Below, one piece after another: positions 1-64,000 of a DNA stretch of 64,000 nt (the stretch's first letter is position 1; the number at the start of each line of letters is the position of its first letter). Position numbers and translations under genes: made by a program. The DNA comes from Butyrivibrio proteoclasticus B316 (lineage in GTDB: Bacteria; Bacillota; Clostridia; Lachnospirales; Lachnospiraceae): assembly GCF_000145035.1 (NCBI RefSeq), contig NC_014387.1, positions 650,441 through 714,440 of the forward strand, read 5' to 3'. The notes below the pieces were generated by a model. It did not search any database. It had not been told where the DNA came from and was given only the letters and a program-made list of their open reading frames with translations.

Positions 1-525
1 CTTGATGTCCATCTTATGATTGAACATCCTAGAAGGAACATAGAACTTTTCCTAAAAAGACTTAGACCGGGCGACACTGTTTATATCCATCCGGAGGCAG
101 AGTATCATCCATCAACTACTCTTCAGAAGATTACAGATGCCAAGATGCATCCTGGTATAGCAATCAATCCTGGAACTAGTGTTGAAACAATCAAGGAAAT
201 GCTCAGGATTGTTGACAGAGTTCTTGTTATGGCGGTAAATCCTGGAAATGCCAGTCAGGTCTTTTTACCTTATGTAGGTGAAAAAATAGAACAGCTGATA
301 AAACTTCGATCAAAAATGAAGTTTGAATTATATTGGGATGGAGCATGTGGAGCGGAAAGGCTGTTAGAATATGCCCCTCATGGAGTAGACGGCTTTGTTC
401 TTGGTACTACATTGCTGTTTGGAAAAAAGACACCTTATGATGAAATCATATCTTCAGCCAAAAGATTGAATTTTGATTATCTGAAAAATGAGGCAGCTGT
501 CAAATGTGACTCATATATGAGTTAG
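1..525 (+). CDS. ribulose-phosphate 3-epimerase family protein, 5' end outside window
   Basis: The frame is open from base 1 and reads LDVHLMIEHP, the conserved interior of the (beta/alpha)8 ribulose-phosphate 3-epimerase fold, so the true start lies upstream and the ATG at 16 is internal. MAVNPGNASQVF matches the family VNPGxxxQxF loop, and the C-terminal DGFVLGTTLLFG matches the phosphate-binding end. The usual VDGGI strand is WDGACGAERLL here: the acidic residue is kept but the loop differs from housekeeping Rpe. The family interconverts ribulose 5-phosphate and xylulose 5-phosphate. The gene ends 6 bases before a LicD gene, so a sugar-phosphate epimerase serving a surface-polymer precursor is more likely than the pentose-phosphate enzyme. 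That role is inference. Confidence 0.8.
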   Translation, partial: LDVHLMIEHPRRNIELFLKRLRPGDTVYIHPEAEYHPSTTLQKITDAKMHPGIAINPGTSVETIKEMLRIVDRVLVMAVNPGNASQVFLPYVGEKIEQLIKLRSKMKFELYWDGACGAERLLEYAPHGVDGFVLGTTLLFGKKTPYDEIISSAKRLNFDYLKNEAAVKCDSYMS

Positions 526-531
526 AAAATA

Positions 532-2613
532 ATGGATAAAAGTTATCTGGACAATTTGAAGTTTCCGGCATCTTTTTTTGAAGATGAGGTAAGAGAGGGC
601 TTTTTGGTTACCAGTATGATGAAACGCTACTGGGCATCGCAGCTAAAGGTCCTTTCTTTTGTTGTGCAGATTTGTGATAAATATAATTTAAAGTGGTATG
701 CGGAATATGGGACACTGCTTGGAACCGTGCGGCACGGCGGATATATTCCCTGGGATGATGACTTTGACATTTGCATGATGAGAGATGATTGGAACAGGTT
801 TTTTGAGGTTGCTAAAAAAGAGTTGCCTGAAAGTTTTCAGGTATTGACACTTTCTAATAATGAGGAATATGAGGAGCTTATCGGAAGAGTAGTAAACTGC
901 AATGTTATTGACTTTGGGCCTGAACATATGGAGAAATATTATGGCTGTCCATATACTGTTGGAATTGATCTTTTTCCTCTTGATGGAATTTACCCAGACG
1001 AAGATAAGGAAAAAGACAGAGTTGCAAGGACAAGAAAAGTGTTAAAGGCTCTAACACTGGCTGAGCTGGCCGATGTAAATAATCATGAGCTATATCTTTT
1101 GCTAAAAGAAATAGAAAAAGAAAATAAAGTTGTTCTTCCACTAAATGATAAGCTTAAGAATAAACTGAGACTTTTGGCAGAAAGACTTTATTCAGAATGT
1201 GATGTGACGGAATGTGGAAACGTGGCATTGATGCCTTTTTATATTCCCAACAATGATCATATTTTTCCTAGAAAATTATATGAGGATATTGTCGAACTAC
1301 CTTTCGAAAATGTTTATCTTAACGTTAATGCCAGATATGATGAACTGTTAGACCTTGAATATGGAGATTTTTTGCGGGTAAATAAGAGCGGAGGCGTTCA
1401 CGAATATCCGGTCTATTCCGGGCAGGAGAGTATTCTGGCTGAGCATATTGGCCGCAATCCTTACAGGTATACACTTGATGCCAATGAACTCCTTAGGTCT
1501 GTGCAGCGCTATATAATGCGCATGACTAGGACAGTAGATAAAGATACATTACCCAACGCTGAGAGTATGGCAGGCGGAAGCTGTGCAGATAGTGGGGCGG
1601 TAATTAAGAAAAAAGCTGTATTTCTTCCCTGTAAGGCTAAATGGTGGAAAACTATGGAGCCTCTCTGGAAGAAGTATATGGATGATCCTGGCTATGAGGT
1701 TCATGTTCTTTCAATCTTCTATTATGACAGTGATTACAACGGAAATATAGGAGAGAGGCATGATGAGAGGGCTCTTTTCCCTGAGTATGTGCAGGTAGAG
1801 GATTGCGAGAAATTTGACTTTGAGACTATTCACCCTGAGGTTATTGTGACTCAGGTTCCTTATGATGGCTTTAGTACCTTCATGACTGTTCATGAGTTCT
1901 TTTACTCGGGAAATCTTCAGCACTTTACTGACGAACTTATTTATATTCCTTATTTTGAGGCTGATGCCCCTATTGAGAAGGGAGACAAGGCCTGGACAGC
2001 TCTGTCTGTTATGGTTGAGCAGGAAGCAGTTGTTAACGCTGACAAAGTTATAGTCAGCTCAGATGCTATGCGCAGTTTCTATGTGGATAAGATGATAGAA
2101 CTCTGCGGTGACGAGACCAGAATGTACTGGGAGCAGAAGGTGGAGAGCTTTGAGAAAAGTGCAGAAACGGAGGATGATTCAGGCAGAATAAACAATGAAG
2201 ATGACAAATCAGATATGAATGCCTGGAATCAGTTTCTTGGTAAGTATGCTGGGCGTAAAACAATCATATATTATATAACGATTGCATTTCTTTTAAGGGA
2301 TACAGGAAAGAGCATAGGAAAAATAAGAAGAGCTCTTGATACATTTTCTGATTCAGGAGATAAAGTCTGTGCCATAATAGTGCCTCAGGAGCAGATATTA
2401 AATGATCTTGCCAATATAGATGAAGCTCTTTGGAAGCAGTTTACAGACCTTGTAGAAAAAATAAAGACTACGGATAACTGCATTTATGATGAAAAGGGAT
2501 TTTCTCTTGGCTACATGGATAAGTGGAGCGGCTACTACGGTGATGCCTCCCCGCTTGTAAGAAAGTGCGTACAAGCAGGGATTCCGGTGATGATTGAAAA
2601 TATAGATATATAA
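532..2613 (+). CDS. LicD family phosphotransferase with C-terminal CDP-glycerol transferase-like domain
   Basis: The 693-residue protein has a LicD nucleotidyltransferase fold in its first ~300 residues, with WYAEYGTLLGTVRHGG followed by PWDDDFDICMMRDDW, the acidic metal-binding motif. LicD enzymes transfer phosphocholine or related phospho-substituents from CDP carriers to surface glycans. Residues ~355-693 are a second globular region (begins KKKAVFLPCKAKWWKTMEPL) that resembles the N-terminal part of CDP-glycerol glycerophosphotransferases, as in other Lachnospiraceae LicD proteins. No signal peptide or membrane segment is visible, so it probably acts on the cytoplasmic face. It lies 6 bases after the epimerase and is the last gene before a strand switch. 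The donor substrate cannot be read from the sequence. Confidence 0.8.
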   Translation: MDKSYLDNLKFPASFFEDEVREGFLVTSMMKRYWASQLKVLSFVVQICDKYNLKWYAEYGTLLGTVRHGGYIPWDDDFDICMMRDDWNRFFEVAKKELPESFQVLTLSNNEEYEELIGRVVNCNVIDFGPEHMEKYYGCPYTVGIDLFPLDGIYPDEDKEKDRVARTRKVLKALTLAELADVNNHELYLLLKEIEKENKVVLPLNDKLKNKLRLLAERLYSECDVTECGNVALMPFYIPNNDHIFPRKLYEDIVELPFENVYLNVNARYDELLDLEYGDFLRVNKSGGVHEYPVYSGQESILAEHIGRNPYRYTLDANELLRSVQRYIMRMTRTVDKDTLPNAESMAGGSCADSGAVIKKKAVFLPCKAKWWKTMEPLWKKYMDDPGYEVHVLSIFYYDSDYNGNIGERHDERALFPEYVQVEDCEKFDFETIHPEVIVTQVPYDGFSTFMTVHEFFYSGNLQHFTDELIYIPYFEADAPIEKGDKAWTALSVMVEQEAVVNADKVIVSSDAMRSFYVDKMIELCGDETRMYWEQKVESFEKSAETEDDSGRINNEDDKSDMNAWNQFLGKYAGRKTIIYYITIAFLLRDTGKSIGKIRRALDTFSDSGDKVCAIIVPQEQILNDLANIDEALWKQFTDLVEKIKTTDNCIYDEKGFSLGYMDKWSGYYGDASPLVRKCVQAGIPVMIENIDI

Positions 2614-2640
2614 AATTGCGAAGATAATAAAGCCTGTGAG

Positions 2641-2653
2641 CAATTCGTATATC
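2641..2653 (+). repeat. gene-end motif CAATTCGTATATC, copy 1
   Basis: This 13-base motif lies 27 bases past the stop of the LicD gene, in the gap between two convergent genes. The core AATTCGTATATC recurs at 11904-11915 and 47802-47813, each time shortly after a plus-strand stop codon. No hairpin accompanies it and its function is unknown. Confidence 0.5.
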
Positions 2654-2665
2654 GTATCTATTAGA

Positions 2666-3763
2666 TTAATATAATTTTAGATTCATGAATTCTTCAAAAC
2701 GTGGAAGCTTGAAGGATAAGTAACCATGCTGCTTACCATCAACAACTCCGCTATCTATTAGTCTCGTTCTATAAGTTGTAAAAGTATTGGATGTCATGGC
2801 AGCAGCTTTTCTGATGTCTTCTACCTTTATCAGAGCAGAATCAAGATTGGTATGTAATTTCTTCATAGCCCACAGGACCTTTTTGTCACTTTCAGACAGT
2901 TCATCCCATATCTTGTCGTAGGACAATTCTGATAAGGATTCATCTAACTCGCTGTCAAGATGCTTCATGTCAACATCATCAGGTTTACTCCCTCGGCAGA
3001 TCTCGTTCCAATAATGATAACCAAGTGCCTGAAATGCAAGAGAATATCCCTTTGTTTTAAAAGCGAGTTGCTCAGCTCTTTCACGACTTACTTCAAGAGT
3101 TTTCTGGTAGTCATTGCATATGGCAGTAACATTGAGGGCTTCAAGTTCTGTAACCTTAGCTCTGTACAAGAAGGTAAGGGATTTCTGGTTTTTGATAGCT
3201 TTGATGTTTTCTTTTAGTCCAGTCATTAAAAGGTAAATATCGTAGTCCATTCCGGCATAGGATGAAAGAGCATGAGAAAACTTGGCTACATCCTTACTGT
3301 ATGTTATTTCATCGATTGTAATTAGCAATTTCTTTTTAGCTTTTTTTAGTACATCGAGCATCATTTTTAGAGCATCCTCTTCGTTGGAAGCTATAAGACT
3401 TGCTCTTTCTATACTGACGCCTATCCCTAAAACTGAGAAATCCAGCTTTGCCTTCACAAACATTGTTTTTAACTGTGGAATCAGGTACAGATTACGTGCA
3501 AGAGAATCTAATAGATTGCTCTCAGGATTCAAATCTACTGTGATCCAGTCATCCTGCTCGCCGATTTTGTTGCGAATGTCGCCTAACATTACGGTCTTAC
3601 CGGATCCTCTGACCCCGGTTATAAACATTCCGCGATAGGTTGGAATGTCGCGAATGAAGTTATTGATTATCTCATTTGTGATAAGAGTTCGCTCTATGAA
3701 CTGTGGTGGAATATAGCTAAATTGCAATGTGTATGGATTTTTAATCTCAACAAATTTGCTCAT
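2666..3763 (-). CDS. AAA-type ATP-binding protein with C-terminal winged helix
   Basis: This 365-residue protein has a Walker A motif GVRGSGKTVML near residue 50 and a Walker B strand LLITIDEI near residue 150. The C-terminal part (around DIRKAAAMTSNTFTTYRTRL) looks like a winged helix-turn-helix. This matches the archaeal-type/STAND-like ATPases common in Lachnospiraceae, whose role is mostly unknown. It is the only minus-strand gene in the first 21 kb and is convergent with the LicD gene. The start is supported by a GAGG site 8 bases upstream and a TATAAT box at 3790-3795 on the minus strand. It has no evident link to glycan synthesis and could be an accessory insertion or a regulator. Confidence is high for the fold and low for the role. 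Confidence 0.8.
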   Translation of the reverse strand: MSKFVEIKNPYTLQFSYIPPQFIERTLITNEIINNFIRDIPTYRGMFITGVRGSGKTVMLGDIRNKIGEQDDWITVDLNPESNLLDSLARNLYLIPQLKTMFVKAKLDFSVLGIGVSIERASLIASNEEDALKMMLDVLKKAKKKLLITIDEITYSKDVAKFSHALSSYAGMDYDIYLLMTGLKENIKAIKNQKSLTFLYRAKVTELEALNVTAICNDYQKTLEVSRERAEQLAFKTKGYSLAFQALGYHYWNEICRGSKPDDVDMKHLDSELDESLSELSYDKIWDELSESDKKVLWAMKKLHTNLDSALIKVEDIRKAAAMTSNTFTTYRTRLIDSGVVDGKQHGYLSFKLPRFEEFMNLKLY

Positions 3764-3789
3764 TATTACAACCTCATCTTTTTATAAGT

Positions 3790-3795
3790 ATTATA
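3790..3795 (-). promoter_or_regulatory. -10 box of the ATPase gene
   Basis: TATAAT on the minus strand lies 27 bases upstream of the ATPase start codon. No good -35 box is found at 16-18 bases. That position falls inside the CACAAT repeats, which suggests a promoter that depends on, or is controlled by, a protein bound there. Confidence 0.5.
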
Positions 3796-3801
3796 CAATA
3801 T

Positions 3802-3900
3802 CCTTTCACAATCTTCCACAATTCCCCACAATTAAAAAAACCTTTCACAATCCTCCACAATTCTCCACAATTAAAAATTTCTTCCACAATTCTCCACAAT
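3802..3900. repeat. 39-bp tandem repeat built of 10-bp CACAAT iterons
   Basis: Eight CACAAT cores begin at 3807, 3817, 3827, 3846, 3856, 3866, 3885 and 3895. They form groups of 3, 3 and 2. Spacing within a group is exactly 10 bp and the groups repeat every 39 bp. The longer unit is CCTTTCACAATCYTCCACAA followed by a second CCACAATT and an A-rich tract. On the minus strand the motif reads AATTGTGGA. The block sits directly upstream of the ATPase -10 box and 30 bp before the divergent promoter at 3930. It looks like a phased operator array. Confidence 0.8.
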
Positions 3901-3929
3901 TGAAGGAATTACTCCCAATAATACAGATG

Positions 3930-3958
3930 TTGAGAAGTTGGAGCGCTTGTTTTATAAT
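3930..3958 (+). promoter_or_regulatory. sigma-A type promoter of the main glycan operon
   Basis: TTGAGA at 3930-3935 and TATAAT at 3953-3958 are separated by 17 bases. Transcription would begin near 3965, giving a leader of about 55 bases before the radical SAM gene at 4022. No other promoter this good was seen in the following 17 kb of plus-strand genes. Confidence 0.65.
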
Positions 3959-4021
3959 GGAGGCGGATGTGCGCGCATGGCGTGTGCGCGTAAGTTTATG
4001 GAAATGTAATGGAGAATAGCA

Positions 4022-5119
4022 ATGCCCAAGAAGTTAAATGGAACAGTTATCGTCACTTACAGATGTAATGCCCGCTGCAATATGTGCAACAGATATAAGG
4101 CACCATCTGACCCTAAGGACGAGATTTCAATAGAGACGATCAAGAAGCTTCCACCAATGTATTTTACAAATATTACTGGCGGAGAGCCATTTATCCGTGA
4201 GGATATCAAGGATATCGTAAGAGAACTCAGGAAAAAGAGTGATAGGATCGTTATTTCTACAAACGGTTTTTTTACAGATAAGATAATCGATCTGTGCAAG
4301 GAATTCCCTGATGTTGGTATCAGAATATCAATCGAGGGCCTTGAGCAGACTAATAATGAGATAAGAGGCCTTCCGGATGGCTTTAACAGAGGATACACAA
4401 CTCTTAAAAAGCTCCGCGAAATGGGACTTAAGGATGTAGGCTTTGGTATGACGGTTCAGGATAGGAACGCACCTGATCTGTGTGAGCTTTATAAGCTTTC
4501 TGACGAGCTTGATATGGAGTTTGCTACAGCTTCACTTCACAACAGCTTTTATTTCGTTGAAGCCAAGAATATCATCCACGACAGACCGATGGTGGCAGAG
4601 CACTTTGAGGAACTTATCAACATGCTCCTTAAGTCAAAGAGCCCCAAGAAGTGGTTCAGGGCATATTTTAATCACGGACTTATCAACTATATCTATGGCC
4701 AGAAGAGACTTCTTCCATGTGATATGAGTTTCGATACTTTCTTTATTGATCCTTACGGAGATGTTATGCCATGTAACGGAACCAAGGATAAAGAGGTAAT
4801 GGGTAATCTTAATAATCAGAGCTGGGATGAGCTGTGGAATTCAGAACAGGCTGACAGAGTCAGAAGCGTAGTCAGACACTGTGACAGGGATTGTTGGATG
4901 ATTGGTTCTGTTTCTCCTGCAATGCACAAGTATATCTGGGTTCCTGCCTGGTGGGTTATCCGCCACAAATTCAAGGCTCTTTTCATGAAGAAGCCTTACT
5001 CTATGTATGAGAACAAGATAGTAAGAGACCTTCGCGATGGCAAGGTTACCAAGGAAGAATTGGATAAGTGCAGCACCTGCGATATGTGTGCTGTCGCTAA
5101 TGATGGACTTAAGAAGTGA
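4022..5119 (+). CDS. radical SAM/SPASM domain protein
   Basis: This 365-residue protein carries the CxxxCxxC cluster motif CNARCNMC at residues ~15-22, which binds the 4Fe-4S cluster that cleaves S-adenosylmethionine. ITGGEPF, the GGE motif for SAM binding, follows at about residue 50. The C-terminal half has more cysteines (CDMSFDTFF, GDVMPCNGT, CDRDCW, CSTCDMC) typical of a SPASM region holding auxiliary clusters. Such enzymes modify peptides, and related ones occur in surface-glycan clusters where the substrate is usually unproven. It is the first gene after the 3930 promoter and its stop overlaps the next start, so it belongs to the glycan operon. A sugar or lipid-linked intermediate as substrate is inference. 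Confidence 0.85.
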   Translation: MPKKLNGTVIVTYRCNARCNMCNRYKAPSDPKDEISIETIKKLPPMYFTNITGGEPFIREDIKDIVRELRKKSDRIVISTNGFFTDKIIDLCKEFPDVGIRISIEGLEQTNNEIRGLPDGFNRGYTTLKKLREMGLKDVGFGMTVQDRNAPDLCELYKLSDELDMEFATASLHNSFYFVEAKNIIHDRPMVAEHFEELINMLLKSKSPKKWFRAYFNHGLINYIYGQKRLLPCDMSFDTFFIDPYGDVMPCNGTKDKEVMGNLNNQSWDELWNSEQADRVRSVVRHCDRDCWMIGSVSPAMHKYIWVPAWWVIRHKFKALFMKKPYSMYENKIVRDLRDGKVTKEELDKCSTCDMCAVANDGLKK

Positions 5120-6537
5120 TGGGCATGGGAAGACGTTTTTCCAAGAAAAAATTATTTGTACTTGATGAGCTGGCACTGGTGCTGGCTTTCTTTACTGCGC
5201 TCATCGTCAGATATACCAGAATGTTCAGTATCTGGACTACTTTTTATGATGGCTTATATGTATCGCTTCTTGTATTTATTGTGCTTGTCCAGGCTATTAT
5301 TTTCATGGGGTACGATGCAAGACGTGCTTCAATCATGGCTCAGGACAAGGTCCAGAATGTTTTTTCCGTGATCAAGGGAAGAATATTATTGTTTATAGCG
5401 ATCATCATCTATCTTTATGTTATCCAGCAGGCTACTAACTCATCAAGGTTTGTTATTCCTGCTATCGTAGTTATTGACGCAGTTTACGAGTTTGTTTTCA
5501 GAATGCTCCTAAAAAGGCATTACATTAATAAATATGGAGATGGATCGGAAAAGGTTCTTGAGATCAGGGCTCCATATCCTGAGGAGAGCAGGATCATAGA
5601 ACTTATTGCAGATGGCAAGACAAAGAAAGCTCTTATTTATCCACAGGGAGCGGATGAAACTAAGACTAACATGATCATTGAAATTCTGGAAAAAAACGGC
5701 ATTCACCCTTATGTGGCACTTGATAGTCTGGGATACATGGTCAGAAGTGGAATTGTAAGTGATATTAATGATCACGCTTCGATTCCTGTGGCTGTTCGAA
5801 GTGAGCATTGTGATCTTTTTGGAATTCACTATGCTGTGGCAAGAACCGAGGAAGCTGTTCTTCATGTAATTCGCCATATCCATGAGCTTTCTGGAGAGTA
5901 TATCTGTTTTTCAAATGTACATACTTCTGTTATGGGTAAAGAGAATCAGGATTATAGAAGAGTTTTGAATGCTTCTGCTTTTACTTTTCCTGATGGAAAT
6001 CCTATTGCACAGTTTCAACAGAAGATGGGCTTTGAGTTATCTGAGAGAGTTGCAGGTCCTGATTTCATGGATCATATGTTCAAGAATACTGCAGATGGCC
6101 GAATTTCACATTATTTTTACGGCGCATCACAGGAAACTCTTGATGCACTTAAGGAAAATCTTCTTGCGAAATATCCTGATATTAATATAAAAGGTATGTA
6201 TTCTCCGCCATTTAGAGCTCTTTCACCTGAAGAGGATAAGGCCAATGTTGATATGATAAATGCTGCAAATGCGGATATTGTGTGGATTGGTCTTGGAGCA
6301 CCCAAGCAGGAGAAGTGGATGCGTGATCATAAGGGACAGATCCACGGCGTGATGATGGGGGTTGGAGCAGGTTTTGATTTCCATGCAGGTACGATCAGAA
6401 GAGCTCCAAAGTGGATCCAGAATATCGGTTTTGAATGGCTTTACAGATTGTTCCAGGATCCTGGGCGTCTTGTGAAAAGATATTTTGTAACTAATGTTAA
6501 GTACATGTATTATATGTTGCTCGAGAAATTTAGATAA
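5116..6537 (+). CDS. WecG/TagA/CpsF glycosyltransferase fused to a polytopic membrane domain
   Basis: The start is GTG at 5116 or ATG at 5119, overlapping the previous stop. Residues ~10-140 contain four hydrophobic segments resembling the N-terminal half of WbaP/WcaJ-type sugar transferases. A nucleotide-binding-like middle region follows. Residues ~235-473 form a WecG/TagA domain with GAPKQEKWM and a FTFPDGNP segment, which transfers N-acetylmannosamine-type sugars to undecaprenyl-linked acceptors. Normal TagA proteins are about 240 residues and soluble, so this is a chimera in which a membrane module usually joined to a phosphoglycosyltransferase carries a TagA domain. It probably adds the second sugar at the membrane. 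Confidence 0.8.
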   Translation: MMGMGRRFSKKKLFVLDELALVLAFFTALIVRYTRMFSIWTTFYDGLYVSLLVFIVLVQAIIFMGYDARRASIMAQDKVQNVFSVIKGRILLFIAIIIYLYVIQQATNSSRFVIPAIVVIDAVYEFVFRMLLKRHYINKYGDGSEKVLEIRAPYPEESRIIELIADGKTKKALIYPQGADETKTNMIIEILEKNGIHPYVALDSLGYMVRSGIVSDINDHASIPVAVRSEHCDLFGIHYAVARTEEAVLHVIRHIHELSGEYICFSNVHTSVMGKENQDYRRVLNASAFTFPDGNPIAQFQQKMGFELSERVAGPDFMDHMFKNTADGRISHYFYGASQETLDALKENLLAKYPDINIKGMYSPPFRALSPEEDKANVDMINAANADIVWIGLGAPKQEKWMRDHKGQIHGVMMGVGAGFDFHAGTIRRAPKWIQNIGFEWLYRLFQDPGRLVKRYFVTNVKYMYYMLLEKFR

Positions 6538-6587
6538 AAGACTTATGCAGTCGACAGCAGATATTAAGTGTTTGGTTGGGGATGGAA

Positions 6588-6680
6588 ATGAATATGGAAC
6601 GAACTGGATTATCCGGGAGATTCATTGATAACAGACAGCAGATAGGAGAAGGCATATACCTTCTCTATTTGCTATTATGA
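6588..6680 (+). CDS. short ORF, probable detached N-terminus of the following membrane protein
   Basis: A 30-codon frame (ATGs at 6582, 6588 and 6594) has a GGGG site 6 bases before 6588. It encodes a hydrophilic start and the beginning of a membrane helix (QQIGEGIYLLYLLL). Its TGA overlaps the ATG of the next ORF as ATGA at 6677-6680. It could be a leader peptide coupled to the next gene. More likely it is the N-terminus of that gene, separated by a one-base frameshift, because together they give a complete first membrane span. Confidence 0.4.
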   Translation: MNMERTGLSGRFIDNRQQIGEGIYLLYLLL

Positions 6681-8155
6681 TAGGTGCCAGAGCGGCAGGA
6701 TTATACGAGGGGATGACCGTATATAATATTTCGCTGCTTCTGGGACTTTTTCTTTTTGCTCTTAAGATGGTTGTTACTAAGTATAGCCTTAAAGAGTATG
6801 CAATATGTGCAGCATTTCTTCTGCTTTCTGGAATCGTTTATGCAAAGACCGGTGAAAAAGGGCTTCTGGTGTGCTTTACAATGATGCTTGGAATGAAAGG
6901 TGTCAGCGTAATGAAGGTTATTAAGACCGGCATCATCGTGGCAGGTGTTATTGTCCTCACCAGAGTATTTACCGGAACTTTCGGATTTGTTAATGGCATT
7001 TATTATCCGCAGGAAAGAGAAGGCGTCGGCCTGATGTTCAGGGAATCTCTCGGTTACGCCCATCCCAATACTCTCCATATGAACGTTTTGATGCTGACTA
7101 TGCTGTGTATGTATTTTGTGAGTAAAGCTCTTAAGGGAGATAAGATAAGACTGCTTATATATTCAGTTCTGGCGCTTTTGTTTAATCTCTATATTTTTCA
7201 GTTCTCGGGGAGCAGAACAGGACTGCTTGGCTCTATAGCCTTTTTGATTGTTAATTACTGGTTTTCTTCACTAGACAGACCGAGGCTTTTTGAAAAGATT
7301 GTTTGCTATGCTTCATATCCTATTGTCTGCCTCATGGCAATAGTAATGCCGGAGCTCTTATACAGAGTTCTTCCTTATGAAACATTTGACCTGATAGATA
7401 GGACTTTTTTTACTACAAGATTTTCTATCGCAAGATATTTCTGGGAGAATAATTCAGTTTCTCTATTTGGCATTAGGCTGAATAATCCTCATCATCTTAT
7501 GAAGACTTATGGACTTGATATGGCCCATCTGTATCTCTTTTTACAGCTGGGAATTGTGGCATTTTTGGTCATAAGTGCTCTTACCATGTGGTTTATCCAC
7601 AATAGCCTTAAGGCAGGCCACATGCAGGAACTTGCAGTACTTATGGGGATGCTTTTTATAGGTATATGGGAGCCTCTTTTATATAATCTTGGTTTTAAGA
7701 ATTTTGTTTATGTATTTATGGGCTCGATGATGCTTAACAGTTTTCAGTTAGAACTTTTTTCGGTTAAGATATCTAGCCTTACTGCCAAAAAGCTTGGAAG
7801 AATTGTTTCAATTGGCGTCATAGCAGGTATTTGCGGAATGATGCTCTTTTATCTTTGCACAAATGAGCCATCTGCACTATATGGAAACAGAGAGGCGGAT
7901 GAGACCGGAAAGAGCCTTGGTATGGAGGCCGTTTATCTGACTGGCGAGGAGGTATCAGATCTTCAGAGTAAAGGTGATATTTTCATCGGTTATGTTGATG
8001 ACAAAACGCCTATGTATCAGTATGACAGCCACATTGCAGGAATGGAATACGAAAGACGAGGATTATCTGTTGCAGTATACTTGGCAATGTTTATAATTAT
8101 GGTACAATGTTTATTTGAAAAAAGAAAAATTAGTAACAGGAATGGGGAAAAATGA
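6677..8155 (+). CDS. O-antigen ligase/polymerase-like membrane protein
   Basis: The 492-residue polytopic protein has about ten hydrophobic segments and a large loop around residues 115-140 containing YAHPNTLHMNVLML, similar to the catalytic loops of O-antigen ligase and Wzy polymerases. FQFSGSRTGLLG at about residue 180 is a second family hallmark. Such proteins polymerise or transfer lipid-linked repeat units on the outer face of the membrane. The ORF begins abruptly within a membrane helix (MIGARAAGLYEG). A short ORF ending ATGA directly upstream supplies the missing first helix, so the true gene may start at 6588 and be frameshifted near 6674. Its end overlaps the next gene by ATGA. Confidence 0.75.
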   Translation: MIGARAAGLYEGMTVYNISLLLGLFLFALKMVVTKYSLKEYAICAAFLLLSGIVYAKTGEKGLLVCFTMMLGMKGVSVMKVIKTGIIVAGVIVLTRVFTGTFGFVNGIYYPQEREGVGLMFRESLGYAHPNTLHMNVLMLTMLCMYFVSKALKGDKIRLLIYSVLALLFNLYIFQFSGSRTGLLGSIAFLIVNYWFSSLDRPRLFEKIVCYASYPIVCLMAIVMPELLYRVLPYETFDLIDRTFFTTRFSIARYFWENNSVSLFGIRLNNPHHLMKTYGLDMAHLYLFLQLGIVAFLVISALTMWFIHNSLKAGHMQELAVLMGMLFIGIWEPLLYNLGFKNFVYVFMGSMMLNSFQLELFSVKISSLTAKKLGRIVSIGVIAGICGMMLFYLCTNEPSALYGNREADETGKSLGMEAVYLTGEEVSDLQSKGDIFIGYVDDKTPMYQYDSHIAGMEYERRGLSVAVYLAMFIIMVQCLFEKRKISNRNGEK

Positions 8156-9579
8156 GTAACAAATACCGGACTTTACAGACTTATGTGTTGTGGGGAATTG
8201 ACATGGCGTGCATTATCGTGTCGTACATGTTCTTTTCATGGCTGAGATTCAAGGACAATAACGATTGGGGCGACAAAACGCTTCATTATATGGTATGCGT
8301 ATTGTTCCTTCTCTTTTGTACAGGATATACTTTCCTGGCAGACTGGAACAGAGATTTTATCGTGCGAGGATACATAATCGAGTTCCTTAATGTGGTCAGA
8401 TTCGTGGCATTTATGATGCTTGCGTCTATTGCAGTTGTCTATTTCCTTGATTGGGCAAGGATACTTTCAAGATTTGTTGTTTTGAATTTTATCTGGGCAG
8501 ACATTTTGCTGACTCTGATTGTGAGAGTTATATTCAAGAATTTTTTCAGAGGCTATATTTCCAGCGATATGAATGTTCAGAGAGTTGTAGTCGTTGCTGA
8601 GAAAGAGCTCATGGAGAGCACTGTCAAAAAGCTCATCAAGAACAGCAAGGGAATCGGCTACAAGATTGTCAGAGCTTATTGTGTTGATGACGAAAACACT
8701 TCCTCATCAGAGCCTTGGTACATCGAGGGAGTTCATGTTCATCATGGTATCCAGAACCTGACAGAGAGACTTATAACAGATCCATTTGACGAAGTGTTCA
8801 TCAATACACCTAATATTCCGCAGCGCAAGATGGAAGATATCATTATGGGATTTGAAGAAATGGGTGTTACAACTCATTATAATCTCGAGCTTCCGGATGT
8901 GGGCAAGGCTGTTACTGAAGTTGGAGATTTCCTTGATTACACAGTTATTTCTTACAGCATGTTCCGCAGCAGCTACAAGAGACTGTTTATCAAGAGAATC
9001 ATCGATATACTTGGTGGACTTGTAGGACTTATTTTTACAGGTATTATTACTGTTTTCTTAGGACCTGCTATCAAACTTGATTCACCCGGACCTATCTTTT
9101 TCTCACAGGTTAGAATTGGTAAGAACGGAAGACGATTCAAGATTTATAAATTCAGATCTATGTATATAGATGCTGAGGAGCGCAAAAAAGAACTCGAGGC
9201 TCAGAATGAGATGAACGGACTTATGTTCAAGATGGAGAACGACCCACGAGTTACCAAGGTTGGTAAGTTCATCAGAAAGACAAGTCTTGATGAATTCCCG
9301 CAGTTCCTCAATGTTCTCAAGGGGGATATGAGCCTTGTTGGAACAAGACCACCGACAGAGAACGAATTCAAGCAGTACAACGAGCATTACAGAAGACGTC
9401 TTTCTATGACTCCGGGTCTTACAGGACTATGGCAGATCAGTGGTAGAAGTGATATTGAGGACTTTGATGAGGTTGTTAAGCTTGATCTTAGATATATAGA
9501 TAACTGGAGCCTTACAGAAGACTTCAAGATTTTGCTCAAGACAGTAGGAGTAGTTCTTTTTGGCAAGGGAGCCAAGTAA
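8152..9579 (+). CDS. initiating sugar-phosphate transferase (WbaP/CpsE family)
   Basis: The 475-residue protein has an N-terminal block of four or five membrane segments, a Rossmann-like centre and a C-terminal bacterial sugar transferase domain starting near residue 275 (KRLFIKRIIDILGGLVGLI). The catalytic hallmarks GPIFFSQVRIG, IYKFRSM, KTSLDEFPQFLNVLKGDMS and VGTRPPT are all present. The family moves a hexose 1-phosphate from a UDP sugar to undecaprenyl phosphate, the first step of repeat-unit assembly. The start is coupled to the ligase-like gene by ATGA. A second complete homologue lies at 60031, so the locus has two initiating enzymes, suggesting two polymers or two priming sugars. Confidence 0.9.
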   Translation: MSNKYRTLQTYVLWGIDMACIIVSYMFFSWLRFKDNNDWGDKTLHYMVCVLFLLFCTGYTFLADWNRDFIVRGYIIEFLNVVRFVAFMMLASIAVVYFLDWARILSRFVVLNFIWADILLTLIVRVIFKNFFRGYISSDMNVQRVVVVAEKELMESTVKKLIKNSKGIGYKIVRAYCVDDENTSSSEPWYIEGVHVHHGIQNLTERLITDPFDEVFINTPNIPQRKMEDIIMGFEEMGVTTHYNLELPDVGKAVTEVGDFLDYTVISYSMFRSSYKRLFIKRIIDILGGLVGLIFTGIITVFLGPAIKLDSPGPIFFSQVRIGKNGRRFKIYKFRSMYIDAEERKKELEAQNEMNGLMFKMENDPRVTKVGKFIRKTSLDEFPQFLNVLKGDMSLVGTRPPTENEFKQYNEHYRRRLSMTPGLTGLWQISGRSDIEDFDEVVKLDLRYIDNWSLTEDFKILLKTVGVVLFGKGAK

Positions 9580-9620
9580 TAAGACTTAAGATATTATTAG
9601 GGGAATAAAGGGTTTTTATA

Positions 9621-10748
9621 ATGCTTGATAAGAATATAGATTTAAGTGGCAAAAGAGTTATCGTTACAGGTGCGGCCGGCTTTATCGGCTCAAACCTGTG
9701 CATGGAGCTCATTAAGAGATACTCAGACATACAGATTCTTGGTATCGATAATGTGAATGATTATTATGACGTTGGTATCAAGAAGGACAGACTTAAGAGA
9801 ATTGCTGAGATTCTTGGCGACAAGGTTGGAACAGCAGGTGAATACGGAGTTTCTGAGACAATTGGAGATTCCAGGTTTGTATTTATAAAGGGTAACATTG
9901 CTGACAGAGCTGTTATCGACAAGGCGTTTGATGAGTTTAAGCCTGAGGTTGTAGTTAACCTTGCGGCTCAGGCAGGAGTTCGTTATTCTATCGAGAATCC
10001 TGATGCGTATATTGAGGCTAACCTTATCGGCTTCTATAACATCCTTGAGGCTTGCAGACATTCATATGATTCCCAAAAGGCATCCGATGACTATAAGGGA
10101 GTTGAGCACCTTGTATATGCATCAAGTTCAAGTGTATACGGCTCTAACAAGAAGATCCCATACAGCACAGATGACAAGGTAGACAATCCGGTTTCTCTTT
10201 ATGCTGCAACCAAGAAATCCAATGAGCTTCTGGCACATGCCTACACCAAGCTTTATGGAATTCCCAGCACCGGACTTAGATTCTTTACAGTATATGGTCC
10301 TGCCGGAAGACCGGATATGGCTTACTTTGGTTTCACCAACAAACTTGTTAAGGGCGAAACTATCAAGATATTTAACTTTGGTAATTGTAAGAGAGACTTT
10401 ACTTACGTTGATGACATTGTTGAGGGTGTTATCAATGTTATGGAGAAGGCTCCGGATGAGAACGAGAACGGAGTCAGATATAAGGTTTATAACATCGGTA
10501 ACAATGATCCTGTAAATCTTCTTGATTTTGTGGATATCCTTCAGCAGGAGCTTATAAGTGCAGGGGTTCTTCCCAAGGACTATGATTTCGAGGCTCACAA
10601 GGAGCTTGTTCCTATGCAGCCCGGAGATGTAGAAGTTACTTATGCGGATGTAACACCACTTCAGCAGGATTTTGGCTTTAAGCCAAACACACCACTTCGC
10701 GAAGGCCTTCGTAAATTTGCCAAGTGGTACAAGGAATATTATGGTTGA
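9621..10748 (+). CDS. NAD-dependent nucleotide-sugar epimerase (UDP-glucuronate 4-epimerase-like)
   Basis: The 375-residue extended short-chain dehydrogenase has TGAAGFIGSN as its NAD-binding glycine motif near residue 17, SSSVYG as the catalytic serine region, and YAATKKSNE with the YxxxK pair. RDFTYVDDIVEGV and GRPDMAYFGF are typical of the UDP-glucuronate 4-epimerase (CapI/GAE) branch, which makes UDP-galacturonate. UDP-glucose 4-epimerase or a related activity cannot be excluded. The gene lies 41 bases after the sugar transferase, and its last codons contain the start of the next gene, so the two are translationally coupled. Confidence 0.85.
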   Translation: MLDKNIDLSGKRVIVTGAAGFIGSNLCMELIKRYSDIQILGIDNVNDYYDVGIKKDRLKRIAEILGDKVGTAGEYGVSETIGDSRFVFIKGNIADRAVIDKAFDEFKPEVVVNLAAQAGVRYSIENPDAYIEANLIGFYNILEACRHSYDSQKASDDYKGVEHLVYASSSSVYGSNKKIPYSTDDKVDNPVSLYAATKKSNELLAHAYTKLYGIPSTGLRFFTVYGPAGRPDMAYFGFTNKLVKGETIKIFNFGNCKRDFTYVDDIVEGVINVMEKAPDENENGVRYKVYNIGNNDPVNLLDFVDILQQELISAGVLPKDYDFEAHKELVPMQPGDVEVTYADVTPLQQDFGFKPNTPLREGLRKFAKWYKEYYG

Positions 10749-11877
10749 AAAGTTTGACAGAATAATAATCGGAGCAGGTCTCTATGGTTTATACTCAGCG
10801 CTTTTTTGTGGAAAAAAAGGGCTGAGTGTTCTTGTACTAGAAAAAGAACCGGATTCTTTTTCTAGAGCCACTTATATCAATCAGGCAAGAGTTCATATGG
10901 GGTATCATTACCCAAGGAGCTTGTCGACGGCTATGAAGTCAGCAGGATATTTCAAGAGATTTGTAGACGATTATAAATTCTGTATTCATGATAAATTTGA
11001 ACAGATATATGCTACTTCTGAGAATTTCAGCTGGACTAACGCCGCACAGTTTGTGGATTTCTGCAAGGCTGCCGGAATTAAATGTGATGAAGTTCCTGCC
11101 GGGAGATGGTTTCAGAACAAGATGTGTGATGGAGCTTTTCTGACAGAAGAGTATACCTATGATGCTCATGTTCTTCGTGATTTTTTTCTTGATGAGATCA
11201 GTAAGCTGTCCAATGTGACACTTAAGTTTGGCGCTGATATTGATACAATAGAAAGAGATGGCGAAGAGTACAAGGTTGGCCTTACAGATGGTAAGGCATT
11301 CTCATCTGGATTTGTGCTGAATGCAACTTATGCATCAGTCAACCAGATCCTCAAGAAGGTATTTCCTGATGAGAGCTTTGCAATCAAATATGAGCTCTGT
11401 GAGATAATTCTGTGTGATGTGGATGATAACCTTAAGAATACAGGACTTACTGTAATGGATGGTCCATTCTTCTCTATAATGCCATTTGGCCTTACGGGTA
11501 AGCATTCGCTGACATCGGTTACATTTACTCCGCATGTTACAAGCTATGACGAGCTTCCGACCTTTACCTGCCAGAAGCGTCTTGCCCAAAAAGGTGGATA
11601 TAAATGTATTCCGGAGTGTCTTGGCAACTGTAACAGATGTCCGGAAAAGCCTGAGTCTTCCTGGGATTATATGAGTCACCTTGCGCAGAAATACATGAAG
11701 CCTGAATATGGTTTTTATTACAGAGAATCTCTCTTTTCTATGAAACCAATTTTGAAGAGTTCAGAGATTGATGATTCCAGGCCTACAGCCATCAGGGTTC
11801 ATTCAACAGAACCTACATTCATAAGTGTTCTGTCAGGGAAGATCAATACGGTTTATGATCTTGATGAGTATTTGTAG
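10741..11877 (+). CDS. FAD-dependent oxidoreductase, DAO-like
   Basis: The chosen ATG at 10741 overlaps the epimerase stop and follows AAGGA. An in-frame upstream ATG at 10672 lies inside the epimerase and adds residues that do not fit the fold. The 378-residue product opens with FDRIIIGAGLYGLYSALF, a dinucleotide-binding GxGxxG motif for FAD, then VLVLEKEP, the acidic end of the second strand. The remainder is typical of DAO-type amine or hydroxyacid oxidases. A cysteine-rich stretch (CIPECLGNCNRCPEKP) near residue 300 is unusual and might bind metal. No substrate can be assigned. Its position suggests oxidation of a sugar or lipid-linked intermediate. Confidence 0.75.
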   Translation: MVEKFDRIIIGAGLYGLYSALFCGKKGLSVLVLEKEPDSFSRATYINQARVHMGYHYPRSLSTAMKSAGYFKRFVDDYKFCIHDKFEQIYATSENFSWTNAAQFVDFCKAAGIKCDEVPAGRWFQNKMCDGAFLTEEYTYDAHVLRDFFLDEISKLSNVTLKFGADIDTIERDGEEYKVGLTDGKAFSSGFVLNATYASVNQILKKVFPDESFAIKYELCEIILCDVDDNLKNTGLTVMDGPFFSIMPFGLTGKHSLTSVTFTPHVTSYDELPTFTCQKRLAQKGGYKCIPECLGNCNRCPEKPESSWDYMSHLAQKYMKPEYGFYYRESLFSMKPILKSSEIDDSRPTAIRVHSTEPTFISVLSGKINTVYDLDEYL

Positions 11878-11902
11878 AATTGTAAGTCTCTTAGAAATGG
11901 GG

Positions 11903-11915
11903 CAATTCGTATATC
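11903..11915 (+). repeat. gene-end motif CAATTCGTATATC, copy 2
   Basis: All 13 bases match copy 1 at 2641, and it lies 25 bases past the stop of the FAD gene in the 78-base gap before a GT2 gene. No terminator or promoter is evident around it. Confidence 0.5.
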
Positions 11916-11955
11916 ATATGGGTAGAACATTTCAATAATTTTAAAAGGGAAAGAT

Positions 11956-12894
11956 ATGGAAAATAAATTCGTATCAATGGTTATTTATCTTCACAACGAA
12001 GAGGAAAACATAATACCATTCCTGGACACTGCAGTGGATGCGATAGGTGGTCTTTTTAAGAAGTACGAGATTATCTGCGTAGATGATGCCTGCAGCGACG
12101 GGACAGTTGAGAATATCAAAAAATATGCTTTTGACAAGGAACTTGAGGGAATTGTTTCTGTTGTTCATATGGGCTTTTATCAGGGAATAGAGCCTTCCAT
12201 GAATGCCGGCAGAGACATTGCTATCGGTGATCTTGTCTACGAGTTTGACCATGTGATCGTGGATTATGATAAGAGTCTTATAGAAGATGTCTATAACGAG
12301 ATGGTCAAGGGCTATGATATAGTTGCAGCATCTAATTCCAAGGCTCACAGATTGACGTCCAGGGTTTTCTATGGACTCTTTAACAGATTCAGTAAGTCTT
12401 TTGCCAAGATTGGACCTGAGACATTCAGGATTGTATCAAGGCGCGCAATTAACAGGATCAAGACTATAGGAAGTCACATTCCTTACAGAAAAGCGGTATA
12501 TGCCAACTGCGGACTCAATATGACAACACTTGAATACACACCGGTTACAGGCTCTGCCGGAAGTGACTCCAAGGCAAGTTTTTCTGAAAGAGGTGGACTT
12601 GCTCTTGATACCTTTATTTATTTCACCAATATCATGGAAAAAGCGTCTGCTGTTTTGAGCGGAGTATTTCTTCTGGCTACGGTTGCATGTCTTATTTATT
12701 CCGTTGCAGATCATTTCATGGGACAGGATATTGCTTCGGGCTGGCCTTCACTTATGAGCTTTATGTCAATTGGCTTTTTTGGAGTGTTTGCTCTTTTGAC
12801 GATCGTGCTCAAGTATTTATCTGTCCTTCTGAATCTTGTATTCAGACAGCAGAGATACATGGTTGCAGATATAGAGAAAATAGTTGGAAAGTGA
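11956..12894 (+). CDS. GT2 glycosyltransferase with C-terminal membrane helices (ArnC/DPM-like)
   Basis: The 312-residue protein has a GT-A fold opening with SMVIYLHNEEENI and CVDDACSDGT, the nucleotide-binding aspartates. Two C-terminal membrane segments lie at about 233-255 and 270-295, as in ArnC/GtrB polyprenyl-phosphate glycosyltransferases. The usual DxD-type second motif is replaced by YEFDHVIVDYD, so metal binding or donor choice may be altered. Members make undecaprenyl-phosphate sugars for use outside the cell. The start follows AAAAGGGAAAG. It is followed 9 bases later by a soluble GT2, and GT-C-like proteins at 14847 and 16392 are candidate users of its product. Confidence 0.8.
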   Translation: MENKFVSMVIYLHNEEENIIPFLDTAVDAIGGLFKKYEIICVDDACSDGTVENIKKYAFDKELEGIVSVVHMGFYQGIEPSMNAGRDIAIGDLVYEFDHVIVDYDKSLIEDVYNEMVKGYDIVAASNSKAHRLTSRVFYGLFNRFSKSFAKIGPETFRIVSRRAINRIKTIGSHIPYRKAVYANCGLNMTTLEYTPVTGSAGSDSKASFSERGGLALDTFIYFTNIMEKASAVLSGVFLLATVACLIYSVADHFMGQDIASGWPSLMSFMSIGFFGVFALLTIVLKYLSVLLNLVFRQQRYMVADIEKIVGK

Positions 12895-12903
12895 TAATCA
12901 AGT

Positions 12904-13644
12904 ATGGATATTAATATTTTATTTCCGGTTCTGAATGAGCATCTCAGGCTGGAGAAAGGTATAGATAAATGCGTAGCTTATATGAGGAAAAATGTTCATA
13001 TTCCCTATAAGCTCACTATTGTGGATAACGGCTCGGATGATGATACACCTGAGATTGGAAGACGCCTTGCTGACAAATACGATGAAGTTGAATATGTCCG
13101 TATAGAGGAAAGAGGTGTTGGTATCGCCTTCAAGACTGGCGTGCTTCGCTGCGAGGCTGATATTGTAGGATATATGGATATAGATCTTTCTACAGACCTT
13201 GAGTACCTCAGTAAGACAATCGAGATATTTGAGAAAAAGAAAAATGTTCAGTATGTAAACGGGTCAAGATTTAGCAAAGATTCCAAGACACACGGCAGAA
13301 AGTGGTATCGTAAGATCACATCTGCGGGTCTTGTGTTTATTTTAAAGGCAATGTTTGGAATGAAGGCAACAGATGCTCTTTGCGGCTTTACCTTCCTCAG
13401 AACTTCTGTTGCGCAGAAGCTTGTTAAACAGTGCTCTGATGATAAGGGCTGGTTTTATACTGTTGAGCTTTTACTCAGAGCAGAGAGAGGCGGCATAAAT
13501 ATTGTAGATATGCCTATTGAATGGGTTGAGGATTACGATACTACAGTTAATGTTCCTAAGACGATCAAGAACTATATTATCAGGATTTACAAGCTCAAGA
13601 AGATGTTTAGAAAAGAGCGCAGATACGCGACATTGAGCAAATGA
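12904..13644 (+). CDS. GT2 glycosyltransferase (DPM1/ALG5-like)
   Basis: This 246-residue single-domain GT-A protein carries MDINILFPVLNEHLRL, IVDNGSDDDT and the metal-binding MDIDLSTD near residue 95. Length and motifs match the dolichyl-phosphate mannose/glucose synthase-like branch that transfers a sugar to a polyprenyl phosphate, but there is no membrane anchor. A basic C-terminus (KKMFRKERRY) could contact the membrane. It lies 9 bases after the preceding GT2, so the pair is probably co-translated and may act together. The 11-base string AGCAAATGATC occurs at its 3' end (13637) and again 27 bases later. Confidence 0.8.
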   Translation: MDINILFPVLNEHLRLEKGIDKCVAYMRKNVHIPYKLTIVDNGSDDDTPEIGRRLADKYDEVEYVRIEERGVGIAFKTGVLRCEADIVGYMDIDLSTDLEYLSKTIEIFEKKKNVQYVNGSRFSKDSKTHGRKWYRKITSAGLVFILKAMFGMKATDALCGFTFLRTSVAQKLVKQCSDDKGWFYTVELLLRAERGGINIVDMPIEWVEDYDTTVNVPKTIKNYIIRIYKLKKMFRKERRYATLSK

Positions 13645-13723
13645 TCGTTCGGTGATGATAATAAGCAAATGATCAGTCAATGCTTGAGTACGCTCATAGA
13701 TACGTGATACAAGAGGTTATAAT

Positions 13724-14818
13724 ATGTTAAAGAGAATTGATCTTACAAGAGATTACAAGAAACACGAAGACGAGTATTTGGCTGCCATAAAGGCCTGCTG
13801 CGAAGAGACAGCTTTTTCAGGCGGTAAGTATGCAGACAAATTTGATAAAGAGTTTGCTGATTTCCTTGGAGTTAAGTATGTTCAGGGACTTAATAATGGC
13901 ACATCAGCTCTTCACTGCGCACTTGCGGCACTTGGAGTAGGCGAGGGAGATGAAGTTATAGTTCCTGCCAATACTTATATTGCATCAGCTTGGGGAGTTA
14001 CTTATACAGGAGCAACACCTGTTTTTGTTGACTGCACAGCAGATACCTGGGAAATTGATCCTGACAGGATTGAAGAGAAGATAACAGACAAGACCAAGGC
14101 TATCGTTGGAGTTCATCTGTATGGACAGCCTTTTGATTTTCCAAGAGTTAAAGAGATAGCTGATAAGCACGGGCTTTATATTGTTGAGGACTGCGCTCAG
14201 GCTCATGGCGCCAAGGTAGAGGGCAAAATGGTTGGAACTCTTGGTGATATCGGCTGCTTTAGCTTTTATCCTGGCAAGAACCTGTATGCTTTTGGCGAGG
14301 GCGGAGCTGTAAGCACTAATAATGCTGAGTATGATCACTACATGAATGTTATGAAGAATCAGGGCTGCGAAGTCAGATATTATCACAAGATGATCGGTTA
14401 CAATTATCGTCTTGAAGGCATTCAGGGAGCAGTTCTTTCTGTTTCTCTTAAATATCTTCCTGAGTGGACAAAGCGCAGACAGGAAATCGGCAGAAGATAT
14501 ATGGCTGAGATCAAGAATCCTAAGTTTACACTTCAGGCTCATCCCGATAATACAGAGCCTGTTTTCCATCTCTTTGAAGTTCAGGTTGAAGGTGATCCGG
14601 AGAAGTTTCTGGAATACATGAAGGCTCAGGATATTGAGTGCAATCGTCATTATCCTGTTCCATGCCATCTTCAGGAGGCTTATGCTGATCTTGGATACCA
14701 CAAGGGAGATTGTCCTAACGCAGAGCGTCTTGCAGAGCACTGCGCAACACTTCCTCTTTTCCCGGAGATGACTGATGAAGAGGTTCAGAGAGTAATTGAT
14801 GCGGTTAACGCATATTGA
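13724..14818 (+). CDS. DegT/DnrJ/EryC1/StrS sugar aminotransferase
   Basis: The 364-residue PLP enzyme has GTSALHCALAALGVG near residue 60 and VEDCAQAHGA, the aspartate contacting the pyridine nitrogen. FSFYPGKNLYAFGEGG near residue 185 holds the lysine that forms the Schiff base. The family aminates keto sugars attached to dTDP or UDP. The closest pattern is the 3-aminotransferase group (FdtB/QdtB-like) acting on dTDP-3-keto-6-deoxyhexose, which would fit the dTDP-4-keto-6-deoxyglucose made by rfbB at 43686. A ketoisomerase for such a path was not seen in the window, so the exact sugar is open. An AGAGG site precedes the start. Confidence 0.85.
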   Translation: MLKRIDLTRDYKKHEDEYLAAIKACCEETAFSGGKYADKFDKEFADFLGVKYVQGLNNGTSALHCALAALGVGEGDEVIVPANTYIASAWGVTYTGATPVFVDCTADTWEIDPDRIEEKITDKTKAIVGVHLYGQPFDFPRVKEIADKHGLYIVEDCAQAHGAKVEGKMVGTLGDIGCFSFYPGKNLYAFGEGGAVSTNNAEYDHYMNVMKNQGCEVRYYHKMIGYNYRLEGIQGAVLSVSLKYLPEWTKRRQEIGRRYMAEIKNPKFTLQAHPDNTEPVFHLFEVQVEGDPEKFLEYMKAQDIECNRHYPVPCHLQEAYADLGYHKGDCPNAERLAEHCATLPLFPEMTDEEVQRVIDAVNAY

Positions 14819-14846
14819 AATTGTAATAGCTTGAGGGGCACGGATA

Positions 14847-16388
14847 ATGTTTAGCTACAATATTAAGAGACTATCAAGACAAATTAATACCAAAAGGCTT
14901 AGTGTAGTCATGACTGTATTGTATGCTATCAGTGTGCTTCCTCTTCTTGTTCTGGGACATTTTAACTGGATGTCTGCAGATGATATGTCTATGGCTTACA
15001 GGGCTCACGAGTATTACATAAATAGTGGAAATGTAATTGGACTTCTGGGCTATATCTTAAAGGTTACTTATGACGAGTATATGACCTGGGTTGGATATTT
15101 CTTTTCAGCTACCTTATCCAGTCTCAGCCCGGGTATTTTTAATGAGAGATTGTATTTTCTTGTTGTCTACGAGATCATATTTATCCTGACACTTGGAGTT
15201 TGTTATTTTTTCAATGCGCTTTTTGTGCATGTATTTAAGGCTGATAAGCACCTAACTAATGCAGCAGCGATGCTGACACTTATACTGATGATCCAGAGTA
15301 TGCCAAAGAAAATGCCCAGAGTTGAGGCATTTTACTGGCATAGTGGTGCAATCAACTATATGTTCATGTTGGGACTTGGCCTTTTCTGGGTAGGACTTCT
15401 TCTTCGGTCTGTTTATGATCTTTCTTCTAAGAGAAAAGCTAAGCTTGTCTGGGCTTGCATTTTGGGCTTTTTACTTGGCGGCGCCAATTACATGACTGCA
15501 CTTGAGCTTGCTATTATATCAGTATTGGTTTTGATAATACTTCTTCTTGGAAAAATATCTTTTATCAAATTTGAGACCTCGGATATTGAACAAAAGAAAT
15601 ACATATATCTTTTATGGATTCCGGCCTGTCTAAACCTGCTTGGCTTTGTGGTGTCCTGTCTTGCACCTGGAAACAGGGCCAGAGGCGCTCAGGTTGAAGG
15701 CTTTGGAGCGGTAAAGTCAATTCTGATCTCTATTTATGATGTGTTTGATATCTGCATCAATCAGTATTCAAGATGGGAAGTTGCAGTGATACTGCTCATG
15801 TTAGCTATCATTTTTTGGAAACTTTCCGGGAATATTGAGCACCGTTTTGAACATCCATTTATATTTTTGTTATTTGCTCTTGGAATGTCGGCATCAAATG
15901 TTGTTCCGCCGCTTTTTGCTACAGGAAATATCGAGGCCGGAAGGATCATGTCTATTTTCTGGGCTGAGTATGTTGTGATGATAGTTCTTACTGTCTTTTA
16001 TATTACGGCATGGATACGTCAGTCTATAGAAACTGATAAGGCTCAAGAGCTTTCAATGACAGTAGAGTCTTCAAGCCTTGTCTTTTCACTTGTATTGGTT
16101 TTATCTGTCGGATCGCTTCTGTGTATTAAGGCTGATCCTCATTATTATAGTGCTACATCAGCTATTGCGGACATTACTTCAGGTGATGCCGGTACATATA
16201 AAGGAGAAAGCCTTGAAAGACTTGAAATCCTTGAAGATGAGTCTGTGACAGATGCAGTTTTGCCTGAATATACAGTTAAGCCGGAAATGCTGTTTTTCAG
16301 CGATGTAGAGGAAGATAAGGATTTTTGGATCAATCAGGTTGTTGCCAGATATTATCACAAGAATTCAGTTGTTCTTAGGAAAAACTAA
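14847..16388 (+). CDS. DUF6056-type polytopic membrane protein, probable GT-C transferase
   Basis: This 513-residue protein has about eleven hydrophobic segments. After the first helix comes WMSADDMSMAYRAHEYY. The double aspartate in this first outer loop is the placement seen in GT-C glycosyltransferases and in DUF6056 proteins. The C-terminal ~90 residues are soluble. Such proteins take sugars from polyprenyl-phosphate donors on the outer face and decorate glycans. The start has a GAGGGG site, and the next gene begins three bases past its stop. The GT2 genes at 11956, 12904 and 19018 are candidate donor makers. The family call is from memory of the motif, and the reaction is inference. Confidence 0.65.
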   Translation: MFSYNIKRLSRQINTKRLSVVMTVLYAISVLPLLVLGHFNWMSADDMSMAYRAHEYYINSGNVIGLLGYILKVTYDEYMTWVGYFFSATLSSLSPGIFNERLYFLVVYEIIFILTLGVCYFFNALFVHVFKADKHLTNAAAMLTLILMIQSMPKKMPRVEAFYWHSGAINYMFMLGLGLFWVGLLLRSVYDLSSKRKAKLVWACILGFLLGGANYMTALELAIISVLVLIILLLGKISFIKFETSDIEQKKYIYLLWIPACLNLLGFVVSCLAPGNRARGAQVEGFGAVKSILISIYDVFDICINQYSRWEVAVILLMLAIIFWKLSGNIEHRFEHPFIFLLFALGMSASNVVPPLFATGNIEAGRIMSIFWAEYVVMIVLTVFYITAWIRQSIETDKAQELSMTVESSSLVFSLVLVLSVGSLLCIKADPHYYSATSAIADITSGDAGTYKGESLERLEILEDESVTDAVLPEYTVKPEMLFFSDVEEDKDFWINQVVARYYHKNSVVLRKN

Positions 16389-16391
16389 TCT

Positions 16392-17954
16392 ATGAAATTT
16401 AAGAATGCTTTATACAAGATTGTTGTGGCTCTTCTGGCTATTGCTGCCGGATCAGTGTTTGTCACAAGCCTTTTGACAACAATATATTATGATATGCACG
16501 AGGATGTGGATTTTCCCCATTATGCTAAAGAGAATATTCCACTTCTTTTGCTTTTTATGACAATTGTATTTGTGGCCTTTATTCTACTCCACAATAGAGA
16601 CTTTTTTAAGAGACGGAGCAGGGGATTACTTGTGTTTGCACTTGTTTTTTGTGCAGCCTATTGCCTTATGCTCATCTTATCTATAAAGCCGCTTCCTGTG
16701 ACGGATTCAATGACACTTGATAAGATTCTCGATGAATTCGAACATGGAGATTACAGTAATCTTACCGAGAAATGGGGATATTTATATATATGGCCATTTC
16801 AGCTGGGCTATGTTTTCTTTGGAGAGATTATTGATCATATCTTTGGGCATGGGAATTACCTTGCATGGGATATCATTCTTTTGATATCAATCCTTGTCAC
16901 TGTGTTTTTTCTGTATAAGATAACCTGGGAGATTTTTGCTGACAGGGCTGTATGTGGGATCATGGCTCTTATGAGCCTTGGAATGTTGTTTTTATATAAT
17001 TATTCTACTTTTGTATATGGCGATATTTACAGCCTTTTACCTCAGACGATAGCATTATATACAACTATTTTATTTGTAAAAAGAAAAAAGCTTGTGTATG
17101 CTCTTTTGACAGCGGTAGGAATAGCTGTTTCAGTAATCATCAAGACCAACAGTGAGATTACTCTGATTGCCATAGTGATGATCCTGATATTGAGCGCATG
17201 GAAAAAGAGAGGGGAGGAGAACTACTACACCTACGAGTTTATGCATAGGCTGGTGATAAGAATTCTCGTATCTGCCTTTATAATATTTACCGTGTTTGTG
17301 GGTAAAAATGCTATCAATTCGTATTACTGTGACAGAGCAGGAATTGCAGCTGTTCCAAAAGGTAGTCCTTCTGTTTCTCACATAGCTATGGGAATCCAGG
17401 AATTTGAGCTGGAAAATGGATGGTATAGCGGTTACAACTATCAGACCTTTATTGATAATGGTTATGATACAGAAAAGGCTAAAGAAGTAGCTTTGGCAGA
17501 TATCAGGGAAAGAGTAGATACTTTTGTACATCATCCTGGCTATGCCTTTAAATTCTTTTTCCGAAAGTTTCTCACCCAGTGGGCAGATCCGGTGTGTATT
17601 TCAACCCACAATCTGGACCTTGTGAGCAGACATGTTGAGAATCCGACGGATTTGATGTATTATATTGTTTTTGGTGATGGTAATATTATCATCAGTCAGA
17701 TAATGAATGTTTTTATGAGCGTATGTTATCTGTGTGTATTTGTATATTTGGTATCTGTGCTCAGAAAGAGAGATGTATCTGAGCAGGAAATGCTTCTTTT
17801 GATACTTATATTCGGAGGCATTTGCTTCCATGAGTTTTGGGAAGGGTCATCCCGTTATACTATGAGATATTATGTGTACTGGATGCCTTATGCTGCCTGC
17901 GGAATGAAGATGATTCTTGACTTTGTCGGTAGCAGGAGCAAAAGAAGTAAATAG
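16392..17954 (+). CDS. GT39-like polytopic membrane glycosyltransferase
   Basis: The 520-residue protein has about twelve hydrophobic segments and a short soluble loop after the first two helices. The motif LPVTDSMTLDKILDEFEHGDY resembles the acidic first outer loop of GT-C/PMT-type enzymes. The segment around KWGYLYIWPFQLGYVFFGE matches the YxYPPhQhG-type region in related wall-glycan transferases. It probably uses a polyprenyl-phosphate sugar outside the membrane. Spacing of three bases from the previous gene and 21 bases to the next puts it in the operon. The family assignment is moderate and the acceptor is unknown. Confidence 0.65.
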   Translation: MKFKNALYKIVVALLAIAAGSVFVTSLLTTIYYDMHEDVDFPHYAKENIPLLLLFMTIVFVAFILLHNRDFFKRRSRGLLVFALVFCAAYCLMLILSIKPLPVTDSMTLDKILDEFEHGDYSNLTEKWGYLYIWPFQLGYVFFGEIIDHIFGHGNYLAWDIILLISILVTVFFLYKITWEIFADRAVCGIMALMSLGMLFLYNYSTFVYGDIYSLLPQTIALYTTILFVKRKKLVYALLTAVGIAVSVIIKTNSEITLIAIVMILILSAWKKRGEENYYTYEFMHRLVIRILVSAFIIFTVFVGKNAINSYYCDRAGIAAVPKGSPSVSHIAMGIQEFELENGWYSGYNYQTFIDNGYDTEKAKEVALADIRERVDTFVHHPGYAFKFFFRKFLTQWADPVCISTHNLDLVSRHVENPTDLMYYIVFGDGNIIISQIMNVFMSVCYLCVFVYLVSVLRKRDVSEQEMLLLILIFGGICFHEFWEGSSRYTMRYYVYWMPYAACGMKMILDFVGSRSKRSK

Positions 17955-17975
17955 TAGTTTGAGGAGAAATTAGAA

Positions 17976-18995
17976 ATGCCAATTAGAGTTAATAGTTTCA
18001 TGGGAAAATTTGGATGGTTTGCCAGGAAGCATTTTCCAATGCTTGCAAGTAATGCTTATCTGAAACTGCAGTTTGTAACAAGAAGTAAGTCACAGAAGGC
18101 TTATTGTGATTATTTCCTTAATTCCAAGGAAGTTCCAATGCCTAATGTTGTTAATATCGAGACTATCAACAGATGTAATTCAACCTGTTCCTTCTGTACA
18201 GCCAATGTTCATGATGAGTGCAGACCACTTGCCAAGATTGATGACGATCTGTACAAGAGCATTATTGATCAGCTTGCAGATTGGGGATACAAGGGACATC
18301 TTACTCTCTATGGTAATAACGAGCCGCTCCTTGATACCAAGATAGTAGAGAGACATAAATATGCAAGGGAGAAGCTTCCTAACAGCTTTATTTTCATGTC
18401 TACCAATGGTCTTATCCTTACTATCGATAAGGTTAAAGAGGTAGCTCCTTATATTAATCAGCTTATCATCAACAATTACTCAATGGAGATGAAGCTTCAT
18501 AAGAATATTCAGGAACTCTATGATTATGTTAAGGCTCATCCTGATGAGTTCAAGGATCTCGATATCCAGATCCAGATGAGATATCTTCAGGAAGTTCTTA
18601 CTAACAGAGCAGGCAGTGCTCCTAACAAGAAGGAAACTCAGAAAGTGATCAAGGAGACATGTCTCCTTCCATTCACAGATATGTGGATCATGCCTAATGG
18701 CAAGATGGGACTTTGCTGCTGTGATAATTTTGAGACAACTGATTTTGGTGATCTTACCAAGATGACACTCAAGGAGGCTTGGGGATCTGAGAAGTTCCAG
18801 GCAGTTAGACGTAAGATCGCAGAAGGCCGTCAGAATTATCCATTCTGTAAGCACTGTGATTTCATTGACGCAGGTTTCCGTATGCAGCTTGTTAATGCTA
18901 TTCTCAGAGGAGATCAGGATGCAGCCAATAGACTTGGCGGACATGAGCGCATGAAGATCGGCAACAAGAATAATGTAGATGACAACATCAAATGA
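17976..18995 (+). CDS. radical SAM/SPASM domain protein, second copy
   Basis: The 339-residue protein carries CNSTCSFC, the CxxxCxxC cluster motif, near residue 65. A roughly 55-residue N-terminal extension lies before the barrel. The C-terminal SPASM-like cysteines are in KMGLCCCDNF and FCKHCDF. It is not a close duplicate of the radical SAM protein at 4022: the two share the motif layout but little else by eye. GAGGAG precedes the start. It lies between a membrane transferase and a GT2, so both radical SAM genes belong to the same long operon. What they modify is unknown, with a sugar, lipid carrier or peptide acceptor all possible. Confidence 0.85.
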   Translation: MPIRVNSFMGKFGWFARKHFPMLASNAYLKLQFVTRSKSQKAYCDYFLNSKEVPMPNVVNIETINRCNSTCSFCTANVHDECRPLAKIDDDLYKSIIDQLADWGYKGHLTLYGNNEPLLDTKIVERHKYAREKLPNSFIFMSTNGLILTIDKVKEVAPYINQLIINNYSMEMKLHKNIQELYDYVKAHPDEFKDLDIQIQMRYLQEVLTNRAGSAPNKKETQKVIKETCLLPFTDMWIMPNGKMGLCCCDNFETTDFGDLTKMTLKEAWGSEKFQAVRRKIAEGRQNYPFCKHCDFIDAGFRMQLVNAILRGDQDAANRLGGHERMKIGNKNNVDDNIK

Positions 18996-19017
18996 TATCG
19001 GGGCCGGAGGAAATCAA

Positions 19018-19959
19018 ATGGATAAAATAGCTGTACTTATTCCTTGCTACAATGAGGAAAAAACTATAGGGAAGGTTATCAGAGATGCTAAGGCAGCTCT
19101 TCCCGAAGCTACAATTTATGTCTATAACAATAACTCTAAGGACAGAACAGCAGAGATTGCTGCCGAGGCCGGAGCTGTTGTGAGAAATGAATATATGCAG
19201 GGAAAAGGTAACGTTATCAGACGTATGTTCCGCGAAATTGATGCCCTTGTATATGTTATGGTTGACGGTGATGATACATATCCTATGGAATCAGCAAGAG
19301 AGATGGTAGATATGGTTCTGAACCGCAATGCTGATATGGTAGTAGGCGACAGATTGTCATCGACTTACTATCAGGAGAACAAGAGACCATTCCATAACTT
19401 TGGTAACAACCTTGTAAGAGGCAGTATCAACAAGCTCTTTGGCTGTAATATCAGGGATATCATGACTGGTTTTAGAGCCTTCAGCTATGAATTTGTTAAG
19501 ACATTTCCTGTTCTGTCCAAGGGATTTGAAATCGAGACAGAGATGACTATTCATGCAGTTTATAACAACATGCAGATTGAAAATGTTGTTATTGATTACA
19601 GGGATCGTCCTGAAGGATCAGTTAGTAAGCTGAATACTTATTCAGATGGATTCAAGGTTCTCCGCACTATCATGAGACTCTACAGAAGCTATAAGCCTTT
19701 CTGGTTCTTCCTCATGATTGCTATAGTATTGGCCCTTGTTTCAATTGGATTCTTTATTCCAATTCTTCAGGAGTACTGGACAACACATATGGTTCCAAGA
19801 TTCCCGACACTTATTGTCTGCTGCTTTATTATGCTGTCAGCTGTTCAGGCATTTTTTGCCGGTGTAATCCTTTCTACTATGGCAATTGGGGACAGACGTC
19901 AGTTTGAAATGCAGCTCAACATGCTCCAGAGACACAAGGAGAATGATTATAATGGCTGA
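19018..19959 (+). CDS. GT2 polyprenyl-phosphate glycosyltransferase
   Basis: The ATG at 19018 is chosen because GGAGG lies 8 bases upstream. An in-frame ATG at 18979 lies within the preceding gene. The 313-residue product has IAVLIPCYNEEKTIG, VYNNNSKDRT, MVDGDDTYP as the metal-binding motif and IRDIMTGFRAFS, all typical of DPM1/GtrB enzymes. Two C-terminal membrane segments begin near residues 235 and 270. It would load a sugar onto undecaprenyl phosphate for later flipping. Its last 8 bases overlap the start of the flippase-like gene, a coupling that supports joint function. Confidence 0.85.
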   Translation: MDKIAVLIPCYNEEKTIGKVIRDAKAALPEATIYVYNNNSKDRTAEIAAEAGAVVRNEYMQGKGNVIRRMFREIDALVYVMVDGDDTYPMESAREMVDMVLNRNADMVVGDRLSSTYYQENKRPFHNFGNNLVRGSINKLFGCNIRDIMTGFRAFSYEFVKTFPVLSKGFEIETEMTIHAVYNNMQIENVVIDYRDRPEGSVSKLNTYSDGFKVLRTIMRLYRSYKPFWFFLMIAIVLALVSIGFFIPILQEYWTTHMVPRFPTLIVCCFIMLSAVQAFFAGVILSTMAIGDRRQFEMQLNMLQRHKENDYNG

Positions 19960-21154
19960 TTCTAAGAGGAAAAGCCTGGCACTTAATGCTTCCAAAGATT
20001 TTATATTCAGCGTTCTTGCGCTGGTGATTTATAACGGTGTCCTGCAGCTTGTCATCTATCCCGGGCTCAATGCCCGGATAGGTGCAGAGGCTTTTGGCAC
20101 CGTTTTATATTTGATCTCGGTTGTATCAGTAATGGGTTCAGGTTTCGGTACGGCAGCCAGCTACTCCAGAATGGTTGCTAAAAAGGACAGGACACAAGAA
20201 AATGGAGACTATAATCTTTTTCTTGCTATGATTGCCGGAATATCGCTTGTAGTATCCTTTGTGGCTCTTTTGGTGCTGAAAGAGCTATCGGTACTGGCAT
20301 ATATGCAACTTGCTGTTCTGATGATCTTGACGGTGTTTAGGTATTATGCAGATGTCGAATACCGTATGAATATCCGTTTTGTAAGATATTTTGCATTCTT
20401 TGCAGTTGTTTCTTTGGGATATGTTATAGGTCTTATATTGTTTCCGTTAACCGGAAGCTGGGCTATAACAATCCTGATGGGAGAGCTTTTTGGAATACTT
20501 TATACAGTAATAAGAGGCAGCATTTTCAGAGCTCCGTTTACAAGACTTTCGGCATCCTTTCATGAGAATTTAAAGTCAGCATGGGTGATATCTGCAAGTA
20601 ACCTCATTTCAGCGCTAATATTAAATTCTGACAGGATTTTATTAAGACTCCTTGTTGGAGCCAGAGAAGTTACGGTGTTTTATACAGCAAGCCTTATAGG
20701 CAAGATAGTAGCTATGCTGACAACACCGCTTAATGGAGTGATAATTAGTTATTTTACTAACTATAGGATCAAGCTGGATAAAAAGAAATTTGCCTTTATC
20801 AGCCTTGGAATGATCATATTATCAATTGTTGGTGCACTTGCATGTACTTTTGTATCAATGATCTTTGTACAGATCATGTATCCGGATGTATATGATGAAA
20901 CCAGAAAGTATTTCTTCCTGGCTAATCTGGGCCAGATACTGTATTTTATTTCAGGGTCACTTATGGTAATTGTCATGAGCTTTACCAAAGAAAAGCTTCA
21001 GCTTATTATCAACATTATATACATTGCAGTGTTTGCTGTTGTAGTAGTTCCTGCAACATTGATGTTTGGACTCGATGGTATGGCAGTGGGACTTGTAGTT
21101 GTATCTCTGGTTCGCTTGCTTGTTACTATGTTATTTGGAATCTCGAAGCTCTAA
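19952..21154 (+). CDS. polysaccharide flippase, Wzx/MOP superfamily
   Basis: The start is set at ATG 19952 (MADSKRKSLALNASKDF), with AAGGAG 10 bases upstream; ATG 19943 is too close to that site and 19886 lies deep in the previous gene. The 400-residue protein has about twelve membrane segments. The opening pattern (a basic tail, then VIYNGVLQLVIYPGLNARIGAEAFGTV) is typical of the polysaccharide transporter branch of the MOP superfamily. Such proteins flip undecaprenyl-diphosphate repeat units to the outer face, here for the polymer primed by the 8152 enzyme. It closes the first plus-strand operon. A structured repeat element starts 11 bases after its stop. Confidence 0.8.
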   Translation: MADSKRKSLALNASKDFIFSVLALVIYNGVLQLVIYPGLNARIGAEAFGTVLYLISVVSVMGSGFGTAASYSRMVAKKDRTQENGDYNLFLAMIAGISLVVSFVALLVLKELSVLAYMQLAVLMILTVFRYYADVEYRMNIRFVRYFAFFAVVSLGYVIGLILFPLTGSWAITILMGELFGILYTVIRGSIFRAPFTRLSASFHENLKSAWVISASNLISALILNSDRILLRLLVGAREVTVFYTASLIGKIVAMLTTPLNGVIISYFTNYRIKLDKKKFAFISLGMIILSIVGALACTFVSMIFVQIMYPDVYDETRKYFFLANLGQILYFISGSLMVIVMSFTKEKLQLIINIIYIAVFAVVVVPATLMFGLDGMAVGLVVVSLVRLLVTMLFGISKL

Positions 21155-21164
21155 AAAGAATAAG

Positions 21165-21329
21165 ATATCCAATCAAAAATGTGCAGTTCTCGGACGAGGC
21201 GATGATTTTCAAAACGAAAAAAGCAGCAAATGCCGATTTCTCTGAGCAACGTCGAAATGAGGCATTTGCTGCTTTATGAGTTTTAGAAAATCACAACGCA
21301 GACGAAAACAAGCATTTTTGATTGGATAT
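21165..21329 (+). repeat. structured intergenic element, copy A (candidate RNA)
   Basis: The sequence folds as a long rod. An outer stem pairs 21165-21181 with 21313-21329 (17 bp, perfect). A middle stem pairs 21204-21215 with 21279-21291 (12 bp, one bulge). An inner stem pairs 21221-21234 with 21261-21274 (14 bp, perfect). Three unpaired blocks are TGCAGTTCTCGGACGAGG (21182-21199), TGAGCAACGTCGAAA (21243-21257, terminal loop) and ACGCAGACGAAAACAA (21296-21311). The same blocks occur in copy B at 39576-39734, where all stems have different sequences but still pair. It fills the gap between convergent genes at 21154 and 21337. On the minus strand the inner stem is followed by six T and could also terminate the lipoprotein transcript. 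Confidence 0.85.
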
Positions 21330-21336
21330 TAAAAAC

Positions 21337-22578
21337 TTAACCGTTCTCCTGAGTTGATTCCTGCGAGGAACTATCTGGTAACTGAGGTGTATTCTCATTA
21401 GGCTTAACGAGCTTGTACTCTCCCTTTACCAGAAGTTCGAACTGATCAGGGAAAGCATCCATAAGAACTCCGTCATCAAGACGATAGAATTCATCTGGAT
21501 CAAAGGTTGCGATATTGATATAGTCAGATTCTCTGTAAGCCTTTGGCTCGTTGAATTCAAATCCGTTTGGCCAGTGGGCAACGATTCTTGCAAGAATGCG
21601 TCTGCCGGTTTCAGTCAGGTGGACATTATCCATCAGGTACTGATCAGCGGTATCAAGGTACAGGTCAAATCTTGACATGAACATTGCGTCAACGAGGAAG
21701 GCATTCTCTTCATCTGCTGAAACATTGCCGGCTTTCTTGGCATAATCCGAAAGTGTTCCAAAACCGTTACTGACAACATAAGAATCTCCAAGATAATTTC
21801 CGCTGTTGTCCTTGTAAATACCATATACAGGAGAAATCAGGAAAAACTTTGCGTTTGGACTTGACTGTCTAAGCTCTGAGATTCCAAGGCGAAGAGCGCC
21901 ATAATAGGTGTGAATGTCGTCATAGTTCTGGTCTGTGTTGAACTTATCAAGTGGAACTTTGGAAAAGAAATCGTTGGCACCATATTCTATAAAGTAATAA
22001 TCTACATCAGAAGGACTAACTGAATCCATTGCAGTCATAAGATCAGGATTACTGCTGAGGACATTCTCTTTTTTTACCTTGCCGGTAAAAGCGTGTACCA
22101 TTCCAACAAAGCAGTTAGATGACCAGTTCTCGTAATCTTCATAATCGGCTGTTGATGCTTCAAGAGAAGCAGTTGTTCCACCTATTGCAAGGTTGATAGC
22201 TACTGAATTGGGAACTCTTTGTTGTACAAGTGTAGGAATATCTGTTCCATCATTCCTACCATTAGCAATCTGGCTATCTCCAAAGAAAACCATAACAACT
22301 TTGTCTTCTTCCTGAGTTTCATCAACTGATGGTGCGGCTGATGCCTCGGCTGTAGCTGCTGCAGTTGTGTAATCTTCGAAATCAGGTGTTGCCAGATCAT
22401 CTGCAACAATTATATTTCCTGTGCTCTCAAGAGCGGAACTGTCATCTGTTGAATTAAGAGTTTCATCATTAATATATTCTGTGGCCTCTTTGGTGTCGTC
22501 CTGACCAAAAGAGCAGCCTGTAACTATAGTAGAAAAGGCTAAAATGGTGGCAGTTAACGTCAATATTTTTTTCTTCAT
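21337..22578 (-). CDS. SGNH/GDSL-family lipoprotein
   Basis: The 413-residue protein begins with a lipoprotein signal (MKKKILTLTATILAFSTIVTGC) whose lipobox cysteine is residue 22, so it should be anchored on the outer membrane face. A Thr/Ser/Ala-rich linker runs to about residue 90. The SGNH hydrolase fold follows: VMVFFGDSQIANGR (block I, nucleophile Ser), LAIGGTT (Gly), YGANDFF (Asn) and DNVHLTETG near residue 320 (catalytic Asp and His). Such enzymes add or remove acyl groups on glycans or peptidoglycan. It is divergent from the 22779 gene and convergent with the flippase. It could edit the acylation set by the MBOAT modules downstream. That link is inference. Confidence 0.85.
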   Translation of the reverse strand: MKKKILTLTATILAFSTIVTGCSFGQDDTKEATEYINDETLNSTDDSSALESTGNIIVADDLATPDFEDYTTAAATAEASAAPSVDETQEEDKVVMVFFGDSQIANGRNDGTDIPTLVQQRVPNSVAINLAIGGTTASLEASTADYEDYENWSSNCFVGMVHAFTGKVKKENVLSSNPDLMTAMDSVSPSDVDYYFIEYGANDFFSKVPLDKFNTDQNYDDIHTYYGALRLGISELRQSSPNAKFFLISPVYGIYKDNSGNYLGDSYVVSNGFGTLSDYAKKAGNVSADEENAFLVDAMFMSRFDLYLDTADQYLMDNVHLTETGRRILARIVAHWPNGFEFNEPKAYRESDYINIATFDPDEFYRLDDGVLMDAFPDQFELLVKGEYKLVKPNENTPQLPDSSSQESTQENG

Positions 22579-22610
22579 GTAATAAACCTCGCTTTTTTAA
22601 ACTACTTGCA

Positions 22611-22639
22611 ATTATAAACATCATTTTTTACCATGTGAA
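22611..22639 (-). promoter_or_regulatory. promoter of the SGNH lipoprotein gene
   Basis: On the minus strand TTCACA (22634-22639) and TATAAT (22611-22616) are separated by 17 bases, with the start codon at 22578 about 32 bases further on. Confidence 0.6.
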
Positions 22640-22702
22640 GAGTTTGGGGACAATCTTAAGAAAGTCTTAAAGAATAGACGTAATATCGTTAATTACATTT
22701 TA

Positions 22703-22731
22703 TTGAAGAAATAGACCATTTAGGATATACT
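22703..22731 (+). promoter_or_regulatory. promoter of the second glycan gene series
   Basis: TTGAAG (22703-22708) and TATACT (22726-22731) are separated by 17 bases. Initiation near 22738 gives a leader of about 40 bases before the ATG at 22779. Confidence 0.65.
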
Positions 22732-22778
22732 ACTTATGTTGTTAATTTAACAATATTATGAAAACAGAGGGAATGCGT

Positions 22779-24359
22779 ATGAAAAAGGCGTTGATCATCG
22801 GCGCAGGTCCTGCAGGCCTTACTGCAGCCTATGAACTATTGACCAAATCAGATGATTATCAGGTTGTAGTTTTTGAAGAGACAGAGCAGTTTGGAGGAAT
22901 TTCCAGAACTGTAAATTATAAGGGTAACCGTATGGATATGGGTGGACACAGGTTCTTTTCCAAGGTACCTGAAGTCAACGACTGGTGGCAGAAGATGTTA
23001 CCACTCCAGGGAGCACCGACCTATGACGATATAGTTCTCGACCGTCCTATGAAGATGGCAGAGGGTGGCCCTGACCCGGAAAAAGAAGACAGAGTTATGT
23101 TGAGGAGACACCGTGTTTCACGTATCCTCTTCGATTCCAAGTTCTATGATTATCCTATTTCACTTAAGGCTGAAACCTTCAAGAACTTTGGACTTCTTAC
23201 TACTCTTAAGGTCGGCTTCTCTTATATGGGTTCTGTATTCCATAAGAGACCTGAAGATAACCTTGAGAACCTTTATATCAACAACTTTGGAAAGAAACTT
23301 TACTCAATGTTCTTTGAGTATTACACAGAGAACCTTTGGGGCAGACATCCTAGCGAGATCGATGCATCCTGGGGTAAACAGAGAACAAAGGGCCTGTCAA
23401 TTTTTGGAATTATCAGAGATTATCTCGGAAGACTCTTTAAGGTCAAGAATCGTAAGGTTAACACATCTCTTATTGAAGAGTTCAGTTATCCAAAGCTTGG
23501 TCCCGGTCAGCTCTGGGAAGTCACAGCTGATGAAATCAAGAAGCTTGGCGGTACTATCATCATGAATGCCAAGGTAGTAGGCATCCGCAAGGATGGCGAC
23601 CACGTCAAGGGTGTTACTTACCTTCAGGATGGACAGAAGATTGATGTTGACGGTGATGTAGTTATCAGCTCAATGCCGGTCAAGGATCTTGTTGCAGGTA
23701 TGAATGATGTTCCTGCAGAGCCTGCAAGAATCGCAGCAGGTCTTCCTTACCGTGATTATATGACACTTGGCGTCCTTGTGCCCAAGCTTAACCTCAAGAA
23801 CAAGACCGATATCAGAACTATGGGCAATATCGTTCCTGATAACTGGGTATACGTTCAGGACAGAACTGTCAAGATGGGAAGATTCCAGATTTACAACAAC
23901 TGGTCACCTTATCTTGTCAAGGATCTTGAGCATACAGTATGGGTTGGACTTGAGTACTTCTGCTTTGAAGGTGACTCAATGTGGAATATGACAGAGGATG
24001 AGTTTGCCAAGATGGCTATCGATGAGATGGTTAAACTTGGTCTTATCGACAATGCTTCTGAGGTAATTGATTATCATATGGAGAGAGTTAAGAAGGCATA
24101 TCCTGCTTATTTTGATACATATGACGAGATGGATAAGCTTGTTGACTACCTCAATACAATTGATAACCTGTATTGCGTAGGACGTAATGGTCAGCACAGA
24201 TACAATAACATTGATCATTCAATGTGCACTTCATTCGAAGTTGTCAATAATATCTTAAGTGGTGCTACTGACCGTAGCAATATTTGGAATGTCAACACTG
24301 AGGAAGAGTATCACGAGACCAATACTTCTGAGGAAGCTGATGAAGTAGAGATTGACTAA
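22779..24359 (+). CDS. FAD/NAD(P)-dependent oxidoreductase, UDP-galactopyranose mutase-like
   Basis: ATG 22779 is preferred because AGAGGGA lies 6 bases upstream. ATGs at 22758 and 22773 would add up to 7 residues. The 526-residue protein starts [20 protein letters not shown], the FAD-binding motif, followed by FGGISRTV and [10 protein letters not shown], a pattern shared by UDP-galactopyranose mutase-like and protoporphyrinogen oxidase-like flavoproteins. Its length exceeds the ~370 residues of classical Glf, so it belongs to the longer branch common in glycan loci. It may isomerise or oxidise a nucleotide or lipid-linked sugar. It opens the second series and is followed by a terminator-like hairpin at 24409. 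Confidence 0.75.
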
Positions 24360-24408
24360 TAATGTATAATGGTATGCATGACCGATCATTATTCGGAAAT
24401 GCATGTTG

Positions 24409-24438
24409 ATGCGGTGCAGTTTATTTGATGCACCGCAT
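24409..24438 (+). terminator. terminator-like hairpin after the mutase-like gene
   Basis: ATGCGGTGCA (24409-24418) pairs with TGCACCGCAT (24429-24438), 10 bp with a 10-base loop. The tail TAGTGTTGTTTA is only moderately T-rich, so termination may be partial. Confidence 0.5.
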
Positions 24439-24477
24439 TAGTGTTGTTTAGAGTGTAGTATTTTTGAAAGGTAATTT

Positions 24478-25416
24478 ATGAAAAAAATAAGTATTTTGAT
24501 TCCATGTTTTAATGAGGTGGAGAACGTTGAACCAATTTCTGCAGCAGTAGAAAATGTGTTAAAAGAGAAACTGTCAAACTATGACTATGAGATAGTCTTT
24601 ATCGACAATGCATCTTCTGATGGAACAAGGGATAAGATAGAGAGCATTTGCGCAGGCAATCCCAAGATCAAAGCTATCTTTAACGTGACTAATTTTGGAC
24701 AGTTCAATTCACCATTTCATGGAATGTGCAGCCTTGATGGAGATTGCGTTATTCCCATCTGTGCTGATTTCCAGGATCCTGTTGAGCTCATTCCTGTATT
24801 TGTTGAGAAATGGGAGCAGGGTCACAAGATTGTCAGTGGAATCAAATCTTCCAGCAAGGAAAATGGATTTATCTATTTCCTCAGAACTGTGTATTACAAG
24901 ACTATCAAGAATATGTCCAGCGTTAGAATGATCGAGCATTTCACAGGCTTTGGACTTTATGATAAGACCTTCATCCAGCTTCTGAGAAAGCTTGATGATC
25001 CGATCCCTTTTATCAGAGGAATTGTTGCAGAGTACGGTGAAGGCTTCAATATGACAACTGTTGAGTATGAACAGCCTCAGCGCCGTGCAGGTGTTACTCA
25101 CAACAATTTCTACACCTTGTATGATGCGGCAATGCTGAGCATCACTTCTTACACCAAGGTAGGTCTGCGCCTTTGCACAATTGCTGGATTTATATGTGCG
25201 CTAGTTGACCTTATTGTGGCTTTTGTGTATCTGGTACTTAAACTGACTCATTGGTACAGTTTCCATGCAGGTTACGCGCCAATGATAATCGGCATGTTCC
25301 TGATTGGCGCTATTCAGCTCTTTTTCATAGGACTTATGGGAGAGTACATTTTGAACATCAATACCCGTGTGATCGGAAGACCACTTGTAGTTGAGGAAAA
25401 GAGAATCAATTTCTAA
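24478..25416 (+). CDS. GtrB-like undecaprenyl-phosphate glycosyltransferase (GT2)
   Basis: The 312-residue protein has ISILIPCFNEVENVEPI, FIDNASSDGTRD and CADFQDPVELIP. The DFQDP motif is diagnostic of the GtrB/bactoprenol glucosyltransferase branch. MIEHFTGFGLYDK follows where that branch has its second conserved block. Two C-terminal membrane segments begin near residues 235 and 270. The enzyme should load glucose or a similar sugar from a UDP donor onto undecaprenyl phosphate. Users of this donor could be the DUF6077 protein at 29164 or the GT-C-like proteins of the first operon. The ArnE/ArnF-like pair at 38753-39542 could flip it. AAAGG precedes the start. Confidence 0.85.
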   Translation: MKKISILIPCFNEVENVEPISAAVENVLKEKLSNYDYEIVFIDNASSDGTRDKIESICAGNPKIKAIFNVTNFGQFNSPFHGMCSLDGDCVIPICADFQDPVELIPVFVEKWEQGHKIVSGIKSSSKENGFIYFLRTVYYKTIKNMSSVRMIEHFTGFGLYDKTFIQLLRKLDDPIPFIRGIVAEYGEGFNMTTVEYEQPQRRAGVTHNNFYTLYDAAMLSITSYTKVGLRLCTIAGFICALVDLIVAFVYLVLKLTHWYSFHAGYAPMIIGMFLIGAIQLFFIGLMGEYILNINTRVIGRPLVVEEKRINF

Positions 25417-25431
25417 GATAATGGGGGATTT

Positions 25432-26907
25432 ATGCAGGTTACGTCTTTTTCGTTTCTGTTTTTTGTACTTATAATAGCAGCTCTGTGTTACTGCTTGCCA
25501 CGTAAATTCAGATATATTCTGCTCTTGCTTGCGAGTATTGGTTTTTATGTAAGTCTGGATGTAATTGGCTGTATTGTACTTCTTGTTTCAATACTGACTA
25601 CATACGCTGCAGGACTTATGCTGGATAAGAATACAAGCCGGTTGGATGCAGAAGGCTCTGATAATGCAGATCACAAGAGCAGTTCAGGGACCTCTGATAA
25701 CATCATATTTGCAGGCTGCATTATCCTGAATATTGCGATCCTGGCAGCTTTTAAGTATCTGGGATTTTTCTTTGGCAGAGAGGATTCGGCTATCAGTATA
25801 GTGGCACCTATAGGAATATCTTTTTATATCCTTAAGGCTGTTTCTTATCTGATCGATGTAAAAAGAGGCACGATCAGAGCTGAGAAGAATATTGCCAAGT
25901 ATGCCCTGTATGTATCATTTTTTACTCAGATAGTTTCAGGCCCAATAGACAGAGCAGGAAACCTTATTCCTCAGTTCAACTATCCGGTTACAGTCGACCT
26001 CGACAGACTAAGAGATGGTTTTATGCAGATGCTGTGGGGCTACTTCATGAAGCTGGTTCTGGCTGACAGACTTGCAATTTTTGTTAAAGATGTCTATGAC
26101 AATCCTGCTGCAGGCACTATTACTTTTATAGCGACTCTTTTCTATACATTTGAAATTTACTGTGATTTTGCCGGCTATTCACATATTGTTATAGGCGCAT
26201 CGAGAATACTTGGAATTGATATCTGCAATAACTTTGATGCTCCGTATCTTTCGGGCTCTATAGCAGAGTTCTGGCGCAGATGGCATATTTCTTTATCTAG
26301 CTGGCTCAAGGATTATGTTTATATTCCTCTTGGCGGAAACAGGAAGGGAGTATGGCGCAAGTATCTCAATATACTGATCGTTTTTGCAGTAAGTGGACTG
26401 TGGCATGGAACTGGATGGACCTTTATCGTATGGGGACTTCTTCATGGATTGTATCAGGTGATAGGCTATCTTCTAATGCCAATCAGGAATTTCCTGGCAA
26501 ATACATTTAAGGTTGACAGGAAATCTTTTGCTCACAGATTATTCAAGACGGTATTTACTTTTTTACTTGTCAATCTTGCCTGGGTATTTTTTAGGGCAGA
26601 TTCAGTCATAGATGCTATTAGCATAATTGTTAAGAGCTTGTCTGTTACCCCATGGGTTCTGACAAACGGCGAACTATTTAAGCATGGCATTGATGAAGCT
26701 AATATGCTGCTTCTTGTTGTAGGCCTTGTGATCGTGTTTATAACAGACCTTATGAATAATCAGGGGACAGTTATCAGGGATAAGATAGCACGACAGTCAT
26801 GGTGGCTTAGATGGCTCATTATGATAGCAGCTATTTTGGTGATTGCGGTGTGCGGTATCTGGGGACCCGGATACAATGCTTCAAGCTTTATTTATCAGCA
26901 GTTCTAA
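25432..26907 (+). CDS. MBOAT family O-acyltransferase (AlgI/DltB-like)
   Basis: The 491-residue polytopic protein contains YCDFAGYSHIVIGAS, EFWRRWHISLSSWLKDYVYIPLGG and SGLWHGTGWTFIVWG, whose histidine near residue 325 is the invariant MBOAT catalytic His. The layout matches AlgI, DltB and PatA proteins, which pass acyl groups (often acetyl) across the membrane to a secreted partner. The start at 25432 has GGGGGA upstream. The next gene, 12 bases later, encodes an exported SGNH-type protein, the usual partner, so the two form one acylation module. A second independent module begins at 34953. Confidence 0.9.
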   Translation: MQVTSFSFLFFVLIIAALCYCLPRKFRYILLLLASIGFYVSLDVIGCIVLLVSILTTYAAGLMLDKNTSRLDAEGSDNADHKSSSGTSDNIIFAGCIILNIAILAAFKYLGFFFGREDSAISIVAPIGISFYILKAVSYLIDVKRGTIRAEKNIAKYALYVSFFTQIVSGPIDRAGNLIPQFNYPVTVDLDRLRDGFMQMLWGYFMKLVLADRLAIFVKDVYDNPAAGTITFIATLFYTFEIYCDFAGYSHIVIGASRILGIDICNNFDAPYLSGSIAEFWRRWHISLSSWLKDYVYIPLGGNRKGVWRKYLNILIVFAVSGLWHGTGWTFIVWGLLHGLYQVIGYLLMPIRNFLANTFKVDRKSFAHRLFKTVFTFLLVNLAWVFFRADSVIDAISIIVKSLSVTPWVLTNGELFKHGIDEANMLLLVVGLVIVFITDLMNNQGTVIRDKIARQSWWLRWLIMIAAILVIAVCGIWGPGYNASSFIYQQF

Positions 26908-26919
26908 CCGGAGAAAGAT

Positions 26920-28413
26920 ATGAAGAAGAGGATAATAAATCTTATTAGAATAGCTTTATTTGCTGCCGTGGTCACAGTGTGCATTGTAGCTGCTGCGGTG
27001 GTTGTGCGCAGGAAGGAAAGCGCAGATAAATACTCAGACTTTTTTACACAGGCCAAAGAAGGCAATATAGACGTTCTTTTTATGGGCTCGTCCCATGTGA
27101 TAAACGGTATTAATCCTGCGAGCCTGTATCATGATTATGGCTTTACATCCTATAATATGGGCGGCCATGGGTCAGTAATGCAGGCTACTTACTGGGAACT
27201 TATTGAGGCACTTGATTACTGCACTCCCAAATGGGTTGTGGTTGATGCCTATATGCTTGAGAAGAATTATCAGTATCTTGATGTGATGAATGAGAATACT
27301 CCTCAGGAGGATATCGATTCATCTATAGATCAGCTACATCTTAATATGGACTGCTGGCCTCTTAACAGACTCAAGCTTGCAGCTGTGTCTGACCTTATTG
27401 AGGATAAAGAGATCAGAAAAGAGTTTTTGTTTGATTTCATTGTATATCATTCCAGGTGGAACGAACTGACCAAAGAGGACTATTCTGCTCTTACAGGTAA
27501 TAATGAAACAAGCGGCCTTCTGGGAGCTGAGCTTAGATATGGTGTTGAGATCAAGCCTTCGGTGTCTCCGGATCCTGAAGAGGGGCAGTTACTTGCTGAG
27601 CATACTGTAGGCCAGGAATATCTCATGAAGATAATCGATGAGTGCCAGAGAAGAGGAATAGGCGTTCTTGTGACATACCTTCCATTTTGCCCGACAACTG
27701 ATGATAAGATAGCTGCTAACAGTGCCGGTGCGGTGGCTGGGATGTACGATGTTCCCTATATAAATATGTTAAATTTAGGTATAATAGACCTATATACTGA
27801 TTTAAATGATACTGGTCACCTTAATGCTTCAGGAGCAAGAAAGGTTACTGATTATATTGGTAACTGGCTTCTTGCAAACGCTGATCTTACTGATCACAGA
27901 GGAGAGGCGGGCTATGAGTATTACGATGAATGCGCGCACAAATATGCAGAAGATATGCGCAGTTTGAGCAGTAGTGCAGATGATCTCTATACTCAGCTGG
28001 AAATGCTATCATTTGGAAATGTTGGTTCAGTAGTATACTTCAATCAGGGCTCAGGAGCTTTTACTGATGAAAGCGTCAGAGAGCTGGTATCACAGATATC
28101 AGGAACTGATAAGATCAGAAATACTGATGGGCCGTATATTATGATAAATGATGCTGCTTCGGGAAATGTATATGAAGCATGCGGAGATGAGGCTCTTGAC
28201 GGAGTAGCTACAGTTATGGGCTCTATGGTATATCAGCCTGTGGAGCAGAGATTCAGACTCCTGTATGCCAGAGAGAATGAAGAACTTAATTACCTCTATG
28301 ATGATGATCATATCTGGTATGATATTCAGATCATCACTTATGACAAGAATTCAGGAGAGGTCTTATCTCACAAGTATTACAGATCTTATGGGAATAATTA
28401 TCGTCAGGACTGA
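26920..28413 (+). CDS. membrane-anchored SGNH-like protein, partner of the MBOAT acyltransferase
   Basis: The 497-residue protein has an N-terminal anchor (~residues 8-28) and an outward domain. LFMGSSHVINGINP near residue 52 carries the nucleophilic serine in a GSSH setting as in AlgX/AlgJ/DltD-type proteins. DTGHLNASGARKVTDY near residue 296 carries the Asp/His pair. It resembles proteins that take the acyl group passed by the MBOAT channel and place it on the glycan. A C-terminal ~150-residue extension is unassigned (begins near HKYAEDMRSLSSSADD). CGGAGAAAG lies before the start. Confidence 0.8.
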   Translation: MKKRIINLIRIALFAAVVTVCIVAAAVVVRRKESADKYSDFFTQAKEGNIDVLFMGSSHVINGINPASLYHDYGFTSYNMGGHGSVMQATYWELIEALDYCTPKWVVVDAYMLEKNYQYLDVMNENTPQEDIDSSIDQLHLNMDCWPLNRLKLAAVSDLIEDKEIRKEFLFDFIVYHSRWNELTKEDYSALTGNNETSGLLGAELRYGVEIKPSVSPDPEEGQLLAEHTVGQEYLMKIIDECQRRGIGVLVTYLPFCPTTDDKIAANSAGAVAGMYDVPYINMLNLGIIDLYTDLNDTGHLNASGARKVTDYIGNWLLANADLTDHRGEAGYEYYDECAHKYAEDMRSLSSSADDLYTQLEMLSFGNVGSVVYFNQGSGAFTDESVRELVSQISGTDKIRNTDGPYIMINDAASGNVYEACGDEALDGVATVMGSMVYQPVEQRFRLLYARENEELNYLYDDDHIWYDIQIITYDKNSGEVLSHKYYRSYGNNYRQD

Positions 28414-28503
28414 TGACCTGATAGTAGTATTTGAGAATTGGTTACTCAAGTAAGCTCTATGCGAGCAGATAGTAATATTAGTTTTAATTGAAAGGATAAT
28501 AAT

Positions 28504-29136
28504 ATGAGCGAAAAGGTTTGTATAGTAGGAATTGCAGGAGGAACAGCATCTGGTAAGACTACCATTGTGCGCAGGATCAAGGAGAAGTTTGGGGATGATA
28601 TTGTAGTTATCAACCATGATTCATATTACAAGGCACATGATGATCTTTCATATGAAGACAGGTCACGTCTTAACTACGACCATCCGGCATCTTTTGATAC
28701 AGATCTTATGATCGCTGATGTTAAAAAACTCAAGAATAACGAAGAGATAGATATGCCTGTTTATGATTACACAGTTCATAACAGGTCAGATGCTACTGTT
28801 CATGTAGTTCCCAAGAAGGTGATCATTGTTGAGGGTATCCTCATTCTTGAGAATAAAGAGCTTAGAGACCTTATGGATATCAAGGTTTTTGTTGAGACAG
28901 ATGCAGACGAGAGGCTTATGCGCAGAATCCGTCGTGACATGGTTGAAAGAGCAAGATCTATTGATTCTATCCTTACTCAGTATTCAGAAACTGTTAAGCC
29001 TATGCATGAGCAGTTTGTTGAACCAAGCAAAAAATATGCGGATATCATTATTCCAAGAGGTGGAGAGAACCTTACAGGTATCAGCATCTTACAGGAGCAT
29101 TTGAACCTTGTGCTGAGCAATGGAGCAGGCCATTAA
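28504..29136 (+). CDS. udk: uridine kinase
   Basis: The 210-residue protein matches uridine kinase in length and motifs. GIAGGTASGKTTIVRRI is the P-loop. INHDSYYKAHDDLSYEDRSR holds the nucleoside-binding and catalytic Asp, and YDHPASFDTDL and MPVYDYTVHNRS follow as in Udk. It phosphorylates uridine and cytidine to UMP and CMP. It is a housekeeping salvage enzyme, although here it may also support UDP-sugar supply. GAAAGGA precedes the start, and a 90-base gap separates it from the acylation pair. Confidence 0.93.
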   Translation: MSEKVCIVGIAGGTASGKTTIVRRIKEKFGDDIVVINHDSYYKAHDDLSYEDRSRLNYDHPASFDTDLMIADVKKLKNNEEIDMPVYDYTVHNRSDATVHVVPKKVIIVEGILILENKELRDLMDIKVFVETDADERLMRRIRRDMVERARSIDSILTQYSETVKPMHEQFVEPSKKYADIIIPRGGENLTGISILQEHLNLVLSNGAGH

Positions 29137-29163
29137 AGATTTATTTTTGTGACTTGATAAGAC

Positions 29164-30420
29164 ATGAGTAAGCATGTCGAAGGAAAGATATACAAAGGAC
29201 GGAAAGCAGACTTGATTTCAGGAATTTTAGCGGTAATAAAAATAATATTCTTTATGTTCATAGTCCCATTTTGTATAGGCGTTTTACTTAATGGGATACT
29301 TCCTGTTGTCAGGAGAACTGTCGGAATTACTTTTATCTTTGGATATGTGGTGTATTTTGCAGTGTTCGAACTTGTTGCTATACCCTGCATGTTACATTAT
29401 GTTTACAATGCCTTTAGCTATTGTACATATATTTATCTTGTGATCAGTTTATTACTTGCACTTGCCGGGATTGTCAAAGCAGTTTATCTTCTCAGGAAAC
29501 ATGGAATGGATTATCTGACTCTTTTCCCAGGGGAGACGCATGCGACAGCTCATGAACTCTTAAGCCCAAGGTCTGACCCAAGAATGCTCAAGCTTAGTTA
29601 CTCTGTTGAGAGCAGGATTTATTGGGGAATATTCTTTACGCTTTTACTTGTCCAAATGATATTGGCAGTTGTGATGTCAAGCTTTGACGGTGATGATGCT
29701 TACTATGTTGTTGAATCACTTCTTGCTCAGCAGGCAGATGTCATGAATACGATTCTTCCGTATACAGGAACATCTACTTCTCTTGATATCAGACATGCAC
29801 TTGCAGTTATAACTATGTGGATAGCTTATATGGCGAGAATATGCGGAGTTCATGCGACGATCATGTCACATTCCGTAGTACCTGTTCTGATCATTCCGCT
29901 GGTTTATCTTGTATATGTGGAGATTGCGAGAATACTCTTTAGGAGAAGGCAGGAGGTTATTCCTGTTTTCATGATAATTGTTTCCTTCCTGATGATGTTT
30001 GGAAATATATCAATTTACACTCCGGCAACTTTTTTCCTGACCAGAACCTGGCAGGGGAAAGCAATTGTTAACAGTCTTGTATTTCCGCTTATTATGTGGG
30101 TGTTTCTGTGGATGCTGGAAGATAGCAGGAAAAGACCTATCTTTGGGCCCAAGGTTGATAACAGTACAGAATCCTATGAGGAATACAAGGAACATAAGAC
30201 TATTTATAAGATTTCTCCATGGATTTTCCTGACACTTATAAATATGCTATCAGGAGTATGTACTTCAATGGGAGTAATTTTTGGAACAGGGCTTGTTGCT
30301 CTGTTTACACTGGTGCTGCTATTGTTTGAGAGAAATTTAAGAGTTGTAATTGGAGCTATATGCTGTGTTATTCCAAATGCCCTGTATTTACTTGTTTATT
30401 TGGGACTTTTCCACAGCTGA
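29164..30420 (+). CDS. DUF6077-like membrane protein, N-terminal part
   Basis: The 418-residue ORF has about nine hydrophobic segments. SSFDGDDAYYVVESLL near residue 178 and LPYTGTSTSLDIRHALAV fit the DUF6077 group (my recognition, unsearched), whose outer-loop acidic residues suggest a GT-C type transferase. The ORF ends suddenly after LLVYLGLFHS. The downstream ORF at 30479 continues the hydrophobic pattern and adds a C-terminal soluble part. Joined, the two would be about 680-700 residues, which I believe is the full family length. The gap at 30416-30478 needs both a frame change and readthrough of a TAA at 30467, so this is either a decayed gene or two subunits. RBS before 29164 is weak. 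Confidence 0.6.
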   Translation: MSKHVEGKIYKGRKADLISGILAVIKIIFFMFIVPFCIGVLLNGILPVVRRTVGITFIFGYVVYFAVFELVAIPCMLHYVYNAFSYCTYIYLVISLLLALAGIVKAVYLLRKHGMDYLTLFPGETHATAHELLSPRSDPRMLKLSYSVESRIYWGIFFTLLLVQMILAVVMSSFDGDDAYYVVESLLAQQADVMNTILPYTGTSTSLDIRHALAVITMWIAYMARICGVHATIMSHSVVPVLIIPLVYLVYVEIARILFRRRQEVIPVFMIIVSFLMMFGNISIYTPATFFLTRTWQGKAIVNSLVFPLIMWVFLWMLEDSRKRPIFGPKVDNSTESYEEYKEHKTIYKISPWIFLTLINMLSGVCTSMGVIFGTGLVALFTLVLLLFERNLRVVIGAICCVIPNALYLLVYLGLFHS

Positions 30421-30478
30421 TCTTTTGAGTTCATTTTATATGAGTCTTGCACAACACACATTATTATAAGAGGTTTGT

Positions 30479-31270
30479 ATGTACGGTATTTTTATGCAAT
30501 GCTGGGTCACACTTAAGCTGTATGGAGGAAACGGTGTATTATTGCTTCTCCTGATAGCGTCATCGATTTATCTGATCGTGGCCGAGAAGAGCATCAAAAA
30601 GAAAATAATGCTTGGTATCATTCCAATCCTGATCCTTATTGGATTTCTTTTGCCTTTTACCAAGATTGCCTATGTGGCGGCATTTGATGAGGGAAGCGAT
30701 ACTTATTACAGATTGCTATGGCTGATACCTACTTATGTGACTATAGCATTTGCAGCTTGTAAGCTTATTTTTTCGTTTAATAAGAGCATGTATCAGATGA
30801 TAGCGTTTGTTGTAGTGCTTAGTTTTATTGCGCTTACAGGTTCACTTGTTTATGCGAGCGGTCATGTAAATGTGGCTGAGAACCTGTATCATATACCACA
30901 GCATGTTATAGACATCTGTGATGAGATTGCGCCTGCAGAAGGAGAGGCAAGAGTACGTGCTGCTTTTCCGTCGGAGTTGGTTCACTTTGTGAGGCAGTAT
31001 GACACAGACATTCTTCTTCCGTTTGGAAGAGAGATGGTTGTAACTCAGTGGGATTATTATAATCCGGTCTATGAAGTTATGGAGAAGCCTGAGGTTATTG
31101 ATGCCAAGGCTCTTGTGGAAGCTACAAGGGAGACAAAATGCAGTTATATTGTTCTGTCTGAGGAGCGCAAGATTGATGGCGACCTTGTTAAAATGGGGCT
31201 TAAACTTGTGAATACACTTCATGGCTATAATATTTATGCTGATCCTGAGGTATTAAATGCCGGATTGTGA
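30479..31270 (+). CDS. DUF6077-like membrane protein, C-terminal part
   Basis: This 263-residue ORF has AAGAGG five bases before its ATG, good enough for independent translation. It carries four hydrophobic segments, then a soluble tail containing EGEARVRAAFPSELVHFVRQYDTDILLPFG and KCSYIVLSEERKIDG. These are typical of the C-terminal outer domain of large wall-glycan membrane transferases. It is most simply the C-terminal third of the protein begun at 29164, now read in a different frame. Whether it is a working separate subunit or the remnant of a broken gene cannot be decided here. Confidence 0.55.
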   Translation: MYGIFMQCWVTLKLYGGNGVLLLLLIASSIYLIVAEKSIKKKIMLGIIPILILIGFLLPFTKIAYVAAFDEGSDTYYRLLWLIPTYVTIAFAACKLIFSFNKSMYQMIAFVVVLSFIALTGSLVYASGHVNVAENLYHIPQHVIDICDEIAPAEGEARVRAAFPSELVHFVRQYDTDILLPFGREMVVTQWDYYNPVYEVMEKPEVIDAKALVEATRETKCSYIVLSEERKIDGDLVKMGLKLVNTLHGYNIYADPEVLNAGL

Positions 31271-31343
31271 TCTGGGTTTATATAGAGTATTTTTATTGGG
31301 GAAATGTATCGGGGAAATATGTATTTGAAAAGAGATTTTTGTA

Positions 31344-32138
31344 ATGGAGAAAGCTAAGTCAATTGAGCATCTTCACAGCATATTGTATGATATGCTGCTC
31401 GAAGTTGACAGAATATGTAAAGAGAACAACATCAGATATTTCCTGGCATTTGGCACGGAAATCGGCGCAGTTAGAGATCACGCTTTTATATCTTGGGATG
31501 ATGATATAGATATTAAGGTGATGAGAGAAGACTACGAGAGTTTCAAGGCCGCTATGAAAGAGAATCTTGGCGGAGCTCTTAAGTTTAAAGAACCGATTGA
31601 CGAAAAGCCTTATTTTTTTGATTTTGTACCAAGGATCATAAATACAGAATATACTTTGAGTGATGACCCCAATAATCTTCAGAATCATCCGGCTATAGAT
31701 GTCTTTCTGGTAGATCATGTACCTGCGGGTAAGTTTTTTCAAAAAGGAATGTATTTTAAACTGAAGCTCATTCATGCACTTGCAATTTCCAAGAGAAAGC
31801 ATGTTGATTATAAGAGCTATGGGGCTATAGCAAGGGCAGGACTCATTATTCTTGGTGGCATAGGAAATCTCTTTTCCCTTGAGAAACTGATCAGGATGTA
31901 TGACAGACAGCAGAGGAAATATGAGAATGTGACTACGCCTTTTCGTTTTACCAGCAACTTTGCATTTGGTATTCAGGCCATGTACGATTTTGATATCTAC
32001 GAAAGAGCCACTGAGGTAGTTCTTGAGAGGGATAAATTTCCATGTCCGGAGAGGTATGACGAGGAACTTAGACTTGTTTACGGGGATTACATGACACCCA
32101 GGAAAATGGGAATAGTTCATTTTGAGGAGAATGAGTAA
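31344..32138 (+). CDS. LicD family phosphotransferase
   Basis: The 264-residue protein is a single LicD domain of typical length, with YFLAFGTEIGAVRDHAF and SWDDDIDIKVMREDYESF (the acidic metal motif) at residues 32-65. The family attaches phosphocholine, phosphoethanolamine or similar groups from a CDP-activated donor to a surface sugar. The stop overlaps the start of the next gene as TAATG. That next gene encodes a LicC-like nucleotidyltransferase domain fused to a PLP enzyme, so the likely donor maker is co-translated with it. No LicA kinase or LicB transporter is nearby, which argues against simple choline uptake. Confidence 0.85.
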   Translation: MEKAKSIEHLHSILYDMLLEVDRICKENNIRYFLAFGTEIGAVRDHAFISWDDDIDIKVMREDYESFKAAMKENLGGALKFKEPIDEKPYFFDFVPRIINTEYTLSDDPNNLQNHPAIDVFLVDHVPAGKFFQKGMYFKLKLIHALAISKRKHVDYKSYGAIARAGLIILGGIGNLFSLEKLIRMYDRQQRKYENVTTPFRFTSNFAFGIQAMYDFDIYERATEVVLERDKFPCPERYDEELRLVYGDYMTPRKMGIVHFEENE

Positions 32139-33949
32139 TGCAGGCAGTAATATTAGCAGCAGGAATGGGCAAGAGACTTAAAGAGCTCACCCAGAACAAT
32201 ACAAAATGTATGGTGAAGGTAAACGGTGTATCGCTGATAGACAGAATGCTTCACCAGATTGAAAAGAAGAATTTATCCAGAATAGTTATAGTTGTGGGAT
32301 ACGAGGCTGACAAGCTTAAGAAATACATTAAAACCCTTGGTATAACTACACCTATTGAATATATTGATAATCCAATCTACGACAAGACCAACAATATCTA
32401 TTCTCTTTCTCTTGCAAGCGATTATCTGGTAAAAGAAGATACTCTTTTGTTTGAGTCTGATCTGATTTTTGAGGACTCAGTTCTTGATGTACTATTGGAG
32501 GATCCAAGAGATACGCTTGCACTTGTGGATAAGTATGAGTCATGGATGGATGGAACATGTGTAAAACTATCTTCTGATGACAGCATAGAAGCCTTTGTTC
32601 CGGGTAAGAAATTCAAATTTGATGAGATCAAGGAATACTATAAGACTGTAAATATTTATAAATTCAGCAGACACTTTTCAGAGACACATTACGTGCCTTT
32701 CCTCAAAGCTTATCAGTCTGCACTTGGCCAGAATGAGTACTATGAGCAGGTCCTTAGGGTGATCACAATGCTGGATGATCCTGAGATCAAAGCCAAGAGA
32801 CTTGATGGCCAGCGCTGGTATGAAATTGATGATATCCAGGATCTTGATATAGCAGAGTCTATTTTTACTCCGGATGAAGATGAGAAGGTAAGACTTCTTC
32901 AGAGGCGCTACGGTGGATACTGGAGATACCCAAAACTCCTCGATTTCTGCTATCTTGTTAATCCTTATTTTCCACCTGAGAAGATGAAGGATGAGATCAG
33001 GGCTAATTTTGATACACTTCTTACTGAATATCCTTCAGGAATGAGGGTTAACAGCCTTCTTGCTGCCAAGAATTTTGGAGTTCATCAGGAAAATATAATT
33101 GTCGGAAATGGCGCAGCAGAGCTGATAAAGAGTCTTATGGAGAACTTTGACGGTAAGACAGGATTTATCCGTCCGACGTTTGATGAGTATCCTAATCGTT
33201 ACGACAGAGAAGTTTCAGTGGATTTCGTGCCTGAAAATGCTGATTATTCATATACTGCGGATGATATCATGAACTATTTTGCAGATAAGGACATCAGTAA
33301 TCTGGTTCTAGTCAATCCTGATAATCCAAGCGGCAACTATATTCACAAGAAAGACCTTTTAAGGCTTGTTAAATGGTGCGGAGACAGAGATGTCAGAATC
33401 GTTATTGATGAGTCATTTGTGGATTTTGCAGATGAACCTGATAACACTTTGATCGAGCAGGAAATACTGGATGATAACAAACATCTCTTTGTCATGAAGA
33501 GTATATCCAAGTCCTACGGAGTTCCGGGACTTAGACTTGGCGTTCTTGCTTCAGGTGATAGCACTACAATCGATCTTATGAAAAAAGATGTAGCTATCTG
33601 GAATATCAACTCCTTTGGCGAGTTCTATATGCAGATTGAAGAGAAGTATAAAAAGGACTATGCTGTAGCTCTTGATAAATTCAGAAAAGAGAGAGCGCGT
33701 TTTGAAGAAAAACTTTCAGAGATCAAGGGGATAAGAGTTATTCCATCTCAGGCAAACTTTGTTATGACTGAGCTCGATGCTGAGATTTCTCCCAAGGAAC
33801 TTCTCAAAAAGTTCCTTATTAAGCACAATCTTTTGATAAAAGAGCTGACAACCAAGACTAATGGACGGAATTATCTGCGCCTTGCAGTGAGAAATACTGA
33901 AGATAACGATATTTTGATCGCTGCGCTTAAATGTGAGCTTGGAGAATAA
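32138..33949 (+). CDS. fused NTP transferase (LicC-like) and class I/II PLP enzyme
   Basis: The 603-residue protein begins MQAVILAAGMGKRLKELT, the sugar/choline nucleotidyltransferase signature, with LLFESDLIFED as the metal-binding acidic segment near residue 105. From about residue 250 it is a HisC/CobD-like fold type I PLP enzyme: NPDNPSGNYI, VIDESFVDF, and SISKSYGVPGLRLG near residue 457, holding the PLP lysine. HisC-like members include histidinol-phosphate aminotransferase and the CobD-type threonine-phosphate decarboxylase. One reading is that the PLP half makes an amino-alcohol phosphate and the first half activates it with CTP for the LicD enzyme just upstream. That pathway is inference. 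Confidence 0.85.
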   Translation: MQAVILAAGMGKRLKELTQNNTKCMVKVNGVSLIDRMLHQIEKKNLSRIVIVVGYEADKLKKYIKTLGITTPIEYIDNPIYDKTNNIYSLSLASDYLVKEDTLLFESDLIFEDSVLDVLLEDPRDTLALVDKYESWMDGTCVKLSSDDSIEAFVPGKKFKFDEIKEYYKTVNIYKFSRHFSETHYVPFLKAYQSALGQNEYYEQVLRVITMLDDPEIKAKRLDGQRWYEIDDIQDLDIAESIFTPDEDEKVRLLQRRYGGYWRYPKLLDFCYLVNPYFPPEKMKDEIRANFDTLLTEYPSGMRVNSLLAAKNFGVHQENIIVGNGAAELIKSLMENFDGKTGFIRPTFDEYPNRYDREVSVDFVPENADYSYTADDIMNYFADKDISNLVLVNPDNPSGNYIHKKDLLRLVKWCGDRDVRIVIDESFVDFADEPDNTLIEQEILDDNKHLFVMKSISKSYGVPGLRLGVLASGDSTTIDLMKKDVAIWNINSFGEFYMQIEEKYKKDYAVALDKFRKERARFEEKLSEIKGIRVIPSQANFVMTELDAEISPKELLKKFLIKHNLLIKELTTKTNGRNYLRLAVRNTEDNDILIAALKCELGE

Positions 33950-33956
33950 AGAGTTA

Positions 33957-34922
33957 ATGAAGATAATTGGTTTTGAAGCTATTAAGAATATGAATATTTC
34001 ACCTGCAAGGTGCTATGAGTGGGTTTTGGAGATGATTGAAGCCAAAGATAAGGCAATGCTTCCGCCAAAGACACACCTTAACATGCCAGGGAATATTTTT
34101 TGCAATGTTATGCCATCAATAATAGAGAATGCTGAGGGCAAGATTGGCGGGATCAAGGTGGTTACCCGCTATCCTGAGAGAAAACCTTCCCTTGACAGCG
34201 AGATACTTCTATTTGACGCTGATTCCGGCAACTTCCTTGCACTTATGGATGGGAACTGGATCACTGCTATGAGAACAGGCGCTGTTGCTGCTCATTCTGT
34301 AATGACGCTTGCCAAAAAAGATTTTAAGACGATCGGAATGATTGGCCTTGGTAATGTGGCACGCAGCAGTCTTCTGGTGCTGGCATCTGTTTGCAAGGAT
34401 AAAAAGCTTACCGTTAAGCTTTTAAAATACAAGGATCAGGCAGAACTTTTTATAGAGAGATTCAAGGATTTCCATAACCTTGAGTTTGTAATAACAGATT
34501 CAGTTAAGGATTGCATCAAGGGTTCAGATGTTGTGATCTCCTGTGCTACTTATTTTGAAGATGATATAGCGCTTGATGAGTGGTTTGATGAGGGAGTTTT
34601 GGTTGTACCTGTTCATACGAGAGGCTTTACAAATTGTGACTTGTTCTTTGATAAGGTTTATGCCGACGATACAGGACATGTAGACCATTTTAAGAACTTC
34701 TCTAAGTTCAGATACTTTGCTGAAATGAGTGATGTAGTTAATGGAAGAGCCAAAGGGCGCGAAAACGACAGGGAGCGTATTCTTGCGTATAATATTGGTG
34801 TTTCTATCCATGATGTAAATTATGCGGCACATATTTATCAGGAGCTTATTGCTGACAGGGACTCTTTTGATAAGCTTGTAGATGCTGATATGCAGGCACC
34901 AACTGAGAAGTTTTGGCTGTGA
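33957..34922 (+). CDS. ornithine cyclodeaminase/mu-crystallin family protein
   Basis: The 321-residue form from ATG 33957 (MKIIGFEAIKNMNIS) is preferred. A GTG at 33933 inside the previous gene would add eight residues. MRTGAVAAHSVMTLA and the Rossmann motif GMIGLGNVARSSLLVL near residue 130 identify the family, which includes ornithine cyclodeaminase, alanine dehydrogenase, ketimine reductases and SbnB. All use NAD(P) on an amino acid or imine. It follows the nucleotidyltransferase-PLP fusion by a few bases, so it may supply or process the amino compound that the LicD module attaches. The substrate is unknown. Confidence 0.8.
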   Translation: MKIIGFEAIKNMNISPARCYEWVLEMIEAKDKAMLPPKTHLNMPGNIFCNVMPSIIENAEGKIGGIKVVTRYPERKPSLDSEILLFDADSGNFLALMDGNWITAMRTGAVAAHSVMTLAKKDFKTIGMIGLGNVARSSLLVLASVCKDKKLTVKLLKYKDQAELFIERFKDFHNLEFVITDSVKDCIKGSDVVISCATYFEDDIALDEWFDEGVLVVPVHTRGFTNCDLFFDKVYADDTGHVDHFKNFSKFRYFAEMSDVVNGRAKGRENDRERILAYNIGVSIHDVNYAAHIYQELIADRDSFDKLVDADMQAPTEKFWL

Positions 34923-34952
34923 TAAGGGCGGAGAGTTTTTGGGGAGCTTTTT

Positions 34953-36503
34953 ATGGTTTTTAATTCCTATGAATTTGTTCTTTTATTTCTACCGGTGTTT
35001 CTGATCATATATAATATGGTTCGCAGCATCGGCCGTAAAAAGGGAAACGTACGGATGCTGGTTGATCTGTGTATCATACTGGGATCCTTGTGTTTTTATG
35101 CCCTTTTCGGGATGCACAATCTGGCTATTATACTGATAAGTATTACTTTTAATATATGTACTTCGATTCCAATGAGCTTTATGAGAGAGCACAGCGTAGA
35201 GCTACCTTTATTTGGCAGAAAGATAGCTGTTCAAAAGCTTTGGCTTTCCTTTGGAATAATCTTTAACATAGTTCTTTTGTTGTTCTTTAAACTGTGGGGA
35301 GTTTTTCTTCCTATAGCTATCAGTTTTTATACCTTTAATCAGATTTCCTATATAGTTGACCTGGAGAGAGGGGATATCGAGAGATTTAAGATATTGGACT
35401 ATCTTACCTATATACTCTTTTTTCCTAAACTTCTGCAGGGACCAATCATGGGATATGGTGAGTTTGAAACAAAACTCACACAGGCTTTGGATAAAAGCTT
35501 TGACTATGAGGCCTTTCTAAGGGCAATGTATCTCTTTTCCATAGGTCTGTTCAAGAAAGTGATCATGGCAGATACCATAGGAAAGGCTGTTGATGCTAAC
35601 TTTTCATGGCTTGTTGGAATGGGAAGCCTTGAAGCTGTGCTGACAGCAGTGTTCTACTCATTCCAGTTGTATTTTGATTTTAGCGGATATTGCGATATGG
35701 CGGCTGCTGTAAGTAATCTCATTGGAATTGAGCTTCCAATTAACTTTGACTCTCCATACAAAGCTGTCAATATCGTTGATTTCTGGAAAAGATGGCATAT
35801 TACTCTCACTAAGTTTTTTACCAGGTATGTGTATATTCCTCTTGGCGGAAACCGAAAAGGGGAGGCCAGAACCTATGTAAACTTCATGATCATTTTCCTA
35901 TTGAGTGGTTTCTGGCACGGAACAGGCTGGAACTTTATCATATGGGGTGCAATGCACGGAGTTTTGTATGTTATCACAAGATGGTATGAGAGAAACAGGA
36001 AAGAGGCACTTGTAGCAGGTGGTGATCAGAAAGAATCAGATAAAGCTATTTTGACAGAAAATGTGCATAAAGAGGCAGGCGCGGGCAATATAAGACATGG
36101 AATAGAAAGGGTGGTCAAGACAATCCTCACTTTCACTTATGTTACAGCAGCCTGGGTGTTCTTTAGAGCAGAGACTATAGAAGATGCGCTCATTTTATTT
36201 GGCCAGATATTTAAGGGCGGCGTAAGACCTTTTGCCAATAGTTTTTCGGCAGCTTTTCAGATAGATGAACTGTGGTACATTCTCAAGGTAACTCCAGTAA
36301 TGAAGCTCAATAACGCCTGGGAGATCTGTGTTTGGATTTTCCTGATAGCTTCATTTGTTATGATTTTCTTTTTCCCAAATGCTGTGAGAAGGTGCAAGAA
36401 TTGCAGGCTTGGAATTGGAACTACGCTTTTGACAGTTCTTTTACTGGTGTGGAGCGTTGTAAGCCTTGGCGGAGTCAGCACATTCCTGTATATGAATTTC
36501 TGA
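34953..36503 (+). CDS. MBOAT family O-acyltransferase, second copy
   Basis: The 516-residue polytopic protein has SFYTFNQISYIVDLERG, DFWKRWHITLTKFFTRYVYIPLGG and SGFWHGTGWNFIIWGAMHG, with the catalytic histidine near residue 318. It is the same family as the 25432 protein but clearly diverged, with a charged cytoplasmic insertion near residues 350-385 that the first copy lacks. GGGGAGC precedes the start. Two single-pass SGNH-like proteins follow (36549 and 37701), giving a second acylation module. Two modules suggest two acyl groups or two target positions. Confidence 0.9.
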   Translation: MVFNSYEFVLLFLPVFLIIYNMVRSIGRKKGNVRMLVDLCIILGSLCFYALFGMHNLAIILISITFNICTSIPMSFMREHSVELPLFGRKIAVQKLWLSFGIIFNIVLLLFFKLWGVFLPIAISFYTFNQISYIVDLERGDIERFKILDYLTYILFFPKLLQGPIMGYGEFETKLTQALDKSFDYEAFLRAMYLFSIGLFKKVIMADTIGKAVDANFSWLVGMGSLEAVLTAVFYSFQLYFDFSGYCDMAAAVSNLIGIELPINFDSPYKAVNIVDFWKRWHITLTKFFTRYVYIPLGGNRKGEARTYVNFMIIFLLSGFWHGTGWNFIIWGAMHGVLYVITRWYERNRKEALVAGGDQKESDKAILTENVHKEAGAGNIRHGIERVVKTILTFTYVTAAWVFFRAETIEDALILFGQIFKGGVRPFANSFSAAFQIDELWYILKVTPVMKLNNAWEICVWIFLIASFVMIFFFPNAVRRCKNCRLGIGTTLLTVLLLVWSVVSLGGVSTFLYMNF

Positions 36504-36548
36504 TGAAAACCAGAATCTACCAGGTGATGCTATGGCGTTAAATCGAGA

Positions 36549-37694
36549 ATGCCTGGAAAGAAAAACAGGCAGGTAAGTGGATCAAATAGAAATATGGAAG
36601 ATAAGAATAACGTGACTAGAGAAAAAAATAGATATCGGAAATTGTTTATTGCTTTTTGGGCTGTGCTAATAGCAGTTATAGTCGTGGTGGGCGGAATTGT
36701 TGTGTATGTGGATCCTTTTTTTCACTATCACAGGCCACTTGAGGGATTTCCTTATGTGGTTGATAATCAGCTGAGCCAGAATCCGGGAATGGCCAGAAAC
36801 ATGAACTACAATTCCTGTATTATCGGGTCATCAATGACTGTCAATTTTGATACGGATGATTTTAAAGAGCTGATGGGGCTGGACACATTAAAGCTTAGCT
36901 ATAGCGGAGCTTATCCCAAGGATGACAGTAATATTCTGTCCATTGTGTTTGATGAAGAAAGCCTTGCCAGAAAAAACAGTCCGGTAGACGCTGTGTTTTT
37001 TGCCATGGATATTCCTGTAATGGCTGCGGATAAAGAGACAGTCAAGTATGAAAGACCTGAATATCTCTACGATAATAATATATTTAATGATGTGAAATAT
37101 GTCCTTAATAAGGATGTTATCATGCAGTATATATTCAGGCCAATCGTGCAGAAAAAGGGTACTGACCTGTCGGAGGCTTACTTTAGCTGGTGGACACCTG
37201 ATTATTACAATATTCAGTGGGTAATGCATACCTATGAAGAACCGGATAAGGCCCTTGAAGAAGTTCCTGCAGATGCGATGATAGCTCAGTCGGGAGTTAA
37301 TCTTGATGTGAACATTTTGCCTTTTGTAGAGGAGCATCCTGAGACAGAGTTTTATTTCTTTTTCCCGCCATATAGCATTTTGTACTGGCATAATGTGATG
37401 CAGGATAATTCATTAAATGCCACAATGGCGCAGTATAGATATGTTGCGGATAGACTTTTGCAGTATGATAATGTCCATTTATTCTATTTTCAGAATATGG
37501 AAGAAGTTACGGATCTTAATAATTATGCGGATTATTCGCATTATAAGCCTGAGATCAACAGGTATATGGTTGAGTGTTTCGCAAACGGAGAGCATGAGAT
37601 CACATCTTCAGAGGAGATGGATTTAGAGCTTACCAAAATGCGTGGTATAATAGATGAGTTTGATTTTGATGAGTTGTTTTCACAGGAGTGGTGA
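36549..37694 (+). CDS. membrane-anchored SGNH-like protein
   Basis: The 381-residue protein has a basic N-terminus, a membrane segment at about 33-57 and an outer domain. IIGSSMTVNFDTDDF near residue 92 looks like the nucleophile block (GSS), and YADYSHYKPEINRY near residue 325 resembles the terminal DxxH block. This fits the AlgX/DltD-like partners of MBOAT acyltransferases, agreeing with its position 45 bases after the second MBOAT gene. The start is uncertain: ATG 36549 or ATG 36594 (MEDKNNV), neither with a strong ribosome site. Confidence 0.65.
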   Translation: MPGKKNRQVSGSNRNMEDKNNVTREKNRYRKLFIAFWAVLIAVIVVVGGIVVYVDPFFHYHRPLEGFPYVVDNQLSQNPGMARNMNYNSCIIGSSMTVNFDTDDFKELMGLDTLKLSYSGAYPKDDSNILSIVFDEESLARKNSPVDAVFFAMDIPVMAADKETVKYERPEYLYDNNIFNDVKYVLNKDVIMQYIFRPIVQKKGTDLSEAYFSWWTPDYYNIQWVMHTYEEPDKALEEVPADAMIAQSGVNLDVNILPFVEEHPETEFYFFFPPYSILYWHNVMQDNSLNATMAQYRYVADRLLQYDNVHLFYFQNMEEVTDLNNYADYSHYKPEINRYMVECFANGEHEITSSEEMDLELTKMRGIIDEFDFDELFSQEW

Positions 37695-37700
37695 GGAAAA

Positions 37701-38668
37701 ATGAGTAGAGATAATAAGAAATTTAGTTTTGAAGATATTCCCGGCTGGGTGCATTTGGTATTTATTGGAATCATTGTACTTGTGATAGCTTTTTCTATAT
37801 TTAAGCTTGTACGCTGGAATATGGGAACTGCCGAACTTGATACCTCAGATACAGGAAGCCTTGAAGTAGAGGTTCTGGATCAGGTATTTCTTTTGACAGA
37901 TGATAAGAAAGCAGGGCATGAGTATGATGACGAGGAAACAATACTGTTTCTTGGAAACGATGCGCTGACTTATGATGCAAGTGAGACCGGAGTCGCTAAT
38001 CAGATAGGAAGTAAGCTGGGTGCAACGGTTATTAACTGCGGATTTCCGGGATCGACAGTTGCCAACAAGAATACGGAGTTTTCGGATGATTACAAGCTTG
38101 ATGCATATAGCTTTGTGAACGTGGTTAACAGCATGGTTTCCGGGGATTTTAGCCGAATGGAAGAGTGTGCATCCTCTTTTGATGATTATGCATATACTTC
38201 TACATCCTGGGAACTTAAAAATGTGGATATGAACAAGGTAGATACGATCGTTATCTACTACAATGCGCAGGATTATCTGAATATGAGAGTTGGTATGAAT
38301 CCTGATAACGAGTACGATCCTGTGACTTACAGAGGAGCACTTAATTCAGGGATCAAGGCTCTTCAGGAAAAATATCCATACATAAGGATTGTATGTTTGT
38401 CTTTTACCATGTGCTACGCGTATGATTCAAACGGACAGATTGTGAGCGGAGACAGAGTGGACTTTGGAAACGGCAAGCTCACACATATCTTCAGTTTATG
38501 ATAGATGTTTCAGGTGAGAGAGGCGTTACCTTTATCGATGACTACTATGGAACAATCCATGAGGATAACAGTACAGAGTGGCTTCTTGATAATATTCATG
38601 TCAATGCGGCCTGCAACGAGCATGTGGCCCAGCATTTTGTAAATGTGATATATCCAGACGGAATCTGA
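37701..38668 (+). pseudogene. SGNH-like membrane protein, frameshifted near its C-terminus
   Basis: The open frame at 37701-38501 (266 residues) has a membrane segment at about 16-37 and LFLGNDALTYD, which stands where a GDS block is expected but lacks the serine. It stops just after GNGKLTHIFSL. In another frame from about 38485, translation continues YLQFMIDVSGERGVTFIDDY and then DNIHVNAACNEHVAQHF, the catalytic DxxH block, ending with TGA at 38666-38668. Removing one CA from the CACACA run at about 38482-38489 restores a single protein of about 322 residues. This could be a true mutation, reversible slippage or a sequencing error. Confidence 0.75.
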
Positions 38669-38752
38669 GAAGAATCAGATTAAATAGATTGATCATTGCG
38701 TTAAACCAATGGCGTAATGAAAAAATGAGAAAGTTGTTTTGTGAGACTTAAG

Positions 38753-39208
38753 ATGAATAGTAAGAAAAAGAAAATAGGAATCGTGGATATCCTGCAGCTT
38801 CAGGGTGCAGTTATAGTGTATTCTCTTTCAACTGTTGCAGGAAAACTTGCATCGGATCATCCATTTTTATCATTTAAATATATTTTGTTTTTTGGCCTTG
38901 AGTTTGTGATCCTTGCTGTGTATGCCATCATATGGCAACAGATGATCAAGAAGTTTCAGTTATCAATTGCGTGTGCCAATAAAGCGCTGACTCTTTTGTG
39001 GTCTATGCTGTGGAATTTCATTATTTTCTCGACAGGTATTACTGTCTGGAAGGTCGTTGGAGTAGGCCTTGTTATCATTGGTGTTATCATCATGAATTCT
39101 GAGGCAGAAAGCGAGGATGCAGGTAATAAAAGCACAGTGATCGAGAATGCAGGCGCGGGTAATAGCACTGTGAATGAGATGATAGAGGAGGGGAAAGATA
39201 ATGATTAA
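38753..39208 (+). CDS. small EamA/ArnE-like transporter subunit
   Basis: ATG 38753 (MNSKKKKIGIVD) is preferred over the upstream GTG at 38741. The 151-residue protein has four hydrophobic segments and a hydrophilic tail rich in Glu, Asn and Gly. It starts with a small EamA-like pattern (GAVIVYSLSTVAGKLAS). Its stop overlaps the next gene, which encodes a 113-residue four-helix protein of the same kind. Paired half-size EamA/SMR proteins are known as ArnE and ArnF, which flip undecaprenyl-phosphate aminoarabinose. By analogy this pair may flip Und-P-sugars made by the GtrB/ArnC-like enzymes of the window. Confidence 0.65.
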   Translation: MNSKKKKIGIVDILQLQGAVIVYSLSTVAGKLASDHPFLSFKYILFFGLEFVILAVYAIIWQQMIKKFQLSIACANKALTLLWSMLWNFIIFSTGITVWKVVGVGLVIIGVIIMNSEAESEDAGNKSTVIENAGAGNSTVNEMIEEGKDND

Positions 39209-39542
39209 TATGTTTTTCTTTCTCATGATACTGGCTGAGCTTGTGGCGGCTTCTTCTCAGATGCTTCTCAAAAAAAGCGCAGGCAAAGAGTATCCCTCTT
39301 TTATCAGAGAGTATTTGAATGTACTGGTAATAAGCGGATATGGACTTCTTGTAGTATCAATGATCATCACTATTGTGTGCTATGGCGGCCTTGGCTATAT
39401 GGGGACAGTTGTCATGGAGCCCATCAACTATATTCTGGTTATGATCATGTCAAGGATCTTCTTTAAAGAGAAATTTACTACTAAGAAGATTATTGGAGTT
39501 TTGTTTATTATTGTTGGTATTGCAGTATTCTATATGCCATAA
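39201..39542 (+). CDS. small EamA/ArnF-like transporter subunit
   Basis: The 113-residue protein has four hydrophobic segments, with SSQMLLKKSAGKEYPS after the first helix. GYMGTVVMEPINYILVMIMSRIFFKEKFT follows, the typical SMR/EamA final pair of helices. GAGGAGGGG lies before the start, which overlaps the end of the 38753 gene by 8 bases. The two probably form a heterodimer. It is the last gene of the second plus-strand series. Structured element copy B begins 33 bases after the stop. Confidence 0.7.
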   Translation: MINMFFFLMILAELVAASSQMLLKKSAGKEYPSFIREYLNVLVISGYGLLVVSMIITIVCYGGLGYMGTVVMEPINYILVMIMSRIFFKEKFTTKKIIGVLFIIVGIAVFYMP

Positions 39543-39575
39543 ATTGTGAATAAGCAGTTGCCGCTAGATATAATG

Positions 39576-39734
39576 TGCAGCCATAAATGTTTGTTTTCGT
39601 CTGCGTCGTAATTCAAAAAGATAATTATACATGACCCAGCTTTCTTTCGACGTTGCTCAAAACAATCAGCTGGTTCATGTATACTTATCTAATGAATTAT
39701 CTCCTCGTCCGAGAACTGCACATTTATGGCTGCA
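39576..39734 (-). repeat. structured intergenic element, copy B (candidate RNA)
   Basis: Read on the minus strand it has the same three blocks as copy A: TGCAGTTCTCGGACGAGG (39703-39720), TGAGCAACGTCGAAA (39645-39659) and ACGCAGACGAAAACAA (39591-39606), in the same order and position in the fold. The stems have other sequences. The outer stem is 39576-39589 with 39721-39734 (14 bp, perfect). The middle stem is 39609-39615 with 39693-39699 (7 bp). The inner stem is 39620-39641 with 39668-39689 (22 positions, one mismatch, one G-T). Stem sequence is thus replaced while pairing is kept. If read as plus-strand RNA it would be the 3' region of the ArnF-like transcript. Confidence 0.85.
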
Positions 39735-39918
39735 TCATTGTACTATGGCAGGCAACTGAATTGTAAGTTCTCGTAAACGACATTAGGAATTGCCTAATGT
39801 CAGTTCAGTAGGAACAGAGGATCACAACTACCGAGAAATAATTAAGTTGTAGATATAGCGTGCATAGTGGTAGAATTGCACTATATATAGTTAATCACGC
39901 GATTTTTAGGGGAAAAGT
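39735..39918 (+). other. leader region of the GH25 gene
   Basis: The rest of the 376-base gap before the GH25 gene holds one clear hairpin, GACATTAGG (39779-39787) with CCTAATGTC (39793-39801), 9 bp with a 5-base loop. It is enclosed by a weaker pairing of ACTGAA (39755-39760) with TTCAGT (39804-39809). The promoter described at 39847 follows. No reading frame worth calling was seen here. Confidence 0.4.
39847..39876 (+). promoter_or_regulatory. promoter of the GH25 wall hydrolase gene
   Basis: TTGTAG (39847-39852) and TAGAAT (39871-39876) are 18 bases apart, and the -10 box has the TGN extension (TGG at 39868-39870). The same GTGGTA context occurs before the rfbB gene. Confidence 0.5.
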
Positions 39919-42900
39919 ATGAAAAAAAGATTGTTTGGGCTTAAAGCTAGAGATAAGAGAAATCTTAGCAAGTACAGAGAGGATGTCATCGACCTGGATG
40001 ATGAAGAAATCGATGATTATGAAGATGAGGGTTATCCAGAAGATGATTATGAAGATGACGATTATCCAGAGGATGAAGAGGATGATCGTTACGAGGATGA
40101 TTATCCGGAAGATGAATATCCTGAGAGAGACTACGCAGATGATGTAAGACGTGGTCAGTATGAAGATGACGATTATCCGGAGGATGAAGTAGACGATCGC
40201 TATGAGGATGATTATCCTGAGGACGAGGATTATCCGGAGAGAGACTACGCAGATGATGTGAGACGTGGTCAGTATGAGGATGACTATCCGGAAGAAGCAG
40301 ATGATCGCTATGAAGAAGATAACTATCCGGAAGATGAGATAGATGATCGCTATGAAGAAGATGACTATCCGGAAGATGAGATAGATGATCGCTATGAGGA
40401 CGACGATTATCCTGAAGATGAAGTAGATGATTATCCAGAGGATGAAGAAGATTATCCTGATGAAGATATAGATGATCGCTACGAGGATGAAGAATACCCG
40501 GAAGATAATTACGAGGAATATCCAGAGGACGAGGATGACAGCGAGTACTATCCTGAGGATTCCAGATATGACGAGAGACGAGGACGCGATAGAAGAGACA
40601 GACATAATAGGAGAGCAGATCGCGATAGGAGAGACAGAGGAGAGTCAATACCAGCCAAGATATTGAATTTTCTTGCTAATACATCTGCAACAGAGAGAAT
40701 TGCAGCTATTTTTGCTATCGTAATTCTTGCTGGAGGTATCGCAACGGCATCTTTCTATGCTAAAGCTATGGGAAACAGGCAGCAGCTTGAATCTTTTGCA
40801 GAAATCGGTGCCAATATGGGCGAAGAAACAATCGTGGGCCAGAGCGGACTTATTGCGGTTGCTGATGCAGAGAAAGCAAGAGCTATAGCAGCAGAACTTG
40901 TTTCTGAGGACGCACTCCTTGAGGAAGAGGAGGAAGAAGTTCCCGATGATGCTGAGAATGTGACAATCAAGATGACACTTACTAGTATCAAGAGTGATAT
41001 GAAGGTTAAGTTCATCAATTCTCAGACAGGCAAACTTGTAGCAAATCTGCCTCTGGAAATTGACGTTGAAACTCCTGATGGTTCCAAGGTGACCTACAAT
41101 GATCACGATCAGGACGGAATCATTTATAAAAAGGACATTACCGCCGGTGTATATAAGATAACACCTAAGGCACTTCCAAGCGGATATGAGAACTATAAGC
41201 TTGAGATCAAGACCCAGAGCCTTACAGTTAAGGATCAGGTCGAGATGAAGGCAGTTGATGTCAGCAACGAGGTCAAGAAAGAATCACAGGTCAACGCTGC
41301 AAAAGAAGATACTGCAGTTAAGACTGAGGTTGAATCTCAGCTAAAAGATACTGTCGAGTGGGTTGAGAGTACTAAGGTTGCAATTGGAGAAAATTCTGAT
41401 GGAAAGGCAACTTATGAGGAAATAAACAAAGATTCTATTCCGGATCCTGCAAGTTCTTCTATGATAGGTATTAGGTCATGGATGTTTTTGTCACTTGGCT
41501 CATCAGCGGATTCATCATTACCTGACAATCCAGGCACAGGTGAATCGAATGCTGGGGCTGGTGGAAGTAGCGGAGAGAATAAAGAGGAAAAAGAGAATAT
41601 CACGATCAATGAAGGCAATATTACACTTGATGTTGATCAGTCAAAAACTCTTTCTGTTTCCGGCACTAACAAAGATATAACGCTTTCCACAAGTGATGAA
41701 AGCATAGTTTCAGTAGATGGTAAAACCATAACAGGTAAAAAAGCAGGGCAGGCAACAATCACAGCGTCAGCTGAGAATTGTAATTCAGCAACAATTACTG
41801 TTACGGTAAAAGAAAAAGTTATTGAGAAAAAGAAATTTGAAGGTTATAGAGAGACTTTAAATATTAAGGTAGGAGCATCAGAGTCAATTGGTGCTACTGC
41901 TTCAACAAGTATTGAGTACACTTCAGCAGATACTTCTATCGCAACAGTTTCAAACGGAACAGTTACAGGTGTTAAAGAAGGAAGCACTAAGATCACTCTT
42001 AGAGCAGATGGTTATGAAGATGGCCTAGTAAATGTTACTGTATCCAAGGCAGATCCTAAGGAAATTAAATGTGGAACAAGCACTTTGACAGTAAAGGTTG
42101 GAGAATCTCAGAAGATAGCTGTAACTGAACCTTCTTCAGTCACATATAAGCCTGAAAATCCAGAGATTGCATCTGTTGCAGCTGATGGTACTGTAAAGGG
42201 TATTGCAGAAGGAACCACTAAGATCACTATATCTGCTGATGGTTATAAAGACTTTACAGTAAGTATTATAGTTGCTAAAGCGGATGCTAAAACAATGACT
42301 GTTAAGCCTGACAAGGTATCACTTAAGGTGAATGAAGAAGTGAGCCTTAAAGTCGAAGGACCAGCAGCATCAAGCGTTAAGTATGTTTCGGAGAAACCGG
42401 AGATTGCGACTGTATCTGCAGATGGAAAAGTTACTGGTAAATCCGTTGGCCCTACAGTAATAAGAATTACGGCAGATGGATATGCGGAAAAAACAGTTGA
42501 AGTAAATGTTGTTGGCAACAAGGTTCCTATGAAGATCAGCAAGGTTACACTGGTTGAAGGTCAGTCAGTAAAGCTTGCTTCATCAGAGCCAAATGTTGCT
42601 ATTAAACTAGCTTCAAGCAACACAAATGTGGTAGCAGTTTCTGATACAACAATTACAGGTAAGGGCGCAGGTGATGCAACAATTACAGTTTCTGCAACAG
42701 GTTATGCAGATAATACAGTAGCTGTAAATGTAGTTAGCAAGTCCAAGACTCTTAAGGATAAGAACGGAAATGTAGTATACGTCAAGAATGATGATGGCTC
42801 TTACAGAGAGGCAACATATGATGATTACTATAAAGGAAGTAAATTCTATCTGAAGAAAGCTGCTACAGAATATAAGTACACCGGTTGGCAGACTATTGAT

Positions 42901-43596
42901 GGAAAGACATATTTCTTTGATAAAAACGGAAACTTTGTAACCGGCGAACAGGTAATTCAGGGAGCCAAGTATTCTTTTGGTGCTGACGGAGTACTTGCTA
43001 ACAACGCCGGCGGAAGAGGAATTGATGTCAGCAAGTGGAATGGCAATATAGACTGGTCTGCAGTTAAAAATTCCGGTATAAACTTTGTAATCATAAGATG
43101 TGGATACAGAGGATCATCAGCCGGAGCGCTTATTGAGGATCCTACATTTAAGAGAAACATTCAGGGAGCACAGAATGCCGGAATAAGAGTTGGAGTATAT
43201 TTCTTTACCCAGGCTGTAAATGAGGTTGAGGCCGTAGAAGAAGCTTCCATGGTAATCAATCTTATCAAGGGCTATAACATTTCATATCCTGTTTACCTTG
43301 ATGTAGAGGCCAGTCACGGACGTGGTGATGGAATCAGTGCAGCGCAGAGAACAGCTAATATCAAGGCTTTCTGTGGAACAATACAGAATGCAGGTTATAA
43401 AGCCGGTGTTTATGCTAATAAGACATGGTTTACAAGCTATATCAATACTTCACAGATTACAAATTACAAGATCTGGCTTGCACAGTATGCTGAGGCTGTA
43501 ACATATTCAGCAAGCAGATATGACATGTGGCAGTACACTTCCAAGGGAAGAGTAACAGGTATTAATGGTAACGTTGACTTGAACATTTGCTATTGA
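39919..43596 (+). CDS. giant membrane-anchored GH25 muramidase with acidic tail and Ig-like repeats
   Basis: The 1225-residue protein has five parts. Residues ~20-215 are a cytoplasmic acidic repeat of DDYPEDE type, then an Arg/Asp-rich stretch. A single membrane helix lies at about 258-280. Residues ~310-560 hold a prealbumin-like domain and linker. Five BIG2-type Ig repeats (TxSxSADG type, each closing with VTV or VNV) span about 561-940. A GWQTIDGKTYFFDKNG cell-wall/glucan-binding repeat lies near 987. GH25 lysozyme begins near 1032 with GIDVSKWNGNIDW and YLDVEAS, the catalytic acids. It should cut peptidoglycan glycan strands outside while its acidic tail stays inside. AGGGGAAAAG precedes the start. 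Confidence 0.9.
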   Translation: MKKRLFGLKARDKRNLSKYREDVIDLDDEEIDDYEDEGYPEDDYEDDDYPEDEEDDRYEDDYPEDEYPERDYADDVRRGQYEDDDYPEDEVDDRYEDDYPEDEDYPERDYADDVRRGQYEDDYPEEADDRYEEDNYPEDEIDDRYEEDDYPEDEIDDRYEDDDYPEDEVDDYPEDEEDYPDEDIDDRYEDEEYPEDNYEEYPEDEDDSEYYPEDSRYDERRGRDRRDRHNRRADRDRRDRGESIPAKILNFLANTSATERIAAIFAIVILAGGIATASFYAKAMGNRQQLESFAEIGANMGEETIVGQSGLIAVADAEKARAIAAELVSEDALLEEEEEEVPDDAENVTIKMTLTSIKSDMKVKFINSQTGKLVANLPLEIDVETPDGSKVTYNDHDQDGIIYKKDITAGVYKITPKALPSGYENYKLEIKTQSLTVKDQVEMKAVDVSNEVKKESQVNAAKEDTAVKTEVESQLKDTVEWVESTKVAIGENSDGKATYEEINKDSIPDPASSSMIGIRSWMFLSLGSSADSSLPDNPGTGESNAGAGGSSGENKEEKENITINEGNITLDVDQSKTLSVSGTNKDITLSTSDESIVSVDGKTITGKKAGQATITASAENCNSATITVTVKEKVIEKKKFEGYRETLNIKVGASESIGATASTSIEYTSADTSIATVSNGTVTGVKEGSTKITLRADGYEDGLVNVTVSKADPKEIKCGTSTLTVKVGESQKIAVTEPSSVTYKPENPEIASVAADGTVKGIAEGTTKITISADGYKDFTVSIIVAKADAKTMTVKPDKVSLKVNEEVSLKVEGPAASSVKYVSEKPEIATVSADGKVTGKSVGPTVIRITADGYAEKTVEVNVVGNKVPMKISKVTLVEGQSVKLASSEPNVAIKLASSNTNVVAVSDTTITGKGAGDATITVSATGYADNTVAVNVVSKSKTLKDKNGNVVYVKNDDGSYREATYDDYYKGSKFYLKKAATEYKYTGWQTIDGKTYFFDKNGNFVTGEQVIQGAKYSFGADGVLANNAGGRGIDVSKWNGNIDWSAVKNSGINFVIIRCGYRGSSAGALIEDPTFKRNIQGAQNAGIRVGVYFFTQAVNEVEAVEEASMVINLIKGYNISYPVYLDVEASHGRGDGISAAQRTANIKAFCGTIQNAGYKAGVYANKTWFTSYINTSQITNYKIWLAQYAEAVTYSASRYDMWQYTSKGRVTGINGNVDLNICY
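40020..40530 (+). repeat. acidic coding repeat in the GH25 gene
   Basis: Degenerate direct repeats encode DDYPEDE and RYEDDYPEDE units about fifteen times. A longer near-identical block of roughly 50 bases (encoding ERDYADDVRRGQYEDD) occurs near 40124 and again near 40238, about 114 bases apart. Such repeats can change copy number by recombination. Confidence 0.8.
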
Positions 43597-43629
43597 TAAA
43601 CCGTTACACTTCTACTTGACTTATTCTTG

Positions 43630-43638
43630 TGGTATACT
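43630..43638 (+). promoter_or_regulatory. extended -10 promoter of rfbB
   Basis: TGGTATACT is an extended -10 element. TTGACT at 43616-43621 is too close (11 bases) to act as its -35 box. The start codon is 48 bases downstream. Confidence 0.45.
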
Positions 43639-43685
43639 ATGTCAGTAAAATTTTGAAATTTTTTAGAATTAATGAGGAAAAAAAT

Positions 43686-44771
43686 ATGAGAACATACCTA
43701 GTTACAGGTGGAGCAGGCTTTATCGGCTCTAATTATATTCACTATATGTTTAAGAAGTATGATAACGAGATCCGCATTATCAACGTTGATGTGCTTACTT
43801 ATGCGGGAAATCTTGAGAACCTTCGTGATGTAGAGGACAGAGATAACTACACATTTGTTAAGGCAGACATCTGCGACAGAGATGCTATCAATAAGATCTT
43901 CGAAGAAAATGATATTGACAGAGTAGTTCATTTTGCTGCAGAGAGTCATGTAGACAGATCAATTGTTAATCCAGAGGTCTTTGTACAGACTAATGTACTT
44001 GGCACAGCTACAATGCTCAACGCTGCCAAGAAGGCTTGGGAGCTTCCTGATGGAAGCTTCAAGGAAGGTAAGAAATTCCTTCATGTTTCTACAGATGAAG
44101 TATATGGTTCACTTGATGATGATCCAAATGCATATTTCTATGAGACAACACCATATTCACCTCACAGCCCATATTCAGCTAGTAAGGCAAGCTCAGATAT
44201 GCTTGTAAAGGCATATATGGATACATATAAGTTCCCTGCCAACATTACTAACTGTTCTAATAACTATGGACCTTACCAGTTCCCTGAGAAGCTTATTCCT
44301 CTTATTATCAATAATGCTCTCGCAGGCAAGGATCTTCCTGTTTATGGAGATGGCAAGAACGTTCGTGACTGGCTCTTTGTTGAGGATCATGCCAAGGCTA
44401 TCGATATGGTTCAGGAAAAGGGAAGACTCTTTGAGACTTACAATGTAGGTGGCCACAATGAGAAGCAGAACATCGAGATCGTTAAGACTATCATCGATGT
44501 ACTCAGAGAAGAGCTTGATGATTCAGATCCAAGAAAGGCTCATCTGTCATATGACCTTATCAAATATGTAACTGACAGAAAGGGTCATGACAGAAGATAT
44601 GCTATCGCTCCTGATAAGATCAAGGCTGAGATTGGCTGGGAGCCTGAGACAATGTTCAACGAAGGTATCCGCAAGACAATCAAATGGTACTTTGAGCACC
44701 ATGACTGGATGGAGCATGTAACAAGCGGCGATTACGAGAAGTATTATTCTAAAATGTACGGAAATAAGTAA
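43686..44771 (+). CDS. rfbB: dTDP-glucose 4,6-dehydratase
   Basis: The ATG at 43686 (MRTYLVTGGAGFIGSNY) is chosen because it has a GAGG site and starts at the family's usual N-terminus. The 361-residue protein has GGAGFIGSN for NAD binding, HVSTDEVYGSL for the catalytic Thr-Asp-Glu triad and YSASKASSD for the YxxxK pair, all diagnostic of RmlB. It converts dTDP-glucose to dTDP-4-keto-6-deoxyglucose. rfbA follows 12 bases later and rfbC at 46247, but no rfbD was found. The product may feed dTDP-rhamnose (with RfbD elsewhere) or an amino-deoxy sugar via the 13724 aminotransferase. Confidence 0.93.
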   Translation: MRTYLVTGGAGFIGSNYIHYMFKKYDNEIRIINVDVLTYAGNLENLRDVEDRDNYTFVKADICDRDAINKIFEENDIDRVVHFAAESHVDRSIVNPEVFVQTNVLGTATMLNAAKKAWELPDGSFKEGKKFLHVSTDEVYGSLDDDPNAYFYETTPYSPHSPYSASKASSDMLVKAYMDTYKFPANITNCSNNYGPYQFPEKLIPLIINNALAGKDLPVYGDGKNVRDWLFVEDHAKAIDMVQEKGRLFETYNVGGHNEKQNIEIVKTIIDVLREELDDSDPRKAHLSYDLIKYVTDRKGHDRRYAIAPDKIKAEIGWEPETMFNEGIRKTIKWYFEHHDWMEHVTSGDYEKYYSKMYGNK

Positions 44772-44783
44772 GGAGATTTAACC

Positions 44784-45653
44784 ATGAAGGGAATTATATT
44801 AGCAGGTGGTTCCGGAACAAGGCTTTATCCGCTCACAAGAGCTATGTCCAAGCAGATGATGCCGGTTTACGACAAGCCTATGATCTATTATCCACTTTCA
44901 ACCCTTATGCTTGCTGGAATCAGAGAAGTTCTTATCATTTCTACGCCTAGAGATCTTCCTGCATTTAAAGAGCTATTTGGAAGCGGTGAGCAGCTTGGTA
45001 TGAGCTTTGAATATGCAGTTCAGGATCAACCAAGAGGGCTTGCTGATGCATTTATTATCGGAGCTAAATTTATCGGCTCAGATTCAGTTGCACTTGTTCT
45101 TGGAGATAATATCTTCTATGGTCAGAGCTTTAGTAAGCTCCTCAGAGAAGTAGCTTCAAGAGAGAGCGGAGCAACTATATTTGGTTATTATGTAAGAGAT
45201 CCCAGAGCTTATGGCGTTGTAGAGTTTGATGAGAACGGCAAGGCTATCAGTATCGAGGAGAAGCCTGAGAATCCTAAGAGTAATTATGCGGTTCCGGGTC
45301 TCTACTTCTATGACAATAAGGTTGTTGATATAGCTGCAAATGTACAGCCTTCAGCAAGAGGTGAGATTGAGATCACCAGCATCAACAATGAGTATCTCAG
45401 AAGAGGAGAACTTTCTGTTGAGACAATGGGAAGAGGCTTTGCTTGGCTTGATACAGGCAACCATGATTCTCTTCTTGATGCTTCTGACTTTGTATGTGCA
45501 TTCCAGAAGAGACAGGGACTTTACATTTCCTGTATAGAAGAGATTGCCTACAAGCGTGGATTTATCAGCAAGGAGCAGCTTCTTAAGCTTGCTGAACCTC
45601 TCATGAAGACAGACTATGGCAAATACCTTGTGGAGGTTGCCAACGGATTATAA
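44784..45653 (+). CDS. rfbA: glucose-1-phosphate thymidylyltransferase
   Basis: The 289-residue protein is of exact family length, opening [20 protein letters not shown] with the nucleotide-binding GxGxRLxPLT and [29 protein letters not shown] is the metal/sugar-binding part and [17 protein letters not shown] the C-terminal hallmark of RmlA. It joins dTTP and glucose 1-phosphate into dTDP-glucose. The phosphoglucomutase at 55828 can supply its substrate. AAGGAG precedes the start. Confidence 0.95.
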
Positions 45654-45682
45654 GGACCAGATCCTAAAGTGGGGGATGACAC

Positions 45683-46222
45683 ATGGATAAAAAAGTATTC
45701 ACAATGGCCCTGATGACCATAATAAGCGCTTTTATCCTGGTAGTAGTTATTATTTATGCCACGAATGCAGACAAGATAAACAAGATGCTGGGGAAAAAGA
45801 GTAGTAGTTCTTCAGTGGAAATATCAGCTGAAGAAGTATCTGCTTCTCAGGAAATCTATGGTCAGCAGATCGGGAATGATCTAAAAAGTTTTCTTTATGA
45901 TGAAGATTTTTTTGATGAAGCTGAGAAAGTTCCTGCTGTAGTAGTAATACAGCAGAATACCAAGACTGTTGATAGCAGCACAGATTCATCAAGTAATGAC
46001 GAGGATTATGAGGACGGATCAGGAATGGCTGTAGTTGGACAGCTTGATAATCCTGATGCACTTTCATCTGTTGCCGGACTTGATAATTCGGCTTCATTGG
46101 GATCGTCAGGTAATACTCCTGCAACAAATCCAGGTGCAGCACCTTCTGACAATGGAATACCGCAAGGGCCCATAAAGGGTTCTGAGACTATTGGAGGAAC
46201 TCCAGTAGGAAATCCTCGATAA
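45683..46222 (+). CDS. hypothetical single-pass membrane protein between rfbA and rfbC
   Basis: The 179-residue protein has a membrane helix at about 7-27 and then an exported low-complexity region. A serine run (KKSSSSS), a short acidic segment (FLYDEDFFDEAEK), Ser/Asp/Glu repeats and a Gly/Pro/Asn-rich end follow. No catalytic motif is visible. GGGGGA lies before the start, 29 bases after rfbA, so it is co-expressed with the dTDP-sugar genes. I do not recognise the family. A scaffold or wall-region spacer is possible but unsupported. Confidence 0.65.
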   Translation: MDKKVFTMALMTIISAFILVVVIIYATNADKINKMLGKKSSSSSVEISAEEVSASQEIYGQQIGNDLKSFLYDEDFFDEAEKVPAVVVIQQNTKTVDSSTDSSSNDEDYEDGSGMAVVGQLDNPDALSSVAGLDNSASLGSSGNTPATNPGAAPSDNGIPQGPIKGSETIGGTPVGNPR

Positions 46223-46246
46223 TAAAATAATAATTGGAGTAATAAA

Positions 46247-46792
46247 ATGGGTAAGATTACAGTTGAAACATGTGAAATAGAGGGACTAAAAGTTATTACA
46301 CCTCAGGTTTTTGGAGATTCAAGAGGATATTTTGTTGAAACATACAACAAGAATGATTTTGTAGAGGCAGGAATTACCTGTGAATTTGTTCAGGATAATC
46401 AGTCTGCAAGCAAAAGAGGCGTATTAAGAGGCCTTCATTTTCAGAAGGAGTTCCCACAGGATAAGCTTGTTCGCTGTATAAATGGTGAGGTTTTTGACGT
46501 AGCTGTTGATCTCAGAAGAGATAGTAAGACATTTGGAAAGTGGTTTGGTGTAGTTCTTTCAGCTGAAAACAAGAAGCAGTTCTTTATCCCTAAGGGATTT
46601 GCTCATGGATTTTTAGTATTATCTGACTATGCTGAGTTTGCTTATAAGTGCTCAGATTTCTATCACCCTAATGATGAGGGCGGACTTATCTGGAATGATC
46701 CGGATATAGGTGTAGAATGGCCTCTTCAGGATGGTGTTGAGCTTATCTTCTCAGATAAGGATACAAAATGGGGAGGAATCAAGGAGTTTTGA
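46247..46792 (+). CDS. rfbC: dTDP-4-dehydrorhamnose 3,5-epimerase
   Basis: The 181-residue cupin protein matches RmlC in length. GDSRGYFVETYNKNDF, RGVLRGLHFQ with the catalytic His, KLVRCINGEVFDVAVDLRR and FIPKGFAHGFLVLSDYAEFAYKCSDFYHP are the standard blocks. It epimerises C3 and C5 of dTDP-4-keto-6-deoxyglucose to give dTDP-4-keto-L-rhamnose. Its presence argues that L-rhamnose or a related L-sugar is made, in line with the rhamnosyltransferase-like gene at 63095, although the final reductase RfbD is not in the window. Confidence 0.93.
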   Translation: MGKITVETCEIEGLKVITPQVFGDSRGYFVETYNKNDFVEAGITCEFVQDNQSASKRGVLRGLHFQKEFPQDKLVRCINGEVFDVAVDLRRDSKTFGKWFGVVLSAENKKQFFIPKGFAHGFLVLSDYAEFAYKCSDFYHPNDEGGLIWNDPDIGVEWPLQDGVELIFSDKDTKWGGIKEF

Positions 46793-47790
46793 ATAAGGGT
46801 TTAAGAAAACTTCCCAAGCGAGCAGGCTTGGGCATTTTCTATGTATTAGCGCTTGCATTGGCACTTTTACTGGTGTTTCATAATAACCCGCTGGCAGATC
46901 CGCATACTGAGTTCCTCAAAAAAATATGTGGCTGCGTCTTGATTGGAGTTAGTTGTATCTTAGGCTATGCCTGGTACGACAAATTAACTGTTTTACCGGT
47001 AGAGTTATTTCACTCCAGAAATCTCATTAAGAGACTTTCTATCAATGACTTTAAGAAAAGATATGCGGGATCATACATGGGAATAGTGTGGGCACTGGCA
47101 CAGCCAGTGGTCACTGTTGTCATGTATTATATTGTTTTTGATGTGATCTTTCAGTCAAGAGCTCAGGCTGTATCTGGTGGCATTGAGATGCCTTATGTTT
47201 TATTCCTGACTGCCGGACTTGTTCCATGGTTCTTCTTTACGGAGGCACTTACAAATGGAACGACTTCACTTCTTGAGTATAACTACCTTGTTAAAAAGGT
47301 ATTGTTCAAGATTAGTATCCTTCCTATCGTTAAGATAATAGCAGCAATGTTCATCCATGTGTTCTTTATCTGTGTGATGCTTGTAATTGCCTGCGTTTAC
47401 GGATACTATCCAAATATTTATTGGATTCAGTTTATTTACTATATAGGATGTGAATTTCTTTTGGTATTGTCTCTGAGCTATGCTACATGTGCAATCGTTG
47501 TATTTTTCAGAGATTTACTTCAGATTATCAACATTGGTCTTCAGTTGTTCCAGTGGTTTACTCCTATTTTGTGGAATATAGCTATTGTTCCGGATGATTA
47601 CAAATGGATAATCAAGCTTAATCCAATGGCCTATATAGTTGAGGGCTACAGAAATACTATCATGGGGGATACGTGGTTCTTTGAGCATTTCTATTCCTCT
47701 ACTTATTTCTGGCTCTTCGTTGTGGCTGCATTTAGTATCGGAACATTGATATTCAAGCGCTCCAAACCACATTTTGCAGATGTGCTGTAA
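46768..47790 (+). CDS. polysaccharide ABC exporter permease (Wzm/TagG-like)
   Basis: The frame opens at ATG 46768, with AAGGA six bases upstream, overlapping rfbC by 25 bases. A TTG at 46789 after AAGGAG is an alternative start. The 340-residue protein has two extra N-terminal hydrophobic segments and then an ABC-2 permease core of six segments. It includes KKRYAGSYMGIVWALAQP, VPWFFFTEALTNG and the late LNPMAYIVEGYRN motif, all typical of Wzm, TagG and KpsM relatives. It exports undecaprenyl-linked polymer completed in the cytoplasm. The ATPase partner begins 54 bases later. Confidence 0.88.
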   Translation: MGRNQGVLNKGLRKLPKRAGLGIFYVLALALALLLVFHNNPLADPHTEFLKKICGCVLIGVSCILGYAWYDKLTVLPVELFHSRNLIKRLSINDFKKRYAGSYMGIVWALAQPVVTVVMYYIVFDVIFQSRAQAVSGGIEMPYVLFLTAGLVPWFFFTEALTNGTTSLLEYNYLVKKVLFKISILPIVKIIAAMFIHVFFICVMLVIACVYGYYPNIYWIQFIYYIGCEFLLVLSLSYATCAIVVFFRDLLQIINIGLQLFQWFTPILWNIAIVPDDYKWIIKLNPMAYIVEGYRNTIMGDTWFFEHFYSSTYFWLFVVAAFSIGTLIFKRSKPHFADVL

Positions 47791-47800
47791 TCTTGTGGAG

Positions 47801-47813
47801 TAATTCGTATATC
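47801..47813 (+). repeat. gene-end motif TAATTCGTATATC, copy 3
   Basis: It matches 12 of 13 bases of copies 1 and 2 and lies 10 bases after the permease stop, before the ATPase gene. The placement just past a stop codon is shared with the other copies. Confidence 0.5.
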
Positions 47814-47844
47814 TTAGTTATGTTTCTGGCAAGTGGAGATTTAA

Positions 47845-49215
47845 ATGGATAAAAACGTGGCGATTGAGGTTAAGAACCTCACCAAATCGTATAAATTATA
47901 TGACAAGCCCATGGACAGGCTCAAAGACTCCCTTGGACTTGCAGGTAAAAAGAGATTCAAGGAACACCTGGCACTTAATAATGTCAGCCTTTCTGTAAAA
48001 AAAGGTGAGACTGTAGGTATTATCGGTACAAACGGCTCAGGAAAATCAACAATCCTCAAGATCATAACAGGCGTATTGTCACCATCTTCCGGAGAAGTTA
48101 ATGTAGATGGCCATATTTCAGCTCTTTTGGAGCTGGGCGCAGGCTTTAACATGGAGTATAACGGAATTGACAATATCTACCTGAATGGTATGATGATTGG
48201 CTTTTCCGAGGAAGAAATAACAAGAAGACTTGACGCAATCCTTGAGTTTGCTGACATCGGGGATTATGTTTATCAGCCATGTAAGACTTACTCAAGCGGT
48301 ATGTTTGTAAGACTTGCCTTTGCTGTTGCAATCAATATTGATCCTGAAATACTGATCGTTGATGAAGCTCTTTCCGTAGGAGATGTATTCTTCCAGGCTA
48401 AGTGCTATCACAAGTTTGAAGAGTTCAAGAAGCAGGGAAAGACTATTCTTTTTGTTTCTCATGATCTGTCCAGTATCAGTAAGTACTGTGACAGAGCAAT
48501 TCTGCTAAATCAGGGAGTTTTACTTGGCGAGGGAACTCCCAAGAAGATGATAGATATTTACAAGCAGGTTCTGGTTGGACAGTATCCACTTCCTTCAAGT
48601 GATGTACAAAACCTTCTGGATGATGATGAGATACGCGCCGCAGCTGCTGACGCAGATGAGAAGGCAAACTCCAAGATTAAAAAGGAAGATAATAAATCAG
48701 CTGCAGGCAAAAATGCTAAGAGTAATAATTCTCATGCTGATAAGAAAGCTATGGGCGAGAATCCCGATACTCTCGAGTACGGCGATGGTGCTGCAACTAT
48801 TGATGAGTTCTATGTAACAGATGCAAACGGACTTAGAGCCAGCTCAATAATCAAGGGAACAGATTTTACTGTTCACATGAGGGTTAAGTTTAACAGGGAC
48901 GTAGCAGCTCCTATTTTTGCCTTTACCTTCAAGAATATTTTGGGTATCGAGATAACAGGAACCAATTCAATGGTTGAGAAGGCATTTTTGGAGCCGGTCA
49001 AAGCCGGAGATGTCAAGGATATCTCTTTTACACAGAATATGTCACTTCAGGGCGGAGAATACCTTATAAGCTTTGGTGTTACAGGCTTTGAACAGAATGA
49101 CTTTACTGTATATCACAGGTTATATGACGCACTTAACATTACAGTAGTATCAGACAAGAATACAGTTGGATATTACGATATGAATTCTGTATGCAAAGTT
49201 GAAGATGCTAAATAA
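47845..49215 (+). CDS. polysaccharide ABC exporter ATPase with C-terminal carbohydrate-binding domain (Wzt-like)
   Basis: The 456-residue protein has an ABC ATPase domain in residues 1-250: GTNGSGKST (Walker A, residue 61), TYSSGMFVRLAFA (signature, ~150) and ILIVDEALSVGD (Walker B). A Lys/Asn/Ala-rich linker follows (about 265-315). Residues ~320-456 form a beta-rich domain like the C-terminal part of Wzt, which in Gram-negative O8/O9a systems recognises the capped end of the polymer. TagH-type wall teichoic acid ATPases have a different C-terminus. A methyltransferase-kinase protein, the kind of enzyme that makes such a cap, is encoded next. Confidence 0.88.
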   Translation: MDKNVAIEVKNLTKSYKLYDKPMDRLKDSLGLAGKKRFKEHLALNNVSLSVKKGETVGIIGTNGSGKSTILKIITGVLSPSSGEVNVDGHISALLELGAGFNMEYNGIDNIYLNGMMIGFSEEEITRRLDAILEFADIGDYVYQPCKTYSSGMFVRLAFAVAINIDPEILIVDEALSVGDVFFQAKCYHKFEEFKKQGKTILFVSHDLSSISKYCDRAILLNQGVLLGEGTPKKMIDIYKQVLVGQYPLPSSDVQNLLDDDEIRAAAADADEKANSKIKKEDNKSAAGKNAKSNNSHADKKAMGENPDTLEYGDGAATIDEFYVTDANGLRASSIIKGTDFTVHMRVKFNRDVAAPIFAFTFKNILGIEITGTNSMVEKAFLEPVKAGDVKDISFTQNMSLQGGEYLISFGVTGFEQNDFTVYHRLYDALNITVVSDKNTVGYYDMNSVCKVEDAK

Positions 49216-49250
49216 GACGTCTATGTATAACACCTGAGAGGAACGAGCAG

Positions 49251-51410
49251 ATGCAGGAAGAAGTAAAGATTGGCAAGGTAACGCTTAATTTCAAGCATTA
49301 TTCAGGGGTTGATCTTTATAGCGATGGAGCTATAGAGAATGACCTTCTTGAAATTGTCAAAAAATATAAAAAAGAAGAATATTCCAAGGTAATTGAAGAG
49401 AGGGGCAATTGGCCAATTCTCTATCATTTGTCTGAGCAGAGATCCAATATTGTTGAGTGGATCCCTATGGAAAAAGATGCCAAAGTTCTGGAAGTTGGCT
49501 CCGGCTGTGGAGCCATCACAGGAATGCTGGCTCAGAAGGCAGGCGAGGTTGTTGCCTGTGACCTTTCAAGGAGACGTTCTGAAATTAATGCAACGAGAAA
49601 TCAGGATTGTGACAACGTAACTATCCACATCGGTAATTTTAGAGATGTTGAGCCTGACCTTCCCAAGGATTTTGATTATATTTTCCTGATCGGCGTTTTT
49701 GAGTATGCCCAGGGGTATATAGGAACAGAGAATCCGTATGAGAAGTTCCTTAGAATGATGAACCGTCACCTCAAAAAAGGCGGAAGAATTGTAATCGCTA
49801 TTGAGAACAGGCTGGGCCTTAAATATCTTGCCGGTTGTGCAGAGGATCATCTTGGAAGCTATTTTACAGGAATCGAAGGCTATTCTTCAGACAGCGTAGC
49901 CAAGACCTTTACCAGAAATGGACTCATTAACATTTTCAAGAAATGTGGAATGAAGGAGTACCATTTCTATTATCCATATCCTGATTATAAGCTGATGACT
50001 CTTTTACATTCAGATTATTATCTTCCGGGTTTTGGTGAGCTTCAGGATAATGTCAGAAACTATGACAGGGACAGAATGGTTCTCTTTAATGAGAAACATG
50101 CATATGAGGATCTGGTAAAAGATGGAATGTATCCTGATTTTGCCAATTCATTCGAGGTTATTATTGGTCCCGGTTTTGATACAATTTATAGTAAGTACAG
50201 CAATGACAGAGTTGATGAATTCAAGATAAGAACAGATATTGCAATCAGCAGGACCGGAAGGAAGATCATCAAGAAATTCCCTCTTACAGAGGCTGCCAAA
50301 GAGCATGTTTTCGGAATGAGAGATGCATATGCAGGTCTTGTTGAGAAATACCGTGGCGGAGATCTGGAGATCAACGACTGTCAGCTTGATGAGAAGTCAG
50401 GATGCGCAATTTTTTCTTTTGTCAACGGAGTTCCGCTTGCTGCGCTGTTAGACGAGTGTCTCGATAAAGATGATATGGATGGCTTTAATGCTCTTCTGAA
50501 TGAATATATTAGGAGAATAAGCTACAAGCCTGATTATCCGGTATCGGATTATGATCTGATTTTCTCAAATATTATGGTTAATGGCCCTATTTGGACTATA
50601 ATAGATTATGAGTGGACTTATGGTAAGTGTATTCCAGCCAGAGAACAGGTTTGGAGAGCTCTTTATTGCTATAGGTTAGAGGACAGGAAAAGAGAGAAAT
50701 TTGATCCTAAGCCTGTATTTGATAAACTTGGACTTTCTGAGGATGAAATCAAGGTTCTTTTGGATGAAGAATACGCGTTCCAGAAGTATGTGACAGGAAG
50801 TCGCAAGTCTATGGTTGAAATCTGGAAAGAGATAGGCCGCAAGGTGATCGTGCCCAAGGAGATGGTACATCCTACTCAGGGTGCAAGACCTGATGACTGT
50901 ATACAGATTTATCTGGATGAGGGCGAAGGCTATTCAGAGGATGATTCTATTTTCCCTGAGGAGCAGTACGATGAGAAGAATACTGTAAGTCTGGATATTA
51001 GAGTTGATTCCAAGTGTAAGACTATCAGAATTGACCCTGCTTTTGCTCCATGTATGGTAACCCTTTTAAGCGCTACATGGAATGGCGAGGCATTTTCAGA
51101 TAATGTATCCGATGTTTCAATTCATCCTGTAAACGGCAATTGGATTTCGGATGATTCGATGATATTTAATACAGATGATCCTAACATTGAGTTTGGCCTT
51201 ACTTCTGACAAACTCAGCGTTCAGGAGAGAAATCATCTGTGTGTTAAAATGATAATGACTCTTTTGCCAAGAAATGCTGCTGAGGCTGTTGTGGACTCAC
51301 TCAATGTAGAGGCAGATATACCACAGCCCAAGGTAAGCATTATCAAGAAGATTGGTAAAAAGATAGCGCAAAAGCGCGAGGAGCGATATTACAGAGACGA
51401 AGAGGAGTGA
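49251..51410 (+). CDS. methyltransferase-kinase fusion, WbdD-like candidate chain-capping enzyme
   Basis: The 719-residue protein has a class I SAM methyltransferase in residues ~50-240: VLEVGSGCGAITGML (motif I, residue 80), VACDLS (motif II) and DYIFLIGVFEYA. Residues ~300-560 look like a small-molecule kinase: DYDLIFSNIMV (~432) followed by WTIIDYEWTYG (~447) fit the catalytic-loop and metal-binding positions of APH-type kinases. A C-terminal ~150-residue beta-rich part and a basic helical tail (KKIGKKIAQKREERYYRD) end it. The order methyltransferase, kinase, basic helical end recalls WbdD, which stops O-antigen growth. GAGAGGAACG precedes the start, and the end overlaps the next GT gene. 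Function is inference from architecture and context. Confidence 0.7.
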   Translation: MQEEVKIGKVTLNFKHYSGVDLYSDGAIENDLLEIVKKYKKEEYSKVIEERGNWPILYHLSEQRSNIVEWIPMEKDAKVLEVGSGCGAITGMLAQKAGEVVACDLSRRRSEINATRNQDCDNVTIHIGNFRDVEPDLPKDFDYIFLIGVFEYAQGYIGTENPYEKFLRMMNRHLKKGGRIVIAIENRLGLKYLAGCAEDHLGSYFTGIEGYSSDSVAKTFTRNGLINIFKKCGMKEYHFYYPYPDYKLMTLLHSDYYLPGFGELQDNVRNYDRDRMVLFNEKHAYEDLVKDGMYPDFANSFEVIIGPGFDTIYSKYSNDRVDEFKIRTDIAISRTGRKIIKKFPLTEAAKEHVFGMRDAYAGLVEKYRGGDLEINDCQLDEKSGCAIFSFVNGVPLAALLDECLDKDDMDGFNALLNEYIRRISYKPDYPVSDYDLIFSNIMVNGPIWTIIDYEWTYGKCIPAREQVWRALYCYRLEDRKREKFDPKPVFDKLGLSEDEIKVLLDEEYAFQKYVTGSRKSMVEIWKEIGRKVIVPKEMVHPTQGARPDDCIQIYLDEGEGYSEDDSIFPEEQYDEKNTVSLDIRVDSKCKTIRIDPAFAPCMVTLLSATWNGEAFSDNVSDVSIHPVNGNWISDDSMIFNTDDPNIEFGLTSDKLSVQERNHLCVKMIMTLLPRNAAEAVVDSLNVEADIPQPKVSIIKKIGKKIAQKREERYYRDEEE

Positions 51411-53536
51411 CGATTGGGGAAATGCTAAAGGACATAGCTAAGTCAGTTCTTGTAGGAAAGAGAGTAAAGAAATACAACAGGATAGTGAAAGCTAAGTCTT
51501 CAGCCTACGACAAGTGGCAGAAGACTATTGAAAAAGAGCCTGTTATCAGAGCAGAGGCTCCTGTTAGCTATGAGACTTTAGAGACCGGTGAGATTGTACC
51601 CCATAAGCTTCCCGAACCCAAAATCAAAGTTATTCCTTACGCCAAAGTGTGGGAAGTATCTGATGATAAGAGTGATGACAATGTTGTATATCTTTTTGTA
51701 AGTCCAAAAGGTAAGCTTACAAAAAGAGCAACAGAAGTTGTTAAACAGTATTTTATTGCTCATCCTGAACATAATGTGGTTTACGGTGATGAGGACGAGA
51801 CCGGAAAGGGAGGCAAGTATATTCATCCTTTCTTTAAACCGGACTGGTCACCTGATTCATATTTAAATGCTTTTTATATTGGCAGCTTTTTTGCCTGCAG
51901 GTCACAGACTCTGCATGGTGCCGGAAGTGAATATGACAATGCAGTCAGAATGCTTGGCGGCACATCCAATAAGAAAAACTCACCGGAACAGGTGGGACTG
52001 GAAGCATCCTTGCTCTCAGCGGATGTTCTTTTCTGCATGCTGGCAATTCATGAACATGCTTTTGCGAAGAGAACCGGAGTAGAATTCCCGATTGGACACA
52101 TAAGAGAGGTTCTATTCCACAGAAATCCCGAGCAGGATGTTTTTTATGGCAGAAACTTCCACAATTCAAGGCATATGCTGTTAAAACCAACTACGGTCAG
52201 CATTGTTATCCCATCCAAGGATCATCCTGAAGTTCTGAAGAGATGCCTTGAGTCTATTGTTGAAACTACCAGTGATAAAGACAATATTACTTATGACATA
52301 GTGGTTCTGGATAATGGTTCAGAGGCCAAGAACCGTGTAAGATACGGTGTTTTCATAGGCAAGATTCCGGCTAAGAACGGTCTTACTAAAATAAACTATC
52401 TATACAAGCTGGAAGAGTTCAATTTCTCAGCTATGTGTAACAAGGGCGCCAAGAATACAAGGGGAGATTATCTTCTTTTCCTGAATGATGATATTGAGTG
52501 CGTCAAGGATGGGTGGCTAAGAGAGCTTGTTTCCCAGGCACAGCTCAAGCATGTTGGAGCGGTTGGAGCCAAGCTTATTTATCCGGATACTGATCTTATT
52601 CAGCACGCAGGAATTGCCAATGTAAGGCGAGGCCCTGTGCATAAGCTTCAGAAGATGCATGACAATAAGAGTCATTACTTTGGTTACAACAGAGGTATCC
52701 ACAATAATATTGGTGTTACTGCGGCGTGCCTTCTTATCAGCAGGCAGAAGTTCAATGCGATCGGAGGATTCCCTGAAGAACTAAAGGTTGCCTTCAATGA
52801 CGTGGATTTTTGCTATTCACTATTTGAAAAGGGATATTACAACGTTTGCTGTAATCATATTTACCTGCGACATCATGAGTCTCTTTCAAGAGGTCTTGAT
52901 AATCTTGACCCCAAGAAGATGGAGAGACTGGCAGTTGAGGGTGATACCCTTATGAGAAGGCATGCGTATTTATATAATGAGGATCCTTTTTACAGTCCGC
53001 ACCTTACTGAAGATGAGACTATTTCAGCTATTATCCCAAGGGAAGATTATGTCCCTGTTGAGGATATAGCATACTCGAATGTAACTATTCATGACAAAGG
53101 TATCCGTGGAGCAAGAGAGGATCAATGTCTGAGAGTTGGCTGCGAGTATAATGGAAGTCTTGATAACTGGCTGTATGGAGTTACAGCTGAGGGACAGGAC
53201 GAAGGCTATTATCTGAAGGGATATAGCTTTGTCATAGGTTCTGACAATGCTCTTTTTGATAAAAAGCTTCTTCTGCGAAAGGTTGAGCGGAATGAAAGCG
53301 GAGCAGGTCCTATAGGGCCTAAAGTATACAGTTTTCCTATTTATACCTGGTACAGACCTGATATCAGGGTAAGGCTTCAGGATCAGGTAAATGTTGATCT
53401 TACAGGCTACAAGCTCAAGATAAAAAAAGAAGTGCTTGAACCGGGATTCTATCAGATCGGTATGCTTGCAATAGACAGGACCAGCAGGCTCAAACTGGTA
53501 AACTGGGTGCCTAATATTTTGCATGTAAAGAGATAA
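51407..53536 (+). CDS. large GT2 glycosyltransferase with a degenerate N-terminal GT domain
   Basis: The start is GTG 51407, overlapping the previous stop. ATG 51422 is an alternative. The 709-residue protein has an incomplete GT-A-like region (~90-250: NVVYLFVSPKGKL, VVYGDEDET, HPFFKPDWSPD) lacking the opening nucleotide-binding strand. A complete GT2 domain follows (~262-530: VSIVIPSKDHPEVLKRCLES, DIVVLDNGS, LLFLNDDIE, FNDVDFCYSLFEKGY). The last ~155 residues form an extra domain with no motif I recognise. Similar two-domain GT2 enzymes build alternating O-antigen or rhamnan chains. Clustering with the Wzm/Wzt pair suggests it makes the exported chain. Confidence 0.85.
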   Translation: MTIGEMLKDIAKSVLVGKRVKKYNRIVKAKSSAYDKWQKTIEKEPVIRAEAPVSYETLETGEIVPHKLPEPKIKVIPYAKVWEVSDDKSDDNVVYLFVSPKGKLTKRATEVVKQYFIAHPEHNVVYGDEDETGKGGKYIHPFFKPDWSPDSYLNAFYIGSFFACRSQTLHGAGSEYDNAVRMLGGTSNKKNSPEQVGLEASLLSADVLFCMLAIHEHAFAKRTGVEFPIGHIREVLFHRNPEQDVFYGRNFHNSRHMLLKPTTVSIVIPSKDHPEVLKRCLESIVETTSDKDNITYDIVVLDNGSEAKNRVRYGVFIGKIPAKNGLTKINYLYKLEEFNFSAMCNKGAKNTRGDYLLFLNDDIECVKDGWLRELVSQAQLKHVGAVGAKLIYPDTDLIQHAGIANVRRGPVHKLQKMHDNKSHYFGYNRGIHNNIGVTAACLLISRQKFNAIGGFPEELKVAFNDVDFCYSLFEKGYYNVCCNHIYLRHHESLSRGLDNLDPKKMERLAVEGDTLMRRHAYLYNEDPFYSPHLTEDETISAIIPREDYVPVEDIAYSNVTIHDKGIRGAREDQCLRVGCEYNGSLDNWLYGVTAEGQDEGYYLKGYSFVIGSDNALFDKKLLLRKVERNESGAGPIGPKVYSFPIYTWYRPDIRVRLQDQVNVDLTGYKLKIKKEVLEPGFYQIGMLAIDRTSRLKLVNWVPNILHVKR

Positions 53537-53559
53537 ATTTTCAGGAGTTTTTATAAGTA

Positions 53560-55608
53560 ATGAGTGAAATGGATTATAAGTCAGCCTATGAGCGTGAAAA
53601 ACTAAAGAGCGCAGATTTGGCTGAGAGGATTGCAGAGCTTGAGGATAAGAATCAGGAACTGCAGTTTAAACTGGACAGGATCAAGAATAACCCAATCTGG
53701 AAGGCAAGTACTCCTGCCAGAAATGCGATGCACTGGGTTATAAGACAGAGAGACAGAGTGAGAAACCAGGGATCTCTTCGCGGAGTTGTAGCCAAGATCA
53801 AGTACAAGCAGATTGAGAAAAAAGCTATGACTCATTATGGAACTGAGAGTTTTCCAAGTGAAGAGACGAGGAAGGCTCAGGAAAGTGCTGTATTTGAGAA
53901 AATGCCGCTGATTTCTATTTTGGTTCCTCTTTATAACACACCTGAGAAGTTTCTGCGTGACATGATAGAGTCTGTAATAGCTCAGACTTATTCAAACTGG
54001 CAGTTGTGCCTGGCAGATGGCTCAGATGCTGAGCATATTGAGCTTGTCAGCAGGATTGTCAGGGAATATCAGGAAAAAGAAAAAAGTTTCAGAAATGGCG
54101 GAAGAATCTGTTACATGAAGCTTGAGAAGAATGAAGGTATATCTGGAAATACCAACCATTGTCTTGAAATGGCAGAGGGTGAGTATATAGGTCTTTTCGA
54201 TCATGATGATATTCTTCATCCAGAGGTTCTGTACTGGTATGTTAAGGCAATAAATGAGGAAAATGCAGATTATATCTACTGCGATGAGACTACCTTCAAG
54301 GGTGATGACATCAACAAGATGATCACAATGCATTTTAAGCCTGACTATGCAATTGATAATTTAAGGGCAAATAATTATATCTGCCATTTCAGTGTATTTA
54401 AGAGAACTCTTTTAGATGGTACAGAGCTCTTTAGGACCAAGTTTGATGGCAGCCAGGATCATGACATGATACTGAGGCTTACAGACAGGGCTGAGCATAT
54501 TGTTCACGTGCCTAAGCTTTTGTACTATTGGAGATCTCATGCAGGAAGCGTGGCTTCCGATATCAATGCCAAGCCTTATGCGATAGATGCAGCCAAAGGT
54601 GCAGTTGCTGATCATTTGAGGCGCCATGGATATGATCACTTCAAGATTACCAGCACAAGAGCTTTTGAGACGATCTTTAAGATCACCTATGAAGTTATGG
54701 GAACACCCAAGATTTCAATTGTGATCCCTAATTGTGAACATGCAGAAGACCTAAGGAGATGCATAAGCTCAATTTATGAGAAGTCTGTCTATGACAATTA
54801 TGAGATCATTGTTGTAGAAAACGGCAGCACCGGCTCAGAGATCAAAGGTTATTATGAGGAGCTTAAGACCGGCTCGCTCAAGGACATCGTCAAAGTCGTT
54901 GATTTCTATGAAAATGGTGCACACTTAAATGCGGATGGTTCTAAACCGCCATTTAACTATTCTGCTGTAGTTAATTACGGTGTTCAGCATAGTGACGGAG
55001 AGTATATTATTCTCCTTAATAATGACACACAGGTTATTACAGTTAACTGGATGGAAGAACTACTCATGTACGCTCAGAGGGCTGATGTAGGCGCTGTCGG
55101 CGGTAAGCTTTACTTCCCTGACCGCAAGATCCAGCATGCAGGTGTTGTTCTCAAGCTGGGTGCTCATCGCACTGCAGGACATTCTCATTATGGACAGGCA
55201 GGAATGAACTTAGGATACATGGGAAGACTGTGCTACGCTCAGGATGTGAGTGCTGTTACAGGAGCCTGTCTTATGATCAGCCGTGCCAAGTACGATGAAG
55301 TAGGAGGCCTTGATGAGGGCTTTGCTGTAAGCCTAAATGACGTTGACTTCTGCTTGAAGCTTAGAGAAAAAGGCTATCTTAATGTCTTTACACCATTTGC
55401 TGAATTGTTCCATTATGAGTCACTTTCAAGAGGACTTGATCTGGAAGGTAAGAACGCGGAGCGCTATGAAAAAGAGTCAGAGCACTTCAGGAGCAAATGG
55501 AAAGAGGTTCTGGATAAGGGAGACCCATATTACAACCCGAACTTCTCACTTGACCGCAGCGATTTCTCACTGAATGTTGAGGGATACTCAAGCCTCAGAA
55601 CTCAGTAA
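53560..55608 (+). CDS. tandem-domain GT2 glycosyltransferase with coiled-coil N-terminus
   Basis: The 682-residue protein starts with a coiled coil (~15-45) and a basic segment. The first GT2 domain covers ~115-375 (ISILVPLYNTPEKFLRDMIE, GLFDHDDILHPE as metal motif, GSQDHDMILRL). The second covers ~385-660 (ISIVIPNCEHAEDLRRC, IIVVENGS, LLNNDTQVI, SLNDVDFCLKLREKGY). Two active-looking domains suggest a bifunctional enzyme that adds two linkages in turn, as in polymerising GT2 enzymes of ABC-exported glycans. CAGGAG precedes the start 23 bases after the previous gene. Residues of the first domain are closely similar to those of the 57598 protein. Confidence 0.88.
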   Translation: MSEMDYKSAYEREKLKSADLAERIAELEDKNQELQFKLDRIKNNPIWKASTPARNAMHWVIRQRDRVRNQGSLRGVVAKIKYKQIEKKAMTHYGTESFPSEETRKAQESAVFEKMPLISILVPLYNTPEKFLRDMIESVIAQTYSNWQLCLADGSDAEHIELVSRIVREYQEKEKSFRNGGRICYMKLEKNEGISGNTNHCLEMAEGEYIGLFDHDDILHPEVLYWYVKAINEENADYIYCDETTFKGDDINKMITMHFKPDYAIDNLRANNYICHFSVFKRTLLDGTELFRTKFDGSQDHDMILRLTDRAEHIVHVPKLLYYWRSHAGSVASDINAKPYAIDAAKGAVADHLRRHGYDHFKITSTRAFETIFKITYEVMGTPKISIVIPNCEHAEDLRRCISSIYEKSVYDNYEIIVVENGSTGSEIKGYYEELKTGSLKDIVKVVDFYENGAHLNADGSKPPFNYSAVVNYGVQHSDGEYIILLNNDTQVITVNWMEELLMYAQRADVGAVGGKLYFPDRKIQHAGVVLKLGAHRTAGHSHYGQAGMNLGYMGRLCYAQDVSAVTGACLMISRAKYDEVGGLDEGFAVSLNDVDFCLKLREKGYLNVFTPFAELFHYESLSRGLDLEGKNAERYEKESEHFRSKWKEVLDKGDPYYNPNFSLDRSDFSLNVEGYSSLRTQ

Positions 55609-55633
55609 AATATGGGGATAAGAGTTATAAGTG

Positions 55634-55683
55634 TTATCAGGACAGGCCAAGTACCGGTGAAGGGTTACTGATAAATGGCCTGT
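55634..55683 (+). promoter_or_regulatory. interleaved pairing region upstream of phosphoglucomutase
   Basis: TTATCAG (55634-55640) pairs with CTGATAA (55668-55674), and ACAGGCCA (55642-55649) pairs with TGGCCTGT (55676-55683). The two stems interleave, so they exclude each other or form a pseudoknot. The single-base joints make a classical H-type knot sterically difficult. A TATAAT lies just downstream at 55692-55697. No known riboswitch class was recognised. Confidence 0.5.
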
Positions 55684-55711
55684 ATATATGATATAATCTA
55701 TCTTATGATAT

Positions 55712-55738
55712 AGATGTCAAAACATAATTTTGACATCT
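55712..55738. promoter_or_regulatory. perfect inverted repeat upstream of phosphoglucomutase
   Basis: AGATGTCAAAA (55712-55722) and TTTTGACATCT (55728-55738) are perfectly complementary, 11 bp with a 5-base CATAA loop. The right arm contains TTGACA. It could be an operator or an RNA hairpin, about 90 bases before the start codon. Confidence 0.6.
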
Positions 55739-55827
55739 GCATCATCTTGTATGGGAAATGAATATAGGAAAATGATATCAGTGTATATTTGATTACAGAT
55801 ATCTTAAATAACGAGGAGGATAAAATA

Positions 55828-57567
55828 ATGAGTGATGCTAAGAAACAGCTTGAATACTGGCTTGGTGATTCATATTTTGATGAGGAGACCAAGCAGGAAC
55901 TTCTTTCTATCAGAAATGATGAGGCAGAAGTAGAGGATAGATTTTACAGAGAGCTTGAGTTTGGTACCGGCGGACTTCGTGGTGTTATCGGAGCAGGTAC
56001 TAACAGAATGAATAAATACACAGTTCGTAAGGCTTCACAGGGTCTTGCTAACTATATCAAGAAAAATGGTGGTGCTGACGCAGCAAAGAGAGGTGTTGCT
56101 ATTTCTTTTGACTGCAGAAAGTTTTCTCCTGAATTTGCCGATGAGACAGCACTTTGCCTTGCAGCTAACGGAATCAAGGCATATGTAAGTGATATTCTTC
56201 GTCCTACACCGGAGCTTTCTTTTGCACTCAGAGAGTTTGGATGTATTGCAGGTGTAATGATCACTGCTTCTCATAATCCGCCTGAGTACAACGGATACAA
56301 GGTATACTGGGAGGATGGCGCTCAGATCACACCACCTCATGATACAGGAATCATTTCAGAGGTAATGGCAATTACTGATTACCATGATGTTAAGACTATG
56401 TCCAAGGAAGATGCTATTGCAGCAGGACTTTATGTATCCTTTGGCGAAGAAATCGATGATAAGTATATGGTTGAGCTCAAGAAGCAGATCATCCACAAGG
56501 ATGTTATCGATGAGATGGCTGATAAGTTTACAATCGTTTATTCACCATTCCATGGAACAGGTAACCTTCCTGTCAGACGTGTTCTCAAAGAGCTTGGCTT
56601 TAAGAATGTATTCGTAGTTCCTGAGCAGGAGCTTCCTGATCCTGAGTTTACAACACTTGCATATCCTAACCCTGAGGATCCTAAGGCTTTCGAACTTGCT
56701 CTTAAGCTTGCCAAGGAGAAGGATGCTGATATCGTTCTTGCTACAGATCCTGATGCTGACAGACTTGGTATCTATGCTAAAGATAACAAGACAGGCGAAT
56801 ATGTAGCATTTACAGGTAATATGTCAGGAATGCTCATCGGAGATTATATTCTTCGTGAGAGACAGGCTACAGGCACAATGCCGGCTAATCCTGCATTTGT
56901 TACAACTATTGTTACTACAAACATGGCCAGAGTCGTTGCTGAGAAATATGGCCTTCATTATATCGAAGTACTTACAGGATTTAAGTACATCGGTGAGCAG
57001 ATCAAGCTGTTTGAGCAGAATGGCCAGTCTCACAACTATGTATTTGGTCTTGAGGAGTCTTATGGATGTCTTGCAGGAACACATGCAAGAGATAAGGATG
57101 CTGTTGTTGCAGTTATGATGCTGTGCGAGCTTGCTGCTTTCTACAAGAAGCAGGGCAAGAGCGTATGGGATGCCATGATCGACATGTACGAGGAGTACGG
57201 CTATTACAAGGAAGGCCAGTATTCAATCACTATGAAGGGCAAAGAGGGTGCTGAACAGATCGCCGCACTTATGGACAGACTTCGCAGCAATCCTCCTAAG
57301 GAATTTGGTTCATTCAAGGTAGTGGAGTTCAGAGATTACAAGACAGGCAAGACTCTTGATATGGCTACCGGCAAGGAAGGACAGACAGGGCTTCCTACAT
57401 CAAACGTTCTGTACTTTGCTCTTGATAACGATGCATGGTGCTGCGCAAGACCTTCAGGAACAGAGCCTAAGATCAAGTTCTACATGGGCGTTAAGGGAAC
57501 AGGACTTGAGGATGCTGACAAGCTTCAGAAAGAACTTACAGATGCTGTAAAGGCTGTAATTGGCTGA
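55828..57567 (+). CDS. phosphoglucomutase/phosphomannomutase family protein
   Basis: The start at 55828 (MSDAKKQLEYWLGD) has GAGGAGG eight bases upstream; an upstream ATG at 55789 is less likely. The 579-residue protein has GTGGLRGVIGAGTNRMN, ITASHNPPEYNGYK with the phosphoserine, ATDPDADRLGIY as the metal-binding loop and RPSGTEPKIKFYMG for phosphate binding. Its length matches Firmicutes PgcA/YbbT-type phosphoglucomutases. It interconverts glucose 6-phosphate and glucose 1-phosphate, feeding RfbA and UDP-glucose synthesis. The 219-base region upstream has its own structured signals, so it may be regulated apart from the glycan genes. Confidence 0.92.
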   Translation: MSDAKKQLEYWLGDSYFDEETKQELLSIRNDEAEVEDRFYRELEFGTGGLRGVIGAGTNRMNKYTVRKASQGLANYIKKNGGADAAKRGVAISFDCRKFSPEFADETALCLAANGIKAYVSDILRPTPELSFALREFGCIAGVMITASHNPPEYNGYKVYWEDGAQITPPHDTGIISEVMAITDYHDVKTMSKEDAIAAGLYVSFGEEIDDKYMVELKKQIIHKDVIDEMADKFTIVYSPFHGTGNLPVRRVLKELGFKNVFVVPEQELPDPEFTTLAYPNPEDPKAFELALKLAKEKDADIVLATDPDADRLGIYAKDNKTGEYVAFTGNMSGMLIGDYILRERQATGTMPANPAFVTTIVTTNMARVVAEKYGLHYIEVLTGFKYIGEQIKLFEQNGQSHNYVFGLEESYGCLAGTHARDKDAVVAVMMLCELAAFYKKQGKSVWDAMIDMYEEYGYYKEGQYSITMKGKEGAEQIAALMDRLRSNPPKEFGSFKVVEFRDYKTGKTLDMATGKEGQTGLPTSNVLYFALDNDAWCCARPSGTEPKIKFYMGVKGTGLEDADKLQKELTDAVKAVIG

Positions 57568-57597
57568 GAATAATAGCTTATTAAGCGAGGAATATTT

Positions 57598-59049
57598 ATG
57601 GGTATAAGAAATGCGGTCCGCAAGACAATTGCATATCAGAAACGCAATGGTACAAGGGCCGCATTTTTTGCTGCCCTTGAACGTGTTTCAGACAACATTA
57701 AAGATAAATATGATTATGTACCTCTTTCTGAAGAGGTGCTTCAGGAACAGAAGCGGGAGTACAAGCTCCTTGCTGAGGCGGGGAACTGCGTAAGATTTAG
57801 TATAGTAGTTCCTCTTTTTAATACTCCGGAGAAATATCTCAAGGAGATGATTGATTCTGTTATAGCTCAGACCTATGGAAACTGGGAACTGGTTCTTGCT
57901 GATGCTTCACTTGGCACTTCAGATGTTGCAAGGGAATATGCAGATGAGGACCCGAGGATCAAGTACTATCATCTGGATAAGAATGATGGGATATCCGAGA
58001 ATACTAACAGAGGGCTTGAGAAAGCTCAGGGAGACTATATAGGTCTTTTGGATCACGATGATATTCTGACACCTGATGCTCTTTATGAAATGTCGCGTGT
58101 TATCAGAAAGAGTATGAAACAGAACAAATTATCAAGATATCAGGACTGTCCGGTTCGTCTGATCTATTCTGATGAAGATAAATATGATGGCGATAGAAAC
58201 AGCTATTTTGAGCATAATCCCAAGCCATCTTTTAATATGGACTATCTCATGTCCAACAATTATATCTGCCATTTTACTGTGATGAGGTCAGATGTTATAA
58301 AGCGTCTCAAGCTTCGCTCAAAATATGACGGAGCTCAGGATTTTGACTTATTCCTCAGAGCTACAGCAGAGGCCACTCTTGAAATGCCTATGGCCTCCGG
58401 GCAGATAGTACATATAGGAAAGGTTTTGTACCACTGGAGGTGTCATAAGAATTCTACGGCAGCTAATCCTGCAAGTAAGACTTACGCTTATGAAGCAGGC
58501 AAGAATGCCTTGGCGGATCTTATGAAAAGATATGGTATAAGTGCTGAGGTTGAGCCGTTGCAGCACTTGGGCTTTTACCGCATAAATTATGTACCTGATA
58601 TCTTTGCCGGAAGGAGAGATGTGGGCTGCATAGGAGGTAAGATCCTCAGCAAAAGAGGCAGGATTGTTGGTGGGGCATATGCCAAGGATAAAACATTGAT
58701 GTATGCTAATCTTCCTGAAGGCTATAGCGGCGGAATTCAGCACAGGGCTGTTCTTCAGCAGGATTGTGCAGCGGTTGATATCAGATGCCTTTCTGTGAGA
58801 CCGGAGCTCATCCCACTTTATGAGCAGGTCACCGGTATCAAATATGAAGATAAGTTTCATGAAGCCTTATCTCAAGCTAAGTTGAGTAAAGAGGCAGGTA
58901 AGCACGCTTCCTGGCAGGCTGCGGATGACAGATTCATCTCTTTTAACCAGGAAGAGATAGTAGAACTCAGCTATAGATTATGTGAAGAAATTAGGAAAAA
59001 GGGCTATAGGGTTGTGTGGGACCCAAGGGCTGTTCAGAGGATTGATTGA
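57598..59049 (+). CDS. GT2 glycosyltransferase
   Basis: The 483-residue protein has a basic N-terminal helix region and a GT2 domain from about residue 65 (FSIVVPLFNTPEKYLKEMID, LVLADASLG, GLLDHDDILTPD, GAQDFDLFLRA). Its first half closely tracks the first GT domain of the 53560 protein. From about residue 340 a shorter, degenerate second domain (GCIGGKILSKRGRIVGG) lacks the nucleotide-binding opening, so this looks like a two-domain enzyme that lost part of its second half. GCGAGGAA precedes the start, and the stop overlaps the next gene as TGATG. Confidence 0.85.
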   Translation: MGIRNAVRKTIAYQKRNGTRAAFFAALERVSDNIKDKYDYVPLSEEVLQEQKREYKLLAEAGNCVRFSIVVPLFNTPEKYLKEMIDSVIAQTYGNWELVLADASLGTSDVAREYADEDPRIKYYHLDKNDGISENTNRGLEKAQGDYIGLLDHDDILTPDALYEMSRVIRKSMKQNKLSRYQDCPVRLIYSDEDKYDGDRNSYFEHNPKPSFNMDYLMSNNYICHFTVMRSDVIKRLKLRSKYDGAQDFDLFLRATAEATLEMPMASGQIVHIGKVLYHWRCHKNSTAANPASKTYAYEAGKNALADLMKRYGISAEVEPLQHLGFYRINYVPDIFAGRRDVGCIGGKILSKRGRIVGGAYAKDKTLMYANLPEGYSGGIQHRAVLQQDCAAVDIRCLSVRPELIPLYEQVTGIKYEDKFHEALSQAKLSKEAGKHASWQAADDRFISFNQEEIVELSYRLCEEIRKKGYRVVWDPRAVQRID

Positions 59050-60008
59050 TGGAAACTGTTGCGGTCATAATTCCGAATTATAACGGACAAAAGTATCTGG
59101 GTGATTGCTTAAAAAGTCTTAGAAAGCAGTCATTTCAGGACTTTAAAGTTATCATGGTGGATAATGGATCCTCTGATGGGAGTATTTCTGTAGTTAAAAG
59201 AGATTTCCCGGAGGTTCAGATAATAGGCCTTTCAGATAATACAGGATTTGCAAATGCTGTGAATGTCGGCATTAAAGAGACCGGAGCTAAATATGTGTTT
59301 CTTTTGAATAATGATACTGTATGCGAAGAGGGCGTTATAGAAGCCCTTGTGAAGGTTCTTGATAAAAAGAAATCTGTATTTAGTGTTCAGGCCAAGATGC
59401 TTCAGATAAAGGAACCACATCTTATTGACGATGCAGGAGACTATTACTGCGCACTTGGCTGGGCCTTTGCGCCTTCCAAGGATAAGGACAATTCCAGGTA
59501 TTCCAGAAGAATAAATGTAACAAGCGCCTGTGCAGGTGCTGCCATGTACAGAAGAGAAGTGTTTGAGGAAATCGGATACTTTGATGAAGCGCACTTCTGC
59601 TATCTGGAAGATGTTGATGTAGGCTATAGGGCAAGATTATATGGGTATGACAATGTGATGGAACCGGGGGCGATAGTCTATCATGTTGGAAGCGGCAGCA
59701 GTGGTTCAAGGCACAATGCATTTAAGGTTGAATTAACTGCAGCTAATAACTTATACTTTATCTATAAAAACATGAATGCCCTCCAGATAATAATAAATCT
59801 TCCATTATTTCTGGCAGGTGTTATAATTAAGCATATTTTCTATGTGAGAAAAGGGTTGGGGAAGGCTCATTTACGAGGCCTTTCTAAAGGATTTTCCAAG
59901 ATTATTACTAATTCAGATAAAAGAGTCAGGTTCGGCGGCAGACAGATTGTAAATAGCCTTTGGCTGCAGCTTGAACTATGGGCTAACTGCGTGAGGCGTC
60001 TTCAGTAG
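59049..60008 (+). CDS. GT2 glycosyltransferase, WbbL/rhamnosyltransferase-like
   Basis: ATG 59049 overlaps the previous stop. The 319-residue protein has VAVIIPNYNGQKYLGDCLKS, IMVDNGSSDGS, NTGFANAVNVGI, FLLNNDT as the metal motif and YLEDVDVGYRARLYGY, the pattern of WbbL-type rhamnosyltransferases. LIDDAGDYY and VYHVGSGSSG are further hallmarks. A hydrophobic segment at about 240-260 may attach it to the membrane. It lies directly before the second initiating sugar transferase, so it may add an early rhamnose to that lipid-linked primer. Confidence 0.85.
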   Translation: METVAVIIPNYNGQKYLGDCLKSLRKQSFQDFKVIMVDNGSSDGSISVVKRDFPEVQIIGLSDNTGFANAVNVGIKETGAKYVFLLNNDTVCEEGVIEALVKVLDKKKSVFSVQAKMLQIKEPHLIDDAGDYYCALGWAFAPSKDKDNSRYSRRINVTSACAGAAMYRREVFEEIGYFDEAHFCYLEDVDVGYRARLYGYDNVMEPGAIVYHVGSGSSGSRHNAFKVELTAANNLYFIYKNMNALQIIINLPLFLAGVIIKHIFYVRKGLGKAHLRGLSKGFSKIITNSDKRVRFGGRQIVNSLWLQLELWANCVRRLQ

Positions 60009-60030
60009 TCCTGTGACTTGGGGCATATAG

Positions 60031-61437
60031 ATGATCAAAGACAACCAGACACATTTGAATAGGGCACATGTTGTGGTGGACGGGCTGCTTGTTGCCGGTT
60101 CTTACATGTTGTCATATTATATCAAGTTCGAGTCATTTATCGGCGACAGAAATCCAGCTGGTCACCTTGCGATGGAGACCTACTTTTCTGCGCTGTATTT
60201 TTTGGTGCCCGGATTTCTTTTTCTGTATTATCTTGTAAATCTGTATACATCCCGAAGAGCGCTCAAGCTATGGGATGAATTTGTTGATATAGTTCAGGCT
60301 AATATTGTGGGTGTGATCGGGTTCTACGTAATACTGTTCATGCTCAAGCAGAACGACTTCTCGCGAACCATGATCGCCATCTTTGCGATAATAAATGTGA
60401 TAGTTACGACTATAGCACATGGTCTTCTTCGTAAGTTTCTCAGGTATATCAGGAAAAAAGGTTATAATATCAAGCATATTCTACTGGTTGGATATTCAAG
60501 GGCTGCGGAAGGATATATCAGCAGGATACTTGAGAATCCTCAATGGGGATATGATGTAGCGGGTATTCTTGATGATTTTGTGCCGGTGGATACCAGCTAT
60601 CACGGCGTCAAGGTTGTCGGCAAGATAGACCAGCTCGGCGATTATCTTGCAAACGGAGGATATGATGAGATCACTATCACACTTCCATTGAATGATTACG
60701 ACAGGCTTGAAGAGCTCGTTGCCCAGTGTGAGAAATCCGGTGTTCATACCAAGTTTATTCCGGATTATTCATCTCTTTTCCCGAGTAATCCGTATACTGA
60801 GGATGTTCAGGGACTTCCTGTTATCAATATCAGGTATGTGCCGCTCACTAATTCCTTTAACAGAATGTCCAAGAGACTGGTTGATATAGTTGGTTCGCTT
60901 CTTGCAATCATTCTTTTTTCACCGGTTATGCTGGCTGCGGCTATTGCTGTTAAGGCGACCAGTAAAGGACCTATAATCTACAAGCAGGAGAGGATAGGGC
61001 TTAACGGCGAGCCATTTATGATGTACAAGTTCAGGACTATGAAGGTTCAGTCAGAAGCTGAGGAAAAGAAAGGCTGGACAACCAAGAATGACCCTAGAGT
61101 TACAAAGGTTGGAGCTCTTCTGAGAAAGACAAGTATCGATGAGATGCCTCAGTTCTTTAACATTTTCTTTGGCAAGATGAGTCTTGTAGGGCCGAGGCCT
61201 GAAAGACCTCAGTTTGTTGAGAAGTTCAAGGAACAGATTCCAAGGTATATGGTCAAGCATCAGGTAAGACCCGGACTTACAGGCTGGGCACAGATCAATG
61301 GATACAGGGGCGATACTTCGATCAGGAAGAGAATTGACTATGATATTTATTATATAGAGAACTGGTCTATGACTTTTGATATGAAGATAATACTGGGAAC
61401 TATCAGATATGGCTTCGTAAATAAAAATGCTTATTGA
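60031..61437 (+). CDS. initiating undecaprenyl-phosphate sugar transferase, second copy (WcaJ-like)
   Basis: The 468-residue protein has five N-terminal membrane segments and a Rossmann-like centre (ILLVGYSRAAEGYISRI). From about residue 280 comes a sugar transferase domain with KRLVDIVGSLLAIILF, GPIIYKQERIGLNGEPF, YKFRTMKVQSEAEE, KTSIDEMPQFFNIFFGKMS and VGPRPERPQFV. The PRPE and TSIDEMPQ variants fit undecaprenyl-phosphate glucose phosphotransferases. It would prime a polymer with hexose 1-phosphate independently of the 8152 enzyme. TTGGGG lies before the start, and a strong terminator follows 50 bases after the stop. Confidence 0.92.
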   Translation: MIKDNQTHLNRAHVVVDGLLVAGSYMLSYYIKFESFIGDRNPAGHLAMETYFSALYFLVPGFLFLYYLVNLYTSRRALKLWDEFVDIVQANIVGVIGFYVILFMLKQNDFSRTMIAIFAIINVIVTTIAHGLLRKFLRYIRKKGYNIKHILLVGYSRAAEGYISRILENPQWGYDVAGILDDFVPVDTSYHGVKVVGKIDQLGDYLANGGYDEITITLPLNDYDRLEELVAQCEKSGVHTKFIPDYSSLFPSNPYTEDVQGLPVINIRYVPLTNSFNRMSKRLVDIVGSLLAIILFSPVMLAAAIAVKATSKGPIIYKQERIGLNGEPFMMYKFRTMKVQSEAEEKKGWTTKNDPRVTKVGALLRKTSIDEMPQFFNIFFGKMSLVGPRPERPQFVEKFKEQIPRYMVKHQVRPGLTGWAQINGYRGDTSIRKRIDYDIYYIENWSMTFDMKIILGTIRYGFVNKNAY

Positions 61438-61486
61438 CCGGTCGTCAAAGATTTCTTGTATAATTTGAATAGTTGTGGCAAAATGT

Positions 61487-61524
61487 AAGGTGGTGTGAAA
61501 TTGTCATACCACCTTTTCTTTTTT
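61487..61524 (+). terminator. Rho-independent terminator after the second sugar transferase
   Basis: AAGGTGGTGTG (61487-61497) pairs with CATACCACCTT (61505-61515), 11 bp with one G-T and a 7-base loop, followed by TTTTCTTTTTT. It separates the sugar transferase from the LCP gene. Confidence 0.85.
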
Positions 61525-61609
61525 AGGAAATGAATTATGGCTAGGCTTGGTGGCTGTGTTATTAGAAAGTCATACAAGCAACATTTATTTTTGTTGGGAG
61601 GATTTTTAA

Positions 61610-63004
61610 ATGGGAAATCGTGACGACGAGTACTACGATAGAGATGACAGAAGACCATCTCAGAGAAGTTCAAGAGACGATAGATACAGGGACAACAGAG
61701 ATAGTAGAGACAGTAGACGCAGAGATGACTACTACGAGGATGACTATGATTATGATGACAGACCTGCTCGCAGAAGATCATCAGAATCATCAAGAAGCTC
61801 TTCAAGTAGCAGAAACGGATCAAGAAGTGCATCAGGCAGCAGAAGTGCTTCATACGGTTCATCGAGAAGCTCATCCGGTAGAACATCTTCTGGAAGAAAT
61901 TCTTCATCAAGATCAGGAAGATCTTCAGGAAATGGCGGATCAAGAGGCGGCAGGAAAAAGAAGAATCAGAAGCTTGGAATTATTCTTGTTTTAGCAGAAG
62001 TTGCTGTAGCATGCGTTTTATTATTTGTAGCATACCAGGTGTTCTTCAAGGTTGACGTTACCAAGGTTGGTAAGGTTAACATGAATGAAGAAGTGATCAA
62101 TAAGAGTATCAGTGAGACGGTAGCAGAGAACAAAGAGATGAAGGGCTATACCAACATAGCGCTCTTTGGCGTTGACTCACGTGAGGGAGAACTTACCAAG
62201 AAGACCAGAACAGATACGATCATCATTGCTTCTATCAACAATGATACAGGTGCAGTTAAGCTTTGCTCAGTTTATCGTGATACATATCTTAACCTTAGTA
62301 ATGATGAGTACACAAAGTGTAATGCGGCTTATGCAGAAGGCGGTCCTGAGCAGGCTATTTCAATGCTCAACATGAACCTTGATATGGATATTGCAGACTT
62401 TATCACTATCGGATTCAGAGGACTTACAGATGTAGTTGATGCTCTTGGAGGTGTGCCAATCGAGGTAACAGATGCTGAGATATCTCATCTTAATAACTAC
62501 CAGGCTACTATGGCTCAGGAACTCAAGATGGATTACACACCTGTTCAGAGTGCAGGACTTCAGACTCTTAACGGACTTCAGGCTACTGCTTACTGCCGTA
62601 TCAGATATACAGCAGGCGATGACTTCAAACGTGCTGAGAGACAGAGAACAGTACTTATGGCTTGTCTTGACAAGGCCAAGAACATGAGCTATTCACAGCT
62701 TGAGACTGTTGCCAACAAGGCATTTGGAGAGACCTATACTTCACTTGATCTTAGTGAGATTCTTGATCTTCTCAAGAATATTGCCAATTATGAAGTTGTT
62801 GACAATAATGGATTCCCTGAGGAATCAATGCGTGCAACAGGAACAATTGGTAAGAAGGGTAGCTGCGTTGTAGCTGTAGATCTTGAGTCTAATGTTAAGT
62901 GGCTTCACCAGTTCCTTTTCGAGGATTCAGAATATACTGTTTCTGATGATGTTAAGAAGTACAGTGAAAAAATTCATTCTGATACAAGTTCTTATCTTAA
63001 TTAA
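61610..63004 (+). CDS. LytR-CpsA-Psr (LCP) family glycopolymer transferase
   Basis: The 464-residue protein has a cytoplasmic tail of about 122 residues, first Arg/Asp-rich and then Ser/Arg/Gly-rich with a final RKKKNQK cluster. A membrane helix lies at about 123-145. The outer LCP domain starts near residue 180: TNIALFGVDSREGE, KTRTDTIIIASIN with the pyrophosphate-binding Arg/Asp, SVYRDTYL and GFRGLTDVVDALGGVPIEV. LCP enzymes move undecaprenyl-linked polymers onto peptidoglycan. The tail is far longer than usual. GGGAGGA precedes the start, and terminators lie on both sides, so it is a separate transcript. Confidence 0.92.
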   Translation: MGNRDDEYYDRDDRRPSQRSSRDDRYRDNRDSRDSRRRDDYYEDDYDYDDRPARRRSSESSRSSSSSRNGSRSASGSRSASYGSSRSSSGRTSSGRNSSSRSGRSSGNGGSRGGRKKKNQKLGIILVLAEVAVACVLLFVAYQVFFKVDVTKVGKVNMNEEVINKSISETVAENKEMKGYTNIALFGVDSREGELTKKTRTDTIIIASINNDTGAVKLCSVYRDTYLNLSNDEYTKCNAAYAEGGPEQAISMLNMNLDMDIADFITIGFRGLTDVVDALGGVPIEVTDAEISHLNNYQATMAQELKMDYTPVQSAGLQTLNGLQATAYCRIRYTAGDDFKRAERQRTVLMACLDKAKNMSYSQLETVANKAFGETYTSLDLSEILDLLKNIANYEVVDNNGFPEESMRATGTIGKKGSCVVAVDLESNVKWLHQFLFEDSEYTVSDDVKKYSEKIHSDTSSYLN

Positions 63005-63033
63005 CTGAAATTTTTTGCAAAAATTGATAAAAT

Positions 63034-63070
63034 AAAAGGGGCTGGGTTTATATGACCTCGCTCCTTTTTT
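63034..63070 (+). terminator. terminator after the LCP gene
   Basis: AAAAGGGGCTGGG (63034-63046) pairs imperfectly with CCTCGCTCCTTTTTT (63056-63070), with G-T pairs and one mismatch. The six T at the 3' end fit a Rho-independent terminator. Confidence 0.7.
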
Positions 63071-63094
63071 CATAAATTAAATTTTGGAGTGTGT

Positions 63095-64000
63095 ATGAAA
63101 ACTGTAGATGTAATTATTCCCACCTACAAACCTGATATATCTGTATTTAGGCTGATTGATGATCTGGAGAGACAGTCTGTCAGACCAGAGCATATCATTA
63201 TAATGAATACTGAGGAAAAATACTGGACAGATCTGATTACTTCCAGCAAAGAAAATCCTCAGGATAAGTACGACAATATCATAGTCAAACATGTTACTAA
63301 GGCGGAGTTTGACCATGGCGAGACCAGAAATCAGGGTGTTTTATTATCTGATGCGGATTGTTTCCTTATGATGACTCAGGATGCCTTCCCCAAGGATAAG
63401 ATGCTTATCTCAAGTCTTATCAAGGCATTGGATGACGATGTGGCAGCAGCTTATGCAAGACAGTATCCCAAAACTGACTGTAATCTTGCAGAACGTTATT
63501 CCAGAAAATTCAATTATCCGAATGAGCCCATGAAGAAGACTCAGAAGGATGTTGAAAAGCTTGGCATCAAGACTTACTTTTGCTCAAATGTATGTGCCAT
63601 GTACAGACGTGATATATATAACGAGATTGGTGGGTTTACTCATAAGACTATTTTTAATGAGGACATGGTTTATGCTGGAAATGCATGCCAGAGAGGATAT
63701 GCTATTTGCTATGTGCCGGAAGCCGGGGTGATCCATTCACATAACTATTCATGTGCACAGCAGTTTCACCGTAATTTTGATCTTGGAGTTTCACAGACTG
63801 ATCACCCGGAAGTATTTGGAGGAATCAGTTCTGAATCAGAAGGCAAAAAGATGGTGGTTCAGACTATTCAGCATTTCAGACATATCGGCAAGGCTTATAT
63901 GATCCCACATTATATTATTATGTGCGGTTGCAGATTTGTTGGTTACAAGCTGGGAAGAAACTATAAGAAACTGCCTAAGGGCTTTGTCAGAGCTTGTAGT
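63095..64000 (+). CDS. GT2 rhamnosyltransferase-like protein, 3' end outside window
   Basis: The frame from ATG 63095 stays open to the window end (302 codons), so the C-terminus is missing. A TTTGGAG site precedes the start. MKTVDVIIPTYKPD is the GT2 opening. VTKAEFDHGETRNQG and LMMTQDAFPKD are characteristic of rhamnosyltransferases, with FNEDMVYAGNACQRGY as the later acidic block. It would transfer L-rhamnose from dTDP-rhamnose, which fits the rfbBAC genes. A basic segment near the cut end (GYKLGRNYKKLPKGF) may lie at the membrane. Confidence 0.85.
   Translation, partial: MKTVDVIIPTYKPDISVFRLIDDLERQSVRPEHIIIMNTEEKYWTDLITSSKENPQDKYDNIIVKHVTKAEFDHGETRNQGVLLSDADCFLMMTQDAFPKDKMLISSLIKALDDDVAAAYARQYPKTDCNLAERYSRKFNYPNEPMKKTQKDVEKLGIKTYFCSNVCAMYRRDIYNEIGGFTHKTIFNEDMVYAGNACQRGYAICYVPEAGVIHSHNYSCAQQFHRNFDLGVSQTDHPEVFGGISSESEGKKMVVQTIQHFRHIGKAYMIPHYIIMCGCRFVGYKLGRNYKKLPKGFVRACS

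Follow-up and report, generated by a model that had tools for sequence, protein, structure and literature searches.

Two copies of a structured element lie on opposite strands of a stretch of the Butyrivibrio proteoclasticus B316 genome that is 64,000 nucleotides long and was analysed as a whole (hereafter the window). They share three blocks of 18, 15 and 16 identical bases (TGCAGTTCTCGGACGAGG, TGAGCAACGTCGAAA and ACGCAGACGAAAACAA), and the stems around these blocks differ in sequence and are nevertheless complementary within each copy. The initial annotation offered three guesses, namely a new small RNA family, an element of mRNA 3' untranslated regions, or a mobile element that is recognised as folded DNA.

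Structure of the element and its spread in Butyrivibrio

Both copies are present where the initial annotation placed them, each with all three blocks, and their outer stems of 17 and 14 bp are perfect and of different sequence (Table 1). The inner stems also differ between the copies and are each self-complementary. The blocks had been described as all unpaired, which does not hold in the minimum-energy fold of the gene-sense strand, where the two facing blocks pair together (11 pairs in copy 1 and 10 in copy 2) and the apical block is the sole loop among the three in both copies. Compared with dinucleotide shuffles the folds have z scores of -10.7 (copy 1) and -10.1 (copy 2), and 0 of 200 shuffles folded as well. 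The statement that no Rfam class has this layout agrees with our searches: the whole 64-kb window gave no Rfam match at gathering scores, and a lax search of two 301-base stretches holding the two copies gave a best E of 0.035, far under the gathering score.

Table 1. Parts of the two element copies in the window and the genes that they follow; a point marks a feature given without strand.
Feature	Positions	Strand	Basis
Element copy 1	21165..21329	- (gene-sense orientation)	covariance-model match (E 1.5e-33) and folding
Copy 1 outer arm, 17 nt (partner 21313-21329)	21165..21181	.	sequence and fold
Copy 1 conserved block 1, the 3' facing motif, sense CCTCGTCCGAGAACTGCA	21182..21199	-	copy comparison, alignments
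Copy 1 inner stem, 3' arm in sense, running into TTTTTT	21220..21234	-	sequence, tail count, fold
Copy 1 apical-loop conserved block, sense TTTCGACGTTGCTCA	21243..21257	-	copy comparison, alignments
Copy 1 inner stem, 5' arm in sense	21261..21275	-	sequence and fold
Copy 1 conserved block 2, the 5' facing motif, sense TTGTTTTCGTCTGCGT	21296..21311	-	copy comparison, alignments
Copy 1 second outer arm, 17 nt	21313..21329	.	sequence and fold
GDSL-type hydrolase gene; copy 1 follows its 3' end in sense	21337..22578	-	
Short EamA-like transporter half (below Pfam cut-off); copy 2 follows its 3' end in sense	39201..39542	+	
Element copy 2	39576..39734	+ (gene-sense orientation)	covariance-model match (E 2.4e-27) and folding
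Copy 2 outer arm, 14 nt (partner 39721-39734)	39576..39589	.	sequence and fold
Copy 2 conserved block 2, the 5' facing motif	39591..39606	+	copy comparison, alignment
Copy 2 apical-loop conserved block	39645..39659	+	copy comparison, alignment
Copy 2 conserved block 1, the 3' facing motif	39703..39720	+	copy comparison, alignment
Copy 2 second outer arm, 14 nt	39721..39734	.	sequence and fold

A covariance model was built from 27 copies, and its core comprises 147 model positions with 43 pairs. In the window's genome (4.40 Mb, four contigs), where the apical-loop pattern occurs exactly 7 times, the model has 21 matches at E<=0.001, one of which is the opposite strand of copy 1, leaving 20 places, three of them partial; the two copies first reported are thus real, and the scope of two was an understatement. 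The 186 kb contig C4 holds one copy, within an insertion sequence. Among 79 Butyrivibrio genomes 46 have model matches, and the number per genome runs from 0 to at least 39 (at least 39 in two genomes, 39 being also the limit of candidates scored in a genome), counts which may hold a few palindromes counted on both strands. The search of Lachnospiraceae with such a model, which had been proposed as a check, covered 397 genomes of 334 genera and found matches in Butyrivibrio only and none in the 333 other genera, under stricter filters and with the best 7 candidates per genome, so that weak relatives elsewhere could escape it. The exact pattern was found in 20 stretches of genome contigs, every one with a Butyrivibrio title, and had no match in viral contigs; a distant BLAST search with copy 1 only had no match in phages and plasmids. 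No earlier description of the element was found in the portions of the open-licence literature that were consulted, the B316 genome paper included. The best reading of these data is that the element is a family of small DNA elements multiplied within one genus, Butyrivibrio.

On the sense strand the parts of the core follow one another as GAAATG-CTTGTGTTCGTCTGCG, middle stem, inner stem and TTTCGACGTTGCTCA, then the inner and the middle stem again, and CTCGTCCGAGAACTGCGCATTTC, over a length of about 150 nt, to which outer arms of variable length are added. These arms are locus-specific, differ from copy to copy and are long in some copies, as judged by eye (our estimate of arm length over-extends). 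An exact pattern containing CTCGTCCGAGAA and CGACGTTGCTC, which belong to two of the motifs, served to collect the first 27 copies, and the alignment of these 27 is invariant at those letters partly by construction. Conservation was re-measured on the 42 of the 69 copies in alignment A3 that are without one or both of the pattern words. Mean column identity in these was 0.91 and 0.90 in the facing motifs, 0.82 in the apical loop, 0.82 in the outer seven pairs and 0.70 in the middle and inner stems, which puts the facing motifs clearly above the inner stems in conservation. Variants of the apical loop are CGACGTTG, CAGCGCTG, CAACGTTG and CATGTTAT; in alignment A3 they are often self-complementary (as CAACGTTG and CAGCGCTG are), as if the loop paired with that of a second copy or were read by a dimer.

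The claim that pairing is kept while the stems change is borne out by the 69 copies, in which both sides change in 38 of the 43 pairs. Two-sided cells number 597, compared with 162.7 in shuffles and at most 88 when the partners are slid, in a set of copies that are not phylogenetically independent and are in some cases orthologous. Farther out, part of the copies have a second facing pair, in which NACG (5' side) stands opposite CTGTY (3' side). Of the 69 copies, 26 have the expression DACGNC in the 5' flank (5.9 on average and 12 at most after shuffling) and 9 have SCTGTYT in the 3' flank (0.9 on average and 4 at most), both expressions having been picked after viewing the same sequences.

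Several copies are rearranged. At loci L121 and L123 the 3' facing motif is split by a related stretch of about 100 bp (GTGGGAT..CACTAA..CTCG..TACTAGGCTCGA), which seems to be a further small repeat that entered the element. Downstream of the core at L117 and L119 the 3' facing motif and outer arm are tandemly duplicated, as replication slippage at a hairpin would leave them. Element pairs in opposite orientation occur at L137, L138, L139 and L140, where they are 95-161 bp apart, and at L133, where they flank a 152-codon gene. At L109, L111, L216, L217, L235, L237, L124 and L125 the same 3'-end position is taken by diverged relatives whose motifs are different (CTCACTTCTGG or CGCTTCTGG opposite TGCGAATGA, for instance), which suggests a wider superfamily that is only partly reached by the model (R1).

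Position at gene ends and empty sites

The flanks of 70 copies were examined, consisting of the best matches per genome and chosen neighbours, some of them orthologous, and reading frames of at least 80 codons that do not overlap the core were taken as neighbour genes. Of the 69 copies that have a 5' neighbour, 63 share its strand (p 4e-13), in keeping with the 3'-end position that had been proposed, and the strand of the 3' neighbour is mixed (33 and 32 of 65). The stop codon of the 5' gene lies between 12 nt inside and 104 nt before the core in the 63 copies. The element stands directly after stop codons in one orientation, and a stop-to-stop frame of at least 200 codons overlaps the core by at least 100 nt in 0 of the 69 copies of alignment A3.

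Where the inner hairpin ends, T accounts for 67% of 12 nt in sense and 51% on the other strand, and a run of at least five T is found within these 12 nt in 31 of 69 copies in sense and 25 of 69 in antisense. Copy 2 is without a T-run after its inner hairpin, and a terminator scanner called none in either window copy. A separate terminator ahead of every copy was considered and rejected, as a terminator-like hairpin was detected in front of 6 of 69 copies only (on the far side, 4 of 69); insertion after a terminator is accordingly seen only at the IS1182-like site described below. The 3' flanks of metK were compared in the 30 best-matching genomes. Without the element, a plain terminator was detected in 22 of 24 flanks, versus 1 of 6 in flanks with the element (G023 and G009) or a diverged form of it (G003, G065, G000 and G011; Fisher p 0.0008). 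The weakest forms, in G000 and G011, match the model at E 1.5e-3 and 2.6e-4, and the terminator hairpin in G065 lies, by eye, within the element's own arm. The element thus occupies the intrinsic-terminator slot at metK, a sign that the terminators of housekeeping genes may be open to takeover by mobile elements. In the metK flank of G075 (L233) a plain terminator is directly followed by a giant, near-perfect palindrome of another kind, which has GGGGACGGTTCTTTTGTCAC.

Sites of the element are empty in relatives. At the site of copy 1 a plain terminator stands in its place in G038, and in G011 there is neither terminator nor element. A more detailed case is an insertion sequence with a DDE transposase (PF13751), which we take to be IS1182-like. 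It is found in 17 of 79 genomes, fragments included, and the element model matches ten of its 30 loci. The upstream end was inspected at 18 loci, of which nine carry the element (four in G000, one in G007, two in G013 and two in G025), about 90 nt upstream of the transposase gene, and seven have the same end without it (two in G001, two in G002 and one each in G016, G018 and G022); a more distant insertion sequence in G053 (46% identity) is without the element and that of G066 could not be judged. The element is also found beside a transposase remnant in a fifth genome. Empty ends consist of a hairpin, a T-rich stretch (TTTTT in 5 of 7), 8-21 nt and then AACACAAAAACC or a close form, and filled ends of a hairpin, a T-rich stretch (TTTTT in 7 of 9), the element and a downstream sequence much like that of the empty ends. 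Since empty ends lack the outer arms, these came with the element, and for the IS1182-like site we therefore reject an origin in which the element entered the loop of a palindrome already present and its arms are target DNA. Sites that are empty in relatives, together with a copy number that varies between genomes, are what a mobile element is expected to show. The earlier argument against a decayed insertion sequence is valid for the element itself, although some copies are carried within an IS1182-like element.

The window's genome has four near-identical IS1182-like copies, of which the 186 kb contig holds one; all four have a terminator-like hairpin at the transposase-proximal end. Positions 2175-3809 of L024 are a complete IS1182-like element, with near-identical copies at L025, L026 and L027.

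Wobble pairs in the variable stems

Folded RNA tolerates G-U pairs on its own strand and does not tolerate A-C, which is G-U on the opposite strand. Departures from the commonest pair were counted in the variable helices of the 69 copies, the six facing-motif pairs being left out. There were 591 two-sided Watson-Crick, 22 one-sided G-T, 39 one-sided A-C and 34 other one-sided departures, a slight excess of A-C over G-T (p 0.04), and the 23 copies below 80% identity gave 225, 10, 12 and 10 in the same order. Butyrivibrio 6S RNA (28 unique of 30 sequences) gave 57, 134, 3 and 8; it is the one main RNA control, its non-redundant set leaves 3 sequences, and its low A-C count is favoured by the energy model behind its structure, which accepts G-U and not A-C (the same program gave the element structure). 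Ten plain terminator-like hairpins taken from 128 flanks had 11 G-T and 1 A-C. The six facing-motif pairs have G-T in 66 of 406 cells, 60 of these in one fixed U-G column, and with them included the totals become 88 G-T versus 45 A-C. The element forms a single long hairpin with almost exclusively Watson-Crick pairs in its variable stems and with conserved motifs, of which the two facing ones lie in a middle region of imperfect pairing.

The symmetry between G-T and A-C is not explained by terminators that convergent genes share in both directions, since 29 copies between co-directional genes (9 G-T and 17 A-C of 1055 cells) behave like 23 between convergent genes (8 and 11 of 847), in a split that took the 52 of 69 copies with both neighbours known and the 5' gene on the same strand. 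Copies that are at least 97% identical differ mostly by one-sided changes (7 versus 1 two-sided), and below 80% identity two-sided changes number 25841 versus 4489 one-sided, summed over all copy pairs. Between copies that are 93-97% identical there are 16 two-sided changes, all single isolated pairs. The wholesale swapping of stems envisaged in the initial annotation finds no support in these single-base-pair differences, which together with the symmetric wobble counts indicate that stems change mostly pair by pair, with mismatches restored in a strand-blind manner.

Pairing in the variable stems looks to be at the DNA level. Template switching is a known process that restores stem mismatches without regard to strand, according to the part of PMC8794818 that was consulted, and selection on folded DNA would leave a similar pattern. 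Compensatory change is usually read as proof of a functional RNA, and here very strong covariation is joined to variable stems with hardly any G-U or A-C, which points to DNA; wobble pairs counted on both strands offer a simple test of RNA versus DNA, and the element family a natural system in which to ask whether selection or template-switch repair keeps palindromes perfect. Of the three guesses, a mobile element recognised as folded DNA fits best, because copy number is patchy, sites are empty in relatives and the stems avoid G-T and A-C alike, and a plain new small RNA family is disfavoured by the wobble counts.

Candidate mobilisers, explanations and known systems

Across the 79 genomes copy number was compared with the number of Y1 genes (rho 0.18), RVT_1 genes (rho 0.18) and IS1182-like transposases (rho 0.01), and all three were rejected as mobiliser, as none correlates with copy number; no other candidate enzyme was found. 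Among 19 genomes that are at least 95% complete and have at least 5 matches, Y1 is missing from 2, RVT_1 from 8 and the IS1182-like transposase from 14; genomes G069 (13 matches) and G027 (5 matches) have no Y1 gene. Inspected by eye, the clusters listed for 190 neighbouring frames include the IS1182-like transposase and ordinary genes, and no Y1 gene is among the recurrent ones listed.

On balance we favour, by a little, the explanation that this is a non-coding, mobile palindromic DNA element of Butyrivibrio, comparable to REP and bcr repeats, which takes the place of terminators. The conserved motifs call for something that reads them. The symmetry of the pairing suggests that this reader acts on DNA, and gain and loss suggest that it is a recombinase. 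The motifs may be read on folded single-stranded or cruciform DNA by a putative trans-acting recombinase, which would insert the element at a terminator hairpin or behind one. Termination would then be supplied by the inner hairpin and its T-rich tail in place of the displaced terminator, so that the insertion would be tolerated and persist, and stem mismatches would be restored at the DNA level, whether through selection on folded DNA or through repair by template switching. Several genes keep the element or a diverged form of it in more than one species, a retention that fits slow vertical maintenance as well. Also against this explanation count the lack of correlation with the three candidate mobilisers, the scarcity of separate terminators in front of the copies, the G-T cells of the facing-motif pairs and, for termination, the scanner result and the lack of a T-run in copy 2. 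That the element represents a new class of transposable element, which would travel as folded single-stranded DNA recognised by a putative enzyme at several motifs inside the hairpin and not at its ends, insert at terminators in fixed orientation and substitute for them, with stems held complementary at the DNA level, is a tentative proposal that we rate as rather unlikely.

Some of the same observations would be expected of a structured RNA at mRNA 3' ends, whether a 3'-UTR element, a stabiliser or a protein-regulated terminator, with sense-strand motifs that bind a protein. The sense orientation after stop codons, the terminator slot, the conserved motifs with strong covariation and the fixed G-U between the facing motifs all speak for such an RNA. 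We nevertheless think it unlikely, given that changes in the variable stems avoid G-U and A-C to the same degree, in contrast to 6S RNA, that plain terminator-like hairpins differ from them in this respect, and that copy number is as patchy as it is. Strand-symmetric pairing is also what the consulted part of PMC8794818 predicts for template switching, and the elements could be old palindromes, neutral or weakly useful, whose arms are homogenised during replication, with mobility rare and a reader unnecessary. The dominance of one-sided changes only between near-identical copies, which are then resolved, agrees with this. However, the facing motifs are about 90% conserved while the stems change, orientation is fixed, unselected homogenisation should erase the imperfect middle region, and two-sided changes between close copies are mostly single pairs and not blocks, all of which makes such an origin quite improbable.

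Least probable of all, and very unlikely, is a MITE derived from the IS1182-like carrier and moved by its transposase. The nine loci in four genomes with the element upstream of the transposase gene, at the transposase-proximal end, and the remnant in a fifth genome are what such an origin would produce, and some standalone copies (a minority, by eye) adjoin GGCTGTC hairpins like the end of the insertion sequence. However, the seven insertion sequence copies without the element make it a passenger, the outer arms differ from copy to copy, and many genomes have the element without the insertion sequence, 14 of the 19 genomes above being without such a transposase at E<=1e-30.

Among known systems, group IIC introns insert in sense orientation beside intrinsic terminators. 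They are large ribozymes, usually with a reverse transcriptase, and differ from the Butyrivibrio element in that its copy number is not tracked by RVT_1 gene counts. The mobile palindrome that we favour is closer to REP sequences and BIMEs, which the text consulted describes as interspersed intergenic palindromes, mostly downstream of genes and patchy between species (PMC3733652), although it has no link to Y1 (RAYT) genes. CGTC-tagged REPs are 20-40 bp long, with a stem of 8-9 bp and an unpaired CGTC tag at its foot, and no dedicated transposase was found for them, as far as the consulted text goes (Di Nocera et al. 2013, PMC3733652); the main text of that paper has none of the words Firmicutes, Clostridi, Butyrivibrio and Lachnospir. 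Both Butyrivibrio facing motifs carry CGTC (TTCGTCTGCG and CTCGTCCGAG), which we regard as a lead only, as the core is far larger and its CGTC lies inside the hairpin and not at its end. The bcr1-bcr18 repeats of the Bacillus cereus group, on the part of PMC6542083 that was consulted, are interspersed repeats of 100-400 bp with mobile features, bcr1 averaging 39 per strain, and for them a mechanism like site-specific recombination with a TTTAT motif was suggested. They belong to another group, and the likeness to the Butyrivibrio element is one of description. As described in these sources, REP and bcr repeats share with it the character of interspersed palindromes near gene ends with no gene of their own, and the bcr repeats, which are restricted to one Firmicutes group and reach tens of copies, are the nearest to it in size and copy number.
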